From Alteromonas pelagimontana (GTDB lineage: Bacteria > Pseudomonadota > Gammaproteobacteria > Enterobacterales > Alteromonadaceae), in the NCBI RefSeq assembly GCF_002499975.2, contig NZ_CP052766.1, forward strand, positions 1,612,001 to 1,676,000: DNA of 64,000 bases. The letters are read 5' to 3'. Below, piece after piece: positions 1-64,000 of the stretch. A program made the translations under genes and the position numbers. Position 1 is the first letter of the stretch, and every line of letters begins with the position of its first letter. Under the pieces are notes generated by a model. That model saw only the letters and a program-made list of their open reading frames with translations, made no database searches and was not told where the DNA came from.

Positions 1-2
1 TA

Positions 3-1088
3 AACATCGCGTTTTTTGGTTCGAGCTTGGTGTCATCTTACTGGAATGGCGCCGCAACCTATTACCGTGGCATCATTCGTGCCCTTGCCGAACGCGGCCA
101 CACAGTGACATTTTACGAACCCGATGCGTTTGATCGCCAGAAGCACCGTGATATGGAAGATCCTTCCTGGGCACGGGTCAGGGTGTATCAACCTACCGAA
201 GAAGCAGCTCTGGCGCAGCTAAAAGAAGCAGCGAAGGCTGACATTGTGGTAAAAGCCAGTGGCGTGGGCGTGCTTGATGAATGGCTGGAGCAAGCAGTGT
301 TGGAATATTGTGGCGATAGCACCACAATATTTTGGGACGTTGATGCGCCAGCCACGCTGGCACGGGTAAAAGAGAACGCCAACGACCCCTTTCGTGAGTT
401 AATTCCGGAATATGACATGGTCTTAACCTATGGTGGCGGCAATCCGGTTATCGACGAATACACCAAGCTGGGCGCGCAATATTGCCAGCCTATTTATAAT
501 GCGCTGGATCCCTCTACTCACCACCCGGTAGAACCGGATTCACGATTTAGCTCCGCACTGTTAGGGTTCTTGGGAAATCGTCTACCCGATAGAGAAGCCA
601 GAGTGAAAGAGTTCTTTTTTAAGCCTGCCCAGCAGTTGCATGATAAGCAGTTTTTGTTAGGAGGCAGCGGATGGGAAGATGTTGCGCAAACCATTCCTAA
701 TTTAGATTACGCCGGTCATATTTATACTCGGGATCACAATGCCTTTAACTGTAGCCCGCTGGCGGTACTTAATATCAACCGTGACAGTATGGCAGCAACA
801 GGATTCTCACCCCCTACCCGGGTTTTTGAAGCCGCCGGAGCCGCAGCCTGTCTGATCATGGACTATTGGCAAGGTGTAGAACAATTTTTAGAGCCAGACA
901 CCGAAGTATTGGTTGCCCGAAATGGTGATGAAGTCACTGCACACCTGCAAAATTTGTCGGTAGAGCGAGCTAAGAGCATTGGTCAGGCGGCGCGAGCGCG
1001 CGTGCTGGCAGAGCATACTTATAGTCATCGCGCAGAACAATTCGAGCAGATTATGAAGGCCGAACGCACCAGTCGTGCCTATGTATAA
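3..1088 (+). CDS. CgeB-like glycosyltransferase (5' end outside window)
   Basis: Probable glycosyltransferase of the CgeB/group 1 type (GT-B fold expected), likely transferring a sugar to a surface or secreted glycan in the cytoplasm. The reading frame is open to the left edge and the residues NIAFFGSS precede the first possible start (TTG at 27), matching the N-terminus of the next gene (NIVFFGLS), so the true start lies outside the window. Visible motifs are RGHTVTFYEPD near the N-terminus, the central TYGGGNP and the C-terminal FSPPTRVFEAAGAAACL, the usual donor-binding region of this family. The gene is followed after 18 bp by a paralogue with the same layout (HRDMEDP here, HRDMPEP there), so the pair arose by duplication. 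Acceptor and donor sugar cannot be told from sequence. Confidence 0.8.
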   Translation, partial: NIAFFGSSLVSSYWNGAATYYRGIIRALAERGHTVTFYEPDAFDRQKHRDMEDPSWARVRVYQPTEEAALAQLKEAAKADIVVKASGVGVLDEWLEQAVLEYCGDSTTIFWDVDAPATLARVKENANDPFRELIPEYDMVLTYGGGNPVIDEYTKLGAQYCQPIYNALDPSTHHPVEPDSRFSSALLGFLGNRLPDREARVKEFFFKPAQQLHDKQFLLGGSGWEDVAQTIPNLDYAGHIYTRDHNAFNCSPLAVLNINRDSMAATGFSPPTRVFEAAGAAACLIMDYWQGVEQFLEPDTEVLVARNGDEVTAHLQNLSVERAKSIGQAARARVLAEHTYSHRAEQFEQIMKAERTSRAYV

Positions 1089-1106
1089 AAGAGTAGAGGG
1101 TAATTT

Positions 1107-2207
1107 GTGAAGCAACTAAATATTGTTTTTTTTGGCTTATCTATCACCTCTTCCTGGGGCAACGGACATGCTACTACATTTCGCAGTCTGATTAAGGCAT
1201 TAAACCGGCGCGGCCACCAGGTGACATTTTTTGAAAGAGATGTTCCCTGGTATGCCAATCATCGGGATATGCCAGAGCCAGCATTTTGTCAAACCGTGCT
1301 TTACCAGGAACTGGCTGAACTGGATAAACATCGGGAATTAATAAATGATGCCGATTTTATTATTCTCGGTTCATACACTCCCGATGCCGCTGCACTGACT
1401 GATCTTATTGAGAAGGTATCAGCTCCGTGTTTTGCCTTTTATGACATCGACACTCCGGTCACGCTTGCCAAATTGGCAAAAGAAGAATGTGAATATCTCA
1501 CTGCGGATGATATCTCGCGTTTTGATCTCTATCTGTCTTTTACCGGCGGGCCTACTCTTGAATTTTTAGAGCAGAAGTACGGCGCGCGCTGTGCCAAGCC
1601 GCTGTATTGCTCTGTTGATCCCGAACTTTACTATCCTGAAAAGGATACGGAGCGCAAATATGACCTCGGCTACCTTGGTACCTACAGCGATGATCGGCAG
1701 CCGACGGTAGAAGAATTGCTGCTACAGCCTGCGCGCCAGCAATCGTCGCTACAAATGCATGTTGCCGGAGCACAGTATCCTGAAAGCGTAAGCTGGCCTG
1801 CCAATGTATTACACAGCGAACATATTCCGCCTCACTTGCACCGCCATTTTTATAATGAACAGCGTTTTACTCTCAACGTAACCCGACAGGATATGATCCG
1901 CGCGGGATATTCCCCCAGCGTACGACTGTTTGAAGCTGCCGCTTGCGGCACGCCAATCATCAGTGACGTGTGGTCCGGTATTGATGAGTTCTTCAGCATT
2001 AATGATGAGATTTTGCTGGCCCGTACGCATAGCGATGTCACCCGCTATCTCAACATGAGTAACGCCGAGAGAGCGACACTGGGCGATAATTTGCGCCAAA
2101 AAGTACTTGCGCATCACACCAGCGAGCATCGTGCTCAGGAACTGGAAAATTACTGGTACGAATTAGTCGCAATTGATGAAAGTGTCGCCTCTGTAGCGGC
2201 TCAGTAG
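1107..2207 (+). CDS. CgeB-like glycosyltransferase, second paralogue
   Basis: A 366-aa paralogue of the preceding gene, with the same N-terminal NIVFFGLS / RGHQVTFFERD pattern and a C-terminal SPSVRLFEAAACGTPIISD segment typical of group 1 (GT-B) glycosyltransferases. The start is GTG, chosen because an AGAGGG ribosome-binding site lies about 6 bp upstream and the protein then aligns with its neighbour from the first residues. The spacing to both neighbours is short (18 and 16 bp), so it is co-transcribed with the upstream transferase and the downstream methyltransferase. The trio is likely a small glycan-modification cassette. The family call is firm; substrate is unknown. Confidence 0.82.
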   Translation: MKQLNIVFFGLSITSSWGNGHATTFRSLIKALNRRGHQVTFFERDVPWYANHRDMPEPAFCQTVLYQELAELDKHRELINDADFIILGSYTPDAAALTDLIEKVSAPCFAFYDIDTPVTLAKLAKEECEYLTADDISRFDLYLSFTGGPTLEFLEQKYGARCAKPLYCSVDPELYYPEKDTERKYDLGYLGTYSDDRQPTVEELLLQPARQQSSLQMHVAGAQYPESVSWPANVLHSEHIPPHLHRHFYNEQRFTLNVTRQDMIRAGYSPSVRLFEAAACGTPIISDVWSGIDEFFSINDEILLARTHSDVTRYLNMSNAERATLGDNLRQKVLAHHTSEHRAQELENYWYELVAIDESVASVAAQ

Positions 2208-2223
2208 CTTAAAGGAAAGTCTA

Positions 2224-2991
2224 ATGAATATGACAACCAAAGCAAAAATTGACGAACTTGGCCCATGGTTCCACAACCTTCATCTGCCCGACGGCAATCA
2301 TACTGCGCCGGAACATTTTTTAGGAGATTTCCCCAAGTTTAAGTGGCAGCAAATCGAACCCCACATCCCAAAAGATCTCACAGGTAAACGCGCACTGGAT
2401 ATCGGCTGTAACGCCGGCTTTTATAGCTTTGAGCTGGCCGGGCGCGGTGCGGATGTTACCGCTATAGATTTGGATGACCACTACCTTAATCAGGCGCGAT
2501 GGGCACAATCGTTGATGCCTAGCCAAGGGAAGGTGACCTTTAAAAAGCAAGCAGTTTATGAGCTGGCTGATGATGATCAGCAATACGATATCGTATGGTT
2601 TATGGGTGTGCTATATCACCTGCGCTATCCTCTTTTAGCGCTGGATATCATCAGGCGGCGTTGTCGGGGCACAATGGTGTTCCAAACGATGACAATGCCT
2701 GGTGATAAAGTAGTAGAAGTTAAAGACAATTATCCACTGGATAAACGAGAAGTTATGTTGCAGGACGGCTGGCCGCAAATGGCGTTTATTGAAAAGCGCT
2801 TTGCTGATGATCCGACTAACTGGTGGGCAGCAAATCATGCTGGTGTGTTAGCGTTGTTACGCGCAGCAGGCTTTACCAATATCAAGCGTATTGCCCATGA
2901 AATTTACGTGTGCGAAGCCGACGGAGAGTCTGATTCGAATAATCCAGATTATGACGCCTTACGTAAAAATCAGGCAAATTCAACTCTTTGA
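2224..2991 (+). CDS. SAM-dependent methyltransferase (CmoB/DUF1698-like)
   Basis: Class I methyltransferase, 255 aa. The SAM-binding motif I ALDIGCNAGFYS lies near residues 56-67, followed by the acidic motif II VTAIDLDD and motif IV DIVWFMGVLYHL. The fold resembles the DUF1698 family that includes the tRNA-modifying enzyme CmoB, but the length is shorter than CmoB (about 320 aa) and the genomic setting is a glycosyltransferase operon, so a sugar or small-molecule O-methyltransferase is more likely than a tRNA enzyme. Start ATG at 2224 is preceded by AAAGGAAAG. It sits 16 bp after the glycosyltransferase gene and 23 bp before a small acidic protein gene. Confidence 0.8.
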   Translation: MNMTTKAKIDELGPWFHNLHLPDGNHTAPEHFLGDFPKFKWQQIEPHIPKDLTGKRALDIGCNAGFYSFELAGRGADVTAIDLDDHYLNQARWAQSLMPSQGKVTFKKQAVYELADDDQQYDIVWFMGVLYHLRYPLLALDIIRRRCRGTMVFQTMTMPGDKVVEVKDNYPLDKREVMLQDGWPQMAFIEKRFADDPTNWWAANHAGVLALLRAAGFTNIKRIAHEIYVCEADGESDSNNPDYDALRKNQANSTL

Positions 2992-3014
2992 ATTAACCAC
3001 GACAGGAGAAAGCA

Positions 3015-3275
3015 ATGAGTTCTGCAAATAGCACTAAAGATCATGACAAAATAAAATCCTGGATTGAAAAGCACGATGGCAAGCCCGCCATTGTAAAAGG
3101 CACAGAAGACGATGGCGATGGTGCCGGACTACTAAGAGTCAAGTTTTCTAACGATGACGATTTAGAAGAAGTTGAGTGGCAAGAATTTTTTAGCACGTTT
3201 GACGAGAGCGATCTGAGCTTTTTGTACCAGGACGATAAAGACAGCCGTTTCTTTAAATTTGTTAAAGGCCATTAA
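3015..3275 (+). CDS. Small acidic protein of a conserved unknown family
   Basis: An 86-aa soluble protein very rich in Asp and Glu, with a conserved-looking pattern KIKSWIEKHDGKPAIVKGT near the N-terminus, an LRVKFS strand, EVEWQEFFSTFDE and the closing LSFLYQD...SRFFKFV. From memory, short proteins of this pattern are widespread and are sometimes named 1,4-alpha-glucan branching enzyme in databases; at this length and without any catalytic motif that name cannot be right. A good GACAGGAGAAAG ribosome-binding site precedes the ATG. It is the last gene of the glycosyltransferase/methyltransferase operon. Function unknown. Confidence 0.75.
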   Translation: MSSANSTKDHDKIKSWIEKHDGKPAIVKGTEDDGDGAGLLRVKFSNDDDLEEVEWQEFFSTFDESDLSFLYQDDKDSRFFKFVKGH

Positions 3276-3595
3276 TATTATCAGTTAAAAGCCGCGGTAG
3301 TAAGGTGCCGTATTATTTACCTTCGCGGTTTGTTCTCGCGACACTCCAATATTATTCTCAGCATAGATTTAGAGTAAGAGCGTGAATAAATATATATTCA
3401 GCAGCCTTGAGAAACAGGAAAGTTTCTCAGCTGATGGCTTTTCGCTCACTCATGCGGTTGCCCTGGAAATTTTCTCTGGTAAATGATTCGCGATCATTTT
3501 TAGATAATGATTCCGCAGCACCAATAGCATTAAAATTTAGGTCGATAGAAATCAAGTAGATTAAGACGATAAAAACCCTAAGTTTTGTTAACTTC
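3276..3595. other. Intergenic region between convergent genes
   Basis: This 320-bp stretch separates the acidic-protein gene (+) from the DUF421 gene (-). It holds a terminator-like hairpin at 3292-3334 and a second short perfect hairpin at 3408-3429 (TGAGAAAC, 6-nt loop, GTTTCTCA). No convincing gene was seen. Confidence 0.5.
3292..3334 (+). terminator. Possible intrinsic terminator
   Basis: Arms CCGCG...AAGGT (3292-3306, with a 5-nt bulge) and ACCTTCGCGG (3319-3328) pair and are followed by TTTGTT. The position 16 bp after the acidic-protein stop suits a terminator for the first operon. The bulge and short T-run make this tentative. Confidence 0.35.
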
Positions 3596-4117
3596 TTAAG
3601 AGAGTTTGGCAGATAAATTATCGCTATCCTCTATCCCTTTTTCCTCTCCTGGCTTAGGCAAAATACTTAACTGTCCATTGGGCTCAAATATCACAGCAGA
3701 TATACGGGATTCATCGACATATCCTTTTTGACGAATGTTCATTTTGACTTCCTCTATTGTAATTCTCTCTCTTCGCATATTCTGCGTGATATAGCCGCTT
3801 TTGGAATAAAGCAAAACGGGATTCTTCTTCATTAGTTTATCAAAGCCTTTGAAACGAGAAGAAAGCAACGTGAAAATGTACTGTAGAGAAAGTAGAACCA
3901 GAAGACCCGTTGTAACTTCGAGGATGACTACCTTCTTAAGCAACACTGAAGATCCTAATATCGAACCCACGGCGACAGTCACGATCCAGTCGAAATTATT
4001 CATAGTTGCGGTTGATCTTTTTCCGAATACATTGACGAAAATGATGCACACAAAATAGATAACCACAGCGGAAACAGCAACGCGGAAGATCTCAAACCAA
4101 CTTTCAAAGAATATCAT
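3596..4117 (-). CDS. DUF421 (YetF-like) membrane protein
   Basis: A 173-aa inner-membrane protein. Two or three hydrophobic segments fill residues 8-30 and about 45-90 (FGKRSTATMNNFDWIVTVAVGSILGS is covered by the family-typical FGKR...DWIVTVAVGS pattern), followed by a basic-acidic cytoplasmic C-terminal domain with MRRERITIEEVKMNIRQKG and AVIFEPNGQLSIL, the DUF421 hallmark. Proteins of this family are found in sporulating and non-sporulating bacteria and have no well-established biochemical role. It is transcribed alone on the minus strand, with the copper-binding-protein gene further upstream in the same direction and a terminator between them. Family assignment is firm. Confidence 0.85.
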   Translation of the reverse strand: MIFFESWFEIFRVAVSAVVIYFVCIIFVNVFGKRSTATMNNFDWIVTVAVGSILGSSVLLKKVVILEVTTGLLVLLSLQYIFTLLSSRFKGFDKLMKKNPVLLYSKSGYITQNMRRERITIEEVKMNIRQKGYVDESRISAVIFEPNGQLSILPKPGEEKGIEDSDNLSAKLS

Positions 4118-4168
4118 TCTAAGGAACCCTGATTAATCTGTGGTATTTACTGCGACGGTGTACGAAAC

Positions 4169-4207
4169 AAAAAAATGCCCTGACAAGCTAATAATCACTG
4201 CCAGGGC
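4169..4207 (-). terminator. Intrinsic terminator of the Cys-rich protein gene
   Basis: Read on the minus strand, GCCCTGGCA (4207-4199) and TGTCAGGGC (4185-4177) form a 9-bp stem with one wobble pair and a 13-nt loop, followed by A and a run of seven T. It lies 22 bp after the stop of the four-helix copper protein gene. Confidence 0.75.
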
Positions 4208-4228
4208 TTCTCTATCTTTTGCCTGCGA

Positions 4229-4558
4229 TTAAGCAGACATTTTTTCGCATTCTTCCGCACACTTCATGCAGGCCTCTGCACATTCCTGGCAGTGAGAATG
4301 TTCATGCTGCTTGCATATCTCACCACATTTGCGACAAATCTCGGCGCACAGTTTGCAAATCTGTTTGGCATATTGGCTACCACGTGCCATGGCAGCTGCA
4401 GCTAGCTGGCATATCTGCGCACAGTCTAAGTCAGTGCGGATGCAATCCTCCATTTTTGCTACGTCGTCTTCGGTTAGGCAGGCCGTCGCGCAGTGATAAC
4501 ACGCTGTAGCACAGCTGTTACAAGCATCTATACAAGAACGATACATTTCATGAGACAT
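4229..4558 (-). CDS. Four-helix bundle copper-binding protein (DUF326/Csp)
   Basis: A 109-aa protein with 19 cysteines, arranged as repeated CxxxC and CxxC pairs along predicted amphipathic helices (for example CIDACNSCATAC, ICKLCAEICRKC, CQECAEACMKC). This matches the DUF326/Csp family, four-helix bundles that store many Cu(I) ions on inward-facing thiols. No signal peptide is visible, so it resembles the cytosolic Csp3 type rather than exported Csp1. A His-rich patch KQHEHSHC lies between helices, as in the family. The ATG is preceded by GGAGAAAG. It forms a single-gene transcription unit with its own terminator. Assignment is firm; the metal is inferred from the family. Confidence 0.88.
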   Translation of the reverse strand: MSHEMYRSCIDACNSCATACYHCATACLTEDDVAKMEDCIRTDLDCAQICQLAAAAMARGSQYAKQICKLCAEICRKCGEICKQHEHSHCQECAEACMKCAEECEKMSA

Positions 4559-4670
4559 TACTTTCTCCTTTAGTACTGTTATGTTCGTAAGGTTTTACCT
4601 GATGCAGATGAGTTAGCTGTACCCAGCTAACCCTCATGCCATCGCCGCAAAAACGGCGTCTCTCAATATA

Positions 4671-4705
4671 AAAGGTTGCGCATCAGGATAGGCTCGGCAA
4701 CCTTT
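4671..4705 (-). terminator. Possible terminator after the SDR gene
   Basis: AAAGGTTGC (4671-4679) and GCAACCTTT (4697-4705) are a perfect 9-bp inverted repeat with a 17-nt loop, 13 bp beyond the stop of the SDR gene; on the minus strand it is followed by TTATATTG. The large loop lowers confidence. Confidence 0.45.
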
Positions 4706-4717
4706 TCGTCGGCATTT

Positions 4718-5620
4718 TTAAGGAAGATGACCACCGCCTGTCACTCCCATTATTTCTGCTGTTACATAGCTCGACTCCTGGGACGCCAGATAAACATACA
4801 TGGGAGCTAATTCTGCCGGCTGACCCGCCCGGCCCATCGGTACCTGTCCGCCAAATTCCTTCAACTTCTCTTCAGGTTGGCCACCGCTTTGCTGCAGAGG
4901 CGTCCAAATAGGGCCGGGCGCCACTCCGTTTACCCGTATGCCTTTTTCAATTAACATTTTAGCCAAGCTCTTAGTGAACGCAGTGATGGCGCCTTTAGTT
5001 GATGAATAGTCGAGCAATCCTGGGGAAGGCTGGTAAGACTGGATTGATGTGGTGTTAATAATACTTGCTCCGGCTGGCATCAGCGGTACAGCCGCTTTAG
5101 TTATCCAGAACATAGCAAAAATGTTGGTAGCATAGGTCTTTTGAAACTGTTCGGTGGTAAGGTCGGCCAATTCTTTAACAAACTGCTGTTTACCTGCATT
5201 GTTTACCAGAATATCTATCGAACCCAGCTTGTCCGCTGCTTGTTGCACAAGGGATTCACAAAACTTTTCATCGGTGATATCACCGACTATACTGTAAGCT
5301 TGCTGGCCGGTGTCCTTCAGTATCTTCAGCGTCTCCGCACCATCTTTTTCTTCACTTTCAAGGTAATTGATAACTACATCCGCGCCTTCGCGCGCAAAAG
5401 CGATAGCTACCGCTCGTCCGATACCAGAATCCCCGCCGGTTATCAGCGCCTTTCTACCCTTCAATCTTCCGGCTCCCTGATAGCTTTCTTCACCGTGATC
5501 AGCTTTAGGGTCTAGCTTTTTATCAAGGGCGGGCTCTGGCTGCGAATCGTTAGCCTTGGGATTGTGCAGAGGGTACTGTTCCCGCGGATCCTGCATCGTG
5601 TACTGATTTTTCTCTGTCAT
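4718..5620 (-). CDS. SDR family oxidoreductase (YhxC/YghA-like)
   Basis: A 300-aa NAD(P)-dependent short-chain dehydrogenase. After a long hydrophilic N-terminal tail (about 50 aa, [14 protein letters not shown] region) comes [18 protein letters not shown], the TGxxxGIG dinucleotide-binding motif, then NNAG and the catalytic YSSTKG (YxxxK). The N-terminal extension is typical of the stress-linked YhxC/YghA/YdaD subgroup, which is often induced in general stress responses; the substrate is unknown. I chose ATG at 5620, not an upstream in-frame start, because TAAGGAGACGAGTA gives a strong ribosome-binding site and the protein then begins MTEKNQ. Its neighbour on the same strand is the Cys-rich copper protein. 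Confidence 0.88.
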
Positions 5621-6736
5621 TACTCGTCTCCTTAGATATTGAGATATGTAAAAAATCCCCCTCAAAAAAACTGATATTTGTGAGAAGACTACACGGCTTT
5701 TTGCAGAAACTGTGCCGATGCTTTTATTAAAACCCTCTTAAAATTTCATTTAAAAATCCCCAGTCATCAACAATATCGATACCTCTTTGTAAGTTAAAGA
5801 AAATACTCAACATTAAACAATAAGACATTTTTAGGCAGGGTAATTATTAAAGACTTGACCCATAGTTTTAAACATAAAAATTACCGCAGGCGTGTAAAGG
5901 TTTCATAAGCACAAGGTTTATATTCCGGATAATGATGATTTCAATAGAAGAAGAAAAAGATATAGAACATCTTGATAAATGGAAATACAACTCAAATTAT
6001 CAGCGCCGCTACTTTAAATTGTTTAAGCTTCGTTGAATTATGTAAAATTAAAATCAAGCTATTACTTCTTGTTATCTGAAAAATGAAGATTAAGTAAAAT
6101 CGTCATTCATGCTGGGAAGTATTATTAAATATTTCTTTTGTTGACCGTAAGGTTTCGCTTAATGGAAAAGGCAGCTATCGAACTAAAAGCTACTGTTGGA
6201 AGTAATATTAATTCATCTTGAGGTGTGCCCACTCAGCGCGAGAACTTTTCAACTTTTGACAAGCCAGTGTTGTGAAGGTTTGGTGGTGCTAAACCGAACG
6301 CAGCTGGCGCAGCTCAAAAGCTGAAAAAGCCGTGCCCTGCTGGCCGCGCTCACAGGAAGATAGAGGAAATAAGTAGAAAGATAAAATCAGGACGCTAAAA
6401 CCGTGGGAGAGCTATTGTTCTTTGAAAGACAGCTAGCAGCGAGAAAGTTTCACGCCAGCGCAAATGAATAATTTGCCAGTCTTATACGGCCCCAAGCCGC
6501 TCGTTTTGCGGTTAGTAGAAAAGAAGTTTGACCATCACACAGGATGTATAAGAGAAGATTTTCCGCTCAGATAGATAATAATGCTGTACATATTGACGCT
6601 ATTTGGTAGTTTTCCATGTGATCCTCGACAAACAGCAAGTACTATCCATGTAGAACAGAGAGTTTTCCTCTGCACCAAGTTGCTTTATAGCAAAATTCCC
6701 AAGTATGCTTATTTATTTGCCAACAAGGACCTTACC
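5621..6736. other. Long AT-rich intergenic region
   Basis: About 1.1 kb between divergent genes (SDR minus, DUF808 plus). It has many stops in all frames and no supported gene. It contains a MITE-like fragment at 6206-6370 and the long leader of the DUF808 gene. Nothing else could be supported. Confidence 0.5.
6206..6370 (+). repeat. MITE-like element, B-end half only
   Basis: Shares long stretches with the B-end half of the complete copy at 8402-8665 (ACTCAGCGCGAGAA, TTTTCAACTTTTGACAAGCC, GGCGCAGCTCAAAAGCTGAA). The terminal TACTAATCC motif has decayed to TATTAATTC. The hairpin arms CTTTTCAACTTTTGA and TCAAAAGCTGAAAAAG, and inside them GCCAG (6263-6267) and CTGGC (6304-6308), remain paired. 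The A-end half is missing. Confidence 0.8.
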
Positions 6737-7648
6737 GTGGCCGCAGCCAATTTACTTGCCTTAATTGATGATATCGCTACTCTTCTTGATGATATTTCTG
6801 TTATGTCTAAGGTCGCCGCAAAAAAGACTGCGGGGGTACTGGGAGATGATCTCGCGCTAAACGCCAATCAGGTTAGTGGAGTGCGGGCAGAACGTGAACT
6901 GCCGGTTGTGTGGGCGGTGGCAAAGGGCTCATTGCTAAACAAGGTTATTATTGTTCCTGCCGCACTGCTAATTAGCGCCTTTGTACCCGTTCTTGTAATT
7001 ATTCTCCTGGTAATGGGGGGACTTTATTTATGTTTTGAAGGCTCGGAAAAAGTACTGCACCGGCTATTTTTTCGTCCTAGTGAGGAAGACCGAGAAGCAC
7101 GTCTTCGCCAGTTAGCAGACGAAAACGTGGACTTGGTTGCACTTGAGAAGGAAAAGATTAAAGGAGCCATTCGCACCGATTTTATTCTTTCTGCTGAAAT
7201 CGTGGTCATTGCATTAGGTAGTGTGCAGGAAGCCAATTTTATCACTCAGGTGGGCGTGCTATGTGCCCTTAGCGTACTGATAACCGCTGGTGTTTATGGC
7301 TTAGTGGCGGGTATCGTAAAAATAGATGACTTAGGCAATTACCTGTTGAAGAAGTCCCTCAGCGGAAATTGGAATGTCTTACAGCGAAACTTAGGGAGAG
7401 GCTTATTAATTTCGGCTCCCATTTTGATGAAAGCACTTTCATTGATTGGAACCATCGCCATGTTCTTAGTAGGAGGTGGTATTCTCACCCACAATATCCC
7501 TCAATTACATCATCTTTCCGAGATGGCAAGTAAAGCAATACCTGCCTTAGGTCCCGTTACCCCCGTTTTAGTTGACGGGTTAATAGGGTTTATCGCTGGC
7601 GCATTAATAGTTGGCGTTATCACCGTCATAGAAAAATTGCGAAAATAG
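6737..7648 (+). CDS. DUF808 family membrane protein (YedI-like)
   Basis: A 303-aa inner-membrane protein. The N-terminus [21 protein letters not shown] followed by [15 protein letters not shown] is the signature of the DUF808 family (E. coli YedI), whose function is unknown. Several hydrophobic segments follow (around [20 protein letters not shown], then LGSVQ...[17 protein letters not shown], then two near the C-terminus). The frame stays open 52 codons further upstream, but family members begin at this point; GTG at 6737 is preceded by AACAAGGA with 7-8 bp spacing and gives the family's normal length. It appears to be transcribed alone after a long intergenic region. Confidence 0.88.
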
Positions 7649-7916
7649 CTATCGCAATGCAATAACGGCAAACGCCTTTTTAAGACAGTTGGTGAATTTC
7701 ACTAACTGTTTTAAAAAACTCACCACAATTTGGTTTCACTCATCCTCCAGATAACTCCCGCCTGTAAAAAGTAAAATAAAAATCGTTATATTTCAAAATC
7801 TTATATTTTATTTTCTGATTGGCACAACTATCGCTTTAGTGTGAACGACTTAAGAGATACCTGCCACGCAGTCATTACCAGTGCAGTGTCTAATTACCAT
7901 TATATCAGGAGGATTT

Positions 7917-8213
7917 ATGTTTACTTTTCGTCGTGTACTCACCGCTTTTACCCTAACTGGGATTATGACTGCTAACGCTGTAGCTGCTGAAAACTCAACC
8001 CAGGCTCCTTTACAACGTGCTATAGATGCTTTTGTCACTCACGCTGGGCAACTAACCAAGCAAGAGTTATCAACTCAGGTAACGTATGAGGTGTTGACGG
8101 CCAGCCATCAGTTTGAACCAGATATCCAACCAAAAGAAATGGTCGCTAAAATTACTGTTCGTAATGTCAAAAAAGAGAATGTGACGGTGCGAACTGAGAA
8201 TGATGACGTGTAA
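7917..8213 (+). CDS. Small exported protein of unknown function
   Basis: A 98-aa protein with an N-terminal signal peptide (MFTFRR n-region, hydrophobic core VLTAFTLTGIMTANAVA, probable cleavage after AVAA). The mature part is hydrophilic (about 75 aa) with no recognised motif. The start is ATG at 7917, because TCAGGAGG lies 6 bp upstream; an in-frame start at 7881 lacks such a site and would put residues before the signal peptide. It is followed after 10 bp by a 36-codon membrane-peptide frame, with which it probably forms an operon. Real gene on the basis of RBS and signal peptide; function unknown. Confidence 0.65.
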   Translation: MFTFRRVLTAFTLTGIMTANAVAAENSTQAPLQRAIDAFVTHAGQLTKQELSTQVTYEVLTASHQFEPDIQPKEMVAKITVRNVKKENVTVRTENDDV

Positions 8214-8223
8214 GGACAGAACC

Positions 8224-8334
8224 ATGATTCATTCCGGCGCACTGTTGCTTATTGTTATTGGTCCAATAGCGGCTTACTTGGTTGGAGCCATGTTGTTTAG
8301 CGGCGTACGAATGCTCGTGCACCGCTTGTGTTAA
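8224..8334 (+). CDS. 36-aa single-pass membrane peptide
   Basis: A short frame starting ATG at 8224, 10 bp after the preceding stop and after an AAGGACAG ribosome-binding site. It encodes MIHSGALLLIVIGPIAAYLV and continues to a basic C-terminus (VRMLVHRLC), i.e. one hydrophobic helix with positive-inside charges. The arrangement suggests translation coupled to the exported protein upstream. No family recognised; such short proteins are often subunits or modulators of membrane complexes, but that is only inference. Confidence 0.5.
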   Translation: MIHSGALLLIVIGPIAAYLVGAMLFSGVRMLVHRLC

Positions 8335-8401
8335 TCCCACTCCCTGGGACCTATTCCCCGGAAAATCGGAATAACGTTACGAAGTTCGCGACTAAGCCTT
8401 A

Positions 8402-8665
8402 TACTAATCCACCTTAATGTGTGCTCACTCAGCGCGAGAATTTTTCAACTTTTGACAAGCCAATTTCGTGAAGGTTTAGTGGCGCTAAATCGAACGCAAT
8501 TGGCGCAGCTCAAAAGCTGAAAAAGCCGCGCCCGCAGGGAGATAGAGGATTCCATCTACCCTGCGTTACATTGGTTCGAAAGGCCTGGGCATTCCTTCAC
8601 CAATGCGCCTTGATTAGATGGAATTCTCTATCTCTGAGCTGATCACACATCAAGGGGGATTAGTA
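8402..8665 (+). repeat. Complete MITE-like element, copy 1 (B end left, A end right)
   Basis: 264 bp bounded by the inverted termini TACTAATCC (8402-8410) and GGATTAGTA (8657-8665). The left (B) end continues ATGTGTGCTCACTCAGCGCG, the right (A) end read inward is ATGTGTGATCAGCTCAGAGA. Each half forms a nested hairpin: left arms TTTTTCAACTTTTGA (8441-8455) with TCAAAAGCTGAAAAA (8510-8524) and inner GCCAATT/AATTGGC; right arms 8539-8558 with 8615-8634 (20 bp, one wobble) and inner CATTGGT/ACCAATG. It has no coding capacity, so any movement would need a transposase in trans. A second complete copy lies at 26925-27129 in the opposite orientation. Confidence 0.85.
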
Positions 8666-8722
8666 TTAATTACAGCTATTTTCCTGGCGTTGTTCTGATT
8701 TTCCGGGGCTTTTTTTGTTGCT

Positions 8723-11029
8723 TTAAGAACCAAATAAGCGCTCCCACCATCCCTTTTCCTCTTCAGGAGCCTGCACTGGCTTGCCGGCACAATCCTGGCT
8801 GGGGGGCGGCAATACATCCAGTATAGCAGGCACACTCATACTATTAGGACAACCCGGGATGCTGACCGCACCTGTGGCGGCATCAAAATGAGCTATCCCC
8901 AAGCCTTGGGGAAAACGTCGCGATAACGATTTTGGTTGTTGCAACTTCTGATAATTAACGTAAACAGGCAACGCCCCCCCGGCACCAGTAAGATTAACAG
9001 GTTCGTTATTATCGTTCCCCACCCACACCGTAATAACGTTATTGCGATCAAAGCCGGTAAACCAACTATCTCTGTAATCGTCTGTCGTTCCGGTTTTACC
9101 TGCCATATTGATATTGGGAAAAGCTTTACCAACTCGTTTCGCAGTGCCTTCCATCGTCACCTTATATAGCGCGTAATTTAATAAATAGGTCGCGGCTTCA
9201 TCTACTCGCTGAGAATAAAATTCGGCCTGTCGCCAGAGCAAACGGTTGTTCGCCGAAACTACAGCGGTCACGGTGTGAAGCGGAACGTACCTTCCGTTAT
9301 TAGAAATAGTCTGGTACATCTGATTAATTTCCACAGGCGCCATTGACATAGCGCCTAACGTGAGCGCTGGCACGCGATCCACAGTAGTACTAACGCCAAG
9401 GCGGCTGATAGTATCAGCCACATTGTCCAGACCCACTTGCATCCCGAGATTAACAGTTGGCACATTAAGCGATTCTGTCAGTGCAGTAATAAGCGGCACC
9501 TGCCCCTGAAATTTTTTATTAGAATTGAGCGGCGACCACAGTTTTCCGCCTTTGCTTTTTAACGTGATAGGTTTATCTTCTAGCGGTGAAGCTAAGTTAA
9601 ATTCTGCCGGATTTTCCAGAGCGGTAAGATATACCGCCGGTTTTATCAAGGATCCCACCTGCCGATGCGCATCTAGCGCCCGGTTAAAACCTTTGTAACC
9701 CGTATTACGGCCGCCCACAATGGCGCGAATTTCGCCGCTGGTAATATCGGTAACAAGCATGGCGGATTCTAGCTGCGCACTGCGATCTGCCTGCAGACCT
9801 TCTAGCGTTTCACGCACTGCTTTTTCTGCCCGGCGCTGAGCGTAAATATCCAACGTAGTGAAAACTTTTACGCCGGAATCGCGCAAAGAGGGATCAGCAA
9901 GAATATCGGTGAGTTCTCGCCGCACTTTCTCCATGAAAGCTGGATGTTTGCCGCTTGCCAGACTATCCCCGGAGGCTAAACCTAATGGCATATTGACGTA
10001 TTGTTCGTATTGATTCCTGTCAATTTCGTTGGCATCAAACATCACACGCAACACCAGATTCCGGCGTTCCAGCACCCGCTCGGGATGGCTGCGGGGATTA
10101 TAATAAGAAGGGCCTTTAATCATTGCCACCAATGTCGCCATTTCGGCCGCGTTTAATTCATTTGCGGGCCGATCAAAATAGAAGTAACTCGCTAGCCCGA
10201 AGCCATGTACAGCCATATCACCGTTTTGACCCAAAAAGACTTCGTTGAGATAAGCCTGCAGAATTTCCGACTTGCTGTAGCGTGCGTCAATGATTATTGC
10301 CATCAACGCTTCTTTCATTTTGCGAGTGATAGCCTTTTCCCGTGAAAGATAGAGGTTCTTCACCAATTGCTGGGTTAATGTACTGCCTCCTTGCACGGTT
10401 CTACCTGCTTTAATATTGGCAACCAGCGCGCGCAGGATAGAAAGTGGTGAAACACCAAAATGGCTATAGAAGTTTTTGTCTTCAACCAACGTCAACATGT
10501 TGGGTAACATTTCTGGAACGTTTTCAAGTTGCACCAGCATCCGGTCTTCGCGGCTGCTACTGACTAACCGTGTCACCAACCACGGTTCCAGCCTTACTGT
10601 TCCTACATTTTGCTGAGCATTGATATCTTCAATACTGACAATTTTTGAGCTTTGCCAATTAATTTTTAATTTTCGAACAGGTTCGAATCCGTCAGCGAAA
10701 TTAAACGCCCTGCGCATTACCGTAAGCGTGTTGGTTTGATAAGTGTACTCACCACTACTGTCAGCGCGGTTTACCTTCCGATAACCCAGCAGTTGTAATT
10801 CTTCCAGCACTTCTTTAGGTGTAATTTCCTGCTGCTTACTTAATGTTAAGGGACGTGCGAAGATCTGGGCCGGAACCTCCCATTTGTTTCCGTTGAAGGT
10901 ATGCTGGATCTGCGCATCAAGATAAATCATATAGCCAATGAGCACCACGATGCCGACGAACGTCAGTTTGAAGAACAGCCCAAGCCAACTAATGCGCTTT
11001 TTTTTCGCTTGCGTTTGTTTTTTAGCCAC
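8723..11029 (-). CDS. mrcB: Penicillin-binding protein 1B (bifunctional)
   Basis: A 768-aa class A PBP that polymerises glycan strands and cross-links peptides in the periplasm. A short basic cytoplasmic tail (KKQTQAKKKR) precedes one membrane helix (about residues 15-40). A UB2H-like regulatory region follows, then the GT51 glycosyltransferase with EDKNFYSHFG and QGGSTLTQQLVKNL, then the transpeptidase with SxxK in GSLIKP, SLN in ESLNVP and KTGTT. The length agrees with PBP1B. The gene is divergent from the DUF6489-phaC unit, with about 110 bp between starts. A complete MITE-like element lies just downstream of its stop. No defect is seen. Confidence 0.95.
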   Translation of the reverse strand: MAKKQTQAKKKRISWLGLFFKLTFVGIVVLIGYMIYLDAQIQHTFNGNKWEVPAQIFARPLTLSKQQEITPKEVLEELQLLGYRKVNRADSSGEYTYQTNTLTVMRRAFNFADGFEPVRKLKINWQSSKIVSIEDINAQQNVGTVRLEPWLVTRLVSSSREDRMLVQLENVPEMLPNMLTLVEDKNFYSHFGVSPLSILRALVANIKAGRTVQGGSTLTQQLVKNLYLSREKAITRKMKEALMAIIIDARYSKSEILQAYLNEVFLGQNGDMAVHGFGLASYFYFDRPANELNAAEMATLVAMIKGPSYYNPRSHPERVLERRNLVLRVMFDANEIDRNQYEQYVNMPLGLASGDSLASGKHPAFMEKVRRELTDILADPSLRDSGVKVFTTLDIYAQRRAEKAVRETLEGLQADRSAQLESAMLVTDITSGEIRAIVGGRNTGYKGFNRALDAHRQVGSLIKPAVYLTALENPAEFNLASPLEDKPITLKSKGGKLWSPLNSNKKFQGQVPLITALTESLNVPTVNLGMQVGLDNVADTISRLGVSTTVDRVPALTLGAMSMAPVEINQMYQTISNNGRYVPLHTVTAVVSANNRLLWRQAEFYSQRVDEAATYLLNYALYKVTMEGTAKRVGKAFPNINMAGKTGTTDDYRDSWFTGFDRNNVITVWVGNDNNEPVNLTGAGGALPVYVNYQKLQQPKSLSRRFPQGLGIAHFDAATGAVSIPGCPNSMSVPAILDVLPPPSQDCAGKPVQAPEEEKGWWERLFGS

Positions 11030-11137
11030 TTATCATGCCATGATGGGAAAACACAGCGTGAATTCTGCTGGTTTAAGCGCACAATTACCAGTGTAATTAC
11101 CCAATTCTTCTATGCCCGTTTCAGCGAGGAAACACCG

Positions 11138-11377
11138 ATGAAAATTTCCGTAGACGTTGATATATCACCCAAAGAAGCCCGCGAACTGATGGGATGGCCG
11201 GATATGAGCAAGCTTTACGAAACCAGCATTTCCACACTTTCAGAGCAGATGCAAAACGGCAACACAGACGCAATGATGTCAATGCTAAAGCCGTATCTTG
11301 ATGGTAGCCAGCAAGCTTTCTCGTTCTATCAAAAAATGTTCGAGGGATTAGCCTCAACAGGTACTGCAAAAAAATAA
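11138..11377 (+). CDS. DUF6489 family protein, PHA-locus associated
   Basis: A 79-aa soluble protein, MKISVDVDISPKEARELMGW at the N-terminus, followed by a helical region (YETSISTLSEQMQNG) and a C-terminal helix with FSFYQKMFEGL. The beginning and size fit the DUF6489 family as I remember it, which is often found next to PHA synthase genes. The start ATG at 11138 follows a GCGAGGAAAC ribosome-binding site; the frame extends further upstream but into the mrcB promoter side without support. It lies 15 bp before phaC and is certainly co-transcribed with it. A role in granule formation or synthase activity is inferred from context only. Confidence 0.7.
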   Translation: MKISVDVDISPKEARELMGWPDMSKLYETSISTLSEQMQNGNTDAMMSMLKPYLDGSQQAFSFYQKMFEGLASTGTAKK

Positions 11378-11392
11378 CTGTGGAGGTGTCTT

Positions 11393-13162
11393 GTGAAACA
11401 GCAAGACGAAGATGATATTCTTGATACGCTAAATAAATACGCACATCAGTTTAATGCCATGGTGCAGGAGGTGTTAAGTCGCCGCAGTGACAGTGCAGAT
11501 ACCGAAGCAATGTTTGATCCGGAAAAACTCCATTCTATGTTGGCGGGCAAGGTTGAGGTAAATTCCGCTAAGCTGATACAGAACCAGATGGACTTCATGC
11601 GGCAACAAACTGAACTGTGGCAGCAAGCAACGAAGGCAATGCTGGGAGAAAAAGCAGCCGCCGTGGTAAGCGAAGAAAGTAACGATAGGCGATTTTCTCA
11701 CAGTGACTGGCAGGACAATCCTGTGTTCAGTTATCTTAAACAAGCTTACCTGATTAATTCAAAAATGCTGCAAGGCATGATTGAATCCATGGAATTCAAA
11801 GATCCTAAATCGGCTGAGCAAGTCAAATTTTATACCCGCCAATATATCAATTCGGTCTCACCAACGAATTATCTGCTTTCTAATCCCGAAGTGTGTGAAG
11901 AAATTCTTAAAACCAAAGGCCAGAATATGGTCAAGGGCATTGAGAATTTCATGCATGATTTAGAACAAAGCCCCCTTGAAGCGTTTAAAATTACGCAAAC
12001 TGATATGTCTGCCTTTGCGCTGGGGGAAAATTTAGCAACAACGAAAGGTGAAATAATTTACCAGAACCCGTTGATGCAACTGATTCATTACGCGCCAAAA
12101 AAAGTAAAGACTTACGCAACGCCGATTTTGTTTGTCCCGCCGTTTATCAATAAATATTACATTCTGGATCTTGATGAGAATAAATCGGTGGTAAACGGGC
12201 TGCTTGATCAGGGCCACAGCGTATTCATGATTTCCTGGATTAATCCTGATGCCAGTTTGGCTAAACATGACTTTGTCAGTTATATGCGGCTAGGCCCTTT
12301 AGCGGCAATGGATGTTGTCACCCAGATAACCCAACAATCCAAACTGAATATGGTTGGATTTTGTGTAGGCGGAACTTTATTAGGTATGACGGCCGCCTAT
12401 CTTCGTGCTCAAGGTGATGAGCGAATCGCCTCTCTGACCCTTCTAACCACGTTATTGGATTTTAGCGAGCCTGGTGAAGTGGGTAATTATCTTACCGAAG
12501 AAGCATTGCCGATTATGGAGCGACATGCGGAACTCAAAGGAATTTACGACGGCCGCATTTTGGGCCTGAGCTTTAGTATGCTAAGAGAGAATAATCTGTT
12601 TTGGTCGTACTTCATCAACAATTATCTAAAAGGGAAAGATCCGGCTCCTTTTGACATTTTGTTCTGGAACAGCGATGCCACTAATATAACTGCAGCGTGC
12701 TTTAAGCAGTATATTCGGACAACATATTGGGAAGATAAGCTTAAACAACCTGGTGGAATACAAATAGACGGTGTGCCTATCGATTTGGCAAATATTGATA
12801 TGCCGGTTTATTTCCTTTCCACCCTGGCAGACCATATCGTGTTGTGGCAAGGCGCCTATAAAGGTACACAACTCGTTAAAGGAGATACGCGGTTCGTCTT
12901 AGGAGGTTCCGGACATCTCGCGGGGGTAATTACTCCCCCGGAAAGCGGAAAATATCCACATTGGGTAAACGCAGAGTTACCAGCAACTGCCAGTGAATGG
13001 TTTGACGGTGCTACTAAAAAAGAGGGTTCATGGTGGCCAGACTGGCATCAATGGTTGCTTTCCCATGGCAAGCAAAAAACTGCGGCAGTAAAACCGGGAA
13101 AACATAAAGATTTTCCTGTCATAGAAGCCGCCCCCGGAAGCTATGCGCGGCGCCAACTGTAA
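11393..13162 (+). CDS. phaC: Class I poly(3-hydroxyalkanoate) synthase
   Basis: A 589-aa PHA synthase that polymerises 3-hydroxyacyl-CoA to polyester on the surface of intracellular granules. The lipase-like box GFCVGG places the catalytic nucleophile at Cys324; the downstream catalytic Asp and His lie in LADHIVLW and GSGHLAG. The N-terminal ~100 residues are the variable class I domain, and the length matches class I enzymes (about 560-600 aa); no phaE partner is present. The GTG start at 11393 is supported by TGGAGGTG upstream. It forms an operon with the small DUF6489 gene. Substrate preference for short-chain monomers is inferred from class I type and the phaB gene nearby. Confidence 0.95.
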   Translation: MKQQDEDDILDTLNKYAHQFNAMVQEVLSRRSDSADTEAMFDPEKLHSMLAGKVEVNSAKLIQNQMDFMRQQTELWQQATKAMLGEKAAAVVSEESNDRRFSHSDWQDNPVFSYLKQAYLINSKMLQGMIESMEFKDPKSAEQVKFYTRQYINSVSPTNYLLSNPEVCEEILKTKGQNMVKGIENFMHDLEQSPLEAFKITQTDMSAFALGENLATTKGEIIYQNPLMQLIHYAPKKVKTYATPILFVPPFINKYYILDLDENKSVVNGLLDQGHSVFMISWINPDASLAKHDFVSYMRLGPLAAMDVVTQITQQSKLNMVGFCVGGTLLGMTAAYLRAQGDERIASLTLLTTLLDFSEPGEVGNYLTEEALPIMERHAELKGIYDGRILGLSFSMLRENNLFWSYFINNYLKGKDPAPFDILFWNSDATNITAACFKQYIRTTYWEDKLKQPGGIQIDGVPIDLANIDMPVYFLSTLADHIVLWQGAYKGTQLVKGDTRFVLGGSGHLAGVITPPESGKYPHWVNAELPATASEWFDGATKKEGSWWPDWHQWLLSHGKQKTAAVKPGKHKDFPVIEAAPGSYARRQL

Positions 13163-13534
13163 TGCGCATTGATAGTAAGGACACAGGTCCAGAGCTGCGA
13201 AATCCAGAAAAAGAATACTGCCAATCCGCAATAATGGGTGATCAGCTCGCAGGCAGAGGTTTAGTAGAAAGAGAAGGCGAAAAAAAGCAGATAAGGAATA
13301 ATTCCTTTTCTGCTTCTATTTCATTAGGTAGCGACTATAGAGCCTGTTAGAATTTGCTTTCCGCGTATTGCTCTTAATAAACCTGTTTGGTCTGCTGCGC
13401 CAGCTACCCAACTTAATCAGCTAAGTGAAATGTTGAGCAGTGACAAGCAAGTCAGATTTTTTGGCTACACTGGGACAGCAATTGCAGATTTTTTCTACTG
13501 CACTACAAATTCTGCAACTCAGCCCTGAATAAAA
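13163..13534. other. Intergenic region after phaC
   Basis: 372 bp between phaC (+) and the DUF4168 gene (-). A 62-codon open frame begins inside the phaC stop (TAATG) but is unlike any recognised protein and lacks a ribosome-binding site of its own. No clear terminator with a T-run was found. Confidence 0.4.
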
Positions 13535-13942
13535 TTAACTGTTTTCTTCGATATTTGCCATTTTCAGAACCCGGTCACGCAGCTTTTCGTCAACTTGTAC
13601 TTGCTGAGCGATGGTGCTGTACGTTTGAACAGAAAGACCGGTTTTTTCAATTTTTGCTACCATTTCACTTTGCGCAGCTTGTTGAATTTTCTTTGCTTCT
13701 TCTGGACTTTCTACTTTCTTGAATTCGGCATCGTATTTATTTGCAACCTGTCCTACGGCCTGCATTGCCTCAGTAAATTTCATCAAAGTATCATCATCAA
13801 AGTTTTGCGACTGGGGTGCGCTTTCAGTCATCTGGCTTTCGGAAGCCTGATTGTTAGCGCCTTCCTGAGCGGCAAAAGCAGAAGAAGTAGCGCAGGCGGC
13901 AACGAAGGCGCTCATGAGAAGATTTTTCGCGAATTTATTCAT
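13535..13942 (-). CDS. DUF4168 domain exported protein
   Basis: A 135-aa protein with a signal peptide (MNKFAKN n-region, hydrophobic LLMSAFVAACATSSAFA, cleavage after AFA). A Gln/Ser/Glu-rich linker follows, then a helical domain (FTEAMQAVGQVANKYDAEF ... IAQQVQVDEKLRDRVLKM) that fits DUF4168, a family of small exported proteins of unknown function. Two ATGs are adjacent; I chose the one at 13942 because GGAG then lies 6 bp upstream. The gene sits between phaC and phaR but on the opposite strand, so it is not part of the PHA operons even though it is enclosed by them. Confidence 0.78.
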   Translation of the reverse strand: MNKFAKNLLMSAFVAACATSSAFAAQEGANNQASESQMTESAPQSQNFDDDTLMKFTEAMQAVGQVANKYDAEFKKVESPEEAKKIQQAAQSEMVAKIEKTGLSVQTYSTIAQQVQVDEKLRDRVLKMANIEENS

Positions 13943-14380
13943 CATTGACTCCAAGTCAGATCTAGGGACCCCGGAAAAGGGCGCTAGCTAAAAAGTAAAC
14001 CAGCCTAAGTGCTAAAGCCAAAATCATACCACCACACAAATACCTCTAATTAACAGCGGGTTACTGATTACGAGCCTGAAATCCAGCCGCACAGAGGCTT
14101 TATTGTGTCGTTTTTACACGACGCTTAAGTAAAGTATCCTTCAATATTTTTTTAAAATGCCTAAATAATTGTTCCGAAGTATGAGTCATACCGAACACAC
14201 CATTTAAAATACGGTATCATGATCTCCTCGTTTTGCCTTTTTATGTATAGCACACGTACAAACCGCTATTTAGTAAAGTAGCCTTTCTTTCGGGTTCTCA
14301 TAGGGAGCTACGCTATCCGCTTGCCTGCCTCTCCCCTTTTACGCTACTCTCACCCAATTCCCCAATGCAGAGCCGCAGTT
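13943..14380. other. Intergenic region upstream of phaR
   Basis: 438 bp between divergent genes. It contains the short copy of repeat family 2 (14161-14273) and presumably the promoters of both the DUF4168 gene and phaR. No copy of the TGCTGC-N3-GCAGCA palindrome was seen here, so phaR itself shows no visible operator of that type. Confidence 0.5.
14161..14273 (+). repeat. Dispersed repeat family 2, short copy
   Basis: About 113 bp matching 44243-44420 at both ends: the left part shares CGAAGTATGAGTCATA (containing the palindrome TATGAGTCATA) and the right part shares GTTTTGCCTTTT, TAGCACAC and the closing GCTATTTAG. The copy lacks about 65 bp of the internal segment present in the other copy. 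It is non-coding and lies in the phaR upstream region. Confidence 0.6.
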
Positions 14381-14806
14381 ATGATCACTATCAAAAAGTA
14401 CCCAAACCGCCGACTCTATGATACATCCCGTAGCCAGTACGTAAATCTGGATTATATAAAGACACTGATCAATGACCGCAAAGATTTCCAGGTAATAGAC
14501 TCCAAATCTGAAGAAGACATAACCAAGTCACTGCTGCTGCAAATTATCAGTGAATCGGAAAGTAACGTGCATCAGTCGCTACTTACCAACACGCTCCTAA
14601 AACAACTTATCCGGTTTTATGACAGCGATATGGAACCTTATGTGCGTGAATATCTTGAACAGAGTCTGGTAAACTTTATTGCGCAGCAAGATAAGATGCA
14701 GGGCATGATGAAAAACATGGTGGACTCCAATCCCTTTACTATATTCAGCAAGATTGTCGAGCAAAATATGGAAACCTGGTCCCCTGCGAAAAAATCCAAA
14801 AAATAG
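14381..14806 (+). CDS. phaR: PHA synthesis regulator PhaR
   Basis: A 141-aa regulator that binds both DNA and PHA granules and represses phasin genes until polymer forms. The N-terminus MITIKKYPNRRLYDTSRSQY is the hallmark of the PHB/PHA accumulation regulator DNA-binding domain, followed by the PHB_acc region (FQVIDSKSEEDITKSLLLQI and LIRFYDSDMEPYVREYLE) and a lysine-rich end (PAKKSKK). The frame continues upstream, but ATG at 14381 is where family members start. The first phasin gene follows 193 bp downstream, and that gap carries three perfect 15-bp palindromes, matching the expected regulatory target. Confidence 0.93.
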   Translation: MITIKKYPNRRLYDTSRSQYVNLDYIKTLINDRKDFQVIDSKSEEDITKSLLLQIISESESNVHQSLLTNTLLKQLIRFYDSDMEPYVREYLEQSLVNFIAQQDKMQGMMKNMVDSNPFTIFSKIVEQNMETWSPAKKSKK

Positions 14807-14819
14807 TGCTGCCGTGGTT

Positions 14820-14834
14820 TGCTGCGCCGCAGCA
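14820..14834. promoter_or_regulatory. Putative PhaR operator 1
   Basis: Perfect palindrome TGCTGC-GCC-GCAGCA, 14 bp after the phaR stop. It contains CTGC-N3-GCAG, the type of half-site arrangement reported for PhaR binding in alphaproteobacteria (knowledge of Rhodobacter PhaR). Assignment to PhaR is inferred. Confidence 0.65.
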
Positions 14835-14875
14835 TGAAATACCATCTGCTTATAAATTATTGTTCTAACCCTTTA

Positions 14876-14890
14876 TGCTGCTTTGCAGCA
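14876..14890. promoter_or_regulatory. Putative PhaR operator 2
   Basis: Perfect palindrome TGCTGC-TTT-GCAGCA, centred 56 bp from operator 1. Same 6-3-6 arrangement. Confidence 0.65.
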
Positions 14891-14938
14891 AAAGCATTTG
14901 ACTTCCCCTGCCGATTGTCTATTATTTACTCAACGCTA

Positions 14939-14953
14939 TGCTGCGATGCAGCA
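14939..14953. promoter_or_regulatory. Putative PhaR operator 3
   Basis: Perfect palindrome TGCTGC-GAT-GCAGCA, centred 63 bp from operator 2 and about 47 bp upstream of the first phasin start codon, where it would overlap the promoter or early transcript. Confidence 0.65.
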
Positions 14954-14999
14954 ATTTAGATTGTTCCTTTAATGGATAACGGTTCGTTGGGAGATAAAT

Positions 15000-15638
15000 A
15001 TGTTTAACAAGTTTTCAGAACAACTGAAAAGTAATTCTAAACCTGTAAACACTTTTTTTGAAGTGAACGCAAAGACGCTTGAAACGCTCTCTTTGCATCA
15101 GACAGAGCTGTTTACCGGCCTGATGAGCGACAGCGTAAAGTATATGGAAAGCGTAACTATGCAGACAGAACTGCAAGGCGTGATAGCTGCTAATGCCGAG
15201 TTCGCTGAATCTTTCAGAGAGCGCATCACGAGCGCGTCAAAAGAGACGTTTGCCGCTTTGAACGACATGCGTGAGCAGGTCGTTGACGTTATGAAAAGTA
15301 GCTTCGATACCAACGCATCTACCGTAAGATCTGATATCCAAGATAATGTGGAACAGACGGCAGATATGGTCAATAGTGCCGAAAAAGCGTCTGAAGAAAC
15401 CACTAAAACTGTGGCTCAGGCGGCGCAAAAGGCAACCAAAGATACCGCTGAATCAGCGCAAGAAGTCACGGACAAAACGGCTGAGGCAACAAAGGCTGCA
15501 ACACAAAATGCTGCGGATGAAGCCAAGAAACTGGCAGAAAAGGCCGCGCAGTCTTCGGGGCCAAAGAAAGCAGCATCTCGGTCGCGTGACACCACGTCGG
15601 CCACCAAGAAGCCAGCGACGCCGAAAACTACAGACTAA
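15000..15638 (+). CDS. Phasin with histone-like C-terminal tail
   Basis: A 212-aa granule-associated protein. Residues 1-120 form the helical phasin domain (LETLSLHQTELFTGLMSDSV, then ANAEFAESFRERI and AALNDMREQVVDVMKSSF). The C-terminal 90 residues are a Lys/Ala/Thr/Glu-rich repeat region (KATKDTAESAQ, EATKAATQNAADEAK) ending in a basic tail with KKAASRSRD and TKKPATPKT. This resembles the PhaF type, whose tail binds DNA and helps share granules between daughter cells. ATG at 15000 follows GGGAGATAA. It is preceded by three putative PhaR operators and followed 22 bp later by a second phasin gene. DNA binding by the tail is inferred from composition. Confidence 0.85.
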   Translation: MFNKFSEQLKSNSKPVNTFFEVNAKTLETLSLHQTELFTGLMSDSVKYMESVTMQTELQGVIAANAEFAESFRERITSASKETFAALNDMREQVVDVMKSSFDTNASTVRSDIQDNVEQTADMVNSAEKASEETTKTVAQAAQKATKDTAESAQEVTDKTAEATKAATQNAADEAKKLAEKAAQSSGPKKAASRSRDTTSATKKPATPKTTD

Positions 15639-15660
15639 TTTAAAATAACGGAGATATCTC

Positions 15661-16008
15661 ATGTTTGAACAAATGAATGAACAAATGAAAAACGCTATGA
15701 AACCGATGACCGATTTAGCCGCGCTGAATGTAAACACAATGCAGACGCTAGTGGAAAAACAAAGCTCAATGTACTCTTCTTTAATGAGCGAAGGAATGTC
15801 TTATTTTGAGAAAATCTCTCAGCAGCGAGATGTGACTGCACTGGCACAAGCAAATAAAGCCTATATGGAAAGTGTGCAGGAAACAATGTCAGATACAGCT
15901 AAATCCAGCTATACGATTCTTAATGAAGCTCAGCAAAAAGCGGGTGAAATGCTCAAAGGAATGGGTCAGGATTTCGCTGCCAAAACTCAGTCTGCAGCTA
16001 GTATCTAA
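15661..16008 (+). CDS. Short phasin family protein
   Basis: A 115-aa helical phasin without a tail. The sequence MTDLAALNVNTMQTLVEKQS, then YSSLMSEGMSYFEKISQQRD and KAYMESVQETMSDTAKSSYT follows the same pattern as residues 1-110 of the upstream phasin, which suggests duplication. It coats PHA granules and controls their size and number in known systems. ACGGAGATATCTC precedes the ATG. It lies in the same operon as the larger phasin (22-bp gap) and is followed by phaZ after 57 bp, so granule coating and polymer mobilisation are probably co-regulated by the operators upstream. Confidence 0.85.
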   Translation: MFEQMNEQMKNAMKPMTDLAALNVNTMQTLVEKQSSMYSSLMSEGMSYFEKISQQRDVTALAQANKAYMESVQETMSDTAKSSYTILNEAQQKAGEMLKGMGQDFAAKTQSAASI

Positions 16009-16065
16009 TTAATACCACAATTCCTACCCAGGTCTTACCCCAGTCAGCTTTTGAGGAGAGACGTA

Positions 16066-17283
16066 ATGAACTATCAGGCTTATGAGTATCTGACACGCGG
16101 TGCATATATTATGCATGAAGGACTTAGCCTAATGAATGACATTGCGAGTCATCCTTCCAATCTTCTTTCCCACACTCTGCCCGGCCGCCTTACCCGCGCT
16201 TCGCTGGAAACTGCAATGCGGCTGACACAACGCTACGAAAAGCTGGGGTTCAATATCGACGAGATAAAAATAGAGAACAAACGCTGCCGCGTAAAAGAAG
16301 ATGTAGTATTTAGTAAACCTTTCTGTGACCTGATCCACTTTAACCGTGTGGGCGTGAAAGACGACCATAAGGTCTTGTTGGTCGCGCCGTTATCAGGCCA
16401 TTTTGCCACGTTATTAAAAGGCACGGTTGAAGCATTGTTGCCGGATCACGAGATTTATGTGACCGATTGGGCTGATGCCCGGGAAGTTCCTTTAGCAGAA
16501 GGGCCTTTTACCTTTGATTGTTACGTAGAATACCTCATCGAGTTTCTGGAATTTTTGGGCCCCGGCACGCATATGATTGCAATATGCCAACCTACCGTGC
16601 AAGCCATTATTGCAACAGCGGTGATGGCAGAAAAACAAAATAAGTGCGTACCCAAATCACTCACGTTGATGGCCGGTCCTCTGGATACCAGTAAAAATCC
16701 AACGCGAGTCAATGAATTTGCGGAAGAACGCTCTATGTCCTGGTTCAGAAACGTGGCTATTATGAAGGTTCCGTATGGCTACCCCGGTGAAGGGCGACGG
16801 GTATATCCCGGCTTTATGCAACTGGGCGGTTTTATCAGCATGAATCATCAGGGCCATATGCAAAAATATATGAGCTTTTTCCAAAACCTCGTGTTTGGTG
16901 AAGAAGAAGATGCCGATCGTTTTCGCGCGTTTTATGATGAATACATGGCGGTACTCGATATGCCAGCCGAATTTTATCTTGAAACCATTGAGCGAGTTTT
17001 CAAAAATAATGAGATTGCTCGTGGGGCCATTACTTACAAGGGCGAACCGGTAAACTTTGAAGCCATCGATAACACTGCCTTATTGACGGTGGAAGGTGCA
17101 GATGATGATATCTGCGGTTTAGGCCAGACTGAAGCAGCTCAGGATATCTGCAAAAACATTCCCAAATCTATGCGTCGTCATCACATTCAGCAAGGCGCCG
17201 GTCACTATGGAATTTTTAGTGGTTCCAAGTTCAGAAGGCATATTCGTCCTCTTATAACGGATTTTATTCACAAATACGCGTAG
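16066..17283 (+). CDS. phaZ: Intracellular PHA depolymerase
   Basis: A 405-aa enzyme that hydrolyses stored polyester in the cytoplasm. The N-terminal YQAYEYLTRGAYIMHEGL and the C-terminal region (RHHIQQGAGHYGIFSGSKFR) match the intracellular depolymerase family. The nucleophile is Cys174 in ICQPTVQ, the same context as the catalytic Cys of Ralstonia PhaZ1 (from memory), with GAGHYG carrying the His. No signal peptide is seen, consistent with an intracellular enzyme. ATG at 16066 has GAGGAG 7-8 bp upstream; an in-frame TTG 15 bp earlier is less likely. It lies in line with the phasin genes, giving synthesis, coating and degradation in one locus. Confidence 0.92.
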   Translation: MNYQAYEYLTRGAYIMHEGLSLMNDIASHPSNLLSHTLPGRLTRASLETAMRLTQRYEKLGFNIDEIKIENKRCRVKEDVVFSKPFCDLIHFNRVGVKDDHKVLLVAPLSGHFATLLKGTVEALLPDHEIYVTDWADAREVPLAEGPFTFDCYVEYLIEFLEFLGPGTHMIAICQPTVQAIIATAVMAEKQNKCVPKSLTLMAGPLDTSKNPTRVNEFAEERSMSWFRNVAIMKVPYGYPGEGRRVYPGFMQLGGFISMNHQGHMQKYMSFFQNLVFGEEEDADRFRAFYDEYMAVLDMPAEFYLETIERVFKNNEIARGAITYKGEPVNFEAIDNTALLTVEGADDDICGLGQTEAAQDICKNIPKSMRRHHIQQGAGHYGIFSGSKFRRHIRPLITDFIHKYA

Positions 17284-17373
17284 TTAAAGACCTTGTCGCT
17301 TGGACAGATTTCTCCTCGCTAACATACCGCCACTTGAGGTAGCATGGTGATCTAACCAGCAAAGGTGGATGTT

Positions 17374-18591
17374 ATGAAACGCACATTATCGTGTGGGCTG
17401 CGCATTTCTATTCTGTCGCTTTTGACAGCGATTTCTTCAGCCCATGCCGCCAGTAATTTTAATGAATGTAAAACCGCACTTGCCGAAAAAGCAGTGTCGC
17501 AAGGTGTTGATGCCGAACTCGCAAAGCAGGTGTTTGACGAAATTAGCTTCCAGCCTCGGGTCATTGAGCTGGATAGAAGCCAGCCCGAGTTTGTGCAGAC
17601 CTTTCCTGGGTATTATAGCAAACGGGTAACCCCGTGGCGCATCAACAAAGGCCACGAGATGTATGAAAAGCATCGGCAACTGTTGCAGCAACTAAACGAT
17701 AAGTATGGCGTTCCGCCACATTATCTCGTTGCTTTCTGGGGGCTCGAGACAAATTTCGGCACCTATAAAGGCACCATGCCGGTGCTGGATTCCCTTACCA
17801 CCCTTGCTTGCGACGAGAGAAGAAGCAATTATTTTACGCAGGAACTGATGGTTGCCATTGCTCTTCTTGAACGGGAAGCGCTGGAGCCTGCCAACATGGT
17901 AGGTTCATGGGCCGGGGCGATGGGGCATACGCAATTTATGCCCTCGGCTTATAGCCGTTACGCCATTGATGGTGACGGCGACGGCAAAATTAACTTATGG
18001 GACAGTGAAGAAGATGCATTGTCTTCTGCTGCAAACTTTCTTTCTCAGCTTGGGTGGCAGCCAGGTTTTCGCTGGGGTCGTGAAATTACTTTACCAGAAG
18101 ATTTTGATTATCGGCTGACGGGTTATAAACAACAGCGCAGCCTTTCGCAGTGGAATAAATTGGGTATTACCAAAGCAGATGGCAGCCCTCTTGGCGAAGG
18201 TGAAACGGAAGGCTACGTGGTGGTGCCAGCCGGTCATAAAGGCCCTGCTTTTATGGCATATAAAAACTTCCGCGTGATTATGCGCTGGAATAATTCTGAA
18301 TTTTACGCCATCGCGGTAGGCAAACTGGCAGATCGAATCGCGGGCGAATCTGGTTTGATGGCGTCGCTTCCCGAACTTCCCGCCTATAGCCGGGATGACA
18401 TTATACGTTTGCAGAAAACACTAAATGAGAAGGGTTTTGACGTGGGTAAACCCGACGGCATTATCGGTCCTGCCACGCGCGTGGGGATCAGAGAATATCA
18501 AATTAAGAATGATATGATTGCCGATGGCTTTCCTGGTCTGGATGTGATGAGAGCAATGGGCGTGACGCCGGCAGCAGACAGCACCAGTTAA
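17374..18591 (+). CDS. Lytic murein transglycosylase, MltB/SLT_2 type with peptidoglycan-binding domain
   Basis: A 405-aa periplasmic enzyme that cleaves glycan strands to 1,6-anhydro products. A signal peptide (MKRTLSCGLRISILSLLTAISSAHA is the region; cleavage likely after SAHA) lacks a lipobox, so it is soluble, unlike E. coli MltB. The catalytic Glu is E125 in FWGLETNFG; GSWAGAMGHTQFMPS is the second family hallmark. A PG_binding_1 domain occupies the last 70 residues (IIRLQKTLNEKGFDVGKPDG). ATG at 17374 follows AAAGGTGG; GTG at 17365 is a weaker choice. It is convergent with phaB, with a long hairpin at the junction. Confidence 0.9.
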   Translation: MKRTLSCGLRISILSLLTAISSAHAASNFNECKTALAEKAVSQGVDAELAKQVFDEISFQPRVIELDRSQPEFVQTFPGYYSKRVTPWRINKGHEMYEKHRQLLQQLNDKYGVPPHYLVAFWGLETNFGTYKGTMPVLDSLTTLACDERRSNYFTQELMVAIALLEREALEPANMVGSWAGAMGHTQFMPSAYSRYAIDGDGDGKINLWDSEEDALSSAANFLSQLGWQPGFRWGREITLPEDFDYRLTGYKQQRSLSQWNKLGITKADGSPLGEGETEGYVVVPAGHKGPAFMAYKNFRVIMRWNNSEFYAIAVGKLADRIAGESGLMASLPELPAYSRDDIIRLQKTLNEKGFDVGKPDGIIGPATRVGIREYQIKNDMIADGFPGLDVMRAMGVTPAADSTS

Positions 18592-18602
18592 CTGTCTGCT
18601 GC
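18571..18602. terminator. Possible shared terminator hairpin
   Basis: GCAGCAGACAG (18571-18581) and CTGTCTGCTGC (18592-18602) form an 11-bp perfect stem with a 10-nt loop. It overlaps the last codons of the transglycosylase gene and lies just beyond the phaB stop. No T-run follows, so factor-independent termination is uncertain. Confidence 0.4.
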
Positions 18603-18611
18603 ACGTGGCGG

Positions 18612-19334
18612 TCAGTACATATGCTGACCGCCATTAATAGAAAGCGTGGAACCGGTAATAAAACCCGCGTCGTCTCGAATGAGGAACAACACGCTACGGG
18701 CGATATCCTCTGGCTTTCCTAATCGCCCTACCGGAATAGTCGCAATAATTTTCTTCAATACTTCTTCAGGAACCGCTCTTACCATATCAGTATCGACATA
18801 ACCTGGTGCAATAGCGTTCACCGTCACATCTTTAGATGCCCCTTCCAACGCCAGGGCTTTTGTAAAACCATGAATTCCTGACTTCGCTGCAGCGTAATTT
18901 ACCTGGCCGTATTGCCCCGCCTGACCGTTAACAGAACCAATGTTAACAATACGCCCAAAGCCGCGCTGGCGCATACCGTCAATTACACACCGACAAGTGT
19001 TAAAACAGGATGCCAGATTGGTTTGTATCACCGCATCCCACTGCTCGAAGCTCATTTTGTGCATGGTACCGTCGCGCGTGATCCCTGCATTGTTGACGAG
19101 AATATCGATTGGGCCATAATCATTTTCAATTTGATCCATTGCCGCTTTGGTTTTCTCAAAATTTGACACGTCGAACTTAAAAGATGGAATGCCTGTTCTT
19201 TCTGTAAAAGCCTTTGCAACTTCATCGTTCCCACCATAATTAGCCACAACCGTGTAGCCCTGTTCCTGCAATGCCAGACTGACGGCTTCGCCAATACCGC
19301 GTGTTCCACCGGTGACCAATGCAACTCTGCTCAT
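18612..19334 (-). CDS. phaB: Acetoacetyl-CoA reductase
   Basis: A 240-aa NADPH-dependent SDR that reduces acetoacetyl-CoA to (R)-3-hydroxybutyryl-CoA, the monomer for PhaC. TGGTRGIGE lies at residues 8-16, NNAG at 81-84, and the catalytic triad is Ser134, Tyr147 and Lys151 (NYAAAK). The run GRIVNIGSVNGQAGQYGQ is strongly PhaB-like (FabG usually has a different loop). ATG at 19334 follows GAGGGAGAAGAC; an in-frame start 13 codons upstream has no such site. A partner beta-ketothiolase (phaA) is not in this window, so it must be elsewhere in the genome. Confidence 0.9.
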   Translation of the reverse strand: MSRVALVTGGTRGIGEAVSLALQEQGYTVVANYGGNDEVAKAFTERTGIPSFKFDVSNFEKTKAAMDQIENDYGPIDILVNNAGITRDGTMHKMSFEQWDAVIQTNLASCFNTCRCVIDGMRQRGFGRIVNIGSVNGQAGQYGQVNYAAAKSGIHGFTKALALEGASKDVTVNAIAPGYVDTDMVRAVPEEVLKKIIATIPVGRLGKPEDIARSVLFLIRDDAGFITGSTLSINGGQHMY

Positions 19335-19489
19335 GTCTTCTCCCTCATTTGACTTTGTGTAAGTTTTATACAACTCACTTATATAAGCATGTCTTGAGGA
19401 TCTATGCCAATGGCAGCAAAGTGTGATCAGTAGATTTAATGTGTCACTTTATTGCCGGGGGTTTCACTAAAAATAAATCGCGTTATTAA

Positions 19490-21991
19490 TCAATCCATTG
19501 CTTTTTTCGTCTTAGTGGTGGGGCTGGCAGTGGTCGGATCGTCGGGCCAGTAGTGTTTCGGATACCGACCTTTCATCTCTTTTTGTATAGCCACATAGCT
19601 GCCTGTCCAAAAAGCCCCTAAGTCTGAAGTCATCTGCAGTGGTCGCCCAGCAGGAGACAGCAATTCCACCGTTACCGTTTTGCGGCCCTCGCCCACTGTA
19701 ATGCTGGTATTAAAACCATACATTTCCTGCATTTTTATTGACAACATTACACTGCCGTCGTTTTTATAAACCAAGTGACGTTGGTTTCCGGTAGGAGCAG
19801 TAAACACTGTTGGTAAAAAGGTTTCCAGCGCATGTTGCTGAGACCAGGGTAACGATAACTGCAACTTTTTAGTCCAGTTGATTTTTCTAATATCATTTAA
19901 CGTACGGCATGCTGCCAGTGCAGTGTCTACAACGTCTTTTTCCAATAACGTGAAAGGATTTTTCGTCATAGGCCATTCCGGTGGAGCATCATAAGCTTGA
20001 GGTTGCGGAAGATGTAAAGCACGGGCCAGACTCAGCCTGTTCATCCATTGCCAGACTTCATCGTCTACAGGGAGCTCTGCAATAGGAACTTCCGCTAAAT
20101 AATGCCGCCATGCTTTAATCCACACCGCATCAGGAACGCGTGCGACTGGCTCACTATTTAGCAGAATTTTGTGGAAGCCATAGACGCGCCGGGCCTCCAT
20201 CTGTTTTTTCTCGGCGTTAAACGTTACCTTCTCGACAAAACGAAATCCATCGGCAAACACCGATTGTAAGACGGTTTCTGCAATAGGTTCGAGCAAACGC
20301 ATGGTTATGTCTGCGCCCAACTGCTGACCGTGCAAAACCACCAGCCACGGTGCTGAAATTGTCTTTTCGGCGGGTAATACCGCCCCTTTTCCACCGGCAA
20401 GCTGGTACTGACCGTTACTGCGCGCTTTAGCAATTCGCTCTGGATACGCCAATGCAATACACAAAGCGAGATCTTCCGAAGGCAAAGCCTTAACATGAAC
20501 TTCTGGTCCAGAGGGATCGTTTAGACGATGATATCGTCGAGCCTGTTCTGTCAGCCGTGAAACTGCACTGGCGTCTAACGCTTGTATGTAATCCGAAATA
20601 GTAAGTGAACCGTGGTTGCCGCCCAATTCTTCCGCCAGTGCGGCAATGACTGCGGCAGCTTGCGTCAGAAATTTGCGCTCAAGTCGCACCGCCCAGTGGT
20701 GGCTATGAATAAGCATGTGAGCAATTTTAGGGTGGCAGGGGTACTCAGCCAGTTTTCGCCCATAGCCTGTAATACCGCGTTGAGGATCCAGTGCGCCGAT
20801 AGCTTCAAGTTGCTGTACCGCGGCATCCAGTTGCGCAGGGGACGGCTGATCCAGCAGCGCCAGCTCAGAAAGCTGAGTTCCCCAGTTTAATGCTTCTAAG
20901 AGTAACGACGACACATCTTCCCGTAGAATTTGCGGCACCGAGTGTGGCGCCAAACGACTTTGATATTCCTGTGCCCAGAGTCTGTAACAAACGCCGGGGC
21001 CGAGGCGCCCCGCACGTCCTTTTCGCTGTGTAGCGGATGCTTGTGAAATCAGTTGCTGGCTAAGCTGCGTGAAGCCACTGCCGGGATGAAAACTGGCGAC
21101 ATTTTCCAAGCCGCTATCAATGACTACCGTTACCCCCTCAATAGTAAGACTGGTCTCGGCAATATTGGTCGCCAATATCACTTTTTGCCTGCCTTGCGGG
21201 TCCGGCTGTAAAGCGGCGTCCTGCGCTCGCTTTTCCATCGCGCCGAAAAGAGTATGAACTATAACTTCGCCGTTATTCGCATGCTGAACCAACTGCTGCT
21301 CTACAGCGCGGATGATTCCCGCTCCTGGTAAAAAAACTAAAATGTCTCCCGCCTGATCGTGTATCACATCGCGCACCAGGGCGACGATACGATCCCGCAG
21401 TGTGCGTGCTTCTCCTTGACCGGCGTATTTTTCCTGCACCGGATACATACGCCCTTCGCTGGTTAGCACATCGGCATCTGGTAGCAGCATCTGTAGCGCT
21501 GTCACATCAAGCGTAGCAGACATAATAACCAGACGGAGATCGTCGCGTATCCCTTGCTGCACCTCAATTGCCAATGCTAAACCGAAATCGCTGTGCAGGC
21601 TTCGCTCGTGAAATTCATCAAACATAATTACCGTAACGCCGGAAAGCTCCGGGTCTTGCTGAATCATTCTGGTCAGAACGCCTTCAGTAATAATTTCAAG
21701 TCGGGTTTGCTGACTAATCTTGCTTTCACCGCGTATACGGTAGCCCACCGTTTGCCCCACCGGCTCACCCAGTTGGGAGGCTAAAAAGGTAGCCAGACTT
21801 CTCACCACCACCCGACGAGGCTGAAGCATAACAATGCGCCCGGCGGGAAAATGCGACAATAACGCCATCGGCAATAACGTAGACTTTCCTGCGCCCGGCG
21901 GTGCTCCTACAATAACATTACGGTGGTCAATTACACCGCAAAGCGGTGCCACTATGGCTTGGGCAGGTAACTTAACGTGGCTTGTATTCAT
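19490..21991 (-). CDS. hrpB: ATP-dependent helicase HrpB
   Basis: An 833-aa DEAH/RHA-type helicase. Walker A is GAPPGAGKST near residue 35, motif II is DEFH (MFDEFHERS), motif III SATLD, motif VI QRKGRAGR, and the HrpB-specific C-terminal domain follows (KNPFTLLEKD, LPTVFTAPTGNQR, SPAGRPLQMTSDLGAFW). In other gammaproteobacteria HrpB is a putative RNA helicase of uncertain substrate, often located next to mrcB; here mrcB is 8 kb away. It is divergent from thpR, and a MITE-like fragment lies in the 160-bp gap between them. Full length. Confidence 0.95.
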   Translation of the reverse strand: MNTSHVKLPAQAIVAPLCGVIDHRNVIVGAPPGAGKSTLLPMALLSHFPAGRIVMLQPRRVVVRSLATFLASQLGEPVGQTVGYRIRGESKISQQTRLEIITEGVLTRMIQQDPELSGVTVIMFDEFHERSLHSDFGLALAIEVQQGIRDDLRLVIMSATLDVTALQMLLPDADVLTSEGRMYPVQEKYAGQGEARTLRDRIVALVRDVIHDQAGDILVFLPGAGIIRAVEQQLVQHANNGEVIVHTLFGAMEKRAQDAALQPDPQGRQKVILATNIAETSLTIEGVTVVIDSGLENVASFHPGSGFTQLSQQLISQASATQRKGRAGRLGPGVCYRLWAQEYQSRLAPHSVPQILREDVSSLLLEALNWGTQLSELALLDQPSPAQLDAAVQQLEAIGALDPQRGITGYGRKLAEYPCHPKIAHMLIHSHHWAVRLERKFLTQAAAVIAALAEELGGNHGSLTISDYIQALDASAVSRLTEQARRYHRLNDPSGPEVHVKALPSEDLALCIALAYPERIAKARSNGQYQLAGGKGAVLPAEKTISAPWLVVLHGQQLGADITMRLLEPIAETVLQSVFADGFRFVEKVTFNAEKKQMEARRVYGFHKILLNSEPVARVPDAVWIKAWRHYLAEVPIAELPVDDEVWQWMNRLSLARALHLPQPQAYDAPPEWPMTKNPFTLLEKDVVDTALAACRTLNDIRKINWTKKLQLSLPWSQQHALETFLPTVFTAPTGNQRHLVYKNDGSVMLSIKMQEMYGFNTSITVGEGRKTVTVELLSPAGRPLQMTSDLGAFWTGSYVAIQKEMKGRYPKHYWPDDPTTASPTTKTKKAMD

Positions 21992-22043
21992 ACAGTCGGA
22001 TGATTAGGCTCTACAGAAGATTGAGGAAATATCAGGCATTTTA

Positions 22044-22086
22044 TACTAATCGGCGATAATGTGTGCTCTCTCAGCGCGGATTAACA
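22044..22086 (+). repeat. MITE-like fragment between hrpB and thpR
   Basis: TACTAATCGGCGATAATG continuing TGTGCTCTCTCAGCGCG is a B end, joined directly to CGGATTA, which looks like the inner edge of the opposite terminus. It therefore appears to be an internal-deletion derivative of about 43 bp. Confidence 0.65.
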
Positions 22087-22153
22087 TTACTTACCCGCCA
22101 CGAATATGCGCTTCGATCCACTGTTATACTACGAGTAAAAGAGGAAAAAGATA

Positions 22154-22774
22154 ATGCGTTGCTTTATTGGGTTAGACTTAGCCCCAAAGGAAAAGCTATC
22201 ACTGGAAAGTTGGCGACAACAAGCACTGCCGGAGATCTCTCCTCGCGAGCCAGCAGGAAAAAAACCTGTAAAAAAACGTTTTGGAGCATCAACCGCTGCT
22301 ACACCTGTTGCGGTTCCTGCAGCCAATTACCATATTACTCTGGCCTTTCTGGGCGACGTCACCCCGCGGCAGCATGAAGCGCTCATTCAGGCTCTTGATG
22401 ATATCTCGGCTCCGCCTTTAACATTGTGTCTGGATTCTACCGGCATGTGGGGAGGGCCAAAAATTATGTTTGCCGCCCCAACTAAAGTGCCAGAAGAATT
22501 AACGCTGTTGGCCAAACAGATCCGTCAGGTCTCGCGCCGTGTTGGCATTGCCTTGGACAATCGCGAATACCTTCCCCACGTCACACTGGTACGCAAAGTC
22601 ACAGCGGCCGTCCCTGCACCACTGTTACCGCCCTCAGTCACCTGTAGCTTTAACCATTTTCATTTATTTGAATCTGTCTCCACACCTTCGGGCGTGGTCT
22701 ACCCCGTTCGTCAAAGCTGGCAACTTCAATCTCTTCTGTCTATCCGCGAGCAGCTAAAGCGCGGCTTAATATGA
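22154..22774 (+). CDS. thpR: RNA 2',3'-cyclic phosphodiesterase
   Basis: A 206-aa member of the 2H phosphoesterase (LigT/ThpR) family. The start MRCFIGLDLAP is typical, and both catalytic HxTx motifs are present: HITLAFLG and HVTLVRKV. The segment between residues 25 and 55 (SPREPAGKKPVKKRFGASTA) is longer and more basic than in the usual 175-190 aa proteins, an apparent insertion before the first catalytic motif. Known activity is hydrolysis of 2',3'-cyclic phosphate ends of RNA to 2'-phosphates. GAGGAAAAAGATA precedes the ATG. It is divergent from hrpB. Confidence 0.88.
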   Translation: MRCFIGLDLAPKEKLSLESWRQQALPEISPREPAGKKPVKKRFGASTAATPVAVPAANYHITLAFLGDVTPRQHEALIQALDDISAPPLTLCLDSTGMWGGPKIMFAAPTKVPEELTLLAKQIRQVSRRVGIALDNREYLPHVTLVRKVTAAVPAPLLPPSVTCSFNHFHLFESVSTPSGVVYPVRQSWQLQSLLSIREQLKRGLI

Positions 22775-22853
22775 CTTATACTTTTTCTGCACTTTACACA
22801 ACCCGTAAGGCTGGGTAAAACAGTGGCATCGCATTTGGAATAATGAAAATATC

Positions 22854-23708
22854 ATGCAGCAAACCTATCGTTTAGTTATCGACTGCCCTGATCAGATTGG
22901 GCTTGTGGCCAGTGTTTCACGTTTTTTGGCTGACCATGGGGCCACCATTGTTGAAGCCAATCATCACACTGATTTGCAAACCGGCCGATTTTTTATGCGC
23001 CACGAAATTGGCGCTGATTCTATAAAGCTGGATTACGCTAGCTTTGTGCAGGAATTCACGCCGCTTGCCCAGGAATACCAGATGCAGTGGAAATTGTCTG
23101 ACTCGCGCCAAAAACCACGGGTGGCTTTATTAGGCAGCATAGATTCTCACTGCTTAGTGGATTTACTGCACCGCTGGCACACTAAAGAACTGAATTGCGA
23201 TATTCCCTGCATTATTTCGAATCATCCGCAAATGAAACAGTTTGCTGACTGGTATGAAGTGCCATTTTATTGGATTGATTTTAACGCGCTAGGGAAGCAA
23301 AAGGCGTTTGATAAGATTGGCACACTGCTGGATGAATATCAGATTGACCTCACCGTATTAGCCCGATTTATGCAAATTTTGCCCGACAACCTATGCAATA
23401 AGTTACAGGGCAAAGCAATTAATATCCACCACAGCTTCTTGCCTTCTTTTGCGGGTGCCAGGCCTTATCAGCAAGCCTATGACAGGGGCGTAAAGCTTAT
23501 CGGCGCAACCTGCCATTATGTTACTAAAGACTTAGATGAAGGGCCGATTATTGAACAAGCGGTTAAACGCATCAGCCACAGTGATAGTGCAGCGGATATG
23601 GTTCGCAAGGGAAAAGACTGCGAAGTGACAGCGCTTGCTCATGGCGTGCGCTATCACCTGGAAGACCGCGTCATTATTCACCGCAATAAAACAGTGGTGT
23701 TTGCCTGA
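22854..23708 (+). CDS. purU: Formyltetrahydrofolate deformylase
   Basis: A 284-aa enzyme that hydrolyses 10-formyltetrahydrofolate to formate and tetrahydrofolate, balancing one-carbon pools and feeding purine synthesis. An N-terminal ACT domain (YRLVIDCPDQIGLVASVSRF, about residues 4-80) is followed by the formyltransferase-like domain with INIHHSFLPSFAGARPY (catalytic Asn and His) and CHYVTKDLDEGPIIEQ (catalytic Asp). Length agrees with PurU. It follows thpR by 79 bp on the same strand and converges with the ygjV gene. Confidence 0.95.
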   Translation: MQQTYRLVIDCPDQIGLVASVSRFLADHGATIVEANHHTDLQTGRFFMRHEIGADSIKLDYASFVQEFTPLAQEYQMQWKLSDSRQKPRVALLGSIDSHCLVDLLHRWHTKELNCDIPCIISNHPQMKQFADWYEVPFYWIDFNALGKQKAFDKIGTLLDEYQIDLTVLARFMQILPDNLCNKLQGKAINIHHSFLPSFAGARPYQQAYDRGVKLIGATCHYVTKDLDEGPIIEQAVKRISHSDSAADMVRKGKDCEVTALAHGVRYHLEDRVIIHRNKTVVFA

Positions 23709-23712
23709 TATT

Positions 23713-24231
23713 TTATAGGGCGGCGGGTAAAGCGCGTCGCTTTATCCGATAAAAATAGTAGCCGTTCGATAAAGCAAACAGCATTTCTGTTATCGCCACA
23801 CCCCAGGTGTGAGTGATCACGGCATAGCCAGTGAAAATAAGTGAGCCGGAAATCATGCACAAACGCAGTCCCGCTTCCTTGCATCGCAACTCACCAAAGC
23901 GGTAAAAGATAAACGTAAAGAGCGGCAATATCTCAATCCATCCGGTTTTGCCAGTCATACTGTTTACGATACCAATCATTGATGCCATCAGCATAATCAG
24001 CAGCAGCGTCAGGCGCTGCCTCAGCAGTTTGCCACTAATAATTCTATAGCTGGTACTGGCTCCCGCTACACTCATCACTAATACGCCGCCCCATGCCTGC
24101 TGAAACGCCAACAACAGTGTGATCGTGATGCATAAACCCAGATTTAGCATCAACAATTTACGCTCAGTATTAGACCAGAAAGAAGCTATCGCCAGTAATA
24201 CGGGGGCGCTATGTAAAAACAGTTCCAACAT
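23713..24231 (-). CDS. YgjV-family inner membrane protein
   Basis: A 172-aa, almost entirely hydrophobic protein with about five or six membrane segments (for example MLNLGLCITITLLLAFQQAW, LLLIMLMASMIGIVNS, ILPLFTFIFYRFGE, LCMISGSLIFTGYAVI). The spacing and FRFGE...R pattern, plus the closing YYFYRIKRR, resemble the YgjV/imp-like family of unknown function. It converges with purU, only 4 bp between stop codons. Family call is moderate; function unknown. Confidence 0.7.
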   Translation of the reverse strand: MLELFLHSAPVLLAIASFWSNTERKLLMLNLGLCITITLLLAFQQAWGGVLVMSVAGASTSYRIISGKLLRQRLTLLLIMLMASMIGIVNSMTGKTGWIEILPLFTFIFYRFGELRCKEAGLRLCMISGSLIFTGYAVITHTWGVAITEMLFALSNGYYFYRIKRRALPAAL

Positions 24232-24470
24232 GAAAATTTGCGCTATAGCTATAGATGATTAAAGGCGCGGAGTGTAGCGGTTGAACGCCCTGTTATTCAA
24301 TAGTTTTTCAACAAAAAAATTCCACTGATGCTATGGCAGATTTTACCGGGTATTTCAGTCGGTTACTGTCCTTCTAAAAGGGCACTGATTTCTCGTTTTG
24401 AGCTCAGCCGTATTATTTTCCAACTGTATCCTCTAGTATGACCATTTATGTAATGAGACAGGAAAACTTC

Positions 24471-26663
24471 ATGAGAAAGTTTACAGCATCACTTACCACC
24501 ATAGCCGTAGTTTTTGCACTGGGCGCCTGTTCAGACCAAAAGGCAGAACACGCACCAACCGCCACGCATGACAAGTCTAGCGCCGCCCAGCATGAGCAAT
24601 TCGATAACGTACTGTTGCAACCCTTCGAAGGTCCGTACGGGGGCGTGCCGGCGTTCGACAAAATGAATTTACAAGATGTTAAACCGGCGCTGGAAAAAGC
24701 AATGGCGCTGAATTTACAAGAAATCGACGCCATAGCCAATAATGCACAGCCCGCTACCTTTGCCAACACAATTGTTGCCATGGAGCGCGCAGGTAAAGCA
24801 CTTGACCGGGTTTATACCTATTACGGCATTTGGAGATCGAATATGTCGAGTCCGGAATTTCGGGAGATTCAAGCTGAAATGTCTCCCAAATTATCGGCGT
24901 TTTCCTCAAAAATCATTCAGAACAAAAAGCTTTTTGAACGAGTAAAAGCGGTTTACGAAAGTGACGAGCTAGATTCATTATCAGAAGAAGAACAGCGAAT
25001 TACCTGGTTAACTTACAACAATTTTGCCCACAATGGCGCTTCACTTGAAGGTGATGCGAAGGCGCGATATGCCGAGATTGATCAGGAACTTGCCACCTTA
25101 TACACCACCTTTTCCAATAATGTTTTGGCAGATGAAGAAGGTTATGTCACCTATATCACTAAAGATGATCTCGAAGGTTTGCCAGATACTTTTGTTAAAG
25201 CAGCCGCTGCAGCTGCTAAATCTCGCGGTGAAGAAGGTAAATATGCCATTACCAATACCCGCTCGTCTATGGATCCTTTCCTGACGTATTCAACCAATCG
25301 TGACCTGCGTGAGAAAGTCTGGCGCACTTATTACAACCGCGGCGATAACGGCGATGCTCAGGATAATAATGAAATCATCAAAAAAATTCTTAAGCTAAGA
25401 GATGAGCGTGTTGCGCTGATGGGCTACGACAATTACGCTCTGTGGCGCTTAGAAGATCGTATGGCAAAAACACCGGAAAACGCCATGGATCTGATGATGA
25501 AAGTGTGGCCGGCGGCAATTGCGCGGGTAGAGGAAGAAGTCGCTGATATGCAGGCAATTGCCGATAAAGAAGGCGCAGATATTACCATTAAGCCGTGGGA
25601 CTACCGCTACTACGCCGAAAAAGTGCGAAAAGCAAAATACGATTTAGACTCCAACGAAGTAAAACAGTATCTGCAACTGGATAAACTTCGTGAAGCCATG
25701 TTTTACGTTGCTGGCAGGTTGTTCAACTTCCACTTTGCCCCCGTTGAGGCTGGCAAGGTACCCGTGTTTCACCCGGATGTAAAAGTATGGGAAGTCACCG
25801 ATAAAGACAGTGGTGACTACATCGGCCTTTGGTATCTCGACCCGTTTTCTCGCGAAGGAAAACGCTCAGGAGCCTGGGCAACAACGTACCGTTCTTACAC
25901 CACGTTCGATGGCAGGGAAACCGTTTTAGCTTCCAACAACTCAAACTTTGTAAAAGGGGCAGATGGCGAGCCAACGCTTATTTCCTGGGACGATGCAGAA
26001 ACCTATTTCCACGAATTTGGCCATGCCCTGCACTTTCTTTCCGCAGATGTAAAATATCCCTCGTCTCATTCCGGCGTGCGTGATTACACGGAATTCCAGT
26101 CGCAGCTCCTTGAGCGCTGGCTTACCACCGATGAAGTCATTAATCAGTTTTTGGTGCATTATCAAACCGGCAAACCCATTCCTCAACAACTGGTAGACAA
26201 AATCAAAAAAGCTTCCACGTTCAATGAAGGGTTTAAAACCACTGAATATATGGCATCAGCTATCATGGATCTGAAATATCACACTACAGATCCAGATAAG
26301 ATTGAGCCCGATGCATTCGAACGTGAACAACTGGAAAAACTGAATATGCCGGAAGAAGTAGTTATGCGCCATCGCAGCCCGCAGTTCGGTCACGTATTTT
26401 CCAGTGAAGGCTACGCAGCTGCTTACTATGGCTACATGTGGGCAGAAGTGCTTACGGCTGACGCAGCAGAAGCTTTTGCTGAAGCCCCGGGTGGATTTTA
26501 TGATAAAGAGTTAAGTCAGCGTCTGGTGAAATACCTGTTCTCCGTGCGCAATGCTATGGACCCAGCAGAAGCATATCGCGCGTTTAGAGGGCGCGACGCG
26601 AAAGTTGATGCACTCATGCGCGACAGAGGCTTTCCCGTTCCCGAAAAGAACAACGAAAATTAA
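24471..26663 (+). CDS. M3 family zinc metallopeptidase lipoprotein (Dcp-like)
   Basis: A 730-aa peptidyl-dipeptidase. The signal peptide ends in a lipobox (ALGAC, Cys at about residue 20), so it is a lipoprotein, probably periplasmic and membrane-anchored. The zinc motif is H514-E-F-G-H518, and the third ligand Glu lies downstream in the DYTEFQSQLLERW region, as in the M3 family. Sequence layout follows Dcp (peptidyl-dipeptidase, removal of C-terminal dipeptides), whereas E. coli Dcp is not a lipoprotein. ATG at 24471 (after GACAGGAAAAC) was preferred over an earlier in-frame ATG, because it starts directly at the signal peptide. Its stop codon coincides with the end of a MITE-like fragment. 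Confidence 0.9.
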   Translation: MRKFTASLTTIAVVFALGACSDQKAEHAPTATHDKSSAAQHEQFDNVLLQPFEGPYGGVPAFDKMNLQDVKPALEKAMALNLQEIDAIANNAQPATFANTIVAMERAGKALDRVYTYYGIWRSNMSSPEFREIQAEMSPKLSAFSSKIIQNKKLFERVKAVYESDELDSLSEEEQRITWLTYNNFAHNGASLEGDAKARYAEIDQELATLYTTFSNNVLADEEGYVTYITKDDLEGLPDTFVKAAAAAAKSRGEEGKYAITNTRSSMDPFLTYSTNRDLREKVWRTYYNRGDNGDAQDNNEIIKKILKLRDERVALMGYDNYALWRLEDRMAKTPENAMDLMMKVWPAAIARVEEEVADMQAIADKEGADITIKPWDYRYYAEKVRKAKYDLDSNEVKQYLQLDKLREAMFYVAGRLFNFHFAPVEAGKVPVFHPDVKVWEVTDKDSGDYIGLWYLDPFSREGKRSGAWATTYRSYTTFDGRETVLASNNSNFVKGADGEPTLISWDDAETYFHEFGHALHFLSADVKYPSSHSGVRDYTEFQSQLLERWLTTDEVINQFLVHYQTGKPIPQQLVDKIKKASTFNEGFKTTEYMASAIMDLKYHTTDPDKIEPDAFEREQLEKLNMPEEVVMRHRSPQFGHVFSSEGYAAAYYGYMWAEVLTADAAEAFAEAPGGFYDKELSQRLVKYLFSVRNAMDPAEAYRAFRGRDAKVDALMRDRGFPVPEKNNEN

Positions 26664-26711
26664 TACTAGCCCTCATTGATGTGTGATCAGCCCTAAAGAT
26701 TTAGTATAGGT
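26661..26711 (+). repeat. MITE-like fragment (A end) at the dcp stop codon
   Basis: TAATACTAGCCCTCATTGATG and the following TGTGATCAGC match the A end of the complete copies. The first TAA is the stop codon of the peptidase gene, and the fragment ends near TTTAGTATAG, perhaps the remnant of the opposite terminus. Confidence 0.65.
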
Positions 26712-26725
26712 AGCCGATCAGCAAA

Positions 26726-26754
26726 CTCCCGCTCTTCAACGCGGGAATTTTGTT
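26726..26754 (+). terminator. Intrinsic terminator after the M3 peptidase gene
   Basis: TCCCGC (26727-26732) and GCGGGA (26741-26746) form a 6-bp GC-rich stem with an 8-nt loop, followed by ATTTTGTT. Confidence 0.6.
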
Positions 26755-26924
26755 CGAGTTTATCACCGAGCTAATTTCATTTTACCCGCACACGTTAATT
26801 GTGGCAAAGTAGAGCGGAAGCGTAAAATAAGGGTACGGTCATTAAACAACTTAGTGCTCTGGCCCGCCGCAAAAGCTATATAATAAAAACCTGACGTTGC
26901 TGAGGCAGTTTCTGCAACGTCTTA

Positions 26925-27129
26925 TACTAATCCTCATTAATGTGACCAGCTCAGAGATAGAGAAATCCAGCTAATCAAGTCCCATTGGTGAAGCGATGCT
27001 GAGGCCTTTCAAACCGAAATAACGCAGGGATGGATTTCTCTATCTCCCTTCGGGTGCGGCCAGCAAGGTGCGGCCAGCGATGCGCGGCTTTTCTCGCGCT
27101 GAGAGAGCACAAATTATTGCGGATTAGTA
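26925..27129 (-). repeat. Complete MITE-like element, copy 2 (A end left, B end right)
   Basis: 205 bp bounded by TACTAATCC (26925-26933) and GGATTAGTA (27121-27129). The left end carries the A sequence (CAGCTCAGAGATAGAG), the right end read inward carries TGTGCTCTCTCAGCGCGAG, so it is inverted relative to the copy at 8402. The A-half hairpin is conserved (GATAGAGAAATCCA with TGGATTTCTCTATC) including the ACC/GGT inner region, whereas the B half is shortened. It ends 47 bp upstream of the chemotaxis receptor start and therefore lies in its promoter/leader region. Confidence 0.85.
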
Positions 27130-27176
27130 TTAACTACAAAACATTCCAATTAACATACCGAACGTGGTCAGAAGTT

Positions 27177-29096
27177 ATGTTCTTTAGCGCATTCAGCATC
27201 AAGCAAAAACTTATTATTGCTCTCATCGTGGCCGTGTTGGCCTCAACTATTCTGGTGGGAACGATTAGCCAATGGATTGCCAGGGACCTACTCCATAACA
27301 GCGTGCAAGATGCACAACTGCCAAATATGGTAAAGCAGGTGGCCAATCGCGTAGACAAAGAAGTCAGCGTGATGAAAACTGTGGCCCAAAGTATTGCCAC
27401 TAATCCTGACATCAACGCCTGGTCAGCGGCGGGTGCAGAACAAGCGGGCGAAGCCAGATTAGTAAACTATCTGGAAGATTTGGTAAATTTTAATAATTTG
27501 ACAGTGGCATCATATGTTGACCGCTTCACCTACAAATACTGGAATCAGGAAGGATTTCTAAGAACACTCCAGAATGATAACGCGGATGGCTGGTTTTTCG
27601 CTTACAAAGAGAGTGGCGAACCCATTTCGCTAAGCTTATATAACGAAAAGGGTCAGGGTTATCGGTTATTCGCCAATTACCAGCAGGTAAACGGCAGAGG
27701 CATGTCCGGAGTGGCGAAGTCGGTAGACGAACTTGTCGATATTCTTAACCGGGTAAAGATTGCTGCGACCGGATTGGTGTTTATGGTGGACGGCAACGGT
27801 ACAGTTATCGCCCATTCAAAAACGGAGCTGTTGGGCAGCGCAAACATTGGCAATATTGCAGGTTCTGATGCCGCAGCAATGTTGCTGAACAAAAATGACT
27901 TCAATTTGGCAACGGCAACAGTGAATGGCGAGGAAATGCTTTTCGCCAGTACCTTTGTTAAAAGTGCGGGCTGGTACGTCGTTGCGCAGGTGCCGGAAGC
28001 GGAACTCTATGACGAGCTGGATAAAGCCACGACGCAGATGGTGTTATGGGCGCTACTGATTGCTGTGGTGTTTGCGACTATTGGTGTTTGGTTAGCTGGC
28101 AGTATTACTCGGCCCATTGAGCGGCTCGCGGATGTTTTTCAAAATCTTGGTCGCGGTGAGGGCGATCTTACTTTGCGTATTAATGTGCCGGAACAAAAGG
28201 AAATGGGTCGTCTGGTAGAAGGGTTTAACAATTTTATTGCCAGCTTACACAGCACCATTTCCGCTGTTGCGGCAACCAGTAATCGGCTAAGAGAATCAGC
28301 ATCAAATGTGGCCGACAAATCCCGCGTAACTGAGGAAATTAGTAAGGTACAACGTGATCATACTATGCAAGTTGCAGCAGCGCTGACCGAGATGGGCACT
28401 ACGGTAAATGAAATTGCGCGCTCAGCCATGGCAGCCGCCAGCCACGCAAATGAATCTAGCACCACCTCCGACCAGGGACGTACGTTAACAAAAGACGCAG
28501 TTCAATTGATCAAAAAGTTGGCTAATCAAGTGACTAACGTTGCCAATGTTATTCGCGCGTTGGATGAGCATACTTCAGCCATAGGTAGTATTTTAGACAC
28601 CATTCGCAGCATTTCTGAACAAACTAACTTACTGGCACTGAATGCGGCCATTGAAGCGGCCAGAGCGGGAGAACATGGCCGCGGTTTTTCGGTGGTGGCT
28701 GACGAAGTGAGAGCTCTTGCCCAGCGTGCAGCCAGTGCGACGGACGAAATTCAGCAAAAAATTGATAAGTTTCAACTTGATTCGCGACAAGCCGTTGCTG
28801 AGATGCAAACAAGCCAAGCTCAGACAGAAGCCGTGGTTACCGCTACCAATGAAATTGATAAGGTGCTCCAATCAATCATTGCTGGTATCAATGAAATTAA
28901 TGACATCAACACCCAAGTTGCCACAGCCACGGAAGAACAAACCGTTGTAGTAGAAAATATCAACGTTAACATCAATGATATCAGTACCAGCAGTAATGAT
29001 AATTTAGAAACCGCATCACAGTTGGTGAGAGTAAGTGAACAATTGGATAATCTGGCTTCTGAGCTTGCCAGTCAGGTTTCGCGTTTTAAGCTTTAG
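27177..29096 (+). CDS. Methyl-accepting chemotaxis protein
   Basis: A 639-aa transmembrane receptor. TM1 is at about residues 8-30 (LIIALIVAVLASTILVGTI), a periplasmic Cache-like sensor domain of about 250 residues follows (VMKTVAQSIATNPDI, the FMVDGNGTVIAHS segment), TM2 is near 285-305 (WALLIAVVFATIGVWLAG), then HAMP and the MCP signalling domain, whose tip begins at E481 (EQTNLLALNAAIEAARAGE). It signals to CheA/CheW; the ligand is unknown. The frame is open 49 codons further upstream through a MITE-like element, but ATG at 27177 is where receptor sequence begins. No strong ribosome-binding site was seen. No che genes adjoin it. Confidence 0.92.
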   Translation: MFFSAFSIKQKLIIALIVAVLASTILVGTISQWIARDLLHNSVQDAQLPNMVKQVANRVDKEVSVMKTVAQSIATNPDINAWSAAGAEQAGEARLVNYLEDLVNFNNLTVASYVDRFTYKYWNQEGFLRTLQNDNADGWFFAYKESGEPISLSLYNEKGQGYRLFANYQQVNGRGMSGVAKSVDELVDILNRVKIAATGLVFMVDGNGTVIAHSKTELLGSANIGNIAGSDAAAMLLNKNDFNLATATVNGEEMLFASTFVKSAGWYVVAQVPEAELYDELDKATTQMVLWALLIAVVFATIGVWLAGSITRPIERLADVFQNLGRGEGDLTLRINVPEQKEMGRLVEGFNNFIASLHSTISAVAATSNRLRESASNVADKSRVTEEISKVQRDHTMQVAAALTEMGTTVNEIARSAMAAASHANESSTTSDQGRTLTKDAVQLIKKLANQVTNVANVIRALDEHTSAIGSILDTIRSISEQTNLLALNAAIEAARAGEHGRGFSVVADEVRALAQRAASATDEIQQKIDKFQLDSRQAVAEMQTSQAQTEAVVTATNEIDKVLQSIIAGINEINDINTQVATATEEQTVVVENINVNINDISTSSNDNLETASQLVRVSEQLDNLASELASQVSRFKL

Positions 29097-29155
29097 AAAC
29101 GCAAGACTTGATAAAGAATGTGGCGAGGGTAAGTCACGAATAGTTATTGAACAAT

Positions 29156-29201
29156 AAGTAACCCGCCTTGATGTGAGATCAGCTCAGAGAGGCGAATTAC
29201 T
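29156..29201 (+). repeat. MITE-like fragment (A end) after the mcp gene
   Basis: CCCGCCTTGATGTGAGATCA followed by GCTCAGAGAGGCGAATTACT matches the A end with substitutions; the TACTAAT terminus has decayed to AAGTAAC. Confidence 0.55.
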
Positions 29202-29245
29202 GTAATTTCCACGTTAGTGCCGATTGTGCTACCACCAACGTGAGT

Positions 29246-29803
29246 TTAGAACGCGATTGTATAATTTACGTTTAACTGGTTGTCTCTGCTGGTACGCCAG
29301 GGAAGCGACATATCTTCCTGCGCTGTCCAGGATTCCTGAATGGCGGCAAAAGCCACTGTGTGAGCTTCAAACAACCCGGGAAGCTCTATGTATACTGCCA
29401 CAGCCTCACTTTTAGGCAGGGTAAATCCTGTAGCCAGCGGAGATACGATATCATGGCGAGCCACCACCTTTTTGCCTAGGCCCAGCCGGTAATTGTGCAT
29501 CTGCCACCAGGATATCATCTCGTAAGCCTGAGAACTCACTTTTTGGTCGGTTAAGCCAAAGTCCAGCTTCCCTTCTTCATAATGAATTACTGCTTCAAGT
29601 TCCATTCCAGAGGTGACTTCCTGCACGAAGGCCAGACGATATTCCCGTTGGCTACAGCCCTTAAAGCTAATTTTGGTTTTAGTAAAACTCACATTGAGGC
29701 TGTCTGACAGTGCCAGTTGATCGGTTAACCACTCACCGGCCTGCTCGTGATTGAGGTGGCGCAAAAGGCTGATAAGCTCCATAGCCAGACTATCATTCCA
29801 CAA
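29246..29803 (-). CDS. Hypothetical protein, 185 aa
   Basis: A soluble protein with no recognised family. It is an alpha/beta composition with Trp-rich and acidic stretches (MISWWQMHNYRLGLGKKVV, VAVYIELPGLFEAH, then SWTAQEDMSLPWRTSRDNQL). The longest frame starts with TTG at 29803; an ATG 7 codons downstream (29782) is an alternative, and neither has a strong ribosome-binding site. It lies alone on the minus strand. Codon structure and amino-acid composition are those of a real protein, but I cannot name a function. Confidence 0.6.
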   Translation of the reverse strand: MWNDSLAMELISLLRHLNHEQAGEWLTDQLALSDSLNVSFTKTKISFKGCSQREYRLAFVQEVTSGMELEAVIHYEEGKLDFGLTDQKVSSQAYEMISWWQMHNYRLGLGKKVVARHDIVSPLATGFTLPKSEAVAVYIELPGLFEAHTVAFAAIQESWTAQEDMSLPWRTSRDNQLNVNYTIAF

Positions 29804-30035
29804 GCTGACTTAGTTAAACGCCCCATCAAGGTTTCTCCGGATTCTGCTTTACGTTAGCTTTTTCGCACTTGTACAAAGTATAAACAGATAAGCCGGAGCA
29901 ATAGGTATAGCTTTAAGAGTATAAGAATAATGCTGAGCCAATTTTCCAATCAGAAAAATGAGAGCCTGTTGGCCTTTGCTGACCGAGTTTTGTTGTACCT
30001 AAGTGAGTAGTGACCAGCAACGAGCAAGACAGGTC

Positions 30036-30884
30036 CTAGTTGAATTTGATTTTCACAATCTTAGCATCGTGAAAGGGAGCGCTTTCCTGGCTGAACCATA
30101 TCTCGTTATTCGCAAACGCGCAGACCCCTTCTACTTGTCCGTATCCATCCAACGCATCGACTGTTTTTACTTCAAAATTTTCTGTCAGCGTGGCGATAAA
30201 AGGAGTAAATATACCAAAAGGAGTACTGGTATAGCCGACGATGAGGAAACGTTTATTGTCAGCATCCCAGTCTGCGCCGGTGATTACGCCTGGTAAGTCA
30301 TGAATCATCTCTATTGGTTTAAGCGTTTGGTGGCTTTTCGTTGTAGAAAGACGATACACCCGAGCCACTCCCGTTTCCCAGCTTTTTGAAAAAAGCAGGA
30401 GATCTCCGTCTTTCGCTACCATTGCTTCAGCGTCGAAATCATGAGCGTAAGGCAAATTCTGTTTAGGTTGATTATCTCGATATTTCAGATTGATTGACAG
30501 TTCAACCTGCTTTGTTGCCCGAGACACTTTCTCAATTATCAAACGTTGACGATCACCAGCATTATTTCCCACATCGCCGACATAAAAATAATCAACGTCA
30601 GCGGTGATTGTCTCCCAATCATAATTTCCTTCAGCTAACGACAATGTCTGCATTATTTTACCCTGCGTATTAATCTGAAAAATAGAGGGTGCATTACCAG
30701 AGTCGTTGATTGTATAGGCGCGGTCTTCTTCACAAAAAAGACCCGATGTTTCCTTTAGCTTGTCGTTAAGCTTGTATTCGTCAATGACCGAAAATCCGCG
30801 CTGGGGAGCTGCGGTCGATAAACTGCAAGAGGAAAGATATATCACTGCACACAAGAGTGATGCGATTTTCAAAATAGTCACCAT
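30036..30884 (-). CDS. Lipoprotein with beta-propeller-like sequence
   Basis: A 282-aa predicted lipoprotein: hydrophobic ILKIASLLCAVIYL followed by lipobox LSSC near residue 20. The mature part shows repeated beta-strand patterns such as ETSGLFCEEDRAYTINDSGN, IFQINTQGKIMQTLSL, YDWETITADVDYFYVGDVGN and TGADWDADNKRFLIVGY, which look like blades of a six- or seven-bladed propeller (SdiA-regulated/phytase-like esterase group). The start was placed at ATG 30884, since an earlier TTG would precede the signal peptide. It is followed upstream on the same strand by a VWA protein gene (58 bp apart), so they may form a unit. Function unknown; family call tentative. Confidence 0.6.
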   Translation of the reverse strand: MVTILKIASLLCAVIYLSSCSLSTAAPQRGFSVIDEYKLNDKLKETSGLFCEEDRAYTINDSGNAPSIFQINTQGKIMQTLSLAEGNYDWETITADVDYFYVGDVGNNAGDRQRLIIEKVSRATKQVELSINLKYRDNQPKQNLPYAHDFDAEAMVAKDGDLLLFSKSWETGVARVYRLSTTKSHQTLKPIEMIHDLPGVITGADWDADNKRFLIVGYTSTPFGIFTPFIATLTENFEVKTVDALDGYGQVEGVCAFANNEIWFSQESAPFHDAKIVKIKFN

Positions 30885-30941
30885 AGGTAGATTGTCTGGG
30901 GGGAAACGCAATACGTTAAAGCGAGTAAGGGTAACGCTGCA

Positions 30942-31769
30942 TTACCCTCGGATAAAGCGGCGGAACCACAGCCATGTAAGGAAAAGCATTGCCAGCGCGC
31001 CAGTTCCCGATTCTGAAACAGACGGCGGCCCAACACCGCTACAGGCAGCATGTATCGAATGTTGGCGGCAGAAATCGAATGTTTCTTCAGCTTTGGCTAA
31101 ACCTAATTGAGCAAGAAAAGATTGCGCCTGCTGGGCACTGGTGGTTTCCAGCTCATTTAAATCAAATACTCTGCCTCCAGTTTCAAGCGCTAATTCAACG
31201 AAACCACTTGTTGTGGAAGAATCCGACGGCACCACTGCGTTAAGTAAAGCGCTATTCTCAGCCAGCGTTGTGGCAATAGCGCTTTTATCAAATTCTCGCG
31301 AGTTGTCGCCTTCATCAGTAAATAGAATAAAATTTTTGATGGCGTCGGTAGCGTAAGCTAAAGGCTGCGTAACAAAATAGCGGTTGAGCGAATCCAGCGC
31401 AAATGCCATAGCATCATAGGCAGGTTCAGTATTACCGCCAGATGATAGTTGATTCGCGGCTGAAGAAAATGTTTCAGCAGAACCAAAATCACTTAGCTGG
31501 CGAAAAAGATTACCCGCCAACCCAAATCCGATAAGAGCAAATCTGGCTTCAACCCCTTGCGAAGCCAAAGCATCAGAAAAGCTGTTGATATGAGCAGCCA
31601 AATTGGCATGAATAAGACTATCCCGGCCATTCCCCATAGAGCCTGATTCATCCACCAGCAGCACGATATCGGTTTTAATCGGTCCCGCGTGAGCCAATGT
31701 TCCGCAGGCAAGTAACAGAAGTGCGAAGAAAAGTTTTATAGGGGTGGTTACAGACATCTTTTTATCCAT
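30942..31769 (-). CDS. VWA domain protein with possible C-terminal sorting signal
   Basis: A 275-aa exported protein. The signal peptide is IKLFFALLLLACGTLAHAGP (cleavage after AHA). The VWA domain starts at KTDIVLLVDESGSMGNG with the MIDAS motif DxSxS, and LFTDEGDNS carries the later metal-site Asp. The last 25 residues are VSESGTG followed by the hydrophobic ALAMLFLTWLWF and basic RRFIRG; this three-part tail is like PEP-CTERM/exosortase or rhombosortase substrates (a short S/P-E-x-x-T motif, a helix and Arg cluster), which are processed at the membrane. The motif is not canonical, so sorting is an inference. Two starts (31769 and 31757) are equally plausible. Confidence 0.78.
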   Translation of the reverse strand: MDKKMSVTTPIKLFFALLLLACGTLAHAGPIKTDIVLLVDESGSMGNGRDSLIHANLAAHINSFSDALASQGVEARFALIGFGLAGNLFRQLSDFGSAETFSSAANQLSSGGNTEPAYDAMAFALDSLNRYFVTQPLAYATDAIKNFILFTDEGDNSREFDKSAIATTLAENSALLNAVVPSDSSTTSGFVELALETGGRVFDLNELETTSAQQAQSFLAQLGLAKAEETFDFCRQHSIHAACSGVGPPSVSESGTGALAMLFLTWLWFRRFIRG

Positions 31770-32000
31770 ACTGCACGAAGGAAATGAATTGCTGATATTC
31801 AGTTGCTGCTATTATACCCTATCTTAAAATGACAGGATATTCATAGTATGAAAGTTCGGCAAAGCAAAAGCCTCAGCGTTTATATCGAAAAAATCATCTT
31901 TCTTTTCATTCATTAAGTATTAACTAGCAAAGAAAAGCAATCATATTGCTCATATCTCACCGCCAGTTACTATTTTGCGTTATCAAATAAGGAAATAAAT

Positions 32001-33800
32001 TTGTCAGATCCGTTACTTAGTCTGGTCAGTGTTGGCCTGTTATCTATTGCTTGTCAGTATCTGGCATACCGCGTCCGTCTTCCCGCCATTTTACCCTTAC
32101 TGATCGTTGGTATCATAATCGGACCAGTTTTTAATGTACTTGACGCTGATGCGTTATTTGGCGACCTGTTATTTCCGGTGGTGTCGTTATCTGTTGCGAT
32201 TATTCTGTTCGAAGGGTCGCTTACCCTTAAATTAACTGATATTGCCGGCCACGGAAACATGGTGCGTAATCTCTGCACGGTGGGCGTTCTGGTTACCTGG
32301 ATTGTTGCAGCTGTAGCCTCGCACTTTGCTCTCGATTTATCCTGGCAGTTGGCTGCACTTTTCGGAGCAATTGTGACGGTCACAGGCCCCACCGTTATTG
32401 TGCCGATGATCAGAACGGTCAGGCCAAAAACCAACTTGGCGAATATCTTGCGCTGGGAAGGAATTATTATTGATCCCATTGGCGCCTTGTTAGCGGTTTT
32501 AGTGTTTGAATACATCGTTGCATCTCAAGCCACCGCAGTTACGCACACCCTCATTGCTTTTGGCAAAACAATCGGAATTGGCTTCTTCTTAGGTATTTTT
32601 TCCGGCTATTTTTTAGGCTTGGCGCTACGCAATAACTGGATACCGCATTACCTGCAAAACACGGCTGTTCTTACGCTCATTTTAGGTGTATTTGCTGCCT
32701 CTAATTATGTTGCTCATGAGTCAGGGCTTCTTGCTGTTACCATTACTGGCATGATGCTGGCGAACATGAAAAACGTTGAGGTGGAAGACATTCTGGAGTT
32801 CAAAGAAACCTTAAGTGTGCTGCTAATTTCGGGTCTATTTATATTGCTGGCAACTCGATTGGAGTTGAACTCAATCATTGAAGTCGGTGCAGGCGCGGTA
32901 ATAGTGTTGGGTGCAATTATGTTTATTGCTCGGCCATTGTCAGTGTTAATTTCAGCCGTCGGGACCGGGCTTAATTGGCGGGAAATGGCTTTACTTAGTT
33001 GGATAGCGCCACGGGGTATAGTCGCAGCCGCAGTATCTGCGCTGTTCTCACTCAAGCTTGAAGAAATTGGATATGATGGTGCCGGCGTTATTGTTCCTAT
33101 CGTTTTTCTCGTCATTATTGCCACAGTAGTGGTGCAAAGCCTGACCTCCCGTAGTGTGGCCAAACTTCTGCAAGTAAGGGCTCCGGCGCCAAATCGTTTT
33201 TTAATCTTTGGCGGCAGCAAATTTAATCGCATGATGGCAAAAGAAATGATCAACCAAAAAATTCCTGTGTGTATTGCCGATACCAACTGGGATGCAATTC
33301 GGGAGGCCAGAATGGCTGAAATACCGGCGTACTTCGGTAACCCGATGTCTGATCATGCAGCGCGAACAATGGAAATGAATACCTTTGGTACGGTACTTAT
33401 TATGTCTCCTTATAAACAGCTTAACCCAATGGTGGCCTATCATTTTGAGTACACTATGGGCAAAGACAAGGTATGGGGTTTGACTAATAATGAGCAGGCG
33501 ACGCGACCCAGTCATCAGGTGGGACAACACTATGCACAGAAACTTTCGTTATTCGACGAAGGCGTAACCTATGGGTACCTGGCGACAGCGGTGGCCCGGG
33601 GAGCTTTAGTAAAAACTACGCGTTTAACAGAAGAGTTTAGCTACACGAACTACCTGGAGACTTATGGCGGTAGAGCTACGCCGTTAATCGCTATTGATGA
33701 GAATAATAGAGCCCACACCGTTTTGTTTGGCAAAGAATTGTTGCCTAAACCGGGCTGGCGACTGATAAGTTTAATTGCTCCGGAGGGAGATCCGGTCTGA
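32001..33800 (+). CDS. Cation:proton antiporter with TrkA-N domain
   Basis: A 599-aa CPA1-type Na+(K+)/H+ antiporter. Roughly 12 membrane segments cover residues 5-395 (for example LPAILPLLIVGIIIGPVFNV, VSLSVAIILFEGSLTL, AALFGAIVTVTGPTVIVPM and a GxIxAA-type ...SWIAPRGIVAAAVSALF), the last containing residues typical for ion transport. The C-terminal 200 residues start with the Rossmann-like FLIFGGSKFNRMM and resemble a TrkA-N/RCK nucleotide-binding domain, which often gates transport. Start is TTG at 32001 with AAGGAAATAAAT upstream. A MITE-like fragment follows its stop codon directly. Ion specificity is not visible. Confidence 0.9.
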   Translation: MSDPLLSLVSVGLLSIACQYLAYRVRLPAILPLLIVGIIIGPVFNVLDADALFGDLLFPVVSLSVAIILFEGSLTLKLTDIAGHGNMVRNLCTVGVLVTWIVAAVASHFALDLSWQLAALFGAIVTVTGPTVIVPMIRTVRPKTNLANILRWEGIIIDPIGALLAVLVFEYIVASQATAVTHTLIAFGKTIGIGFFLGIFSGYFLGLALRNNWIPHYLQNTAVLTLILGVFAASNYVAHESGLLAVTITGMMLANMKNVEVEDILEFKETLSVLLISGLFILLATRLELNSIIEVGAGAVIVLGAIMFIARPLSVLISAVGTGLNWREMALLSWIAPRGIVAAAVSALFSLKLEEIGYDGAGVIVPIVFLVIIATVVVQSLTSRSVAKLLQVRAPAPNRFLIFGGSKFNRMMAKEMINQKIPVCIADTNWDAIREARMAEIPAYFGNPMSDHAARTMEMNTFGTVLIMSPYKQLNPMVAYHFEYTMGKDKVWGLTNNEQATRPSHQVGQHYAQKLSLFDEGVTYGYLATAVARGALVKTTRLTEEFSYTNYLETYGGRATPLIAIDENNRAHTVLFGKELLPKPGWRLISLIAPEGDPV

Positions 33801-33841
33801 TATTAATCCACATTGATGTATGCTCTCTCAGCGCGAGAATT
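33801..33841 (+). repeat. MITE-like fragment (B end) at the antiporter stop
   Basis: TATTAATCCACATTGATGTA and TGCTCTCTCAGCGCGAGAA are a B end, beginning at the base after the antiporter TGA stop. The rest of the element is missing. Confidence 0.7.
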
Positions 33842-33867
33842 CGTATAATGCAGAGATGAAGAAAATA

Positions 33868-33894
33868 GTACCCTGCCACAACGTGGCAGGGTAC
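33868..33894. other. Perfect 12-bp inverted repeat
   Basis: GTACCCTGCCAC (33868-33879), loop AAC, GTGGCAGGGTAC (33883-33894). This is an unusually stable short hairpin in the 340-bp gap between the antiporter and waaA genes. No T-run follows (GTCTCC), so it might be a factor-dependent or bidirectional termination or processing structure rather than a standard terminator. The rest of the gap (33895-34144) shows nothing further except a repeat of ATATTGAAAAATC at about 34010 and 34083. Confidence 0.5.
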
Positions 33895-34144
33895 GTCTCC
33901 CTGGAAAACGTGTAATCAGGTGCACCTTATTAGGTTGCGTGATTGTTTGTTTTCTACCTGAACTACAGCGTCGGCAAGATAAAAGCAACCGCTATACCAA
34001 CTTTAAATATATATTGAAAAATCAAAGTGTTACCCAACCCTTTATCTTTACTGCATTCCTTCATTCTTTTTTGAGGTGCAATATATTGAAAAATCGCACC
34101 ATCATGGGGTCTGTTTTTTATTCAGCTCCCTTAGCTTTTTAACT

Positions 34145-35464
34145 TCAGCTTTCTTTACTGAAGCACCTTCGAATGCAGGCAAGGGCTTTTTCTGTTGCAC
34201 CTGCATTATCTGAAATGACTTTACGGCCGCTCTCGCCGCACTGGATAGCCAACTGAGGCTTTAATAGCCATTGTTCACACTGTGCTGAAATATCGTCACT
34301 GTCGCGAGCTAAAATTAATGCGCCCTGTAGCTCCAGATGATGGCATATTTCGGGGTTGTTGTGTCTGCTGGGGCCCATCAGTACAGGGAGCCCTGCTGCT
34401 GCCGGTTCGAGCGCGTTATGCCCCCCGCGCTGGGCAATACTCCCGCCGACAAAAGCAATCGAGGCAATCTGGTAGACATGATTAAGTTTACCCATTTCAT
34501 CAACAAGGACCACTGCACAATTCTCTGGCACGCTGTCGTATTCGCTACTTTTTACAAATGCAGCTCCCTTCTGCTTGATCACACGGGCCACTTCATCAAA
34601 ACGTTCTGGATGACGTGGCACCAGAATAAGAAGCAGGTCAGGGAATTTCTTGCGCAGACTTTGGCTCGCTTGCAGTAACATTGCTTCTTCAGGCTCATGA
34701 GTACTTCCTCCTACAATAATTGGTCGTGTGGATGAAGCAACATTCATAAAAGAAGCAGGTCCAGATGCTGACTGCACCGCCGCCTGATCAAATTTAATGT
34801 TGTTGGTAAGAGTCAAGTTGTCAGCGGGAATGCCAAGTAGCAGATAGTTGTCGTAATCTCTTTGTCCTTGCGCACAAACATGTGCCACTTTATTGAGCAT
34901 GGGCGTAAATAGCGACGCGAATTTTTTATATCGGCGAGCGGAGCGATCCGTCATTCTAGCGTTAACAACGAGAACAGGAATTTTTTTCCGCCAACAGGTG
35001 TGAATGAGATTAGGCCACAACTCCACTTCGGTTATTACAACCATCTTGGGCGATAATCGGTTCAATAAAATTGACATGCAAATCGGCAAATCGAAAGGCA
35101 AATAGCTGTGATTAACACGGTTTCCAAATATCTCCTTCACGCGCGCTGAGCCCGTTAACGTGGTAGTTGTAACGGTTATCGCCATGTCAGGCTCTTCCTG
35201 CATTATACGTTTTATAAGTCCGGAAGCAGCAACCACTTCTCCAACTGAGACGCAGTGAAACAGGTAGCCTTGCGGGCTGGCAGGTTTTGGCGCTACGCCC
35301 AATCGCTCCAAAGCTTTATGACCAGCGGGTTTGTCTTGCCCTTTCCCTCGCAACAGTAAGGCAACGGCCACAAAAGGAATGATTAACACTAATAGCCAAG
35401 AATACAGCCAGCGACACGCTTCCTGCATAAATGTTGGCTGATATGAGGGTGAGGTACGGTTCAT
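34145..35464 (-). CDS. waaA: Kdo transferase
   Basis: A 439-aa membrane-associated glycosyltransferase that adds 3-deoxy-D-manno-octulosonate to lipid A precursor. The N-terminal membrane anchor (LYSWLLVLIIPFVAVALLL) is followed by the GT-B domains with FHCVSVGEVVAASGLI, LPFDLPICMSILLNRL, TEVELWPNLI and IVGGSTHEPEEAML; AQRGGHNALEPAAAGLPVLMG is the usual donor-site region. Length is normal (about 420-440 aa). The presence of LPS synthesis supports a Gram-negative host. It is divergent from the GT4 gene, and the 590-bp gap contains no supported gene. Confidence 0.94.
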   Translation of the reverse strand: MNRTSPSYQPTFMQEACRWLYSWLLVLIIPFVAVALLLRGKGQDKPAGHKALERLGVAPKPASPQGYLFHCVSVGEVVAASGLIKRIMQEEPDMAITVTTTTLTGSARVKEIFGNRVNHSYLPFDLPICMSILLNRLSPKMVVITEVELWPNLIHTCWRKKIPVLVVNARMTDRSARRYKKFASLFTPMLNKVAHVCAQGQRDYDNYLLLGIPADNLTLTNNIKFDQAAVQSASGPASFMNVASSTRPIIVGGSTHEPEEAMLLQASQSLRKKFPDLLLILVPRHPERFDEVARVIKQKGAAFVKSSEYDSVPENCAVVLVDEMGKLNHVYQIASIAFVGGSIAQRGGHNALEPAAAGLPVLMGPSRHNNPEICHHLELQGALILARDSDDISAQCEQWLLKPQLAIQCGESGRKVISDNAGATEKALACIRRCFSKES

Positions 35465-36051
35465 TTAATTATGTGAATTCCGGTTATTATACGAGCAGAC
35501 GAAGCATTTTTTCTGTCTGCGGCTCGGTGGATAAGGTTATCGCGCATTGTATGTGCCTGAGACAATTCCTTCCAATACATCTTTGCTTTGACTTTACGGC
35601 TTTTCGGATAACAAGTTTTTACTTATTTCTATCGATGAATTTTTACTCACTCATGCTCTTGCCTCGGTAAGTATTGAGCAACAACAAGGACGACAGGTTT
35701 ATTAAGAAAGCTGCGGGCAGATTGCAAAAATGAACAGAAAAGGTCACGCCCTAGAGCTATTCCCATTGCTTAAGCGTATATTTATCATCGAACTGAAGCA
35801 TGGGAAAAACGTGGGCAGTTTACGAATAGTGATACGCTTTCTGCTCTACATGCTTGCGTCAACAACCTTGTGGTCCACCACGCTAACGGAAATTTTATGG
35901 TACGTTGTCTGCCAATTATTCTTTTTCATCACTTACATTTTTCTTTTATAACTCGATTTTTATGCCAGGTAGTTACGCCTTGCCGCAGTAAGCTCGTGCG
36001 TCATCTAACAGCTCAAATCTTCCCTGTTTTGGGCACGTTCGGAGTAATGTC
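35465..36051. other. Intergenic region between waaA and a GT4 gene
   Basis: 587 bp between divergent genes, presumably holding both promoters. A 73-codon hydrophobic open frame (35730-35951) was considered, but has no ribosome-binding site and no recognisable pattern. Nothing else is supported. Confidence 0.4.
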
Positions 36052-37182
36052 ATGAAGATGCGCATAATGCACCTTGAATTCGGAAGACGCGCTCACGGAG
36101 GAGCAAAGCAGGTCATTTTATTGATTAACGCGCTTTCAGAAGATGATTTTGAACACATTCTGGTGTGTCAGGAATCCAGCGAACTGGCTACGTTAACGTT
36201 GAAAAACTGCAAGACTTTGCCCATTCCATTTGGAGGTGCGCTGGATATTACCAGCGTGTACAGAGTGCGGGATATTATTGAAGAACATAAACCTGACATT
36301 GTTCACGTGCATAGCCGCCGGGGGGGCGATTTATGGGGCGCGTTGGCCGCTAAAATTTCTGGTATTCCCGCTATTTGCACCCGCCGCGCAGACGATCCTG
36401 AAAGCCTGCTGGCTAAATTTAAATATAGTCACTTTCAGGCTGTGGTGAGTGTGTCTCACGGTGTACAGGAGGTAGTAAAAAATCACTGTCCGGAGAATAT
36501 ATCGCAGCACATTATCCCCTTCTGCGTCCAAGAGAAGGAATTTACCCACTCACCCAATCGCAATTGGTTAAATAAAAAATACAATATTCCGGCGCATCAT
36601 CAGGTAATCGCCAGCTTTGCTCAGTTGTCTCCCCGCAAAGGGCAAGCGGATATTATTGTTTCTATGCCCGATATCCTTGCAGAAAATCCTGATATCACCT
36701 GTTTACTCTTTGGCAGAGGAAGGCAGAAGGAAAATTACCAGACGCTTATCGACCGCTACCAGTTAAACGACCACGTTAAATTATGCGGGTTTACCAAACA
36801 TGTTAATCGTATTTTACCGAACATTGATGTGGTACTGCATCCGGTGTATGCCGAAGGTTTGGGCGTCACCGTGCTACAGGCAGCGGTATGTAAACGTCCC
36901 ATAATTACCACTCCGGTAGGCGGTATTCCGGACATCATCGAGCATGAAAAAAGCGGTTTGATGATCATGCCAGGCGACTTTGGCCAGCTTAAGGATGCTG
37001 TGCTGCGGCTTTTGCAGGATAAAGCACTCGCCGAGAAGGTTGGGAATCACGCCTACCAACATGTAACCCGCAGTTTTACGCCTGAAGCCATGGCGAAAAA
37101 ATACGCTTCCCTCTACCAATCCCTTTTCACGCAGGAGACCCCCGACGTCGCACATGTAGATGAAGATCAAAGCAAATATTGA
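36052..37182 (+). CDS. Glycosyltransferase family 4
   Basis: A 376-aa GT-B glycosyltransferase. The N-terminal Gly-rich GRRAHGGAKQVILLINAL and the HSRRGGDLWGALAA region fit the GT4 family; the donor-binding domain has SFAQLSPRKGQADIIV and the motif HPVYAEGLGVTVLQAAVCKR with GLGVTVLQA around the conserved Glu (EGLG...), then PVGGIPDIIEHEKSGLMI. These enzymes act in the cytoplasm in LPS core, capsule or O-antigen synthesis. Its 3' end overlaps the 3' end of the convergent GT9 gene by 16 bp. Near waaA, so a core or surface-glycan role is likely; acceptor unknown. Confidence 0.88.
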   Translation: MKMRIMHLEFGRRAHGGAKQVILLINALSEDDFEHILVCQESSELATLTLKNCKTLPIPFGGALDITSVYRVRDIIEEHKPDIVHVHSRRGGDLWGALAAKISGIPAICTRRADDPESLLAKFKYSHFQAVVSVSHGVQEVVKNHCPENISQHIIPFCVQEKEFTHSPNRNWLNKKYNIPAHHQVIASFAQLSPRKGQADIIVSMPDILAENPDITCLLFGRGRQKENYQTLIDRYQLNDHVKLCGFTKHVNRILPNIDVVLHPVYAEGLGVTVLQAAVCKRPIITTPVGGIPDIIEHEKSGLMIMPGDFGQLKDAVLRLLQDKALAEKVGNHAYQHVTRSFTPEAMAKKYASLYQSLFTQETPDVAHVDEDQSKY

Positions 37183-38246
37183 AGACACGCATTGGTGACG
37201 TCACTCACACTAATCTCGTCAACATAGGTAGGCGAAAATAAAGCTTTTTGGGCACTCGGTGGACACCAGTTCGAGGTTTTTTGGCGCATTAATGCCACTA
37301 GCGGAGTACCTACTGCTGCGGCGAAATGGATAATTGCTGTTTCAACGCTCAATACACCATCTACTTTGTCAACTAATGCCGATAATTCGTCTACGCCTGT
37401 TTGCGAGGTGAAACACACACAGGGTATTCCTTTGCCAGCATGCAATTGATTTACTTGTGCCTCTACCTCATCCACAAGATGTGGCGGTGTATTAACAATA
37501 AACAAGCAACCCGGCTTTTGGCGATACAAACGCTCAAGAACATCTGCCATTTTCTTCCACGGATAGTCCCGTTTCGGTGTGGTGGAAACAGCATTTACCA
37601 TTAACGCCATACGGGTATTAAAGCGAGCGTGCCATTCTTTCAGTTGTACTGCCACCTTTTTGGCGCTGGTTTCGGGGATCTTCAACGGGCTCAATTCTGT
37701 TACCGGATGAATTCCGGTAAGCTGGCGGAACAAATCACCATAGTACTGTAGCACGTAGGTTTTACGGGTTTTGGCTGTATCCTGAATGCAGAGATCAAGG
37801 TGCCGAAAAAACCAGTGACGCACCGGGCTCCACGCCGCATCTTCCACCACGCCAGCACAATACGCATTTTCACCGCCAATCCGTCTGGCATAATAGGCAA
37901 AGCGATAGCTTCTTGCTGTACCAATAAACAGAACAATGTCGTACTGCTTTTCCTTTGCCTGCCTGAACTGAGCCAGTCGCTCTTGTCGGCAGCTAACGAG
38001 AGGGTAAAACGCATCAATAAATGGCTCCGTTTTTAGCCACTCAGACATAATATCGTTGCGACCCTGCTGCCAGGACTTTCCTACCCGTCTAAAGTCATCA
38101 AACCAAACGTCTAAGACGATATGAGGAAAGGCTTCTTTCAGTTGCTGCAAAAATGTGCGTTGATAGAGATAGTCTCCCAGGGCAAGATGACTCATGTATA
38201 GCACCCGCCTGGCATTGCGGAACCGGTCGATGAGAGCGGGCATCAT
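37167..38246 (-). CDS. Glycosyltransferase family 9 (heptosyltransferase-like)
   Basis: A 359-aa GT9-like enzyme. The N-terminal RRVLYMSHLALGDYLYQRTFLQ is the ADP-heptose-binding-type pattern (G-D-x-L), and the C-terminal half has ALMVNAVSTTPKRDYPWKKM and VDGVLSVETAIIHFAAAVGTPLVALM, characteristic of heptosyltransferases (the D-T-x-x-x-H motif reads VETAIIHFA here, so the first Asp is replaced by Glu). I chose ATG 38246, which is separated from the stop of the upstream Wzi-like gene by only 1 bp (TAATATG), so translation is probably coupled. The frame extends another 14 codons upstream into that gene, which is less likely. Confidence 0.8.
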   Translation of the reverse strand: MMPALIDRFRNARRVLYMSHLALGDYLYQRTFLQQLKEAFPHIVLDVWFDDFRRVGKSWQQGRNDIMSEWLKTEPFIDAFYPLVSCRQERLAQFRQAKEKQYDIVLFIGTARSYRFAYYARRIGGENAYCAGVVEDAAWSPVRHWFFRHLDLCIQDTAKTRKTYVLQYYGDLFRQLTGIHPVTELSPLKIPETSAKKVAVQLKEWHARFNTRMALMVNAVSTTPKRDYPWKKMADVLERLYRQKPGCLFIVNTPPHLVDEVEAQVNQLHAGKGIPCVCFTSQTGVDELSALVDKVDGVLSVETAIIHFAAAVGTPLVALMRQKTSNWCPPSAQKALFSPTYVDEISVSDVTNACLQYLL

Positions 38247-38247
38247 A

Positions 38248-39717
38248 TTACCAAAAATAGGAGAGTTGTAACGCACTTTGGTTTTCACCTAATGTGCTTT
38301 TGCCAAATAACACGCCTACTCCGATTTCTCCATATGGTGTGATTTGGGTGTAATCAAGCTGAATCTGGTAGCCTGTTTCGTAATTTTCTACAGCCGCCTC
38401 TGCGTCAGCCTGAATCAGCGATACCACCGTTTCTATTCGGCGGATTGGATCGATTTGCCAGTCAATGCCAAGGGTGTCTACCGACGCTTTCGGTGAGGTC
38501 CCTTCCAGCCGCTGCTCTGCCGCCCATTGGCCCATAATGACTCCCGCATTGGTGTAGCCCGCTGGATACAAATGATGTACGTACCATTTTGTTGCCCACT
38601 GATTATGCTCCAAACGTAAGGACACGGAATCAGTTAAAGCAGGCAGATAAATTCCAAAAGAGAGTGACTGGTTGCCCAGGCTGTAATTTGACTCGCCCAC
38701 GGTATCTTCACCGCCCAATTCGCCATACAGTTGAAAAGGCGTTCCCCAATCGAGATTAAATACAGTTGTCACTGATGCCTGCTGGTTGCCAAACTCATAG
38801 TTAGGATCATTGGTTTCGATATCTCCAACATTATCTTTGCCAGCTGGGTTCAGCAGTGCTTCAAACACATCGCCAAAGGAGAAACTTCTCGCTCCGCCAC
38901 CAAATTGAAGGGTTCGGTTGATTCCAATAGACCAAAAATCCAGCGGTGAAAAGCTAAGGTGAATGCCGCCGTGACGCGGACTGCCGTGATAATAATTTTC
39001 ACCGAGCCGGATTTCCTCAACCTCTTCCAGCTTAGCGTAAAAAATTTCGTAGCGTATGTCCCAGCTTGTAATGGGGGAAGCGTTGCTAAATGTAACAGAA
39101 GGTGAGGTCTTGGCGTGTGTACTCACTAACATTGAAGAATACTTAAAAGGTGAAAACCAGTGTTCCCGATAGCCCGCTTCTAGCTGGATATATTCCATTC
39201 CTACGGTAACGTAAGTGTTGGTGTGACGAAAGTCAGCGTGTTCACTAAAAGTACCGCCAGCCGATACCAGCAAGTAGTCGGAAGGCTGATAAAAGCCCGA
39301 GGCTCCAAACGAATAGCTGTCACTAAAAAAGCCTCCTCGCGTGTTCGGCCGTAACATGTCTCCTGAGTCGGCGACAGCTACCGTTGCATTAACATCAGTG
39401 ATACCCGCAGCTTTCTGGTACTTCTGTAAGTATAGGTCTAATTCATTAAATAATTGAAGATAGTTGCTCTCTATTTGCTTTACGCGCCGCTCAAGCTCTA
39501 CCACTTTGTAGGGTTTTGTCAGCGGCGGTCCGCTGGTGATGGCCATCAGTTTATCAATTTGGGCTTCGACGCGTGGATGCACCTGTAAAGGCAAATTAGC
39601 GGAGACACCTTTGGCAAGGGCCGTCTCAGTAAAGCACATAAACGCTAAGCCAATGGCTAGCGCTACTTGATAATGATTAGGAACCGCTAACAAATTTTTA
39701 ATCCTGAAGTTCTTCAC
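38248..39717 (-). CDS. Outer membrane beta-barrel, capsule assembly Wzi-like
   Basis: About 489 aa. After a signal peptide (YQVALAIGLAFMCFTETALA, cleavage after ALA) and a helical segment (VVELERRVKQIESNYLQLF), the rest alternates aromatic beta-strands to a C-terminal Trp (ALQLSYFW), typical of an outer-membrane barrel. The region EAGYREHWFSPFKYSSMLVS followed by PSVTFSNASPIT matches the Wzi pattern, where the protein anchors capsular polysaccharide at the surface. The start is uncertain: GTG at 39717 begins shortly before the signal peptide; TTG at 39786 is an alternative. It is the first gene of a minus-strand unit with the GT9 gene (1-bp gap), which suggests a shared surface-glycan role. 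Confidence 0.75.
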   Translation of the reverse strand: MKNFRIKNLLAVPNHYQVALAIGLAFMCFTETALAKGVSANLPLQVHPRVEAQIDKLMAITSGPPLTKPYKVVELERRVKQIESNYLQLFNELDLYLQKYQKAAGITDVNATVAVADSGDMLRPNTRGGFFSDSYSFGASGFYQPSDYLLVSAGGTFSEHADFRHTNTYVTVGMEYIQLEAGYREHWFSPFKYSSMLVSTHAKTSPSVTFSNASPITSWDIRYEIFYAKLEEVEEIRLGENYYHGSPRHGGIHLSFSPLDFWSIGINRTLQFGGGARSFSFGDVFEALLNPAGKDNVGDIETNDPNYEFGNQQASVTTVFNLDWGTPFQLYGELGGEDTVGESNYSLGNQSLSFGIYLPALTDSVSLRLEHNQWATKWYVHHLYPAGYTNAGVIMGQWAAEQRLEGTSPKASVDTLGIDWQIDPIRRIETVVSLIQADAEAAVENYETGYQIQLDYTQITPYGEIGVGVLFGKSTLGENQSALQLSYFW

Positions 39718-40200
39718 GTTACGAATGTCAAAAGCGGTCGAGCACGCCGTTTGTTTGGCAAGGATATCATTGTAGTTATGCAGCAAGATGTAGATATTTG
39801 TAACCGGATAAGGCAGAAGAGGTGCTGCTTACGGGCAAGCAGAATAATAGCGGTGTCCGGCGAACACAGATGAGCACTCAGAACAGGGAGAGCTCGCGAA
39901 TAATTTTTAACAATAAACGACGGTTTCTTGGCCGAATTCTGAAGCAAAGAAACTCCAGCAGAGCCATCAGAGATGACTATACAGCATCTGGGTAAGAAAT
40001 TTTTGATGACTTCTTAAGGCTGCTGGCTCCTTTCAGGCGCAATGATTTTAGGTCGGCTTGAATACTTTACCGTTCTTGCACTGTTCTTTCCAGCTTTCTG
40101 GCGTTATTAGCAGTAGTTTTTACGCTGACAGTTAATTCTTCTCGACAAGGAAAATAGCGATTAGCTGTTAGCGTAGCGAGGCCTGCAGCCTCGCCCTACC
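39718..40200. other. Intergenic region between mscS-type and Wzi-like genes
   Basis: About 480 bp. A hairpin GCGAGGC (40176-40182)/GCCTCGC (40188-40194) with loop CTGCA lies 6 bp from the channel gene stop, but has no T-run on either side, so it is a weak terminator candidate. No gene supported. Confidence 0.4.
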
Positions 40201-41040
40201 CTATTGCGCAGCCGATTCTGCGTCGTGCCGGATAATATGTAAATCCCGTTGCGGAAAAGGAATGGAAAGCCCTTTGCTCTCAATCTTATCTTTAATTGTG
40301 CGTTGGAACTTCCAGTATATTTCCCAGAAATCGACGGTATTCGCCCACGCCCGTAACTGAAGGTTGACGGAACTATCAGCCAAAGTATGCACAATAAACT
40401 GAGGCTCTGGAGTGGTCAGTAAGCGGCTCTCTTCTTCAACCATCTCCCGCAAAGCAAGCAGCCCCTGTTCAATTGAATCACCGTAAGAAATTCCTACTGT
40501 GATGTCCATTCGTCGCCGCGTGTTTCTACTGAAATTTTTGATTGTACTGGCCCATACCGTGCTGTTAGGCATGGAAATGAACAAGCCGTCTACGGTTTCA
40601 AGATGAGTGGTAAACAAACCCAAATCGGTTACGCTGCCAGAGAATCCGGAGACTTCTACAAATTCAGTCTTTTTAAGCGGCTTTAAGAACAACAGCATCA
40701 CTCCTGCAGCAACGTTGCTTAAGGTATCTTTTAGCGCCAGACCGATAGCCAAACCCGCCGCCCCCACCAACGCCACTAAGCTGGCGGTATTGACGCCAAA
40801 GAGATCCAGAATAATGACCAGAGCAATAAGATAAACTACGTATCCTGCTAGAGACATCAGCAGTTTACTAATGATTTCATCGTGTTTACTCAGGCGGAAT
40901 ACCGCTTTATAAACTGCCTGCTTTAAAATTTTAGCGCCAATACTTGCTGCTAAAAGAATAACTACCGTAAGCAAAGCATTTTTTGCTAGCGCAATAAGTT
41001 GCAACTGATGCTCGGTAAAAAATTCGATAATACTATTCAT
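40201..41040 (-). CDS. Small-conductance mechanosensitive channel, MscS family
   Basis: A 279-aa inner-membrane channel opened by membrane tension, protecting from osmotic downshock. Three membrane segments (LIALAKNALLTVVILLAAS, LLMSLAGYVVYLIALVIILD, and the pore helix region VALVGAAGLAIGLALKDTLS with the Gly/Ala pattern typical of TM3) precede the cytoplasmic beta domain starting FLKPLKKTEFVEV. Length matches E. coli MscS (286 aa). ATG 41040 follows TTAGGAAATAGT; an ATG seven codons earlier lacks such a site. It is transcribed alone on the minus strand. Firm call. Confidence 0.92.
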   Translation of the reverse strand: MNSIIEFFTEHQLQLIALAKNALLTVVILLAASIGAKILKQAVYKAVFRLSKHDEIISKLLMSLAGYVVYLIALVIILDLFGVNTASLVALVGAAGLAIGLALKDTLSNVAAGVMLLFLKPLKKTEFVEVSGFSGSVTDLGLFTTHLETVDGLFISMPNSTVWASTIKNFSRNTRRRMDITVGISYGDSIEQGLLALREMVEEESRLLTTPEPQFIVHTLADSSVNLQLRAWANTVDFWEIYWKFQRTIKDKIESKGLSIPFPQRDLHIIRHDAESAAQ

Positions 41041-41348
41041 ACTATTTCCTAACATTTCCATACCATGTGCAGTGGTTTTGTAGTTGTAATTACTTCACAT
41101 CTGGTTGGGGAACGCGCATTATTAACGTCACCGACTATTTCTTAGTCTTCATAGCTTAAGCTTTAAGCCTTGCTGGCCGCTTTTTTTAGAATCTTACTCT
41201 GGTCATCTTTCTCCGCCTTCAACTGTAGCGATACCTTTCTGCCTTGAAACCGCTGACCCTCGACCTGATTGTGGTACAGGTATGTGACAAAAAATCGCTC
41301 TTCGGATATTTCTTCGAGTTTTTCAAAATATTTTCGAAAGCGCGCTGG

Positions 41349-42320
41349 CTACAATAGTAACTGATAAGCAAGAAAGCCGTTGTAGGCGATATACGCGCTC
41401 ACAAGCAAGCCGCCTTCCCACCGGTTGATTCGCCCCTGTTTGCCAAAACCGTAAGCCATTAGCAGCATACCAATGGTAAGCGCAAACATCACTGCCCAGT
41501 CACGGCTTAAAACACCTGCGGATAATTGGTTTATAGGCTCAATAGCGCCAGCAATGCCTACAACTGCGAGAATATTAAACATGTTAGAACCGACTACGTT
41601 ACCAATGGCTATATCGTGCTCGCCTTTACGCGCAGCGATTATGGATGCCGCCAGTTCAGGTAAAGATGTGCCCAGAGCTACAATAGTAAGACCGATAATC
41701 AGGTCGCTCACACCCAACGCGGAAGCAATTTCCACAGCGCCCCAAACCAGCAATCGCGAGCTCGCTATTAACACTGCCAGTCCGACAATTAACCACATTA
41801 TTGCTCTTGCTAGCGGCATCTGCTGTTCGCTCATTTCTTGCGAAAACTCGGTTTCTAATGCATCACCGCGGCTACTTAATGCAGAAAAAACCGACCACCC
41901 GATGACGCCAAAAAATCCTGCTAGCAATATCACTGCGTCCATTGACGATAAGTTACCATCCAATAATAAGCCGCCTAAAAGCAGCACGATTAATAGCAGC
42001 AAAGGAAGTTCCTTTTTAACAATTTTCGAATGAACCGCAATAGGGGCGATAACGGCAGTCACGCCGAGAATCAAACTGCTGTTAACGATATTGGAGCCAA
42101 TGGCGTTTCCTAAGGCTAAATCCGGGTTTCCGTCTAATGCTGCTATGGCTGAAACCACCATTTCTGGTGCTGAAGTTCCAAAACCAACGATTACCATACC
42201 AATAAGAAGCGGAGGCAGCCCGGCATGAGACGCTGTCGCTGCAGCTCCGTCTACAAAACGGTCGGCGCTCCAAACCAGCAGAGCGAAGCCTACGATTATT
42301 GCCAATGATGCTAAGAGCAT
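41349..42320 (-). CDS. Calcium/sodium antiporter (CaCA family, YrbG-like)
   Basis: A 323-aa exchanger with two internally repeated halves. The alpha-repeats are seen as VGFGTSAPEMVVSAIAAL with LGNAIGSNIVNSSLILGV in the first half, and VALGTSLPELAASIIAAR with IGNVVGSNMFNILAVVGI in the second; the GTSxPE motifs carry ion-binding acidic residues. About ten membrane segments. Family members exchange Ca2+ for Na+ or H+. It is separated from the MscS gene by about 300 bp and has its own promoter region upstream. Confidence 0.93.
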   Translation of the reverse strand: MLLASLAIIVGFALLVWSADRFVDGAAATASHAGLPPLLIGMVIVGFGTSAPEMVVSAIAALDGNPDLALGNAIGSNIVNSSLILGVTAVIAPIAVHSKIVKKELPLLLLIVLLLGGLLLDGNLSSMDAVILLAGFFGVIGWSVFSALSSRGDALETEFSQEMSEQQMPLARAIMWLIVGLAVLIASSRLLVWGAVEIASALGVSDLIIGLTIVALGTSLPELAASIIAARKGEHDIAIGNVVGSNMFNILAVVGIAGAIEPINQLSAGVLSRDWAVMFALTIGMLLMAYGFGKQGRINRWEGGLLVSAYIAYNGFLAYQLLL

Positions 42321-43008
42321 TATATTTTTTCCTTAATTCTAGTTATTAAAGCCACAGTGCGTGGAGTGATGTAGTTGCTTTGGGTAAGCAATGAGAAAGG
42401 GCGCAGCGTCCCAGGTTGTATATATCAAACGTGTTACAAGCCGAAAAGAAAACCGGCCGGTATGGCTCTGTTTTGTTTTCGGAAGTTATCAAATTGAGAA
42501 ATGTAGGGAAGAGGATGAGAATAAACTGGCGATAGCCGGAACACCCGGTGACAAACAAGCCCAAGGAAGGCATAGGTAAAGGGATAAAATAGAGATGTCG
42601 CACACAATTTCCTTGGGGCAGAAACCAGATCATAAGACACATTTCCATACCTGCCCGATATGAATATATGTCTTAAGTCTTGTCAAAACCAAAAGGCTCG
42701 AAATTGCCACGGACGATCTAGCCCGGAGATTGTTGACAATTTCCTCGCGTGAAGCGAGAGACTACTCCCCTAAGTGCGTCATAATGTACTGGCAAAAGAG
42801 GAACTTATCAAGCACTGGTGGTGCACTCTGGCTTTATGCTCTCCATACTATTATAGGAGTATAGATTTTCAAGCATACCCATTTTAGCTCTTTCCACTCC
42901 CGTCTCAGTAAAAACGATTGCTCATGTAAGCGACATTTTCTTCCTCGCTAGTAAGTGTTAACAGTTTGTTGATATACTCGCGCAACTTGAAACGAAAGGC
43001 GTATTTAC
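42321..43008. other. Intergenic region between divergent transporter genes
   Basis: 688 bp between the calcium antiporter (-) and the TauE-like transporter (+). It holds several weak open frames with no ribosome-binding site and a small hairpin CTCGCGTGAAGCGAG at about 42743-42757. No repeat copy, tRNA or supported gene was seen. Confidence 0.4.
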
Positions 43009-44064
43009 ATGGGCTTGCTGGCTAAACCTAAGCAGTTTTTATGGGTGTGGTTTATATGGTTGGGGCTATTCTATGGCGCATGGCTGTGGCTGGTTGCTGG
43101 TGAAGGTCTGTGGCCTGAGGCTGTGGCTCACTGGCCTATGGCGCTGGCAATGGCAATTGGTAGCTATGCGGCAGGCTCAACCCCAATGGGTGGAGGAACT
43201 GTCGGCTTTCCGGTCCTGGTTCTGCTGTTCGAACTGCCTGCCAGCTTAGGAAGAGATTTCAGCTTTGCCATTCAAGCGATAGGCATGACCAGCGCCAGCA
43301 TCTTTATTTTAGCCCGACGCCAGCCACTAGCTTGGTCAATTTTAAAGGGTGCTATGCTGGGGTCACTTGTGGGCACGCCACTGGGTATTTTCTTCATTGC
43401 GCCTCATGTACCCGAACTGTGGATAAAATTAGTGTTTGCCGTAGTGTGGGCAAGTTTCGGATTATTGCATTTATACCGCCTTAGCGAGATCGCCGGGCAC
43501 AGTGGCATGACAGAATTTAACGAGAATTGGGACTTTCGTTTGGGCTTGTGGATAGGGCTATTGGCAGGCGCTACCATTGCTTCAGTAACTGGGGTGGGAA
43601 TAGATATGGTGTTGTACACCGCGCTGGTATTGATCTGTCGAGCAGACTTGAAAATTGCCATTCCTACCTCTGTAGTGATTATGTCTTTTACCTCCATTCT
43701 TGGTGTAGCGGTAAAAACGCTTCCTGGTCAAGGCTTTCAAGCCGGTGTATTTGAAAACTGGTTGGCAGCAGCACCGGTTGTGGCTTTGGGTGCGCCGCTG
43801 GGGGTATTTATTGTAGCCAGAATTGGTCGTAAACCAACATTACTGGTGGTGGCTACTCTTTGTGTCGGCCAGTTCATTTGGACGTTATTTTCTGAAAGAG
43901 CCTTTCTTGGCCTTACCGGGATGCTTATGGCATTAATAGCAGTGGGTGGTTGTCTCGCTGGATTTGAAAGGTTACGGAAATGGGGTGCCGAATTGGTCGG
44001 TGAATCATCTAACGAATACGGTGGTTCTTCTAAACTTACTGTGGCTGAATCAAAAAGCTCATAA
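43009..44064 (+). CDS. Sulfite exporter TauE/SafE family transporter
   Basis: A 351-aa membrane protein with about eight to nine helices. The first repeat carries YAAGSTPMGGGTVGFPVLVL, the second GATIASVTGVGIDMVLYTAL, and TSVVIMSFTSILGVAVKT and GAPLGVFIVARIGRK are typical of TauE/SafE proteins, which move sulfur- or carbon-containing anions out of or into the cell. It is longer than the usual 250-270 aa because of an extra N-terminal helix and a hydrophilic C-terminal tail. Start ATG 43009 is preceded by AACGAAAGGCG. Stands alone; substrate not visible. Confidence 0.88.
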   Translation: MGLLAKPKQFLWVWFIWLGLFYGAWLWLVAGEGLWPEAVAHWPMALAMAIGSYAAGSTPMGGGTVGFPVLVLLFELPASLGRDFSFAIQAIGMTSASIFILARRQPLAWSILKGAMLGSLVGTPLGIFFIAPHVPELWIKLVFAVVWASFGLLHLYRLSEIAGHSGMTEFNENWDFRLGLWIGLLAGATIASVTGVGIDMVLYTALVLICRADLKIAIPTSVVIMSFTSILGVAVKTLPGQGFQAGVFENWLAAAPVVALGAPLGVFIVARIGRKPTLLVVATLCVGQFIWTLFSERAFLGLTGMLMALIAVGGCLAGFERLRKWGAELVGESSNEYGGSSKLTVAESKSS

Positions 44065-44662
44065 CTAAACTTAGAAGTCTCCATGGATGCGGTGAGACAA
44101 GGCGCGTAAACAAGCGCTTTTTCCATAGCTATAACGTTAAATAGGTCTTTCTCCAGGGTACGCGTACGAATAGAACAGAAATCGTCACACTAAAAATAGT
44201 TATAATTTGCTGTTCACAAATTCATAAAATTATTCTTAACGACTAGATAACTGTTTCGAAGTATGAGTCATAACGAGGACACCATAGAACACGCTGTAAA
44301 CCCTTCCTTGGGCGCTCAGCCGCAGCATCCATGCTGTTGTTGCACAGCGCCTACGGACAGTTCTGAATGATACCCGGTTTTGCCTTTTCATGTGTAGCAC
44401 ACTTACGAACAGCTATTTAGCCAAGCGTAACTCTGTTCCAGCAGGTTGGCTATTACACCTTTAGTCATTGTTCATTCAGCGAAAATTGAAAGGGTCTGTC
44501 ATTTAAAATCATTCACGATCTCTCCCTGATTAACTATACGGACTCAGCATGTCGTGGAAACACATGGATTGGGTGGCGTGAACAAAAAACTGATACTAAA
44601 GTTGAACGTATTCGGGTTCGTTTCGTTATAGTCAGTAAGGCTATTTATTTTGTAAGGTGATC
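44065..44662. other. Intergenic region with repeat family 2
   Basis: 598 bp before the DUF202 gene. It contains the longer copy of repeat family 2 (44243-44420). No gene was supported. Confidence 0.45.
44243..44420 (+). repeat. Dispersed repeat family 2, long copy
   Basis: About 178 bp, matching 14161-14273 at both ends (CGAAGTATGAGTCATA; GGTTTTGCCTTTT; TAGCACAC; GCTATTTAG). The extra internal part contains GGGCGCTCAGCCGCAGCATC and a partial inverted match GCACAGCGCC. It is non-coding. Confidence 0.6.
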
Positions 44663-44917
44663 ATGGCTGAAAATACAGATACGCGAGACCGGTTGGCACT
44701 GGAGCGTACTCGGCTGGCCAATGAACGGACTTTTCTCGCCTATATTCGCACAGGATTATCGCTACTCGCCGCATCTGCGGTCTTGTTTCAATTCTTTTCC
44801 TCATTGGAATCTTATACAGCGATTGCCTGGCTTCTCTCAGTTTGCGGTATTGCCGTTCTGGCTTTTGGTACCTACAGGTTCGTCGCCGTACAGAAGAAGC
44901 TAAATCGCGGCGGATAG
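44663..44917 (+). CDS. DUF202 family small membrane protein
   Basis: An 84-aa protein. A charged N-terminal segment, RLALERTRLANERTFLAYIR, is the DUF202 hallmark (N-E-R-T-F-L-A), followed by two hydrophobic helices (TGLSLLAASAVLFQFF and TAIAWLLSVCGIAVLAFGTY). The family is widespread, also as the membrane part of YidH-type and SPX-VTC proteins, and its function is unknown. TAAGGTG gives a ribosome-binding site for ATG 44663; an in-frame GTG 6 bp earlier would lie too close to it. Confidence 0.85.
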   Translation: MAENTDTRDRLALERTRLANERTFLAYIRTGLSLLAASAVLFQFFSSLESYTAIAWLLSVCGIAVLAFGTYRFVAVQKKLNRGG

Positions 44918-44951
44918 CTGATTCAAATCCGCCACGACTGCGTACGTTAAG

Positions 44952-44976
44952 AGCCGCTTCTTAGATAGAGGCGGCT
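44952..44976. terminator. Possible terminator between DUF202 and GH9 genes
   Basis: AGCCGCTTC (44952-44960) pairs with GAGGCGGCT (44968-44976), one wobble, 7-nt loop. It lies between two convergent genes but lacks a clear T-run. Confidence 0.4.
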
Positions 44977-45000
44977 TCATAGGCTGCCTGTTGCCTGGTG

Positions 45001-47472
45001 CTAATGTTGATTGGCTAATGCCTGCGCAGCGTTGACCGTAAAAATATAAGTGGCGCCAAGATTAATAACGTATTCGTTCTCTCCCCACATAAACGGCCAG
45101 TCTTCTTTGTTTTCAGGTAAGTCCGGTTTAAGAATAAGCACACCGGGCACGATTGCACCAGAGATAAAAGAATAGTCGGCGCGATTCATACCATAGGCCA
45201 CCTTTTTAGATTCTGTTCCCACGTTAGATACAAAAGAAATGTCAGAATCAGGGTGAGTACCATAAATATAATCCAGTGCGCGATAGATGCTTTGCGTACT
45301 AAACATCTCGGGAAATGCTTTGTGTAGGTAGTACTGGTTCACTGCCATTTGCAGTACGGTGCCGTTCCCTGCCCATCCACCCTCGGTAATTAGCACTCCG
45401 TACGGTGTCTGCTGGGCAATGACGTCCAGCTCCTGTTTATAAGCGCCAGCTGCAGCTTTTACACGATTTCGATACTCCTTATCCATCAGCGGTAATGCCC
45501 GTACTGCCAAAATCGCATTTTCACCAAAGTGCTGCTCTATTTCAGGTAACAGCTCAGCAACCGCTTGTTTATACTTGTTCTCTTTGGTGGTAATTAAAAG
45601 CTCTACTGCTGCTTTTAGCTTTTCCGGCTCCAGCCTTCCGCCTGTGGTATTGCCATGGTTAAAAATATCTGGCTGCTTAGCGGCCTCTTCGTCCCACGCC
45701 TTTTCCGCTGTAGTGAAACTCCTTTCAGCAAGCTGTGGATTGTAATCTGCCAGTGCCCGGCTGGCAGCAACCAGCGCAGCAATGGAACCATAATTTAAAG
45801 GGGTAGACTTACTGGTAAAAGCCCACCTGTCGTCAAACTTGCCACTGTTGACACCGTCAGCCTCGGTCTCTTTCATAGCTGACTGGTATATCAGGTTGTC
45901 TGTCATGGTTAAACCATCGCCCAAATGGGTATATTGGCTGATATCCGGCACAATGATGCCCGGAATGGCATGACCCACGGCATCAAATTGTCCCACCAGG
46001 GCAAGAGTCCCGTGTTCAATTTGCTGCAGGATATCCGGCTTGCCATCAGGAACGTGTATATCCACGTATTGCCGCTCATAGTCAACCAGAGTGGTATCTC
46101 TGGTTAGCGCGAATTCCTCCCAGGCAGCAACTAAGGTACTCACGGTTGCGTATTGGGTTTGGGTACGGATATCGTAATCACCAGCATCGTACCAGCCCCC
46201 CACATTCAGACCTGGAATATGCTCTCCCGGCTGGTAGGGTGTGTCGGTGGTCGGCCCTTGCGCGTACAAATCGAAATGTTCGTGATTCAGAGGTGCCTGC
46301 AATGCGTCATCCAGATGGGAAGCACCGTGCCAGACCCGGTACGCTTCATTAATTAACATATGATCCATTTGCACTGGAAAATAATGATCGAGCGTAGGAT
46401 GCCAGGCACTCTTGTATACGCTGTCGCCGATTGGAAAGGAAGCAGTTACGGTATCGTCGTACTGTAGTTGATATAGTCCAGGCGTTGTCACTGAAGAAAA
46501 GTCAAAGGTGGCATATTGGTAACGCGTGTAGCTCCCCCACGGCTGAGGCTTCTCGCTGAGCACCACAGTTTTACTACCATCTGGTTGCACCTGAAGTAAC
46601 TTCGCTTCTGCTAGCGCAGGCGTATTTTCATCTAATTCTATTACCGCGTTTTTTTGCTGTGAAGGCAGATACCCCACTTGCGAATGTCCGATCACCGGCT
46701 GGCGCAGCCAGTTTTCTTGAATGCTGGCGGTTATCGCCCACTTTAACACTTCTCCGGTTTTGTTTTTTGGTAATAGGCCGCGGACTACGAACCAGCCGTT
46801 CTGCGCCTTGCCTCTGCCGTCATAAAGATTAAGAGTGCTCTCGTTCGATCTAATTGAAATCCGTCTTTTGGTATCTTCAGGGGCCAGAACCAGATGCTTC
46901 CCTGACGCAAGCGCCTCAGGCTCAACACTTCCGATAATTTCTTTTTTACCCGTAGGGTAGATGGGGAAATGTCCCGGATTTCCGTCTGCCAAAAAGGAGG
47001 CTTCAAAGTAGGTAGCAGGAAGAAACTCCATGTTAAAACCTGCTTTTCCGACGAGCGCTGCCGGTACAGCTTTTGGAACATTCACTGAAATTTCCACGCC
47101 GTTTTCAACTGGCGTAGCTTTGACTGAGTAACTGAAGTTGTAGTCAGGATACCTCAGGAACGCTTCAATACTCTGCTCTTTTTCATTAACCTTACGAGAG
47201 ATGAACTCTGGAATGGGATCCCACTGCTCTGGAGTGGCGCTTAACCTAATGTCCCCGTTGGTCGCCATGCGATTTCCATGATGGATGACCTCCACGCCGC
47301 TAATCTTAGAGTCACCAAAGAGACCGTTATACCAATTGCTGAAAACCAGAATATTCAGCCCCTGAGTTTCAAAATACTCTTTTTCATTTAGTGTCAAAGA
47401 AGCGGATTCGCTACTTCCTGGCTGCAATAGAAATCCCGCTATGACCATGCCAGTGAATGTTGAGAATTTCAT
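45001..47472 (-). CDS. Glycoside hydrolase family 9 enzyme
   Basis: An 823-aa exported enzyme. Signal peptide MKFSTFTGMVIAGFLL with cleavage near residue 22. An N-terminal region of about 270 residues of beta-type sequence precedes a CelD_N immunoglobulin-like domain (SQVGYLPSQQKNAVIELDEN ... FDFSSVTTPGLYQL). The GH9 catalytic domain follows, with the catalytic-base motif GGWYDAGDYD and a C-terminal SDISFVSNVGTESKKV region in the place of the usual C-terminal helices. GH9 members cleave beta-1,4-glucans or act as exo-glucosaminidases; activity cannot be fixed here. It is followed downstream by the S10 operon terminator on the upstream side and stands alone. Confidence 0.88.
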   Translation of the reverse strand: MKFSTFTGMVIAGFLLQPGSSESASLTLNEKEYFETQGLNILVFSNWYNGLFGDSKISGVEVIHHGNRMATNGDIRLSATPEQWDPIPEFISRKVNEKEQSIEAFLRYPDYNFSYSVKATPVENGVEISVNVPKAVPAALVGKAGFNMEFLPATYFEASFLADGNPGHFPIYPTGKKEIIGSVEPEALASGKHLVLAPEDTKRRISIRSNESTLNLYDGRGKAQNGWFVVRGLLPKNKTGEVLKWAITASIQENWLRQPVIGHSQVGYLPSQQKNAVIELDENTPALAEAKLLQVQPDGSKTVVLSEKPQPWGSYTRYQYATFDFSSVTTPGLYQLQYDDTVTASFPIGDSVYKSAWHPTLDHYFPVQMDHMLINEAYRVWHGASHLDDALQAPLNHEHFDLYAQGPTTDTPYQPGEHIPGLNVGGWYDAGDYDIRTQTQYATVSTLVAAWEEFALTRDTTLVDYERQYVDIHVPDGKPDILQQIEHGTLALVGQFDAVGHAIPGIIVPDISQYTHLGDGLTMTDNLIYQSAMKETEADGVNSGKFDDRWAFTSKSTPLNYGSIAALVAASRALADYNPQLAERSFTTAEKAWDEEAAKQPDIFNHGNTTGGRLEPEKLKAAVELLITTKENKYKQAVAELLPEIEQHFGENAILAVRALPLMDKEYRNRVKAAAGAYKQELDVIAQQTPYGVLITEGGWAGNGTVLQMAVNQYYLHKAFPEMFSTQSIYRALDYIYGTHPDSDISFVSNVGTESKKVAYGMNRADYSFISGAIVPGVLILKPDLPENKEDWPFMWGENEYVINLGATYIFTVNAAQALANQH

Positions 47473-47945
47473 CCTTGTTCCTGATAGTAATTAAATTTAC
47501 GTCAGGCTACCAAGTTAATTAATTATTAAAATTACGGTATTACTCTTTACAATTACTATTTCGATCGTTTCCTACGTGGAAATTTAGTGGCGAAATTAAC
47601 GTAATGTGTAGTAAAGAAAGCGCGGAGTCAATCGGTAGAAAAGCTGATTGCTAGTTTGAATTGGTTGTAAGCCTCTTGTACTAATCCTTCTAGATGTGTA
47701 ATCAGTTCAGAGCACGTTAGTATTACAATGCATCCCGCGGTTATATGAACAAATCGCAGCTATGTTTTGAATGCCTGTCGTTTTCAATAGCTGCCACGTA
47801 CCGCATGGATTGGTGAAAATTTTTTTGATGGGTTTAAAAAGTTCTTCTAAACCTCTCCGAGACACAGACAAGCAGATCGTTAAGATCCTGAAGGAAAAGC
47901 TTAGGCCGGGCCGGAGCAATAGGAAATTTTGATAGTCCGGATATA
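47473..47945. other. Intergenic region between rpsQ and the GH9 gene
   Basis: About 470 bp upstream of the GH9 gene. It contains a MITE-like fragment (47679-47722). A 34-codon frame at 47828-47932 has a weak resemblance (DKQIVKILKE) to the N-terminus of IS3-type OrfA; this is too short to call. Promoter elements of the GH9 gene must lie here but none is distinct. Confidence 0.4.
47679..47722 (+). repeat. Short MITE-like derivative with both termini
   Basis: 44 bp from TACTAATCC (47679-47687) to GTTAGTA (47716-47722), with A-end sequence ATGTGTAATCAGTTCAGAG between. It is an A end joined to the opposite terminus with the centre deleted. Confidence 0.65.
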
Positions 47946-47978
47946 CAAAAAAGCCGCTCGAAAGAGCGGCCCTTTTTT
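47946..47978 (-). terminator. Intrinsic terminator of the S10 operon
   Basis: GCCGCTC (47970-47964 on the minus strand) and GAGCGGC (47959-47953) with loop TTTC, followed by TTTTTT; the other side also ends in a run of T, so it may act in both directions. It begins 20 bp after the rpsQ stop and thus closes the operon before any spc gene. Confidence 0.88.
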
Positions 47979-47997
47979 ATCAGAAACTAAAGCTAAA

Positions 47998-48255
47998 TTA
48001 TACGCCAGCTTTAGTTACTACATCGACTAGAGTCCAGTTTTTGCTTTTAGACAAAGGACGACATTCACTAATAGTGACGATATCGCCTTCGTTACAAACA
48101 TTACTCTCGTCGTGTGCGTGTAGTTTAGTAGAACGCTTGATGAACTTCCCGTAGATAGGGTGCTTTACAAAACGCTCAACAACAACAGTGATGGTTTTTT
48201 CCATTTTGTTGCTGACCACACGACCTTGCACTGTACGAACTTTTTGTTCAGTCAT
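47998..48255 (-). CDS. rpsQ: Ribosomal protein S17
   Basis: An 85-aa primary 16S rRNA-binding protein of the small subunit. The starting [20 protein letters not shown] and [19 protein letters not shown] are typical S17, and the family's [18 protein letters not shown] closes the OB fold. It shares one base with the rpmC stop (the codons overlap), so the two are translationally coupled. It is the last gene of this operon; a strong terminator follows, and rplN, usually next, is absent. Confidence 0.97.
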
Positions 48256-48446
48256 TACGCATCAGCCTTTTGAGTCAGAATGGTTTTAACACGCGCGATG
48301 GTACGACGCACAGTTCTCAACTGGGCAGTTTTTTCAAGCTGACCGGTTGAATGCTGCATGCGTAAGTTGAACTGTTCGCGTAGCAGGTTTAATAACTCTG
48401 CATTCAGCTCTTCTACGCTTTTGTCTTTCAGTTCAGCTGCTTTCAT
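48255..48446 (-). CDS. rpmC: Ribosomal protein L29
   Basis: A 63-aa two-helix large-subunit protein near the peptide exit tunnel. [20 protein letters not shown] and [19 protein letters not shown] are standard L29 sequences. The start overlaps the rplP stop by one base and the stop overlaps the rpsQ start by one base, giving a tightly coupled row of three genes. Full length. Confidence 0.96.
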
Positions 48447-48859
48447 TACATCACCGTCCGAGTTACAAAGGTTGTTTTAAATGGCAGTTTAGCCGCTGCC
48501 AGTTCAAACGCTTCGCGTGCAAGAGACTCAGGAACACCTTCCATCTCATACAGTACGCGGCCAGGTTGAATTTGGCATACCCAGTACTCTACGTTACCTT
48601 TACCTTTACCTTGACGAACCTCAAGAGGCTTCTCAGTAATTGGCTTGTCAGGGAAAACCCGAATCCAGATTTTACCTTGACGCTTAACGTGACGAGTCAT
48701 AGCACGACGCGCTGCTTCGATTTGACGCGCTGTCATGCGACCGCGGCCAACTGCTTTCAGGCCATAGGTACCGAAGCTTACTTTGCTACCCGCAATAGCA
48801 AGACCACGGTTACGACCTTTATGCTGTTTACGAAATTTCGTACGCTTTGGTTGTAACAT
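48446..48859 (-). CDS. rplP: Ribosomal protein L16
   Basis: A 137-aa large-subunit protein that helps organise the peptidyl-transferase and A-site tRNA region. [40 protein letters not shown] and [20 protein letters not shown] are canonical L16 segments. It starts 2 bp after the rpsC stop. Complete and of normal length. Confidence 0.97.
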
Positions 48860-48861
48860 GA

Positions 48862-49566
48862 TTAGCCCTCTCGCTTAGCGTTGCGGCCTTTCTTCTTAGG
48901 TTGAGCAGGTGGAGTCTGCTCTTGGTTTGTAGGCAGTCCGCCTAGAACCTCACCTTTGAAGATCCATACCTTAACGCCAATGATACCGTAGGTAGTTGCC
49001 GCTTCAGAGGTTGCGTAATCGATGTCTGCACGGAAAGTGTGCAGCGGAACGCGACCTTCACGATACCATTCAGAACGCGCAATTTCTGCTCCGCCCAAAC
49101 GGCCACCAACTTGAACTTTGATACCTTTAGCACCCAGACGCATAGCATTTTGTACCGCACGCTTCATAGCACGACGGAACATAACACGACGCTCTAACTG
49201 ACTGGAAATGCTGTCAGCAACAAGCTGTGCGTCAAGTTCAGGCTTGCGAACTTCGGCAATGTTAATCTGAGCAGGCACACCGGCTAGCTTAGATACGTAG
49301 CTGCGCAGCTTTTCAACGTCTTCACCTTTCTTACCGATGACCACACCAGGACGCGCAGTGTGAATAGTCACACGGATGCTCTTGGCAGGACGCTCGATCA
49401 CAATTTTAGAAAGTGAAGCGTTTTTCAGTTGCTTAGTCAGATACTGACGTACCTGATGGTCATTAAACAGGTTATCCGCATAATCTGCGGTATTAGCGTA
49501 CCAGGTAGAAGTCCATGGTTTGCTGATACCCAGGCGTATACCTGTAGGATGTACCTTCTGTCCCAT
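48862..49566 (-). CDS. rpsC: Ribosomal protein S3
   Basis: A 234-aa small-subunit head protein at the mRNA entry site. [20 protein letters not shown] and the KH domain [15 protein letters not shown] are typical, then the C-terminal domain with [19 protein letters not shown]. The last 20 residues are Pro/Lys/Arg-rich. It starts 9 bp after the rplV stop. Complete. Confidence 0.97.
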
Positions 49567-49575
49567 TATCTACTC

Positions 49576-49908
49576 CTAGTTATCCGCTACAACCACAGTG
49601 ATGTGACTGCTACGCTTAAAGATACGATCAGCACGGCCTTTAGCACGTGGCTTGATACGCTTCATAGTTGGGCCTTCATCAACAAAGACTTTCGCAACGA
49701 TTAATTCATCGATGTCAGCGCCTTCATTGTGTTCTGCATTTGCAATCGCAGACTCCAGTACCTTTTTAAGCAGTACTGCGCTTTTCTTTGGGCTGTACGT
49801 CAGAAGCTCAAGTGCTTTCTCTACGTGCATTCCGCGAACTTGATCCGCAACCAAGCGTGCCTTTTGTGCCGAAGTACGGGCAAAACGGTGTTTAGCTAAT
49901 GCTTCCAT
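49576..49908 (-). CDS. rplV: Ribosomal protein L22
   Basis: A 110-aa 23S rRNA-binding protein whose long beta-hairpin lines the exit tunnel. [20 protein letters not shown] and [19 protein letters not shown] are standard L22; the hairpin lies in the second. It lies 11 bp after rpsS. Confidence 0.97.
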
Positions 49909-49919
49909 CTTCCTACCCC

Positions 49920-50195
49920 TTATCGTTTGGCTTTCTTATCCGCGACATGGCCGCGGTAAGTACGCGTTGGCGCAAATTCGCCCAACTTATGGCCGACCAT
50001 TTCGTCACTAATAATGACAGGAACGTGCTGACGACCGTTATGGACCGCAATGGTCAACCCAATCATATCTGGGATGATCATGGAACGGCGTGACCAAGTT
50101 TTAATTGGACGACGCTCGTTCTTTTCCACTGCAGCCTCTACCTTCTTCAACAAGTGCAGGTCAATAAATGGACCTTTCTTGAGAGAACGTGGCAT
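49920..50195 (-). CDS. rpsS: Ribosomal protein S19
   Basis: A 91-aa head protein of the small subunit, [20 protein letters not shown] at the start and [20 protein letters not shown] at the end, both typical. It starts 15 bp after the rplB stop. Confidence 0.97.
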
Positions 50196-50210
50196 GGTGA
50201 ATCCTCGCTA

Positions 50211-51035
50211 TTACTTGTTTCGACGACGTACGATAAGTTTATCGGTACGCTTATTACTTCGAGTTTTCTTACCTTTGGTAGGAATACCCCAAGGAGTGAC
50301 TGGGTGACGGCCACCTGATGTACGACCTTCACCACCACCGTGTGGGTGATCAACCGGGTTCATGGCAACACCACGAACGGTTGGACGTACACCGCGCCAG
50401 CGTGTCGCACCTGCTTTACCCAGTGAGCGCAGCATGTGTTCTGCATTACCAACTTCACCAATGGTGGCGCGGCAATCAGACAATACTTTACGCATTTCAC
50501 CAGAACGTAGACGAAGTGTTACATAGTTTCCGTCACGCGCTAGAATCTGTGCGTATGCGCCAGCTGAACGTGCAATTTGCGCACCTTTACCCGGCTTCAT
50601 TTCAATAGCGTGTACAACAGAACCTACTGGCATGTTACGCATTGGTAATGCGTTGCCTGCCTTAATAGGTGCGTTAACGCCAGAGTTCAGTTGGTCACCA
50701 GCTTTAATATTTTTCGGTGCCAGGATGTAACGACGTTCACCATCTGCATACAGTACCAAAGCAATGTTTGCAGAACGGTTTGGATCATATTCTAAACGCT
50801 CAACAGTGGCTGGAATGCCATCTTTGTTACGTTTAAAGTCAATCACACGGTAATGTTGTTTATGTCCACCACCAATGTGACGTACGGTAATACGACCATT
50901 GTTGTTACGACCGCCAGACTTGCTGTTCTTTTCAAGCAAAGGCGCGTACGGCGCACCTTTGTGCAGGTCAGGGTTAGTAACCTGAACAACGTGACGACGA
51001 CCGGCAGAAGTTGGCTTAGCTTTCAATAATGGCAT
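50211..51035 (-). CDS. rplB: Ribosomal protein L2
   Basis: A 274-aa protein needed for subunit association and peptidyl-transferase activity. [20 protein letters not shown] is missing only small differences; the C-terminal [20 protein letters not shown] contains the conserved His in [10 protein letters not shown]. It starts 14 bp after rplW. Full length. Confidence 0.98.
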
Positions 51036-51049
51036 TTCTAATCCCCTTC

Positions 51050-51349
51050 TTACTCAGCGCCACCGACAAAGTCGATGTCCTGACCTTCTTTAAGAACCAC
51101 GTAGGCCTTTTTCCAGTCGCTGCGTTTACCAAAAGATGCACCGTGACGTTTAGTCTTACCTTTAACATTTACGGTACGAACGCCCTGAACTTCAACTTCA
51201 AACAGTTTTTCAACTGCTGCTTTGATTTCAGCCTTGTTCGCATCTTTAGCTACTTTAAATACAACTGTGTTGTTCGCTTCAGCAGCCATAGTCGACTTTT
51301 CTGAAACGTGAGGCGCTTTAAGCACCGTCAGTAGACGTTCTTCTCTCAT
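51050..51349 (-). CDS. rplW: Ribosomal protein L23
   Basis: A 99-aa protein at the tunnel exit and docking point for SRP and trigger factor. [20 protein letters not shown] and [20 protein letters not shown] are typical. Its ATG overlaps the rplD stop by 4 bp (ATGA-type coupling). Confidence 0.97.
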
Positions 51350-51951
51350 GCTAACGCCTCCTCAAGTTGTTTAACCGCATCAGCAGTGATTAGCACTTTT
51401 TCAAACGCAATCAAGCTAACTGGATCAAGACCTGAAACGTCACGCACATCAACTTTGTACAAGTTACGCGCGGCCAGGAACAAGTTCTCATCAACCTCGG
51501 TTGTCACGATTAAAACATCGCTTAACTCAAGGTCACTCAGTTTGCTGATCAGAGCTTTAGTTTTCGGCGCATCAACACCAAATTTCTCAACAACGACTAA
51601 ACGCTCTTGACGAACCAGCTCAGATAGGATGCTTTTAATAGCACCACGGTACATTTTCTTGTTAACTTTTTGATCAAAGTCACGAGGTTTAGCAGCAAAT
51701 GCACGGCCACCACCGACCCAGATTGGGCTGCGGATTGTACCGGCACGAGCACGGCCAGTACCTTTTTGACGCCATGGCTTCTTACCACCACCACGAACTT
51801 CTGCACGCGTTTTCTGCGCTTTAGTACCCTGACGAGCACCGGCACCGTAAGCAACGACTACCTGATGAACCAGGGCTTCGTTAAATTCACGTCCAAAGGT
51901 CGCTTCGGATACTTCAAGAGCGCTTTGCGCGTCTTTCAATGTTAATTCCAT
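51346..51951 (-). CDS. rplD: Ribosomal protein L4
   Basis: A 201-aa protein that lines the exit tunnel and, in E. coli, represses its own operon by binding the S10 leader. The tunnel loop appears as [28 protein letters not shown] (split here), and the rest is standard. The S10 leader ahead of rpsJ shows the matching features, see the attenuator entry. It starts 18 bp after rplC. Confidence 0.97.
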
Positions 51952-51969
51952 CAGTTCACTCCCCAGACG

Positions 51970-52608
51970 TTACGCTTTAACAGCTGGCTTGACGATAACA
52001 TCGCCGCCAGTTGCGCCAGGTACGGCACCTTTAACTAGGATCAGGTTGTTCTCTAAGTCCACACGTACGACTTCCAAAGATTGCGTAGTCACTTGCTTGT
52101 TACCAAGTTGACCAGCCATTTTCTTACCTCTGAAAACGCGGCCTGGCGTTTGGTTTTGACCAATCGAACCAGGTGCACGGTGAGAAAGAGAGTTACCGTG
52201 AGTTTGACGCTGGCCACTAAAGTTCCAACGCTTAATAGCTCCGGCAAAGCCTTTACCTTTAGACGTGCCAGTCACGTCAATTTTCTTGGTGTCGTTAAAG
52301 ATTTCAACAGTGATTTCACTGCCTACTTCAATATCGCTACCTTCGTTATCTTCAAGACGGAATTCCCACAGACCACGTCCAGCGTCAACACCAGCTTTAG
52401 CAAATTGCCCAGCTGCTGCTTTATTAACGCGGTTCGCTTTCTTGGTTCCAGCAGTAACCTGAAGAGCGCGATAACCGTCAGTGTCATCAGTACGTAACTG
52501 AGTTACACGGTTTGGGGTCGCTTCGATAACAGTCACAGGGATAGATGTACCATCTTCAGTGAAGATGCGAGTCATACCCACTTTACGACCGACTAGACCA
52601 ATCGCCAT
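51970..52608 (-). CDS. rplC: Ribosomal protein L3
   Basis: A 212-aa protein binding near the 3' end of 23S r[43 protein letters not shown] and the Gln-methylation segment [20 protein letters not shown] are all typical. It starts 18 bp after the rpsJ stop. Complete. Confidence 0.97.
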
Positions 52609-52626
52609 TGTTATAACCCTCTCTTG

Positions 52627-53155
<529 letters not shown>

Positions 53156-53183
53156 ATTATACTGATGTGGAGTTTGAATGCAA
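53156..53183 (-). promoter_or_regulatory. Promoter of the S10 operon
   Basis: -35 TTGCAT (53183-53178) and a perfect -10 TATAAT (53161-53156), spaced 16 bp. Transcription would begin near 53149, giving a leader of about 210 nt. Confidence 0.8.
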
Positions 53184-53303
53184 GCAGAATGTTGGATTTC
53201 TAAGCGATATCTCACACCCATTCATAACTTAACTAGGAGAAACTGTACCTTCGACCACTTCCCTATATGAATGGTTAAGGAATACAGTGAAGGTTTGGTA
53301 ACA

Positions 53304-53546
53304 ATGAGAGCGTTTAAAATGCAAGTGTCCGCGAGTGATTACAAAAAGATCCACCTCTTTTTTTCTTCTATGCTTTGCTTTGGAGCATGTGTTGGGATCG
53401 GCGGTTCTATTTATGATCGCTTGTTCAATAACGTATCTTTCTATAACAGTGAAGGGTTTAATACAACATTGCTGTTTATTGTCCTCGGTTTTATCTGGAA
53501 AATGCGTTACGAGCGTAAGCAAGCAGAGCTTTCGCAACAGAAGTAG
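53304..53546 (+). CDS. Small two-helix membrane protein; possible immunity candidate
   Basis: An 80-aa protein with two predicted membrane helices (IHLFFSSMLCFGACVGIGGS and FNTTLLFIVLGFIWKM) and a basic C-terminal tail (YERKQAELSQQK). No family recognised. I placed the start at ATG 53304 (KFMQVSASD follows shortly); an earlier ATG at 53271 lacks a ribosome-binding site. It stands 61 bp upstream of the first start of the disrupted double-glycine peptide gene, on the same strand. Small two-helix membrane proteins are common as bacteriocin immunity proteins, so such a role is possible, but it is inference from position only. Confidence 0.5.
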   Translation: MRAFKMQVSASDYKKIHLFFSSMLCFGACVGIGGSIYDRLFNNVSFYNSEGFNTTLLFIVLGFIWKMRYERKQAELSQQK

Positions 53547-53656
53547 TTTGTCCGTCAGAGCAGTAGTCTTCTTGTTTGAGCTTAGTAAGATTAGGAGGCA
53601 TTTAATTGTGAATGCCCGTGAATCTAACAAGGAAATTATAATGGAAGTATTATCAA

Positions 53657-53660
53657 CTAG
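53657..53660. repeat. IS target duplication, left copy
   Basis: CTAG next to the left end of the IS; the right copy is at 54538-54541. Matching 4-bp direct repeats show a simple transposition event. Confidence 0.7.
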
Positions 53661-54537
53661 AGTCTGTTGATCTTTGCTGTACATATTTTATTCAGCATAC
53701 ATCGGTAACCACATCATAATAAAAGCCAGAGATACCATCGAATGGTAGTTTCTGGCTAGTTTTTCATATCTCGTCGCAATGGCCCGATATTTTTTCACTT
53801 TCAAAAATGCATTTTCAACAAGGTGGCGATATTTGTATAGACACCAGTCCATATGCGCATTACCACGCTTTTTATTCGCCTTTCTCGGGATGTTAGATAC
53901 TGTACCTGTTGCCTCAATGGTCTCTCTCAAACCATCACTGTCATACCCCTTGTCTGCCACAATTATTTCGGCTGCCGGCGAGTTGAACACTAATGACTCG
54001 GCAAAGCGTACGTCATGCGCTTGCCCACCCGATAATTCAAAATAGACAGGTAATCCTCCACTATCCACTGCTAAGTGGATTTTCGTCGAGTTCCCGCCCC
54101 GGCTTTTGCCTATCGCTTCATCATGATCACTCGCAGCACCGCACCCGTGTTGATGTGTTTTAACGATACTGCCATCGAGAAACAGCCATTGGGTATCACT
54201 GTCGCGGCTTAATATTTCAAACATATAGGCCAACACACCCTTTTTCGACCATAAATTGAATCGCCGGAAGATGGCGCTCCAATCACCAAACTCTGAGGGT
54301 AAGTCACGCCATGGAATACCTGTTCTCATACGATAAAGTATTCCTTCAAATGTCATTCTGTGTTCCGGCTTTGAATAGACTCGGCCACTCAAATACATTA
54401 CGCGGGATAGCATCGCCCATTGGGCATCTGTTAACATAGTTCTCGGCATGTTGATTTCGGTATTGTTTGTTTTTGGCGAAATGGATTATACCAGTCTTCA
54501 TGCCGTTTATTTTTTATACCACAAAGATCAACACGCT
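53661..54537 (-). mobile_element. IS5-family insertion sequence (IS427-like), 877 bp
   Basis: Ends AGTCTGTTGATCTTTG (left) and, read inward, AGCGTGTTGATCTTTG (right) are inverted repeats with two mismatches. CTAG duplications flank it. It carries one transposase gene on the minus strand, in a single uninterrupted frame, so it may still be active. The target CTAG is typical of this group. Confidence 0.85.
53688..54449 (-). CDS. IS5-family transposase
   Basis: A 253-aa DDE transposase. N-terminal LTDAQWAMLSRVMYLSGR and MRTGIPWRDLPSEFGDWSAI are typical of the DUF4096-type helix-turn-helix region; the catalytic Asp lies in FLDGSIVKTHQHG, the second in IVADKGYDSD and the Glu in LVENAFLKVKKYRAIATRYE. 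In many IS427-group elements the frame is split in two with a programmed frameshift; here it is a single frame. It belongs to the element at 53661-54537, inserted in a peptide gene. Confidence 0.92.
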   Translation of the reverse strand: MPRTMLTDAQWAMLSRVMYLSGRVYSKPEHRMTFEGILYRMRTGIPWRDLPSEFGDWSAIFRRFNLWSKKGVLAYMFEILSRDSDTQWLFLDGSIVKTHQHGCGAASDHDEAIGKSRGGNSTKIHLAVDSGGLPVYFELSGGQAHDVRFAESLVFNSPAAEIIVADKGYDSDGLRETIEATGTVSNIPRKANKKRGNAHMDWCLYKYRHLVENAFLKVKKYRAIATRYEKLARNYHSMVSLAFIMMWLPMYAE

Positions 54538-54697
54538 CTAGTGAAATACACGCGGTTGCAGGCGGTTTTATGAGCGAATGGTTCACCAGAAAAATGAATT
54601 CTTTTGGCTATGCCGCTGACTATTTCTATAACAATGTAATGATTGGTAACGGCGTTGTTGATGATATGGCGAAAATGGTACGTTGAGTAAAATATCT

Positions 54698-54868
54698 ATG
54701 AAAACTGAATTATCAGCTAATGAAATTATGCAAGTTTCAGGCGGCATGCCTCTATGGTTTGCGGTTGGTGGAACTATCTCTACTTATAATTGGATGCTAG
54801 ACCAAGCTGAAGCATTTGGAAGAGGTTTGGGTTTGGGCTTCTACGATGGTATGCATTCGCGCCGTTAA
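54698..54868 (+). CDS. Double-glycine leader peptide (bacteriocin-like)
   Basis: A 56-aa precursor. The leader MKTELSANEIMQVSGG matches LSxxE[IL]xx[VI]xGG and shares LSxxEIxxVxGG with the disrupted gene before it, which places cleavage after the GG by a C39-peptidase ABC exporter. The 40-aa mature part starts MPLWFAVGG and contains a GRGLGLGFY segment with a GxxxG pair, as in two-peptide (class IIb-like) bacteriocins, and ends in two Arg. Start ATG 54698 was chosen; an in-frame TTG at 54683 overlaps the preceding stop. No exporter gene is seen within the window, so it would depend on one elsewhere. Confidence 0.7.
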   Translation: MKTELSANEIMQVSGGMPLWFAVGGTISTYNWMLDQAEAFGRGLGLGFYDGMHSRR

Positions 54869-54890
54869 AAAACAGGAATAGCTGAACCGC

Positions 54891-54919
54891 AAGAAGGCCG
54901 AGGAATCTTTTGCCTTCTT
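54891..54919 (+). terminator. Possible terminator after the peptide genes
   Basis: AAGAAGGC (54891-54898) and GCCTTCTT (54912-54919) form an 8-bp perfect stem with a 13-nt loop. Only CATAAAA follows, so termination efficiency is doubtful. Confidence 0.35.
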
Positions 54920-55024
54920 CATAAAAATATCGTTCACATTTCTCTTCAGCTAGAATTTATTGCTCGTCTTGCGCGATACGATAAGCAATACAACTTTCTT
55001 TAGTTACGAGCAGCGGAGGCTAAC

Positions 55025-55147
55025 TTGTCAAAACGGAAAATTACGCATACTAATTTATCGAAGCTAGGACTTATTAAGGGATTATCCGCCATCAGCGCAG
55101 CCCTTTGCTTTTTTACCGGAGGTTCACAACAACTGAACTACCTATAA
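55025..55147 (+). CDS. Possible 40-aa hydrophobic peptide
   Basis: A TTG-started frame with an excellent GCGGAGG site 6 bp upstream. It encodes a basic start (MSKRKITHTN) and a hydrophobic stretch (LIKGLSAISAALCFF), ending GGSQQLNYL. It is downstream of the peptide genes on the same strand, 157 bp after. A small membrane peptide such as an immunity factor, or a random frame, are both possible. Confidence 0.3.
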   Translation: MSKRKITHTNLSKLGLIKGLSAISAALCFFTGGSQQLNYL

Positions 55148-55531
55148 TCGTTTTAACTCTAGCGCTAACGCTCATAGTATATACCTGTTTGCTTAATCAA
55201 CTTTAGTGCAATGTCAGCGACATTTAGGTATATCTTCATCTGTAGTGGAAAATATTGATAGTTAATCGGGTGGCTTACAGTAAGTGTTCTCCTGATTTCG
55301 CATCAAGCTAAACCGGTTAAATTACTATGAAAAAGGGATTCTCCATCGTTTTCATCTCTACTTATGTTTAATAACAATGGGTTGCTTCAAAAGTGCTAGA
55401 CTACCTCCAGATACTAACAGTAGGATAGGTTGAAATTCGTCATATCTATCCCTAAGCATTTTTCTTGGCCTCTTATGAGTTTAGAAAAGTACAAACGCTA
55501 AAATATCAGGGATTTGCAAAAGAAGTCGCAC

Positions 55532-57751
55532 ATGCTGAGCACAACCGTACAACAAGCACTCGATGAAGTTAACGGAATACTGAGTGGTCATTCATCGCTG
55601 CTGGATGCGTATCAGGAGCTTGAGCCGATCATTCTGCAATTGTTCGATGCCAAACGCATGAGCATTTTTCAGCGGCGCAGTCAGCACCAGGATCTGGTGG
55701 CCCGTTTTAAAACTGGCGCAGAGACCATGGAAATTAAGGTTCCCATCAGTCCTTTATCCATTGCCGGTTATGTAGCGCTGTCTCAAAAGCCTCTGATGAT
55801 TTCAGACCCCTATGACACTCATGAATTGCAGAGTATTCACCCTCGTTTGCGATTTGCAGGTAAATTTGACCGAACTACCGCTTTCAAAACTCAAAACATT
55901 CTATGCGTGCCGGTAATGAACGCAGGGGTATTAATGGGCGTCATACAAATCATCAATAAGCAGGTGGGAGCTTTCAATGATACTGACCTGACCCTGGCTC
56001 GGGATCTAGCTGATATTTTAGGAAATAAATTTCGATATGAGCTGGGAGGTACAAATAACCCTTTTGATTTGTTACTTCATCATGGCATTCTTACCGAAAG
56101 GGTATTAAAAGAGCTTGTAGAAACCAGCCAGGACAATCGCCAGATAATCCAAAGGCTCATGTCTGAGCATCGACTCAGCGAAGCCCAGATCGGCAACTCC
56201 CTTTCTATTCACTTTCAGGTACCTTTTTTACCTTATTTACCCGATAAATATCACCTTTACCAAAGTGACAGCAGGCTGAACCTATCCTACTTAAAGCGTA
56301 ACTTTGTTGCCGTAATAGCAGATGTGCGTGACAAACCCATTGTACTTATGGCTGAGCCCAATAACGCTGCCTTACTAATGGAAATTGAAAGTGCCCTGGG
56401 CATTGATGTGTATGATATTGCTGTAGGTCTTCCCTCTCACATACTGCAGTATCTGGGGGAAGGGGGCGGCAATGGCGCGCCGGGCGAAATGAGCGAAATT
56501 CTCGATGAAATCGGCTTAGCGTCAGAAGATAAAGAAGAGATGCTTGATGAGCTTTCTGATGATGCCCCCGCCGTAGTACGATTGGTGAGCCGTATTTTGC
56601 ATGATGCCAAACGACTCAATGCTTCTGATATTCATATTGATCCTGAAAAGAACGCTCCTACGCGAGTGCGCATGCGAATTGATGGTGTCTGTCGGGACCT
56701 GAACCAGGTGCCAAACTCACATCATAGTGCCGTTATTGCCCGTATAAAAATAATGTCAAATCTGAACATTGCAGAAAAGCGAGTACCGCAAGATGGCAAG
56801 TTGGCATTTCGGATGGGCGGCCAGTTGGTTGAAGTGCGGGTGGCGACCATTCCCACAGTTGCGGGTGAAGGTGTGGTGATGCGTATTCTGGCATCAGGCG
56901 GCGCCATGCCTATTGAAAAGATGAATATTGCTCCGGCCAGCATGACGCGACTTGAACAAATGATAAAAAAACCACATGGCATTTTGTTAGTTGTAGGGCC
57001 TACCGGTTCTGGTAAAACAACCACCCTGCACGCGATATTAGGTTATTTAAACACGCCGGAGAAAAAGATTTGGACCGCCGAAGATCCGGTGGAAATTACC
57101 CAACCAGGTTTACAACAAGTCCAGGTAAGTCCGAAAATAGGATTTACTTTTGCCAATGCGCTGCGCGCCTTCCTACGGGCTGACCCTGACATTATTCTTA
57201 TTGGTGAGATGCGGGATAAAGAAACAGCCCATGCTGGTATTGAAGCATCCCTAACAGGCCACTTGGTCTTGTCTACACTTCATACGAATTCAGCGCCAGA
57301 AACTATTACCCGTTTATTGGACTTAGGATTAGATCCCGTCAACTTTTCCGATGCCTGTGTAGGCATTCTTGCGCAACGCTTGATTCGAACAATATGCGCA
57401 AAATGTAAGGAACCATATGAAGCCTCAGCTGAAGATATTTCTTTCATTGAGCGTCAGTATGGGAAGGAATTCATTGGCGAACTGCAGTTAGATACGCCCG
57501 TTATGCTCTATCGAGGAAAAGGTTGTGATGAGTGCGGCGGAACCGGCTACCGTGGCAGGACCGGGGTACATGAGTTGTTGGGTATGACGCCTGAACTGCG
57601 TTCTTTGGTATATAAGGAAGCCAGTGTTTCCGAAATGAAAAAGCAAGCCATGACTGACGGCATGCGCACGCTTGTGCAAGATGCCATTTATAAAGTCATA
57701 AAAGGAGACACCGATTTGGCACAAGTGCAGATCGTAGGCGGCGGAGATTAA
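55532..57751 (+). CDS. GspE/PilB-type secretion ATPase with N-terminal GAF domain
   Basis: A 739-aa ATPase of the type II secretion/type IV pilus family. Residues about 15-165 form a GAF domain (LEPIILQLFDAKRMSIFQRR ... ILCVPVMNAGVLMGVIQIIN), unusual in front of the T2SSE region. Then an N1/MshEN-like part (LLHHGILTERVLKELVET) and the ATPase domain: Walker A GPTGSGKTT with Lys495, Asp box, Walker B LRADPDIILIGEMRD, His box TGHLVLSTLHTN, and a zinc-type four-Cys motif (CAKC and CDECGGTGYRGRTG). No pilin, GspF or PilC genes lie nearby, so its partner system is elsewhere. GAF may sense a cyclic nucleotide or other small ligand; inferred. Start ATG 55532; TTG 55514 is possible. Confidence 0.88.
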   Translation: MLSTTVQQALDEVNGILSGHSSLLDAYQELEPIILQLFDAKRMSIFQRRSQHQDLVARFKTGAETMEIKVPISPLSIAGYVALSQKPLMISDPYDTHELQSIHPRLRFAGKFDRTTAFKTQNILCVPVMNAGVLMGVIQIINKQVGAFNDTDLTLARDLADILGNKFRYELGGTNNPFDLLLHHGILTERVLKELVETSQDNRQIIQRLMSEHRLSEAQIGNSLSIHFQVPFLPYLPDKYHLYQSDSRLNLSYLKRNFVAVIADVRDKPIVLMAEPNNAALLMEIESALGIDVYDIAVGLPSHILQYLGEGGGNGAPGEMSEILDEIGLASEDKEEMLDELSDDAPAVVRLVSRILHDAKRLNASDIHIDPEKNAPTRVRMRIDGVCRDLNQVPNSHHSAVIARIKIMSNLNIAEKRVPQDGKLAFRMGGQLVEVRVATIPTVAGEGVVMRILASGGAMPIEKMNIAPASMTRLEQMIKKPHGILLVVGPTGSGKTTTLHAILGYLNTPEKKIWTAEDPVEITQPGLQQVQVSPKIGFTFANALRAFLRADPDIILIGEMRDKETAHAGIEASLTGHLVLSTLHTNSAPETITRLLDLGLDPVNFSDACVGILAQRLIRTICAKCKEPYEASAEDISFIERQYGKEFIGELQLDTPVMLYRGKGCDECGGTGYRGRTGVHELLGMTPELRSLVYKEASVSEMKKQAMTDGMRTLVQDAIYKVIKGDTDLAQVQIVGGGD

Positions 57752-58231
57752 AATTACTGTACCGAGACGCCTAAACACGTACTTACTCAGCAGGAGCCTT
57801 TTGCCTTGCTGACAAATAATTCTACGCTGCCATGGTGACGCCAGAATGCCACTGGTAAAGCTTCAGGAAACTGGATGCCAGTATCCGAAGGGATGAAAAA
57901 ACGCTACCGGCGCAGCCTCTTCAAATAGACGATTAGTACAGTCGATGTAAAAGGCGGCCCAGTTTATTGACCGCTATTATAATTAAAAACTATTCCCATC
58001 GAAGCAATTAGCGTTTCCAGCGGCTATGAGGAAATGCTCGGCCTACTTCGATAGCTGCTCAAAAGACATTTGATCAACGTGATGATGCGGGCAGAACAAC
58101 ATGACTTATGCCGCACTCCCGCCCTCGCAAGGTTGAAGATGTTTACTTCTATCAATCACACGCCACGCTGCACAAACTCTATTGCACCTATCGCGCCTGG
58201 CTCAACAGGCGAGTGACACCAATCGCTATAG
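57752..58231. other. Intergenic region between convergent genes
   Basis: 480 bp between the ATPase gene (+) and the CBM9-like gene (-). Includes an inverted repeat CAGCAGGAGCC...GCCTTGCTG near 57790-57812, perhaps a terminator. No convincing gene; a 47-codon frame at 58108-58251 overlaps the CBM9 gene end and is not supported. Confidence 0.35.
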
Positions 58232-58984
58232 TTAAGGCTTCACCAGAGTAAGTTTTCCAAATACGGAAGCATCAATATAGCCACGATTCATATCGCCATT
58301 TACTGGTTCAATGGCGTGGGAGCCGACGAAATGTTCGCGTTCAGCGCTGCCGTCGTTATCACAATAGGCCACCATAAAACCCAATGTTTTATTCTCTGAT
58401 AACACCACAGGTTTCCCCGGTTTTGACATTGAATAGCTATCTGGATAAACCTTTATTGCCACTTCCCAGGTTAAGGGGAAAGGAGCCTCATCGCTACGTG
58501 TCCACACACTTTTAACATGATCATTTAATAACACCACTTGCTCTTTTTCGGAGGTGTTATTACCGAAATCTGCCACATTACCATCTAAAGCAACGTGATA
58601 AGCGAAGGCATTGTAACTGTGTAAGTGGTTGCCACCTGAAGTATCCTCATCCAGAAAAATCTCTAGCGTGTCATCATCCCAGTACTGGACCTTTGGATTA
58701 GGATGCGTATCTTCCAGTTTATCGTCAACTATCTCTACTAGCAGGTACAACTGCCCTTGATCCCAGGCAGCTTTATAACGTCCTGAAAAATCCTGAGGAG
58801 TGGGCTTTTCACCTACCATTAACTGATCAATTGGATGCCATTCAGCCTTTGCCCAAACTGCTTCATTACCTTTACCATCAATGGTAACGGGCGATGCGGA
58901 GAAAATTGCATTTTCTGCCTGAGCTGAAGCGCTTAAACAACTGAGCATCGCTAAAGAGCTCAGCAGCTTTTTTTGTAAGATCAT
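58232..58984 (-). CDS. CBM9-like sugar-binding exported protein
   Basis: A 250-aa protein: signal peptide (LLSSLAMLSCLSASAQA) followed by one carbohydrate-binding module family 9-like domain. Indicators are the opening ITIDGKGNEAVWAKAEWHPI (SPVTIDGKGNEAVWAKA), GRYKAAWDQGQLYLLVEIVD, the metal-site YWDDDTLEIFLDED and the closing DGSAEREHFVGSHAIEP. CBM9 proteins bind the reducing ends of sugars such as cellulose and xylan. Standing alone without a catalytic domain, it may be a secreted or periplasmic binding protein. It is on the same strand as the sensor kinase gene at 60434, with the coiled-coil gene in between on the other strand. Confidence 0.78.
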   Translation of the reverse strand: MILQKKLLSSLAMLSCLSASAQAENAIFSASPVTIDGKGNEAVWAKAEWHPIDQLMVGEKPTPQDFSGRYKAAWDQGQLYLLVEIVDDKLEDTHPNPKVQYWDDDTLEIFLDEDTSGGNHLHSYNAFAYHVALDGNVADFGNNTSEKEQVVLLNDHVKSVWTRSDEAPFPLTWEVAIKVYPDSYSMSKPGKPVVLSENKTLGFMVAYCDNDGSAEREHFVGSHAIEPVNGDMNRGYIDASVFGKLTLVKP

Positions 58985-59269
58985 AATAAAACCCTGTTCG
59001 TATCTGGATACCGATTGCGTATTATTGTGTAAAAATTACACATTCTATAACGGTAGTCACAGGCACCTTTCAAGCCTCTTTCTGACACCGCCTAAAATGC
59101 AGGCTACCACTGAAGGGTAACCCTTTGCTATTAAAAATGTTTTTCCCGTGAATTCTGCTTCTTGTGTAAGAAGCCGTGTACTAGAAGGTGTGGCGCCAAT
59201 GTTGCAACCTCAAGAAGATGAAATACCCCAAGCACCTCTCCTGTGTGTTTGATATGTAAGGAGCCAAAT

Positions 59270-60352
59270 ATGACAATTGGTCAGTTACCTGCAAATGCTC
59301 TGGCAGAAATTCGGACAATTAGGAACCAATCAGGTGATTTTGTTACTGAATCTTCTGGCGTTAGAACTTCTCCCCAGGAAGCACAACCTGTGACCGATCA
59401 CTCAAACCAGCAAGGGTTGCGGGAAGAGACTTTGCAACAGCGGTTGGAGCGCCTTCGAGAGCAACAAGCGCTTCGCCAGGAAGAGCGCGCTCAGGCTCAA
59501 CAACAAGCGCGGGAGCAGTTACAGGAGCGGATTGACGAGCAAGTGTCGAATAGGGAAGAAAGGCAGCAGGAACGAGCTGAACGCACTGACAGTCGAGTAG
59601 AGAATAGACGAGAGCGTGTTCAGGAGCAGATTGAGCAACGTGAGACGCGTCAAGCTGAGCGGACAGAAAATATTGAAGAGCAGGAGCGTGCGCGAGAAGC
59701 ACGCGTTCGTGAAGAAATTGAACAACGTGAAGATCGCCAAGAGGAGCGAGTTGAGCGGCGGGAAGAAGAAGAACAACGTCGTGAAACGCGGATAAGAGAA
59801 GAAATCGAAGCCAGAGAGCAGCGCCAGAGGGAACTCGCAGAGGAAATTCGCGAGCGAGAAGAACTACAGCAACGCCAACGGGAAGCTGACCTGGAGCAAC
59901 AAGAGTTATATGCTGAACGACGTGCCGAGGCAGAGCAACAAGAACAAATAAACGAAGAGGCTGACGCGAGAGCTGAAGCGGGCGCTGATGTCGTTTCACA
60001 AAATGCCGATACCCTTGCTACTCAAACGAGCCCTACGTTGCAACAACAGCAGGCATTAGCGGAAGCAGAGCAGGAAGAGGCTCGTTTAGCGGCGTTAAGA
60101 GCAGAGAACCCTGTTGAAGTGGATACAACAGAGGAACTTATTGAGGTATTGCGCGAAGAAGCCGAGGTATTACAAAACCTTATCGACGCACAAAACGCGT
60201 TAGCAGAGGAAAACGGGGCGGAGGATTGGAATTCGGAGCTGCGTACGGTTCAGGATGAACTTCAGCAGGAAGTGGCAAGAGATGCTCGGCGTTTACAAAA
60301 TGGTCAGCCTGCATCTGCCCGATTAGGCAATTTTATCGATGCGATAAGTTAG
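59270..60352 (+). CDS. Glu/Gln/Arg-rich long-helix protein
   Basis: A 360-aa protein of low complexity. After a short N-terminal part (TIGQLPANALAEIRTI), residues 60-230 are nearly all Glu, Gln, Arg and Ala, in repeats such as REEIEQREDRQEERVERREE; this gives a single long charged helix or coiled coil. A more mixed C-terminal region follows (TTEELIEVLREEAEVLQNLI, LGNFIDAIS). There is no signal peptide or membrane segment. ATG 59270 has TAAGGAG upstream; the earlier in-frame ATG 59243 has none. The codon choice keeps the opposite strand open, giving a false frame there. Role unknown; a spacer or scaffold is possible. Confidence 0.7.
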   Translation: MTIGQLPANALAEIRTIRNQSGDFVTESSGVRTSPQEAQPVTDHSNQQGLREETLQQRLERLREQQALRQEERAQAQQQAREQLQERIDEQVSNREERQQERAERTDSRVENRRERVQEQIEQRETRQAERTENIEEQERAREARVREEIEQREDRQEERVERREEEEQRRETRIREEIEAREQRQRELAEEIREREELQQRQREADLEQQELYAERRAEAEQQEQINEEADARAEAGADVVSQNADTLATQTSPTLQQQQALAEAEQEEARLAALRAENPVEVDTTEELIEVLREEAEVLQNLIDAQNALAEENGAEDWNSELRTVQDELQQEVARDARRLQNGQPASARLGNFIDAIS

Positions 60353-60433
60353 CCTTCGGGCAAGTTGTCAGCCCGGGTCGCTTTCTTTCTTATTGAGGTC
60401 GAGGAACGCCAAAATATATTAGCTGAATCGCAG

Positions 60434-63400
60434 CTACACAGAATCTGTTACAGGTTCACCGATCTTCACGGAGCCTTTTTCCCCGCTTTCCAGAAACTGA
60501 GTAGGCGTAGCTCCATAGGCCTCTTTAAAGCAGCTACTGAAATACGAGGGCGAACTAAAGCCGACATCATAAGCTACCTGAGTGATTTGGGTTCCGTTCA
60601 GAAGCATTGCTTTCGCCTTTTTTAGTCTATATTGTTTGAGATAATCAACAAAAGTGAGATCGAACATCGCATCCATCTTGCGATGAAGCTGCCGACCGCT
60701 CATTGCCATTAATTCCGAAGCTTTTGTCCGGTTAAAGCCCTCTTCCATATAATGGGCTTCCAAAAGACCAGATAGCTTTACATAAAACGACTGATCTTTT
60801 TCGTTAGCGAAGTCGGGCAATTTTTCATTTTCTTCGCAGTCAGTTGCAGAATTTCCTATTTGTTCACAGAGACTTTTTGTAATCGTATTTCGAAGAGATA
60901 ATAAGTTCTGCACGCGGAGCTTCAACTCCCTCTTTTCCACCGGCTTTGTGAGGTAGCAATCCACATCTGCTACCAGACTTTCGGTGAGGGTTTTGCTGTC
61001 GCCTCTTGCGGTCAACAGTACTATTGGAATATGGGAGATAACGTCGTGCTCACGCACCGCTTTCGCTAATTCAAGCCCATCCATTTTCGGCATCATAAAG
61101 TCAGTGACAATTAAGTTTGGAACAATGGCTCTAGCCACTTCCAGAGCATGTTTACCATCTTTGGCAGTGGCACACCTATAATCAGTTCGCAAGACATCAT
61201 GAAGATAAGCACGCATCTCCGCATTGTCTTCTACTATTAATACAACCGGCTTGGAAGAGCCAGCGTCAAATTCGGTCACGTCGACATCAGGTTCTTCATT
61301 TTCTTCAACAATAGGGATTATCGGTGCAAGTGATTGTAAGATGGGTGACTCGGTTTCAAACATGGGTAAATGAACAGTAAAACGACTCCCCTGCTGCGGT
61401 TGACTTTTTACCGACACCCAACCGCCGTTGGCAAGAACCCTTTCTTTAACTACCGCCAGCCCTATCCCCACACCATCTTCATCGCCTACGTTTTGCAACC
61501 GGGTAAAGCGATTAAATACAGTTTTCACCTCTTCCTCAGTCATTCCAACGCCATTATCCGACACTGTGATAACAAGATGGAGTTCGCTACAAGATACCTT
61601 TACAGAAATTCGCCCGCCTTCAGCGGTATACTTCACTGCGTTTGAAACCAGATTAAACAGAATCCTTTCCAGCGAATCCTGTAGTAAATGAATGGTGCCA
61701 TGGCCAGATGTTGTATAGGAAAAGGACTGTTGTTTAAGATCCGCCAGAGTCTTGACGTTGGCTATAATCGCGGGCAACGTGGTATCTAGGTCATAAGCTT
61801 GTTTGGGTAATTCTTTTATAGTTTCTAGCCGTTCAATTTCAAGCAGTTGGTTTACCAAACTTTGCAAGCGTTTAGCGTTGCGTGCAATCAAATCTATACG
61901 CTCCAGATTACCTGCATCATCTGGACTTTCTTTAATTTGCTCAAGCGGACCAATAATCAAAGATAGTGGCGTTCGCAATTCATGAGAAACATTGGTGAAT
62001 AGAGTTTGTTTGCGTTGTAAAATACGTTTTATAGAGGAGTTGCTATCCTCGAGCGCCACCTGTTTTTCATTTACCATTCCTGATAAACGGGAGCCCTGTA
62101 TAGCAATAGAACCCTTGTACCGGCGGTAACAAAACACCAAAAACAACAAAAAGACAGTGCCATAAATAGCAAAGGCTTGCCAGGTCAACCAGAAAGGCGG
62201 TAGTACCCGTATCTTCAACGAAGATACAGGCTGCTCCGCCTTACTACGAGGATCCACTACTCTTGCCTGGAATTCGTAATTACCGGGGGATAAGGAGGAA
62301 TATACGATTTTAGGATGTGATGATTCTGCTTGAATCCATTCATCATTAAGACCTTTAAGTCTGTATTCAGTAGAAAGATAATTTCGTTGCAGATAATTTG
62401 TCACCGTTAACCCGATTTCAAAAATAAACTCCGAATATTCTACAATTAACTCTTCATCTCTTTCTATCGCCTCATAGAGCCTCTTATTAAATGGTACGAT
62501 GATATTTCTCTTATCATCAAACGCGCTAAAATAATTTAAAGTTACGAAACTCTTCTGTGCTTTATAGCTCTCAACCGCCTGAATAAACTTTTTATTGTCT
62601 AAAATATAATTGAAGTTATCCCCGATAACGACTGTATATTTATTTGAGCCTACTAATCCATTGTATTCAAAATCAAAATCTTTAATGCCAAAGGTAGACC
62701 CGACTTCGAAAATTTCGTTTCCTGCCTCATCTATTGTAAATAGCCCAGAATTAGTAGATACAAGAAACCGATTTGCGCCCAGCTTGCTAAAGCCACGTAT
62801 ATAATCTGAATCAATTTTTTCTATATCCACAATTTTTCTATCAAGCTTGGATTGACGTTTCAACCCAGAGCCAGAAGTACAAAACCAGTAAAATCCTTCC
62901 CCATCATCAAATAGACACGTGAAAGCACTGAGGTTAAAGGGATAATTTTCGGTAATTTTTCTAAATTTTCCTGCCGGACTTAGAGCATAAACTCCAACAG
63001 CATTTACACCGATAGCCAGATCTCCACTTTCTAAAATATCTAAGGACGAGACACCTCCGGAGAGAAAAACTTTATTGTAGGCGTTTGAAGAAGAAATAAG
63101 AAAATCTCCACTTCCAGTTTCCACAGCCAAGTACATTTCGCCATCTTCATTTTCTTCAGCATCCAAGACCGATGTAAAATCAGTTACACCAAAAGGAATA
63201 GAATATTTATCTATAATACGCCCCTCAGTCAAACTTACGACATATACCTCACCTTCTTCACTAACTACCGTTGTAATCTCTTTTGAAGCTTTTGCAATTA
63301 ATAATCGTGATTTCGTATCTGTCCGGATCTTACGAGAGCTTCTTGATTTAATATTGTATAATCCTACTTCGGCATCTGAGGTATAAATAAATTCTTCGTC

Positions 63401-64000
63401 GTTAACAAATTTAGCTTCTTTTATATTTTTTTTAAAAATTTCGCCTAAGTGGTCCATGAAAGAAACTGCAGAAGTGGTAATCGGTAAGATAACAAGACCT
63501 TTTTGAGAATCTAGAGCAAAGAGATTGCCAATATCATCAAATATAAACTCTGTGGTAATTTGAACTGATTCGCCTGCTAAAGTAGGGTAGAGAAGATGAG
63601 GAGACGTGAAAGTTTCCTTTTCAATATTTACCTCATAGAGTTTTTCTGCCGAAACCCATAATTTTCCGTTCGGATTTCTCTTTATATTATTTATTTCATC
63701 TTCTGTTCGCGGTTTAGATGTACCTTTTCCTCTCCTGGAGATCGTTTTCGTTTGGTAATTATCTCTCCGAATTATAGTTAAGCCTATATCTGTTCCAATA
63801 TATATCTTATCTTTCTCTACATAAATGGCAGAAAGTTCTTTAGCGTTCTTGAAATATTTATTTTTTTTAAGTAAAGTCCAGGAGCGGCTGGTAAGCGATA
63901 GTGAATAAACACCAGCATTAGAATCTATCCACCACAAAACATTTTCGTCCTGATCCATCTGGATAGCCATTACAGTTCCGTTTACGTGAACCCCGAGAGA
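60434..64000 (-). CDS. Hybrid two-component sensor/regulator, N-terminus outside window
   Basis: A large one-protein signalling system (1188 residues visible, frame open to the right edge, so the true start lies beyond). From N to C: two-component regulator propeller repeats (about 500 aa), a Y_Y_Y domain (YRLKGLNDEWIQAESSHPKI, SPGNYEFQARVVDP), one membrane helix (WQAFAIYGTVFLLFLVFCY), HisKA with the His in NVSHELRTPLS (codon near 61982), HATPase (NAVKYTAEGG, DNGVGMTEEEV), a receiver domain (LIVEDNAEMRAYL, VTDFMMPKMDG) and an AraC-type HTH (RLKKAKAMLLNGTQITQVAY, FSSPSYFSSCFKEAYG). This is the HTCS type that senses glycan fragments and activates polysaccharide-use genes. The CBM9-like protein nearby fits such a role. 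Confidence 0.92.
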   Translation of the reverse strand, partial: SLGVHVNGTVMAIQMDQDENVLWWIDSNAGVYSLSLTSRSWTLLKKNKYFKNAKELSAIYVEKDKIYIGTDIGLTIIRRDNYQTKTISRRGKGTSKPRTEDEINNIKRNPNGKLWVSAEKLYEVNIEKETFTSPHLLYPTLAGESVQITTEFIFDDIGNLFALDSQKGLVILPITTSAVSFMDHLGEIFKKNIKEAKFVNDEEFIYTSDAEVGLYNIKSRSSRKIRTDTKSRLLIAKASKEITTVVSEEGEVYVVSLTEGRIIDKYSIPFGVTDFTSVLDAEENEDGEMYLAVETGSGDFLISSSNAYNKVFLSGGVSSLDILESGDLAIGVNAVGVYALSPAGKFRKITENYPFNLSAFTCLFDDGEGFYWFCTSGSGLKRQSKLDRKIVDIEKIDSDYIRGFSKLGANRFLVSTNSGLFTIDEAGNEIFEVGSTFGIKDFDFEYNGLVGSNKYTVVIGDNFNYILDNKKFIQAVESYKAQKSFVTLNYFSAFDDKRNIIVPFNKRLYEAIERDEELIVEYSEFIFEIGLTVTNYLQRNYLSTEYRLKGLNDEWIQAESSHPKIVYSSLSPGNYEFQARVVDPRSKAEQPVSSLKIRVLPPFWLTWQAFAIYGTVFLLFLVFCYRRYKGSIAIQGSRLSGMVNEKQVALEDSNSSIKRILQRKQTLFTNVSHELRTPLSLIIGPLEQIKESPDDAGNLERIDLIARNAKRLQSLVNQLLEIERLETIKELPKQAYDLDTTLPAIIANVKTLADLKQQSFSYTTSGHGTIHLLQDSLERILFNLVSNAVKYTAEGGRISVKVSCSELHLVITVSDNGVGMTEEEVKTVFNRFTRLQNVGDEDGVGIGLAVVKERVLANGGWVSVKSQPQQGSRFTVHLPMFETESPILQSLAPIIPIVEENEEPDVDVTEFDAGSSKPVVLIVEDNAEMRAYLHDVLRTDYRCATAKDGKHALEVARAIVPNLIVTDFMMPKMDGLELAKAVREHDVISHIPIVLLTARGDSKTLTESLVADVDCYLTKPVEKRELKLRVQNLLSLRNTITKSLCEQIGNSATDCEENEKLPDFANEKDQSFYVKLSGLLEAHYMEEGFNRTKASELMAMSGRQLHRKMDAMFDLTFVDYLKQYRLKKAKAMLLNGTQITQVAYDVGFSSPSYFSSCFKEAYGATPTQFLESGEKGSVKIGEPVTDSV

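What the first reader, a model, noticed from the sequence alone, without database searches (positions are those of the whole stretch)
53608..54868. Two-peptide double-glycine bacteriocin-like locus broken by an IS5-family element
Removing 53661-54541 (the IS plus one CTAG) joins ATGGAAGTATTATCAACTAG with TGAAATACACGC in one frame, giving a 54-codon peptide gene that ends at 54686. Its leader (ending HAVAGG) and that of the intact next gene (ending MQVSGG) both follow LSxxEIxxVxGG, the consensus of double-glycine leaders cut by C39 exporters. The second mature peptide has a GxxxG pair. So a two-peptide system with its first gene split by a recent transposition is seen directly. An antimicrobial activity is inferred.
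Basis: partly seen in the sequence, partly recalled or inferred. Interest (0 to 1): 0.85.

Follow-up and report, generated by a model that had tools for sequence, protein, structure and literature searches.

The report
Two-peptide bacteriocin cassette, one gene split
A marine bacterium carries a small cassette that looks like a two-part peptide antibiotic with a likely self-protection gene; a mobile element has recently split one of the two peptide genes, which related species keep whole.

Summary
Confirmed and extended. An IS5-family element (three identical copies in the genome) splits a small gene (A) with a double-glycine leader; gene B downstream is whole. Relatives support the pair: G045 carries uninterrupted A and B at the same chromosomal site, between rpsJ and a PilB-like gene. 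The genus (Alteromonas) has 14 B loci in 13 of 59 genomes; eight carry A, B and a 64-79 aa hydrophobic protein, the likely immunity protein. The window keeps that gene, upstream of A. In one five-genome group all three genes are under purifying selection. Some B relatives match the lactococcin G-beta model, one above its curated cutoff and on the mature part alone; the window's own B does not. The genome has one C39-peptidase ABC exporter with an HlyD-type adaptor, 1.09 Mb away, so export would be in trans. Best reading: a class IIb-like two-peptide bacteriocin cassette turned by recent transposition into an immune non-producer. Killing, export and immunity are inferred; signalling or autolysis remain possible. 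The rpsJ-adjacent site is a hotspot: 9 of 58 genomes have double-glycine frames there, two of these without an ordinary start codon.

The parts
53319..53546 (+). Candidate immunity gene: 75-aa ORF with two hydrophobic segments (frame open from 53271)
   Evidence: 32% identical over 57 aa to the ORF in the same position in L032; hydropathy peaks 2.07 and 1.76; no Pfam or NCBIfam match
53641..53659 (+). Left piece of gene A (six codons of the leader and part of the next codon)
   Evidence: Sequence; start position as in intact relatives
53660..54538 (-). IS5-family element with imperfect inverted ends, flanked by TA repeats
   Evidence: Ends compared over three genome copies; inverted arms 53656-53698 and 54500-54542
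53688..54449 (-). IS5-family transposase, 253 aa
   Evidence: NF033580 E 2e-77; PF13340 and PF01609
54543..54686 (+). Right piece of gene A: end of leader (EIHAVAGG) and 39-aa mature part
   Evidence: Matches intact A relatives in frame
54698..54868 (+). Gene B: 56-aa double-glycine precursor, 40-aa mature part with FGRGLGLGFYDGMH
   Evidence: 13 of 59 genus genomes have it or a relative at E<1e-3; invariant glycines
52627..52938 (-). rpsJ (ribosomal protein S10), left anchor of the hotspot
   Evidence: 100% identical in L032; found in 58 of 59 genus genomes
55514..57751 (+). PilB-like ATPase with GAF domain, right anchor of the hotspot
   Evidence: PF00437 E 2e-120, GAF; 81% identical in L032

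Best explanation
The locus is a cassette of a class IIb-like two-peptide bacteriocin without its own exporter: a small membrane immunity protein, peptide A and peptide B. In intact relatives both precursors would be recognised by their double-glycine leaders, cleaved and exported by the chromosomal C39-peptidase ABC exporter with its HlyD-type adaptor (encoded far away) and a TolC-type channel. Outside, the two glycine-rich peptides would act together on the inner membrane of close relatives that lack the matching immunity protein; by analogy with lactococcin G and enterocin C the receptor could be BacA/UppP. In this genome a recent insertion of an IS5-family element cuts A within its leader, so no complete A precursor can be made, while B and the immunity-like gene stay whole: an immune non-producer. 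Shown: the genes, the split, whole pairs in relatives, purifying selection, an exporter with its catalytic stretches. Inferred: export, pairing, killing, immunity, receptor.
For: Same-site whole pair in G045. Eight of 14 genus B loci have A, B and the small hydrophobic ORF. 11 of 13 loci read from other genera of the family have a second double-glycine ORF beside B or, in L156, an A-type ORF. pN/pS 0.11 (A), 0.17 (B), 0.34 (neighbour) in one group. L033's B scores 39.6 bits against a cutoff of 37 for NF038034, lactococcin G-beta/enterocin 1071B, and its mature part alone E 2.4e-6. One C39 exporter, best solved relative the bacteriocin transporter 4ry2, E 4.5e-98; C39, ABC and HlyD domains over cutoff; four TolC-type OEP proteins in the genome. 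Three identical IS copies. Interrupted A or A and B with a whole hydrophobic ORF also in L036 and L025.
Against: No activity data. The window's own B does not match the lactococcin G-beta model and A relatives match no alpha-peptide model. The window's A lacks the GxxxG of most relatives. The exporter is unlinked, so cargo is assumed. The immunity-like proteins of different groups are hardly alike (10-27% to the window's), match no Pfam family, and their second hydrophobic segment is weak in L028-L031 and L033 (peaks 0.87-1.32).
Confidence: 0.68

Rival explanations
1. The peptides are secreted signals, biofilm or self-lysis peptides rather than competitor-killing bacteriocins; the small membrane protein is a sensor or a brake on self-lysis.
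For: Double-glycine peptides of the gonococcal nap island drive autolysis and did not kill competitors (PMC11798529, passages); four double-glycine proteins act in cyanobacterial biofilm (PMC4997328, start of abstract). Export features would be the same.
Against: Paired, glycine-rich peptides with a lactococcin G-beta match in some relatives; patchy presence, 13 of 59 genomes; no receptor kinase or regulator conserved beside the pairs was noticed, though this was not searched systematically.
Confidence: 0.2
2. B alone is the active peptide (a one-peptide, microcin-like bacteriocin) and A is an accessory; the window may still produce B.
For: B is whole in the window, L035 and L036 where A is split, absent or interrupted; L154 and L161 show B without a second double-glycine ORF within 700 b.
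Against: A is as strongly conserved as B in the group measured and adjacent in most loci.
Confidence: 0.1
3. The two reading frames are chance ORFs and the leader likeness is coincidence.
For: Short frames; no Pfam family over cutoff for B or the A piece.
Against: Pairs in related genomes, same-site whole copy, pN far below pS, shuffle control.
Confidence: 0.01

Closest known systems
Lactococcin G / enterocin 1071 / enterocin C (class IIb two-peptide bacteriocins)
   Same: Two adjacent double-glycine precursors, a membrane immunity protein, GxxxG; some B relatives match the beta-peptide model NF038034 over its whole length, one above cutoff
   Different: Gram-negative host, exporter unlinked, immunity candidate 64-79 aa, no match of A to the alpha model, no match of the window's own B
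Class IIb bacteriocin, lactobin A/cerein 7B family (TIGR03949), the NCBI label on five of 54 B relatives
   Same: Leader, and in some relatives part of the mature region; three of the 16 B peptides scanned singly with that model as full-length proteins cannot all be counted alike, but two score over its cutoff of 21.5 (30.1 and 24.7 bits)
   Different: The window's B matches only over its leader, 16 bits, below cutoff
Cdz system of Caulobacter crescentus
   Same: Two-protein glycine-rich bacteriocin of a Gram-negative with a small transmembrane immunity protein (PMC5380434, passages)
   Different: CdzC and CdzD are 86 and 84 aa with long glycine zippers and the secretion genes are in the cluster; here 51-61 aa precursors and an unlinked exporter
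Class II microcins of Enterobacterales
   Same: Double-glycine leader (GG or GA), C39 ABC exporter with adaptor, small nearby immunity candidate (PMC9746304, passages)
   Different: Described microcins act as single peptides (recalled); here a conserved pair

Membership tests
Class IIb two-peptide bacteriocin (lactococcin G type) | Two adjacent small precursors with double-glycine leaders | tested here: met
   Window (A split) and whole pairs in relatives
Class IIb two-peptide bacteriocin (lactococcin G type) | Sequence match to the lactococcin G alpha and beta families | tested here: inconclusive
   Beta: 13 of 19 aligned B peptides at E<=1, one over cutoff, not the window's own. Alpha: no match of 9 A rows
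Class IIb two-peptide bacteriocin (lactococcin G type) | GxxxG in both mature peptides | tested here: inconclusive
   Met in B and in all eight intact A relatives aligned; not in the window's A piece
Class IIb two-peptide bacteriocin (lactococcin G type) | Adjacent immunity gene for a membrane protein | tested here: inconclusive
   Small hydrophobic ORF beside the pair; function not testable here
Class IIb two-peptide bacteriocin (lactococcin G type) | Both peptides needed for full killing | not testable with these tools
   Needs peptides and indicator strains
Class II microcin (as in PMC9746304) | C39 ABC exporter with catalytic triad and HlyD-type adaptor in the genome | tested here: met
   L003 6021-9475 (-); TolC-type proteins present
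Class II microcin (as in PMC9746304) | Antibacterial activity of a single exported peptide | not testable with these tools
   No assay; the conserved pair speaks against a single peptide
Cdz-like system | Secretion genes beside the toxin genes | tested here: not met
   The only C39 domain found in the genome lies 1.09 Mb away; no ABC or HlyD-type gene was noticed in the ORFs listed for 44-64 kb

The most novel reading that the evidence does not exclude
A lactococcin-G-like two-peptide bacteriocin family lives in Gram-negative marine Alteromonadaceae and kin as exchangeable A-B-immunity cassettes without their own exporter. They share one chromosomal exporter and sit in hotspots such as the gap upstream of rpsJ. 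They decay in order: peptide A, or both peptides, are lost while the immunity gene stays, so the window, L036 and L025 are steps from killer to immune cheater, the window caught soon after transposition.
Probability: 0.33. Interest if true: 0.72.

Novelty: new variant of a known kind. Interest (0 to 1): 0.52.

Why it matters
Unmodified two-peptide bacteriocins are described mainly from Gram-positive bacteria (recalled; Cdz is one Gram-negative case, PMC5380434). A family-wide set of short paired peptides with a candidate immunity gene and an exporter in trans would give marine ecology a testable interference system, and a natural series (whole, split, eroded) in which keeping immunity after losing the killing peptide can be measured. 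The B peptide of G057 is recorded on 466 contigs with Tara among its sources (P0015), so at least one cassette is widespread.

Tried and rejected
Rejected: the single genome-contig hit for B (Ruegeria, L002) lies inside a frame of 601 aa and is taken as chance. Two B peptides gave no plasmid match. Single-protein searches of 5.8 billion proteins with B or the A piece found only the window's own B and one 38-aa fragment; the search with alignment A4 found 54. The B profile resembles no solved structure at E<=1 except a leader-like stretch of one peptide (E 0.83). No tRNA and no Rfam family in the window. A first leader pattern in my script had wrong spacing and missed the known peptides, corrected. 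Modifying enzymes and regulators near the cassettes were not searched systematically. L182 was fetched and not analysed.

Rows dropped: A1 has 12 of the 14 genus B loci (L025's interrupted copy, and L028's, which I overlooked, are missing); A4 adds 7 rows from 13 other-genus loci (L156 and copies identical or near identical to others left out). A2 holds the window's own right piece, so its E-value is partly by construction; one search is independent. pN/pS used one group only (A and neighbour ORF: L028-L031, L033; B: the same without L028). Hydropathy was computed for 14 proteins and 5, with start codons chosen by me where a longer frame was open (L026, L029, L031, L033, window).

Full report
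Observation. A 253-aa IS5-family transposase (NF033580, E 2e-77) on the minus strand lies in an element with imperfect inverted ends. Three copies, identical over 877 b, occur in the 4,314,189-b single-contig genome, which speaks for recent transposition. Comparing the ends of the three, only TA is repeated on both sides of all of them; the G and C beside it fit the element's own ends (GAG...CTC). Gene A is cut inside its leader: its left piece (ATG 53641) gives six codons, its right piece 54543-54686 gives EIHAVAGG and 39 mature residues. Gene B (54698-54868) is whole and starts 11 b after the end of A.

Relatives. The genus is Alteromonas: P0014, given by NCBI as a hypothetical protein of Alteromonas halophila, has the sequence of the B protein of L034, and its contig length of 883,820 is that of G013:C1. 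B or a relative is found at E<1e-3 in 13 of 59 genomes, the window's own included; the profile search finds 14 B loci in these 13 genomes at E<1e-15. In one of them, G045 (L032), the window's order is kept: S10 100% and L3 93% identical on one side, the PilB-like gene (81%) 5.5 kb beyond B on the other. Between lie a 67-aa ORF, a 59-aa A and a 59-aa B, uninterrupted.

Tally of the 14 loci. Eight have an A-type gene, B and a small hydrophobic ORF of 64-79 aa, taking the start codons I chose (L026, L027, L028, L029, L030, L031, L032, L033). L034 has B, an A-like ORF and a third hydrophobic ORF. L024 has B and an A-like frame without an ordinary start codon. Four are impaired: the window (IS in A), L036 (A frame with internal stops; B and a 64-aa hydrophobic ORF whole), L035 (no A seen in 300 b upstream of B; B and a 64-aa ORF whole), L025 (A and B both with an internal stop; 69-aa ORF whole). 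The A profile search has nine places at E<1e-18, the window's right piece among them, and one in G053 at 8e-16 that sits beside another double-glycine ORF and a 71-aa hydrophobic ORF.

Selection. In the group L028-L031 and L033, pooled pN/pS is 0.11 for A, 0.17 for B (four loci) and 0.34 for the neighbour ORF; several pairs are saturated at synonymous sites. The three frames behave as real genes. The faster change of the neighbour would suit an immunity protein, but that is inference.

Candidate immunity gene. The ORF 53271-53546 (likely start 53319) is 32% identical over 57 aa to the G045 ORF in the same position and has two hydrophobic peaks, 2.07 and 1.76. It comes first in the window, L027 and L032, and last in L026, L028-L031 and L033. 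The second peak is weak in L028-L031 and L033 (0.87-1.32), the proteins of the different groups are hardly alike, and there is no Pfam match over cutoff. Immunity proteins of Gram-positive two-peptide bacteriocins are likewise diverse, with one to four membrane segments in the three mapped (PMC6957408, passages).

What the peptides resemble. Of 19 aligned B peptides, 13 match NF038034 (lactococcin G-beta/enterocin 1071B) and 10 match TIGR03949 at E<=1. L033's B exceeds the NF038034 cutoff (39.6 against 37 bits), and its mature part alone scores 27.6 bits, E 2.4e-6, so this is not the leader only. Against this: the window's own B has just a sub-cutoff leader match to TIGR03949 (E 0.008) and its mature part matches nothing; nine A rows match no alpha-peptide model. 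NCBI names five of the 54 B relatives class IIb bacteriocin, lactobin A/cerein 7B family. Beyond the genus, 15 places at E<2e-5 were found in 395 genomes of the family; 13 came as loci, and 11 of these 13 hold a second double-glycine ORF or, in L156, an A-type ORF. In the order-wide draw 5 of 394 genomes match at 1e-5, four of them in the window's family.

Export. The genome has one C39-peptidase domain, in a 733-aa ABC protein (L003 6021-8222, -; C39, ABC_membrane and ABC_tran over cutoff), beside a 417-aa protein with HlyD domains. Its best solved relative is the bacteriocin transporter 4ry2 (E 4.5e-98), with EAAECGLAC, QHFVVL and HDPALG aligned to that protein's Cys, His and Asp stretches (that these are the catalytic residues is recalled and agrees with the Cys-His-Asp triad of CvaB named in PMC9746304). 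Four TolC-type proteins are present. 58 of 59 genus genomes have a C39 match. Export in trans is the economical reading, not shown. The genome keeps other possible cargo: two further double-glycine ORFs and a 59-aa ORF at about C1:3,949,000 (L173).

Hotspot. I read the region upstream of rpsJ in 58 genomes (56 loci, G045 and the window; L067 and L069 are short contig ends). In 40 of the 56 the PilB-like gene starts within 1.1 kb. Nine of 58 carry double-glycine frames there: the window, G045, L054, L069, L070, L071, L072, L075, L100; in L069 and L071 the leader has no ordinary start codon before it. A strict pattern gives 7 hits in 62.8 kb near rpsJ and 4 in 578 kb elsewhere in the same stretches, one of the 4 being the window's B moved outward by the IS; mononucleotide shuffles of the near regions give 0.005 per set. 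Apart from the window and G045 these peptides are not of the A or B type. L073 has a 65-aa hydrophobic ORF at this place without a double-glycine ORF, alike to the one beside the peptide in L100.

Mechanism. Most likely: leader-guided export through the C39 exporter, joint action of A and B on the membrane of close relatives, self-protection by the small membrane protein. For lactococcin G and enterocin C the receptor is BacA (PMC12765074, abstract and introduction); whether that holds here is unknown. In the window A cannot be made whole, B may be reduced by polarity of the IS (inference), and immunity is probably kept.

Literature. Searches for Alteromonas with double-glycine and bacteriocin (0 papers) and with class IIb bacteriocin (2 papers, single mentions of Alteromonas) gave no description of this system. 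The library holds open-licence papers only. The 2004 survey by Dirix and others of double-glycine peptides in Gram-negatives was seen only as a reference and may list related peptides.

Verdict. Real and well supported, of moderate interest: a variant of two-peptide bacteriocin cassettes in Gram-negative marine bacteria, seen with a recent insertion in one peptide gene. The probability of the bold reading was lowered slightly (0.35 to 0.33) on checking, because two of the nine hotspot frames lack a start codon and the second hydrophobic segment is weak in one group.

Noticed in passing
G000:C1:4208562-4209319 (-), outside the window (L182): The window's genome is the only one of 59 in the genus with a second BacA/UppP-like gene besides the intact one, and that second copy is found in two pieces with a stop codon in each match. 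BacA is the receptor of lactococcin G and enterocin C; any link is speculation.
   Followed up: partly
L173 1422-1991 (-) (G000:C1 about 3,948,900-3,949,500): A second set of two adjacent double-glycine ORFs (both cores begin ILP) and a 59-aa ORF in the window's own genome.
   Followed up: partly
L073 868-1065 and L100 1008-1199: Alike small hydrophobic ORFs upstream of rpsJ, with a double-glycine ORF beside it in L100 and none seen in L073: a possible orphan immunity gene.
   Followed up: partly
L072 750-1208: Three double-glycine ORFs in a row upstream of rpsJ in G017, unlike A and B, followed by a hydrophobic 75-aa ORF.
   Followed up: no
L034 8251-8430 (reverse complement): A 59-aa hydrophobic ORF next to the pair ends in FNAFTDFGAGIGRGVYDAV, much like the end of peptide B itself; possibly a B-like immunity protein.
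   Followed up: no
window 54570-54686: A 38-aa protein equal to the mature part of A from an internal ATG is recorded from another assembly with a 3,376,110-b contig (P0002), so a sister genome shares the region; its state at the IS site is unknown.
   Followed up: partly
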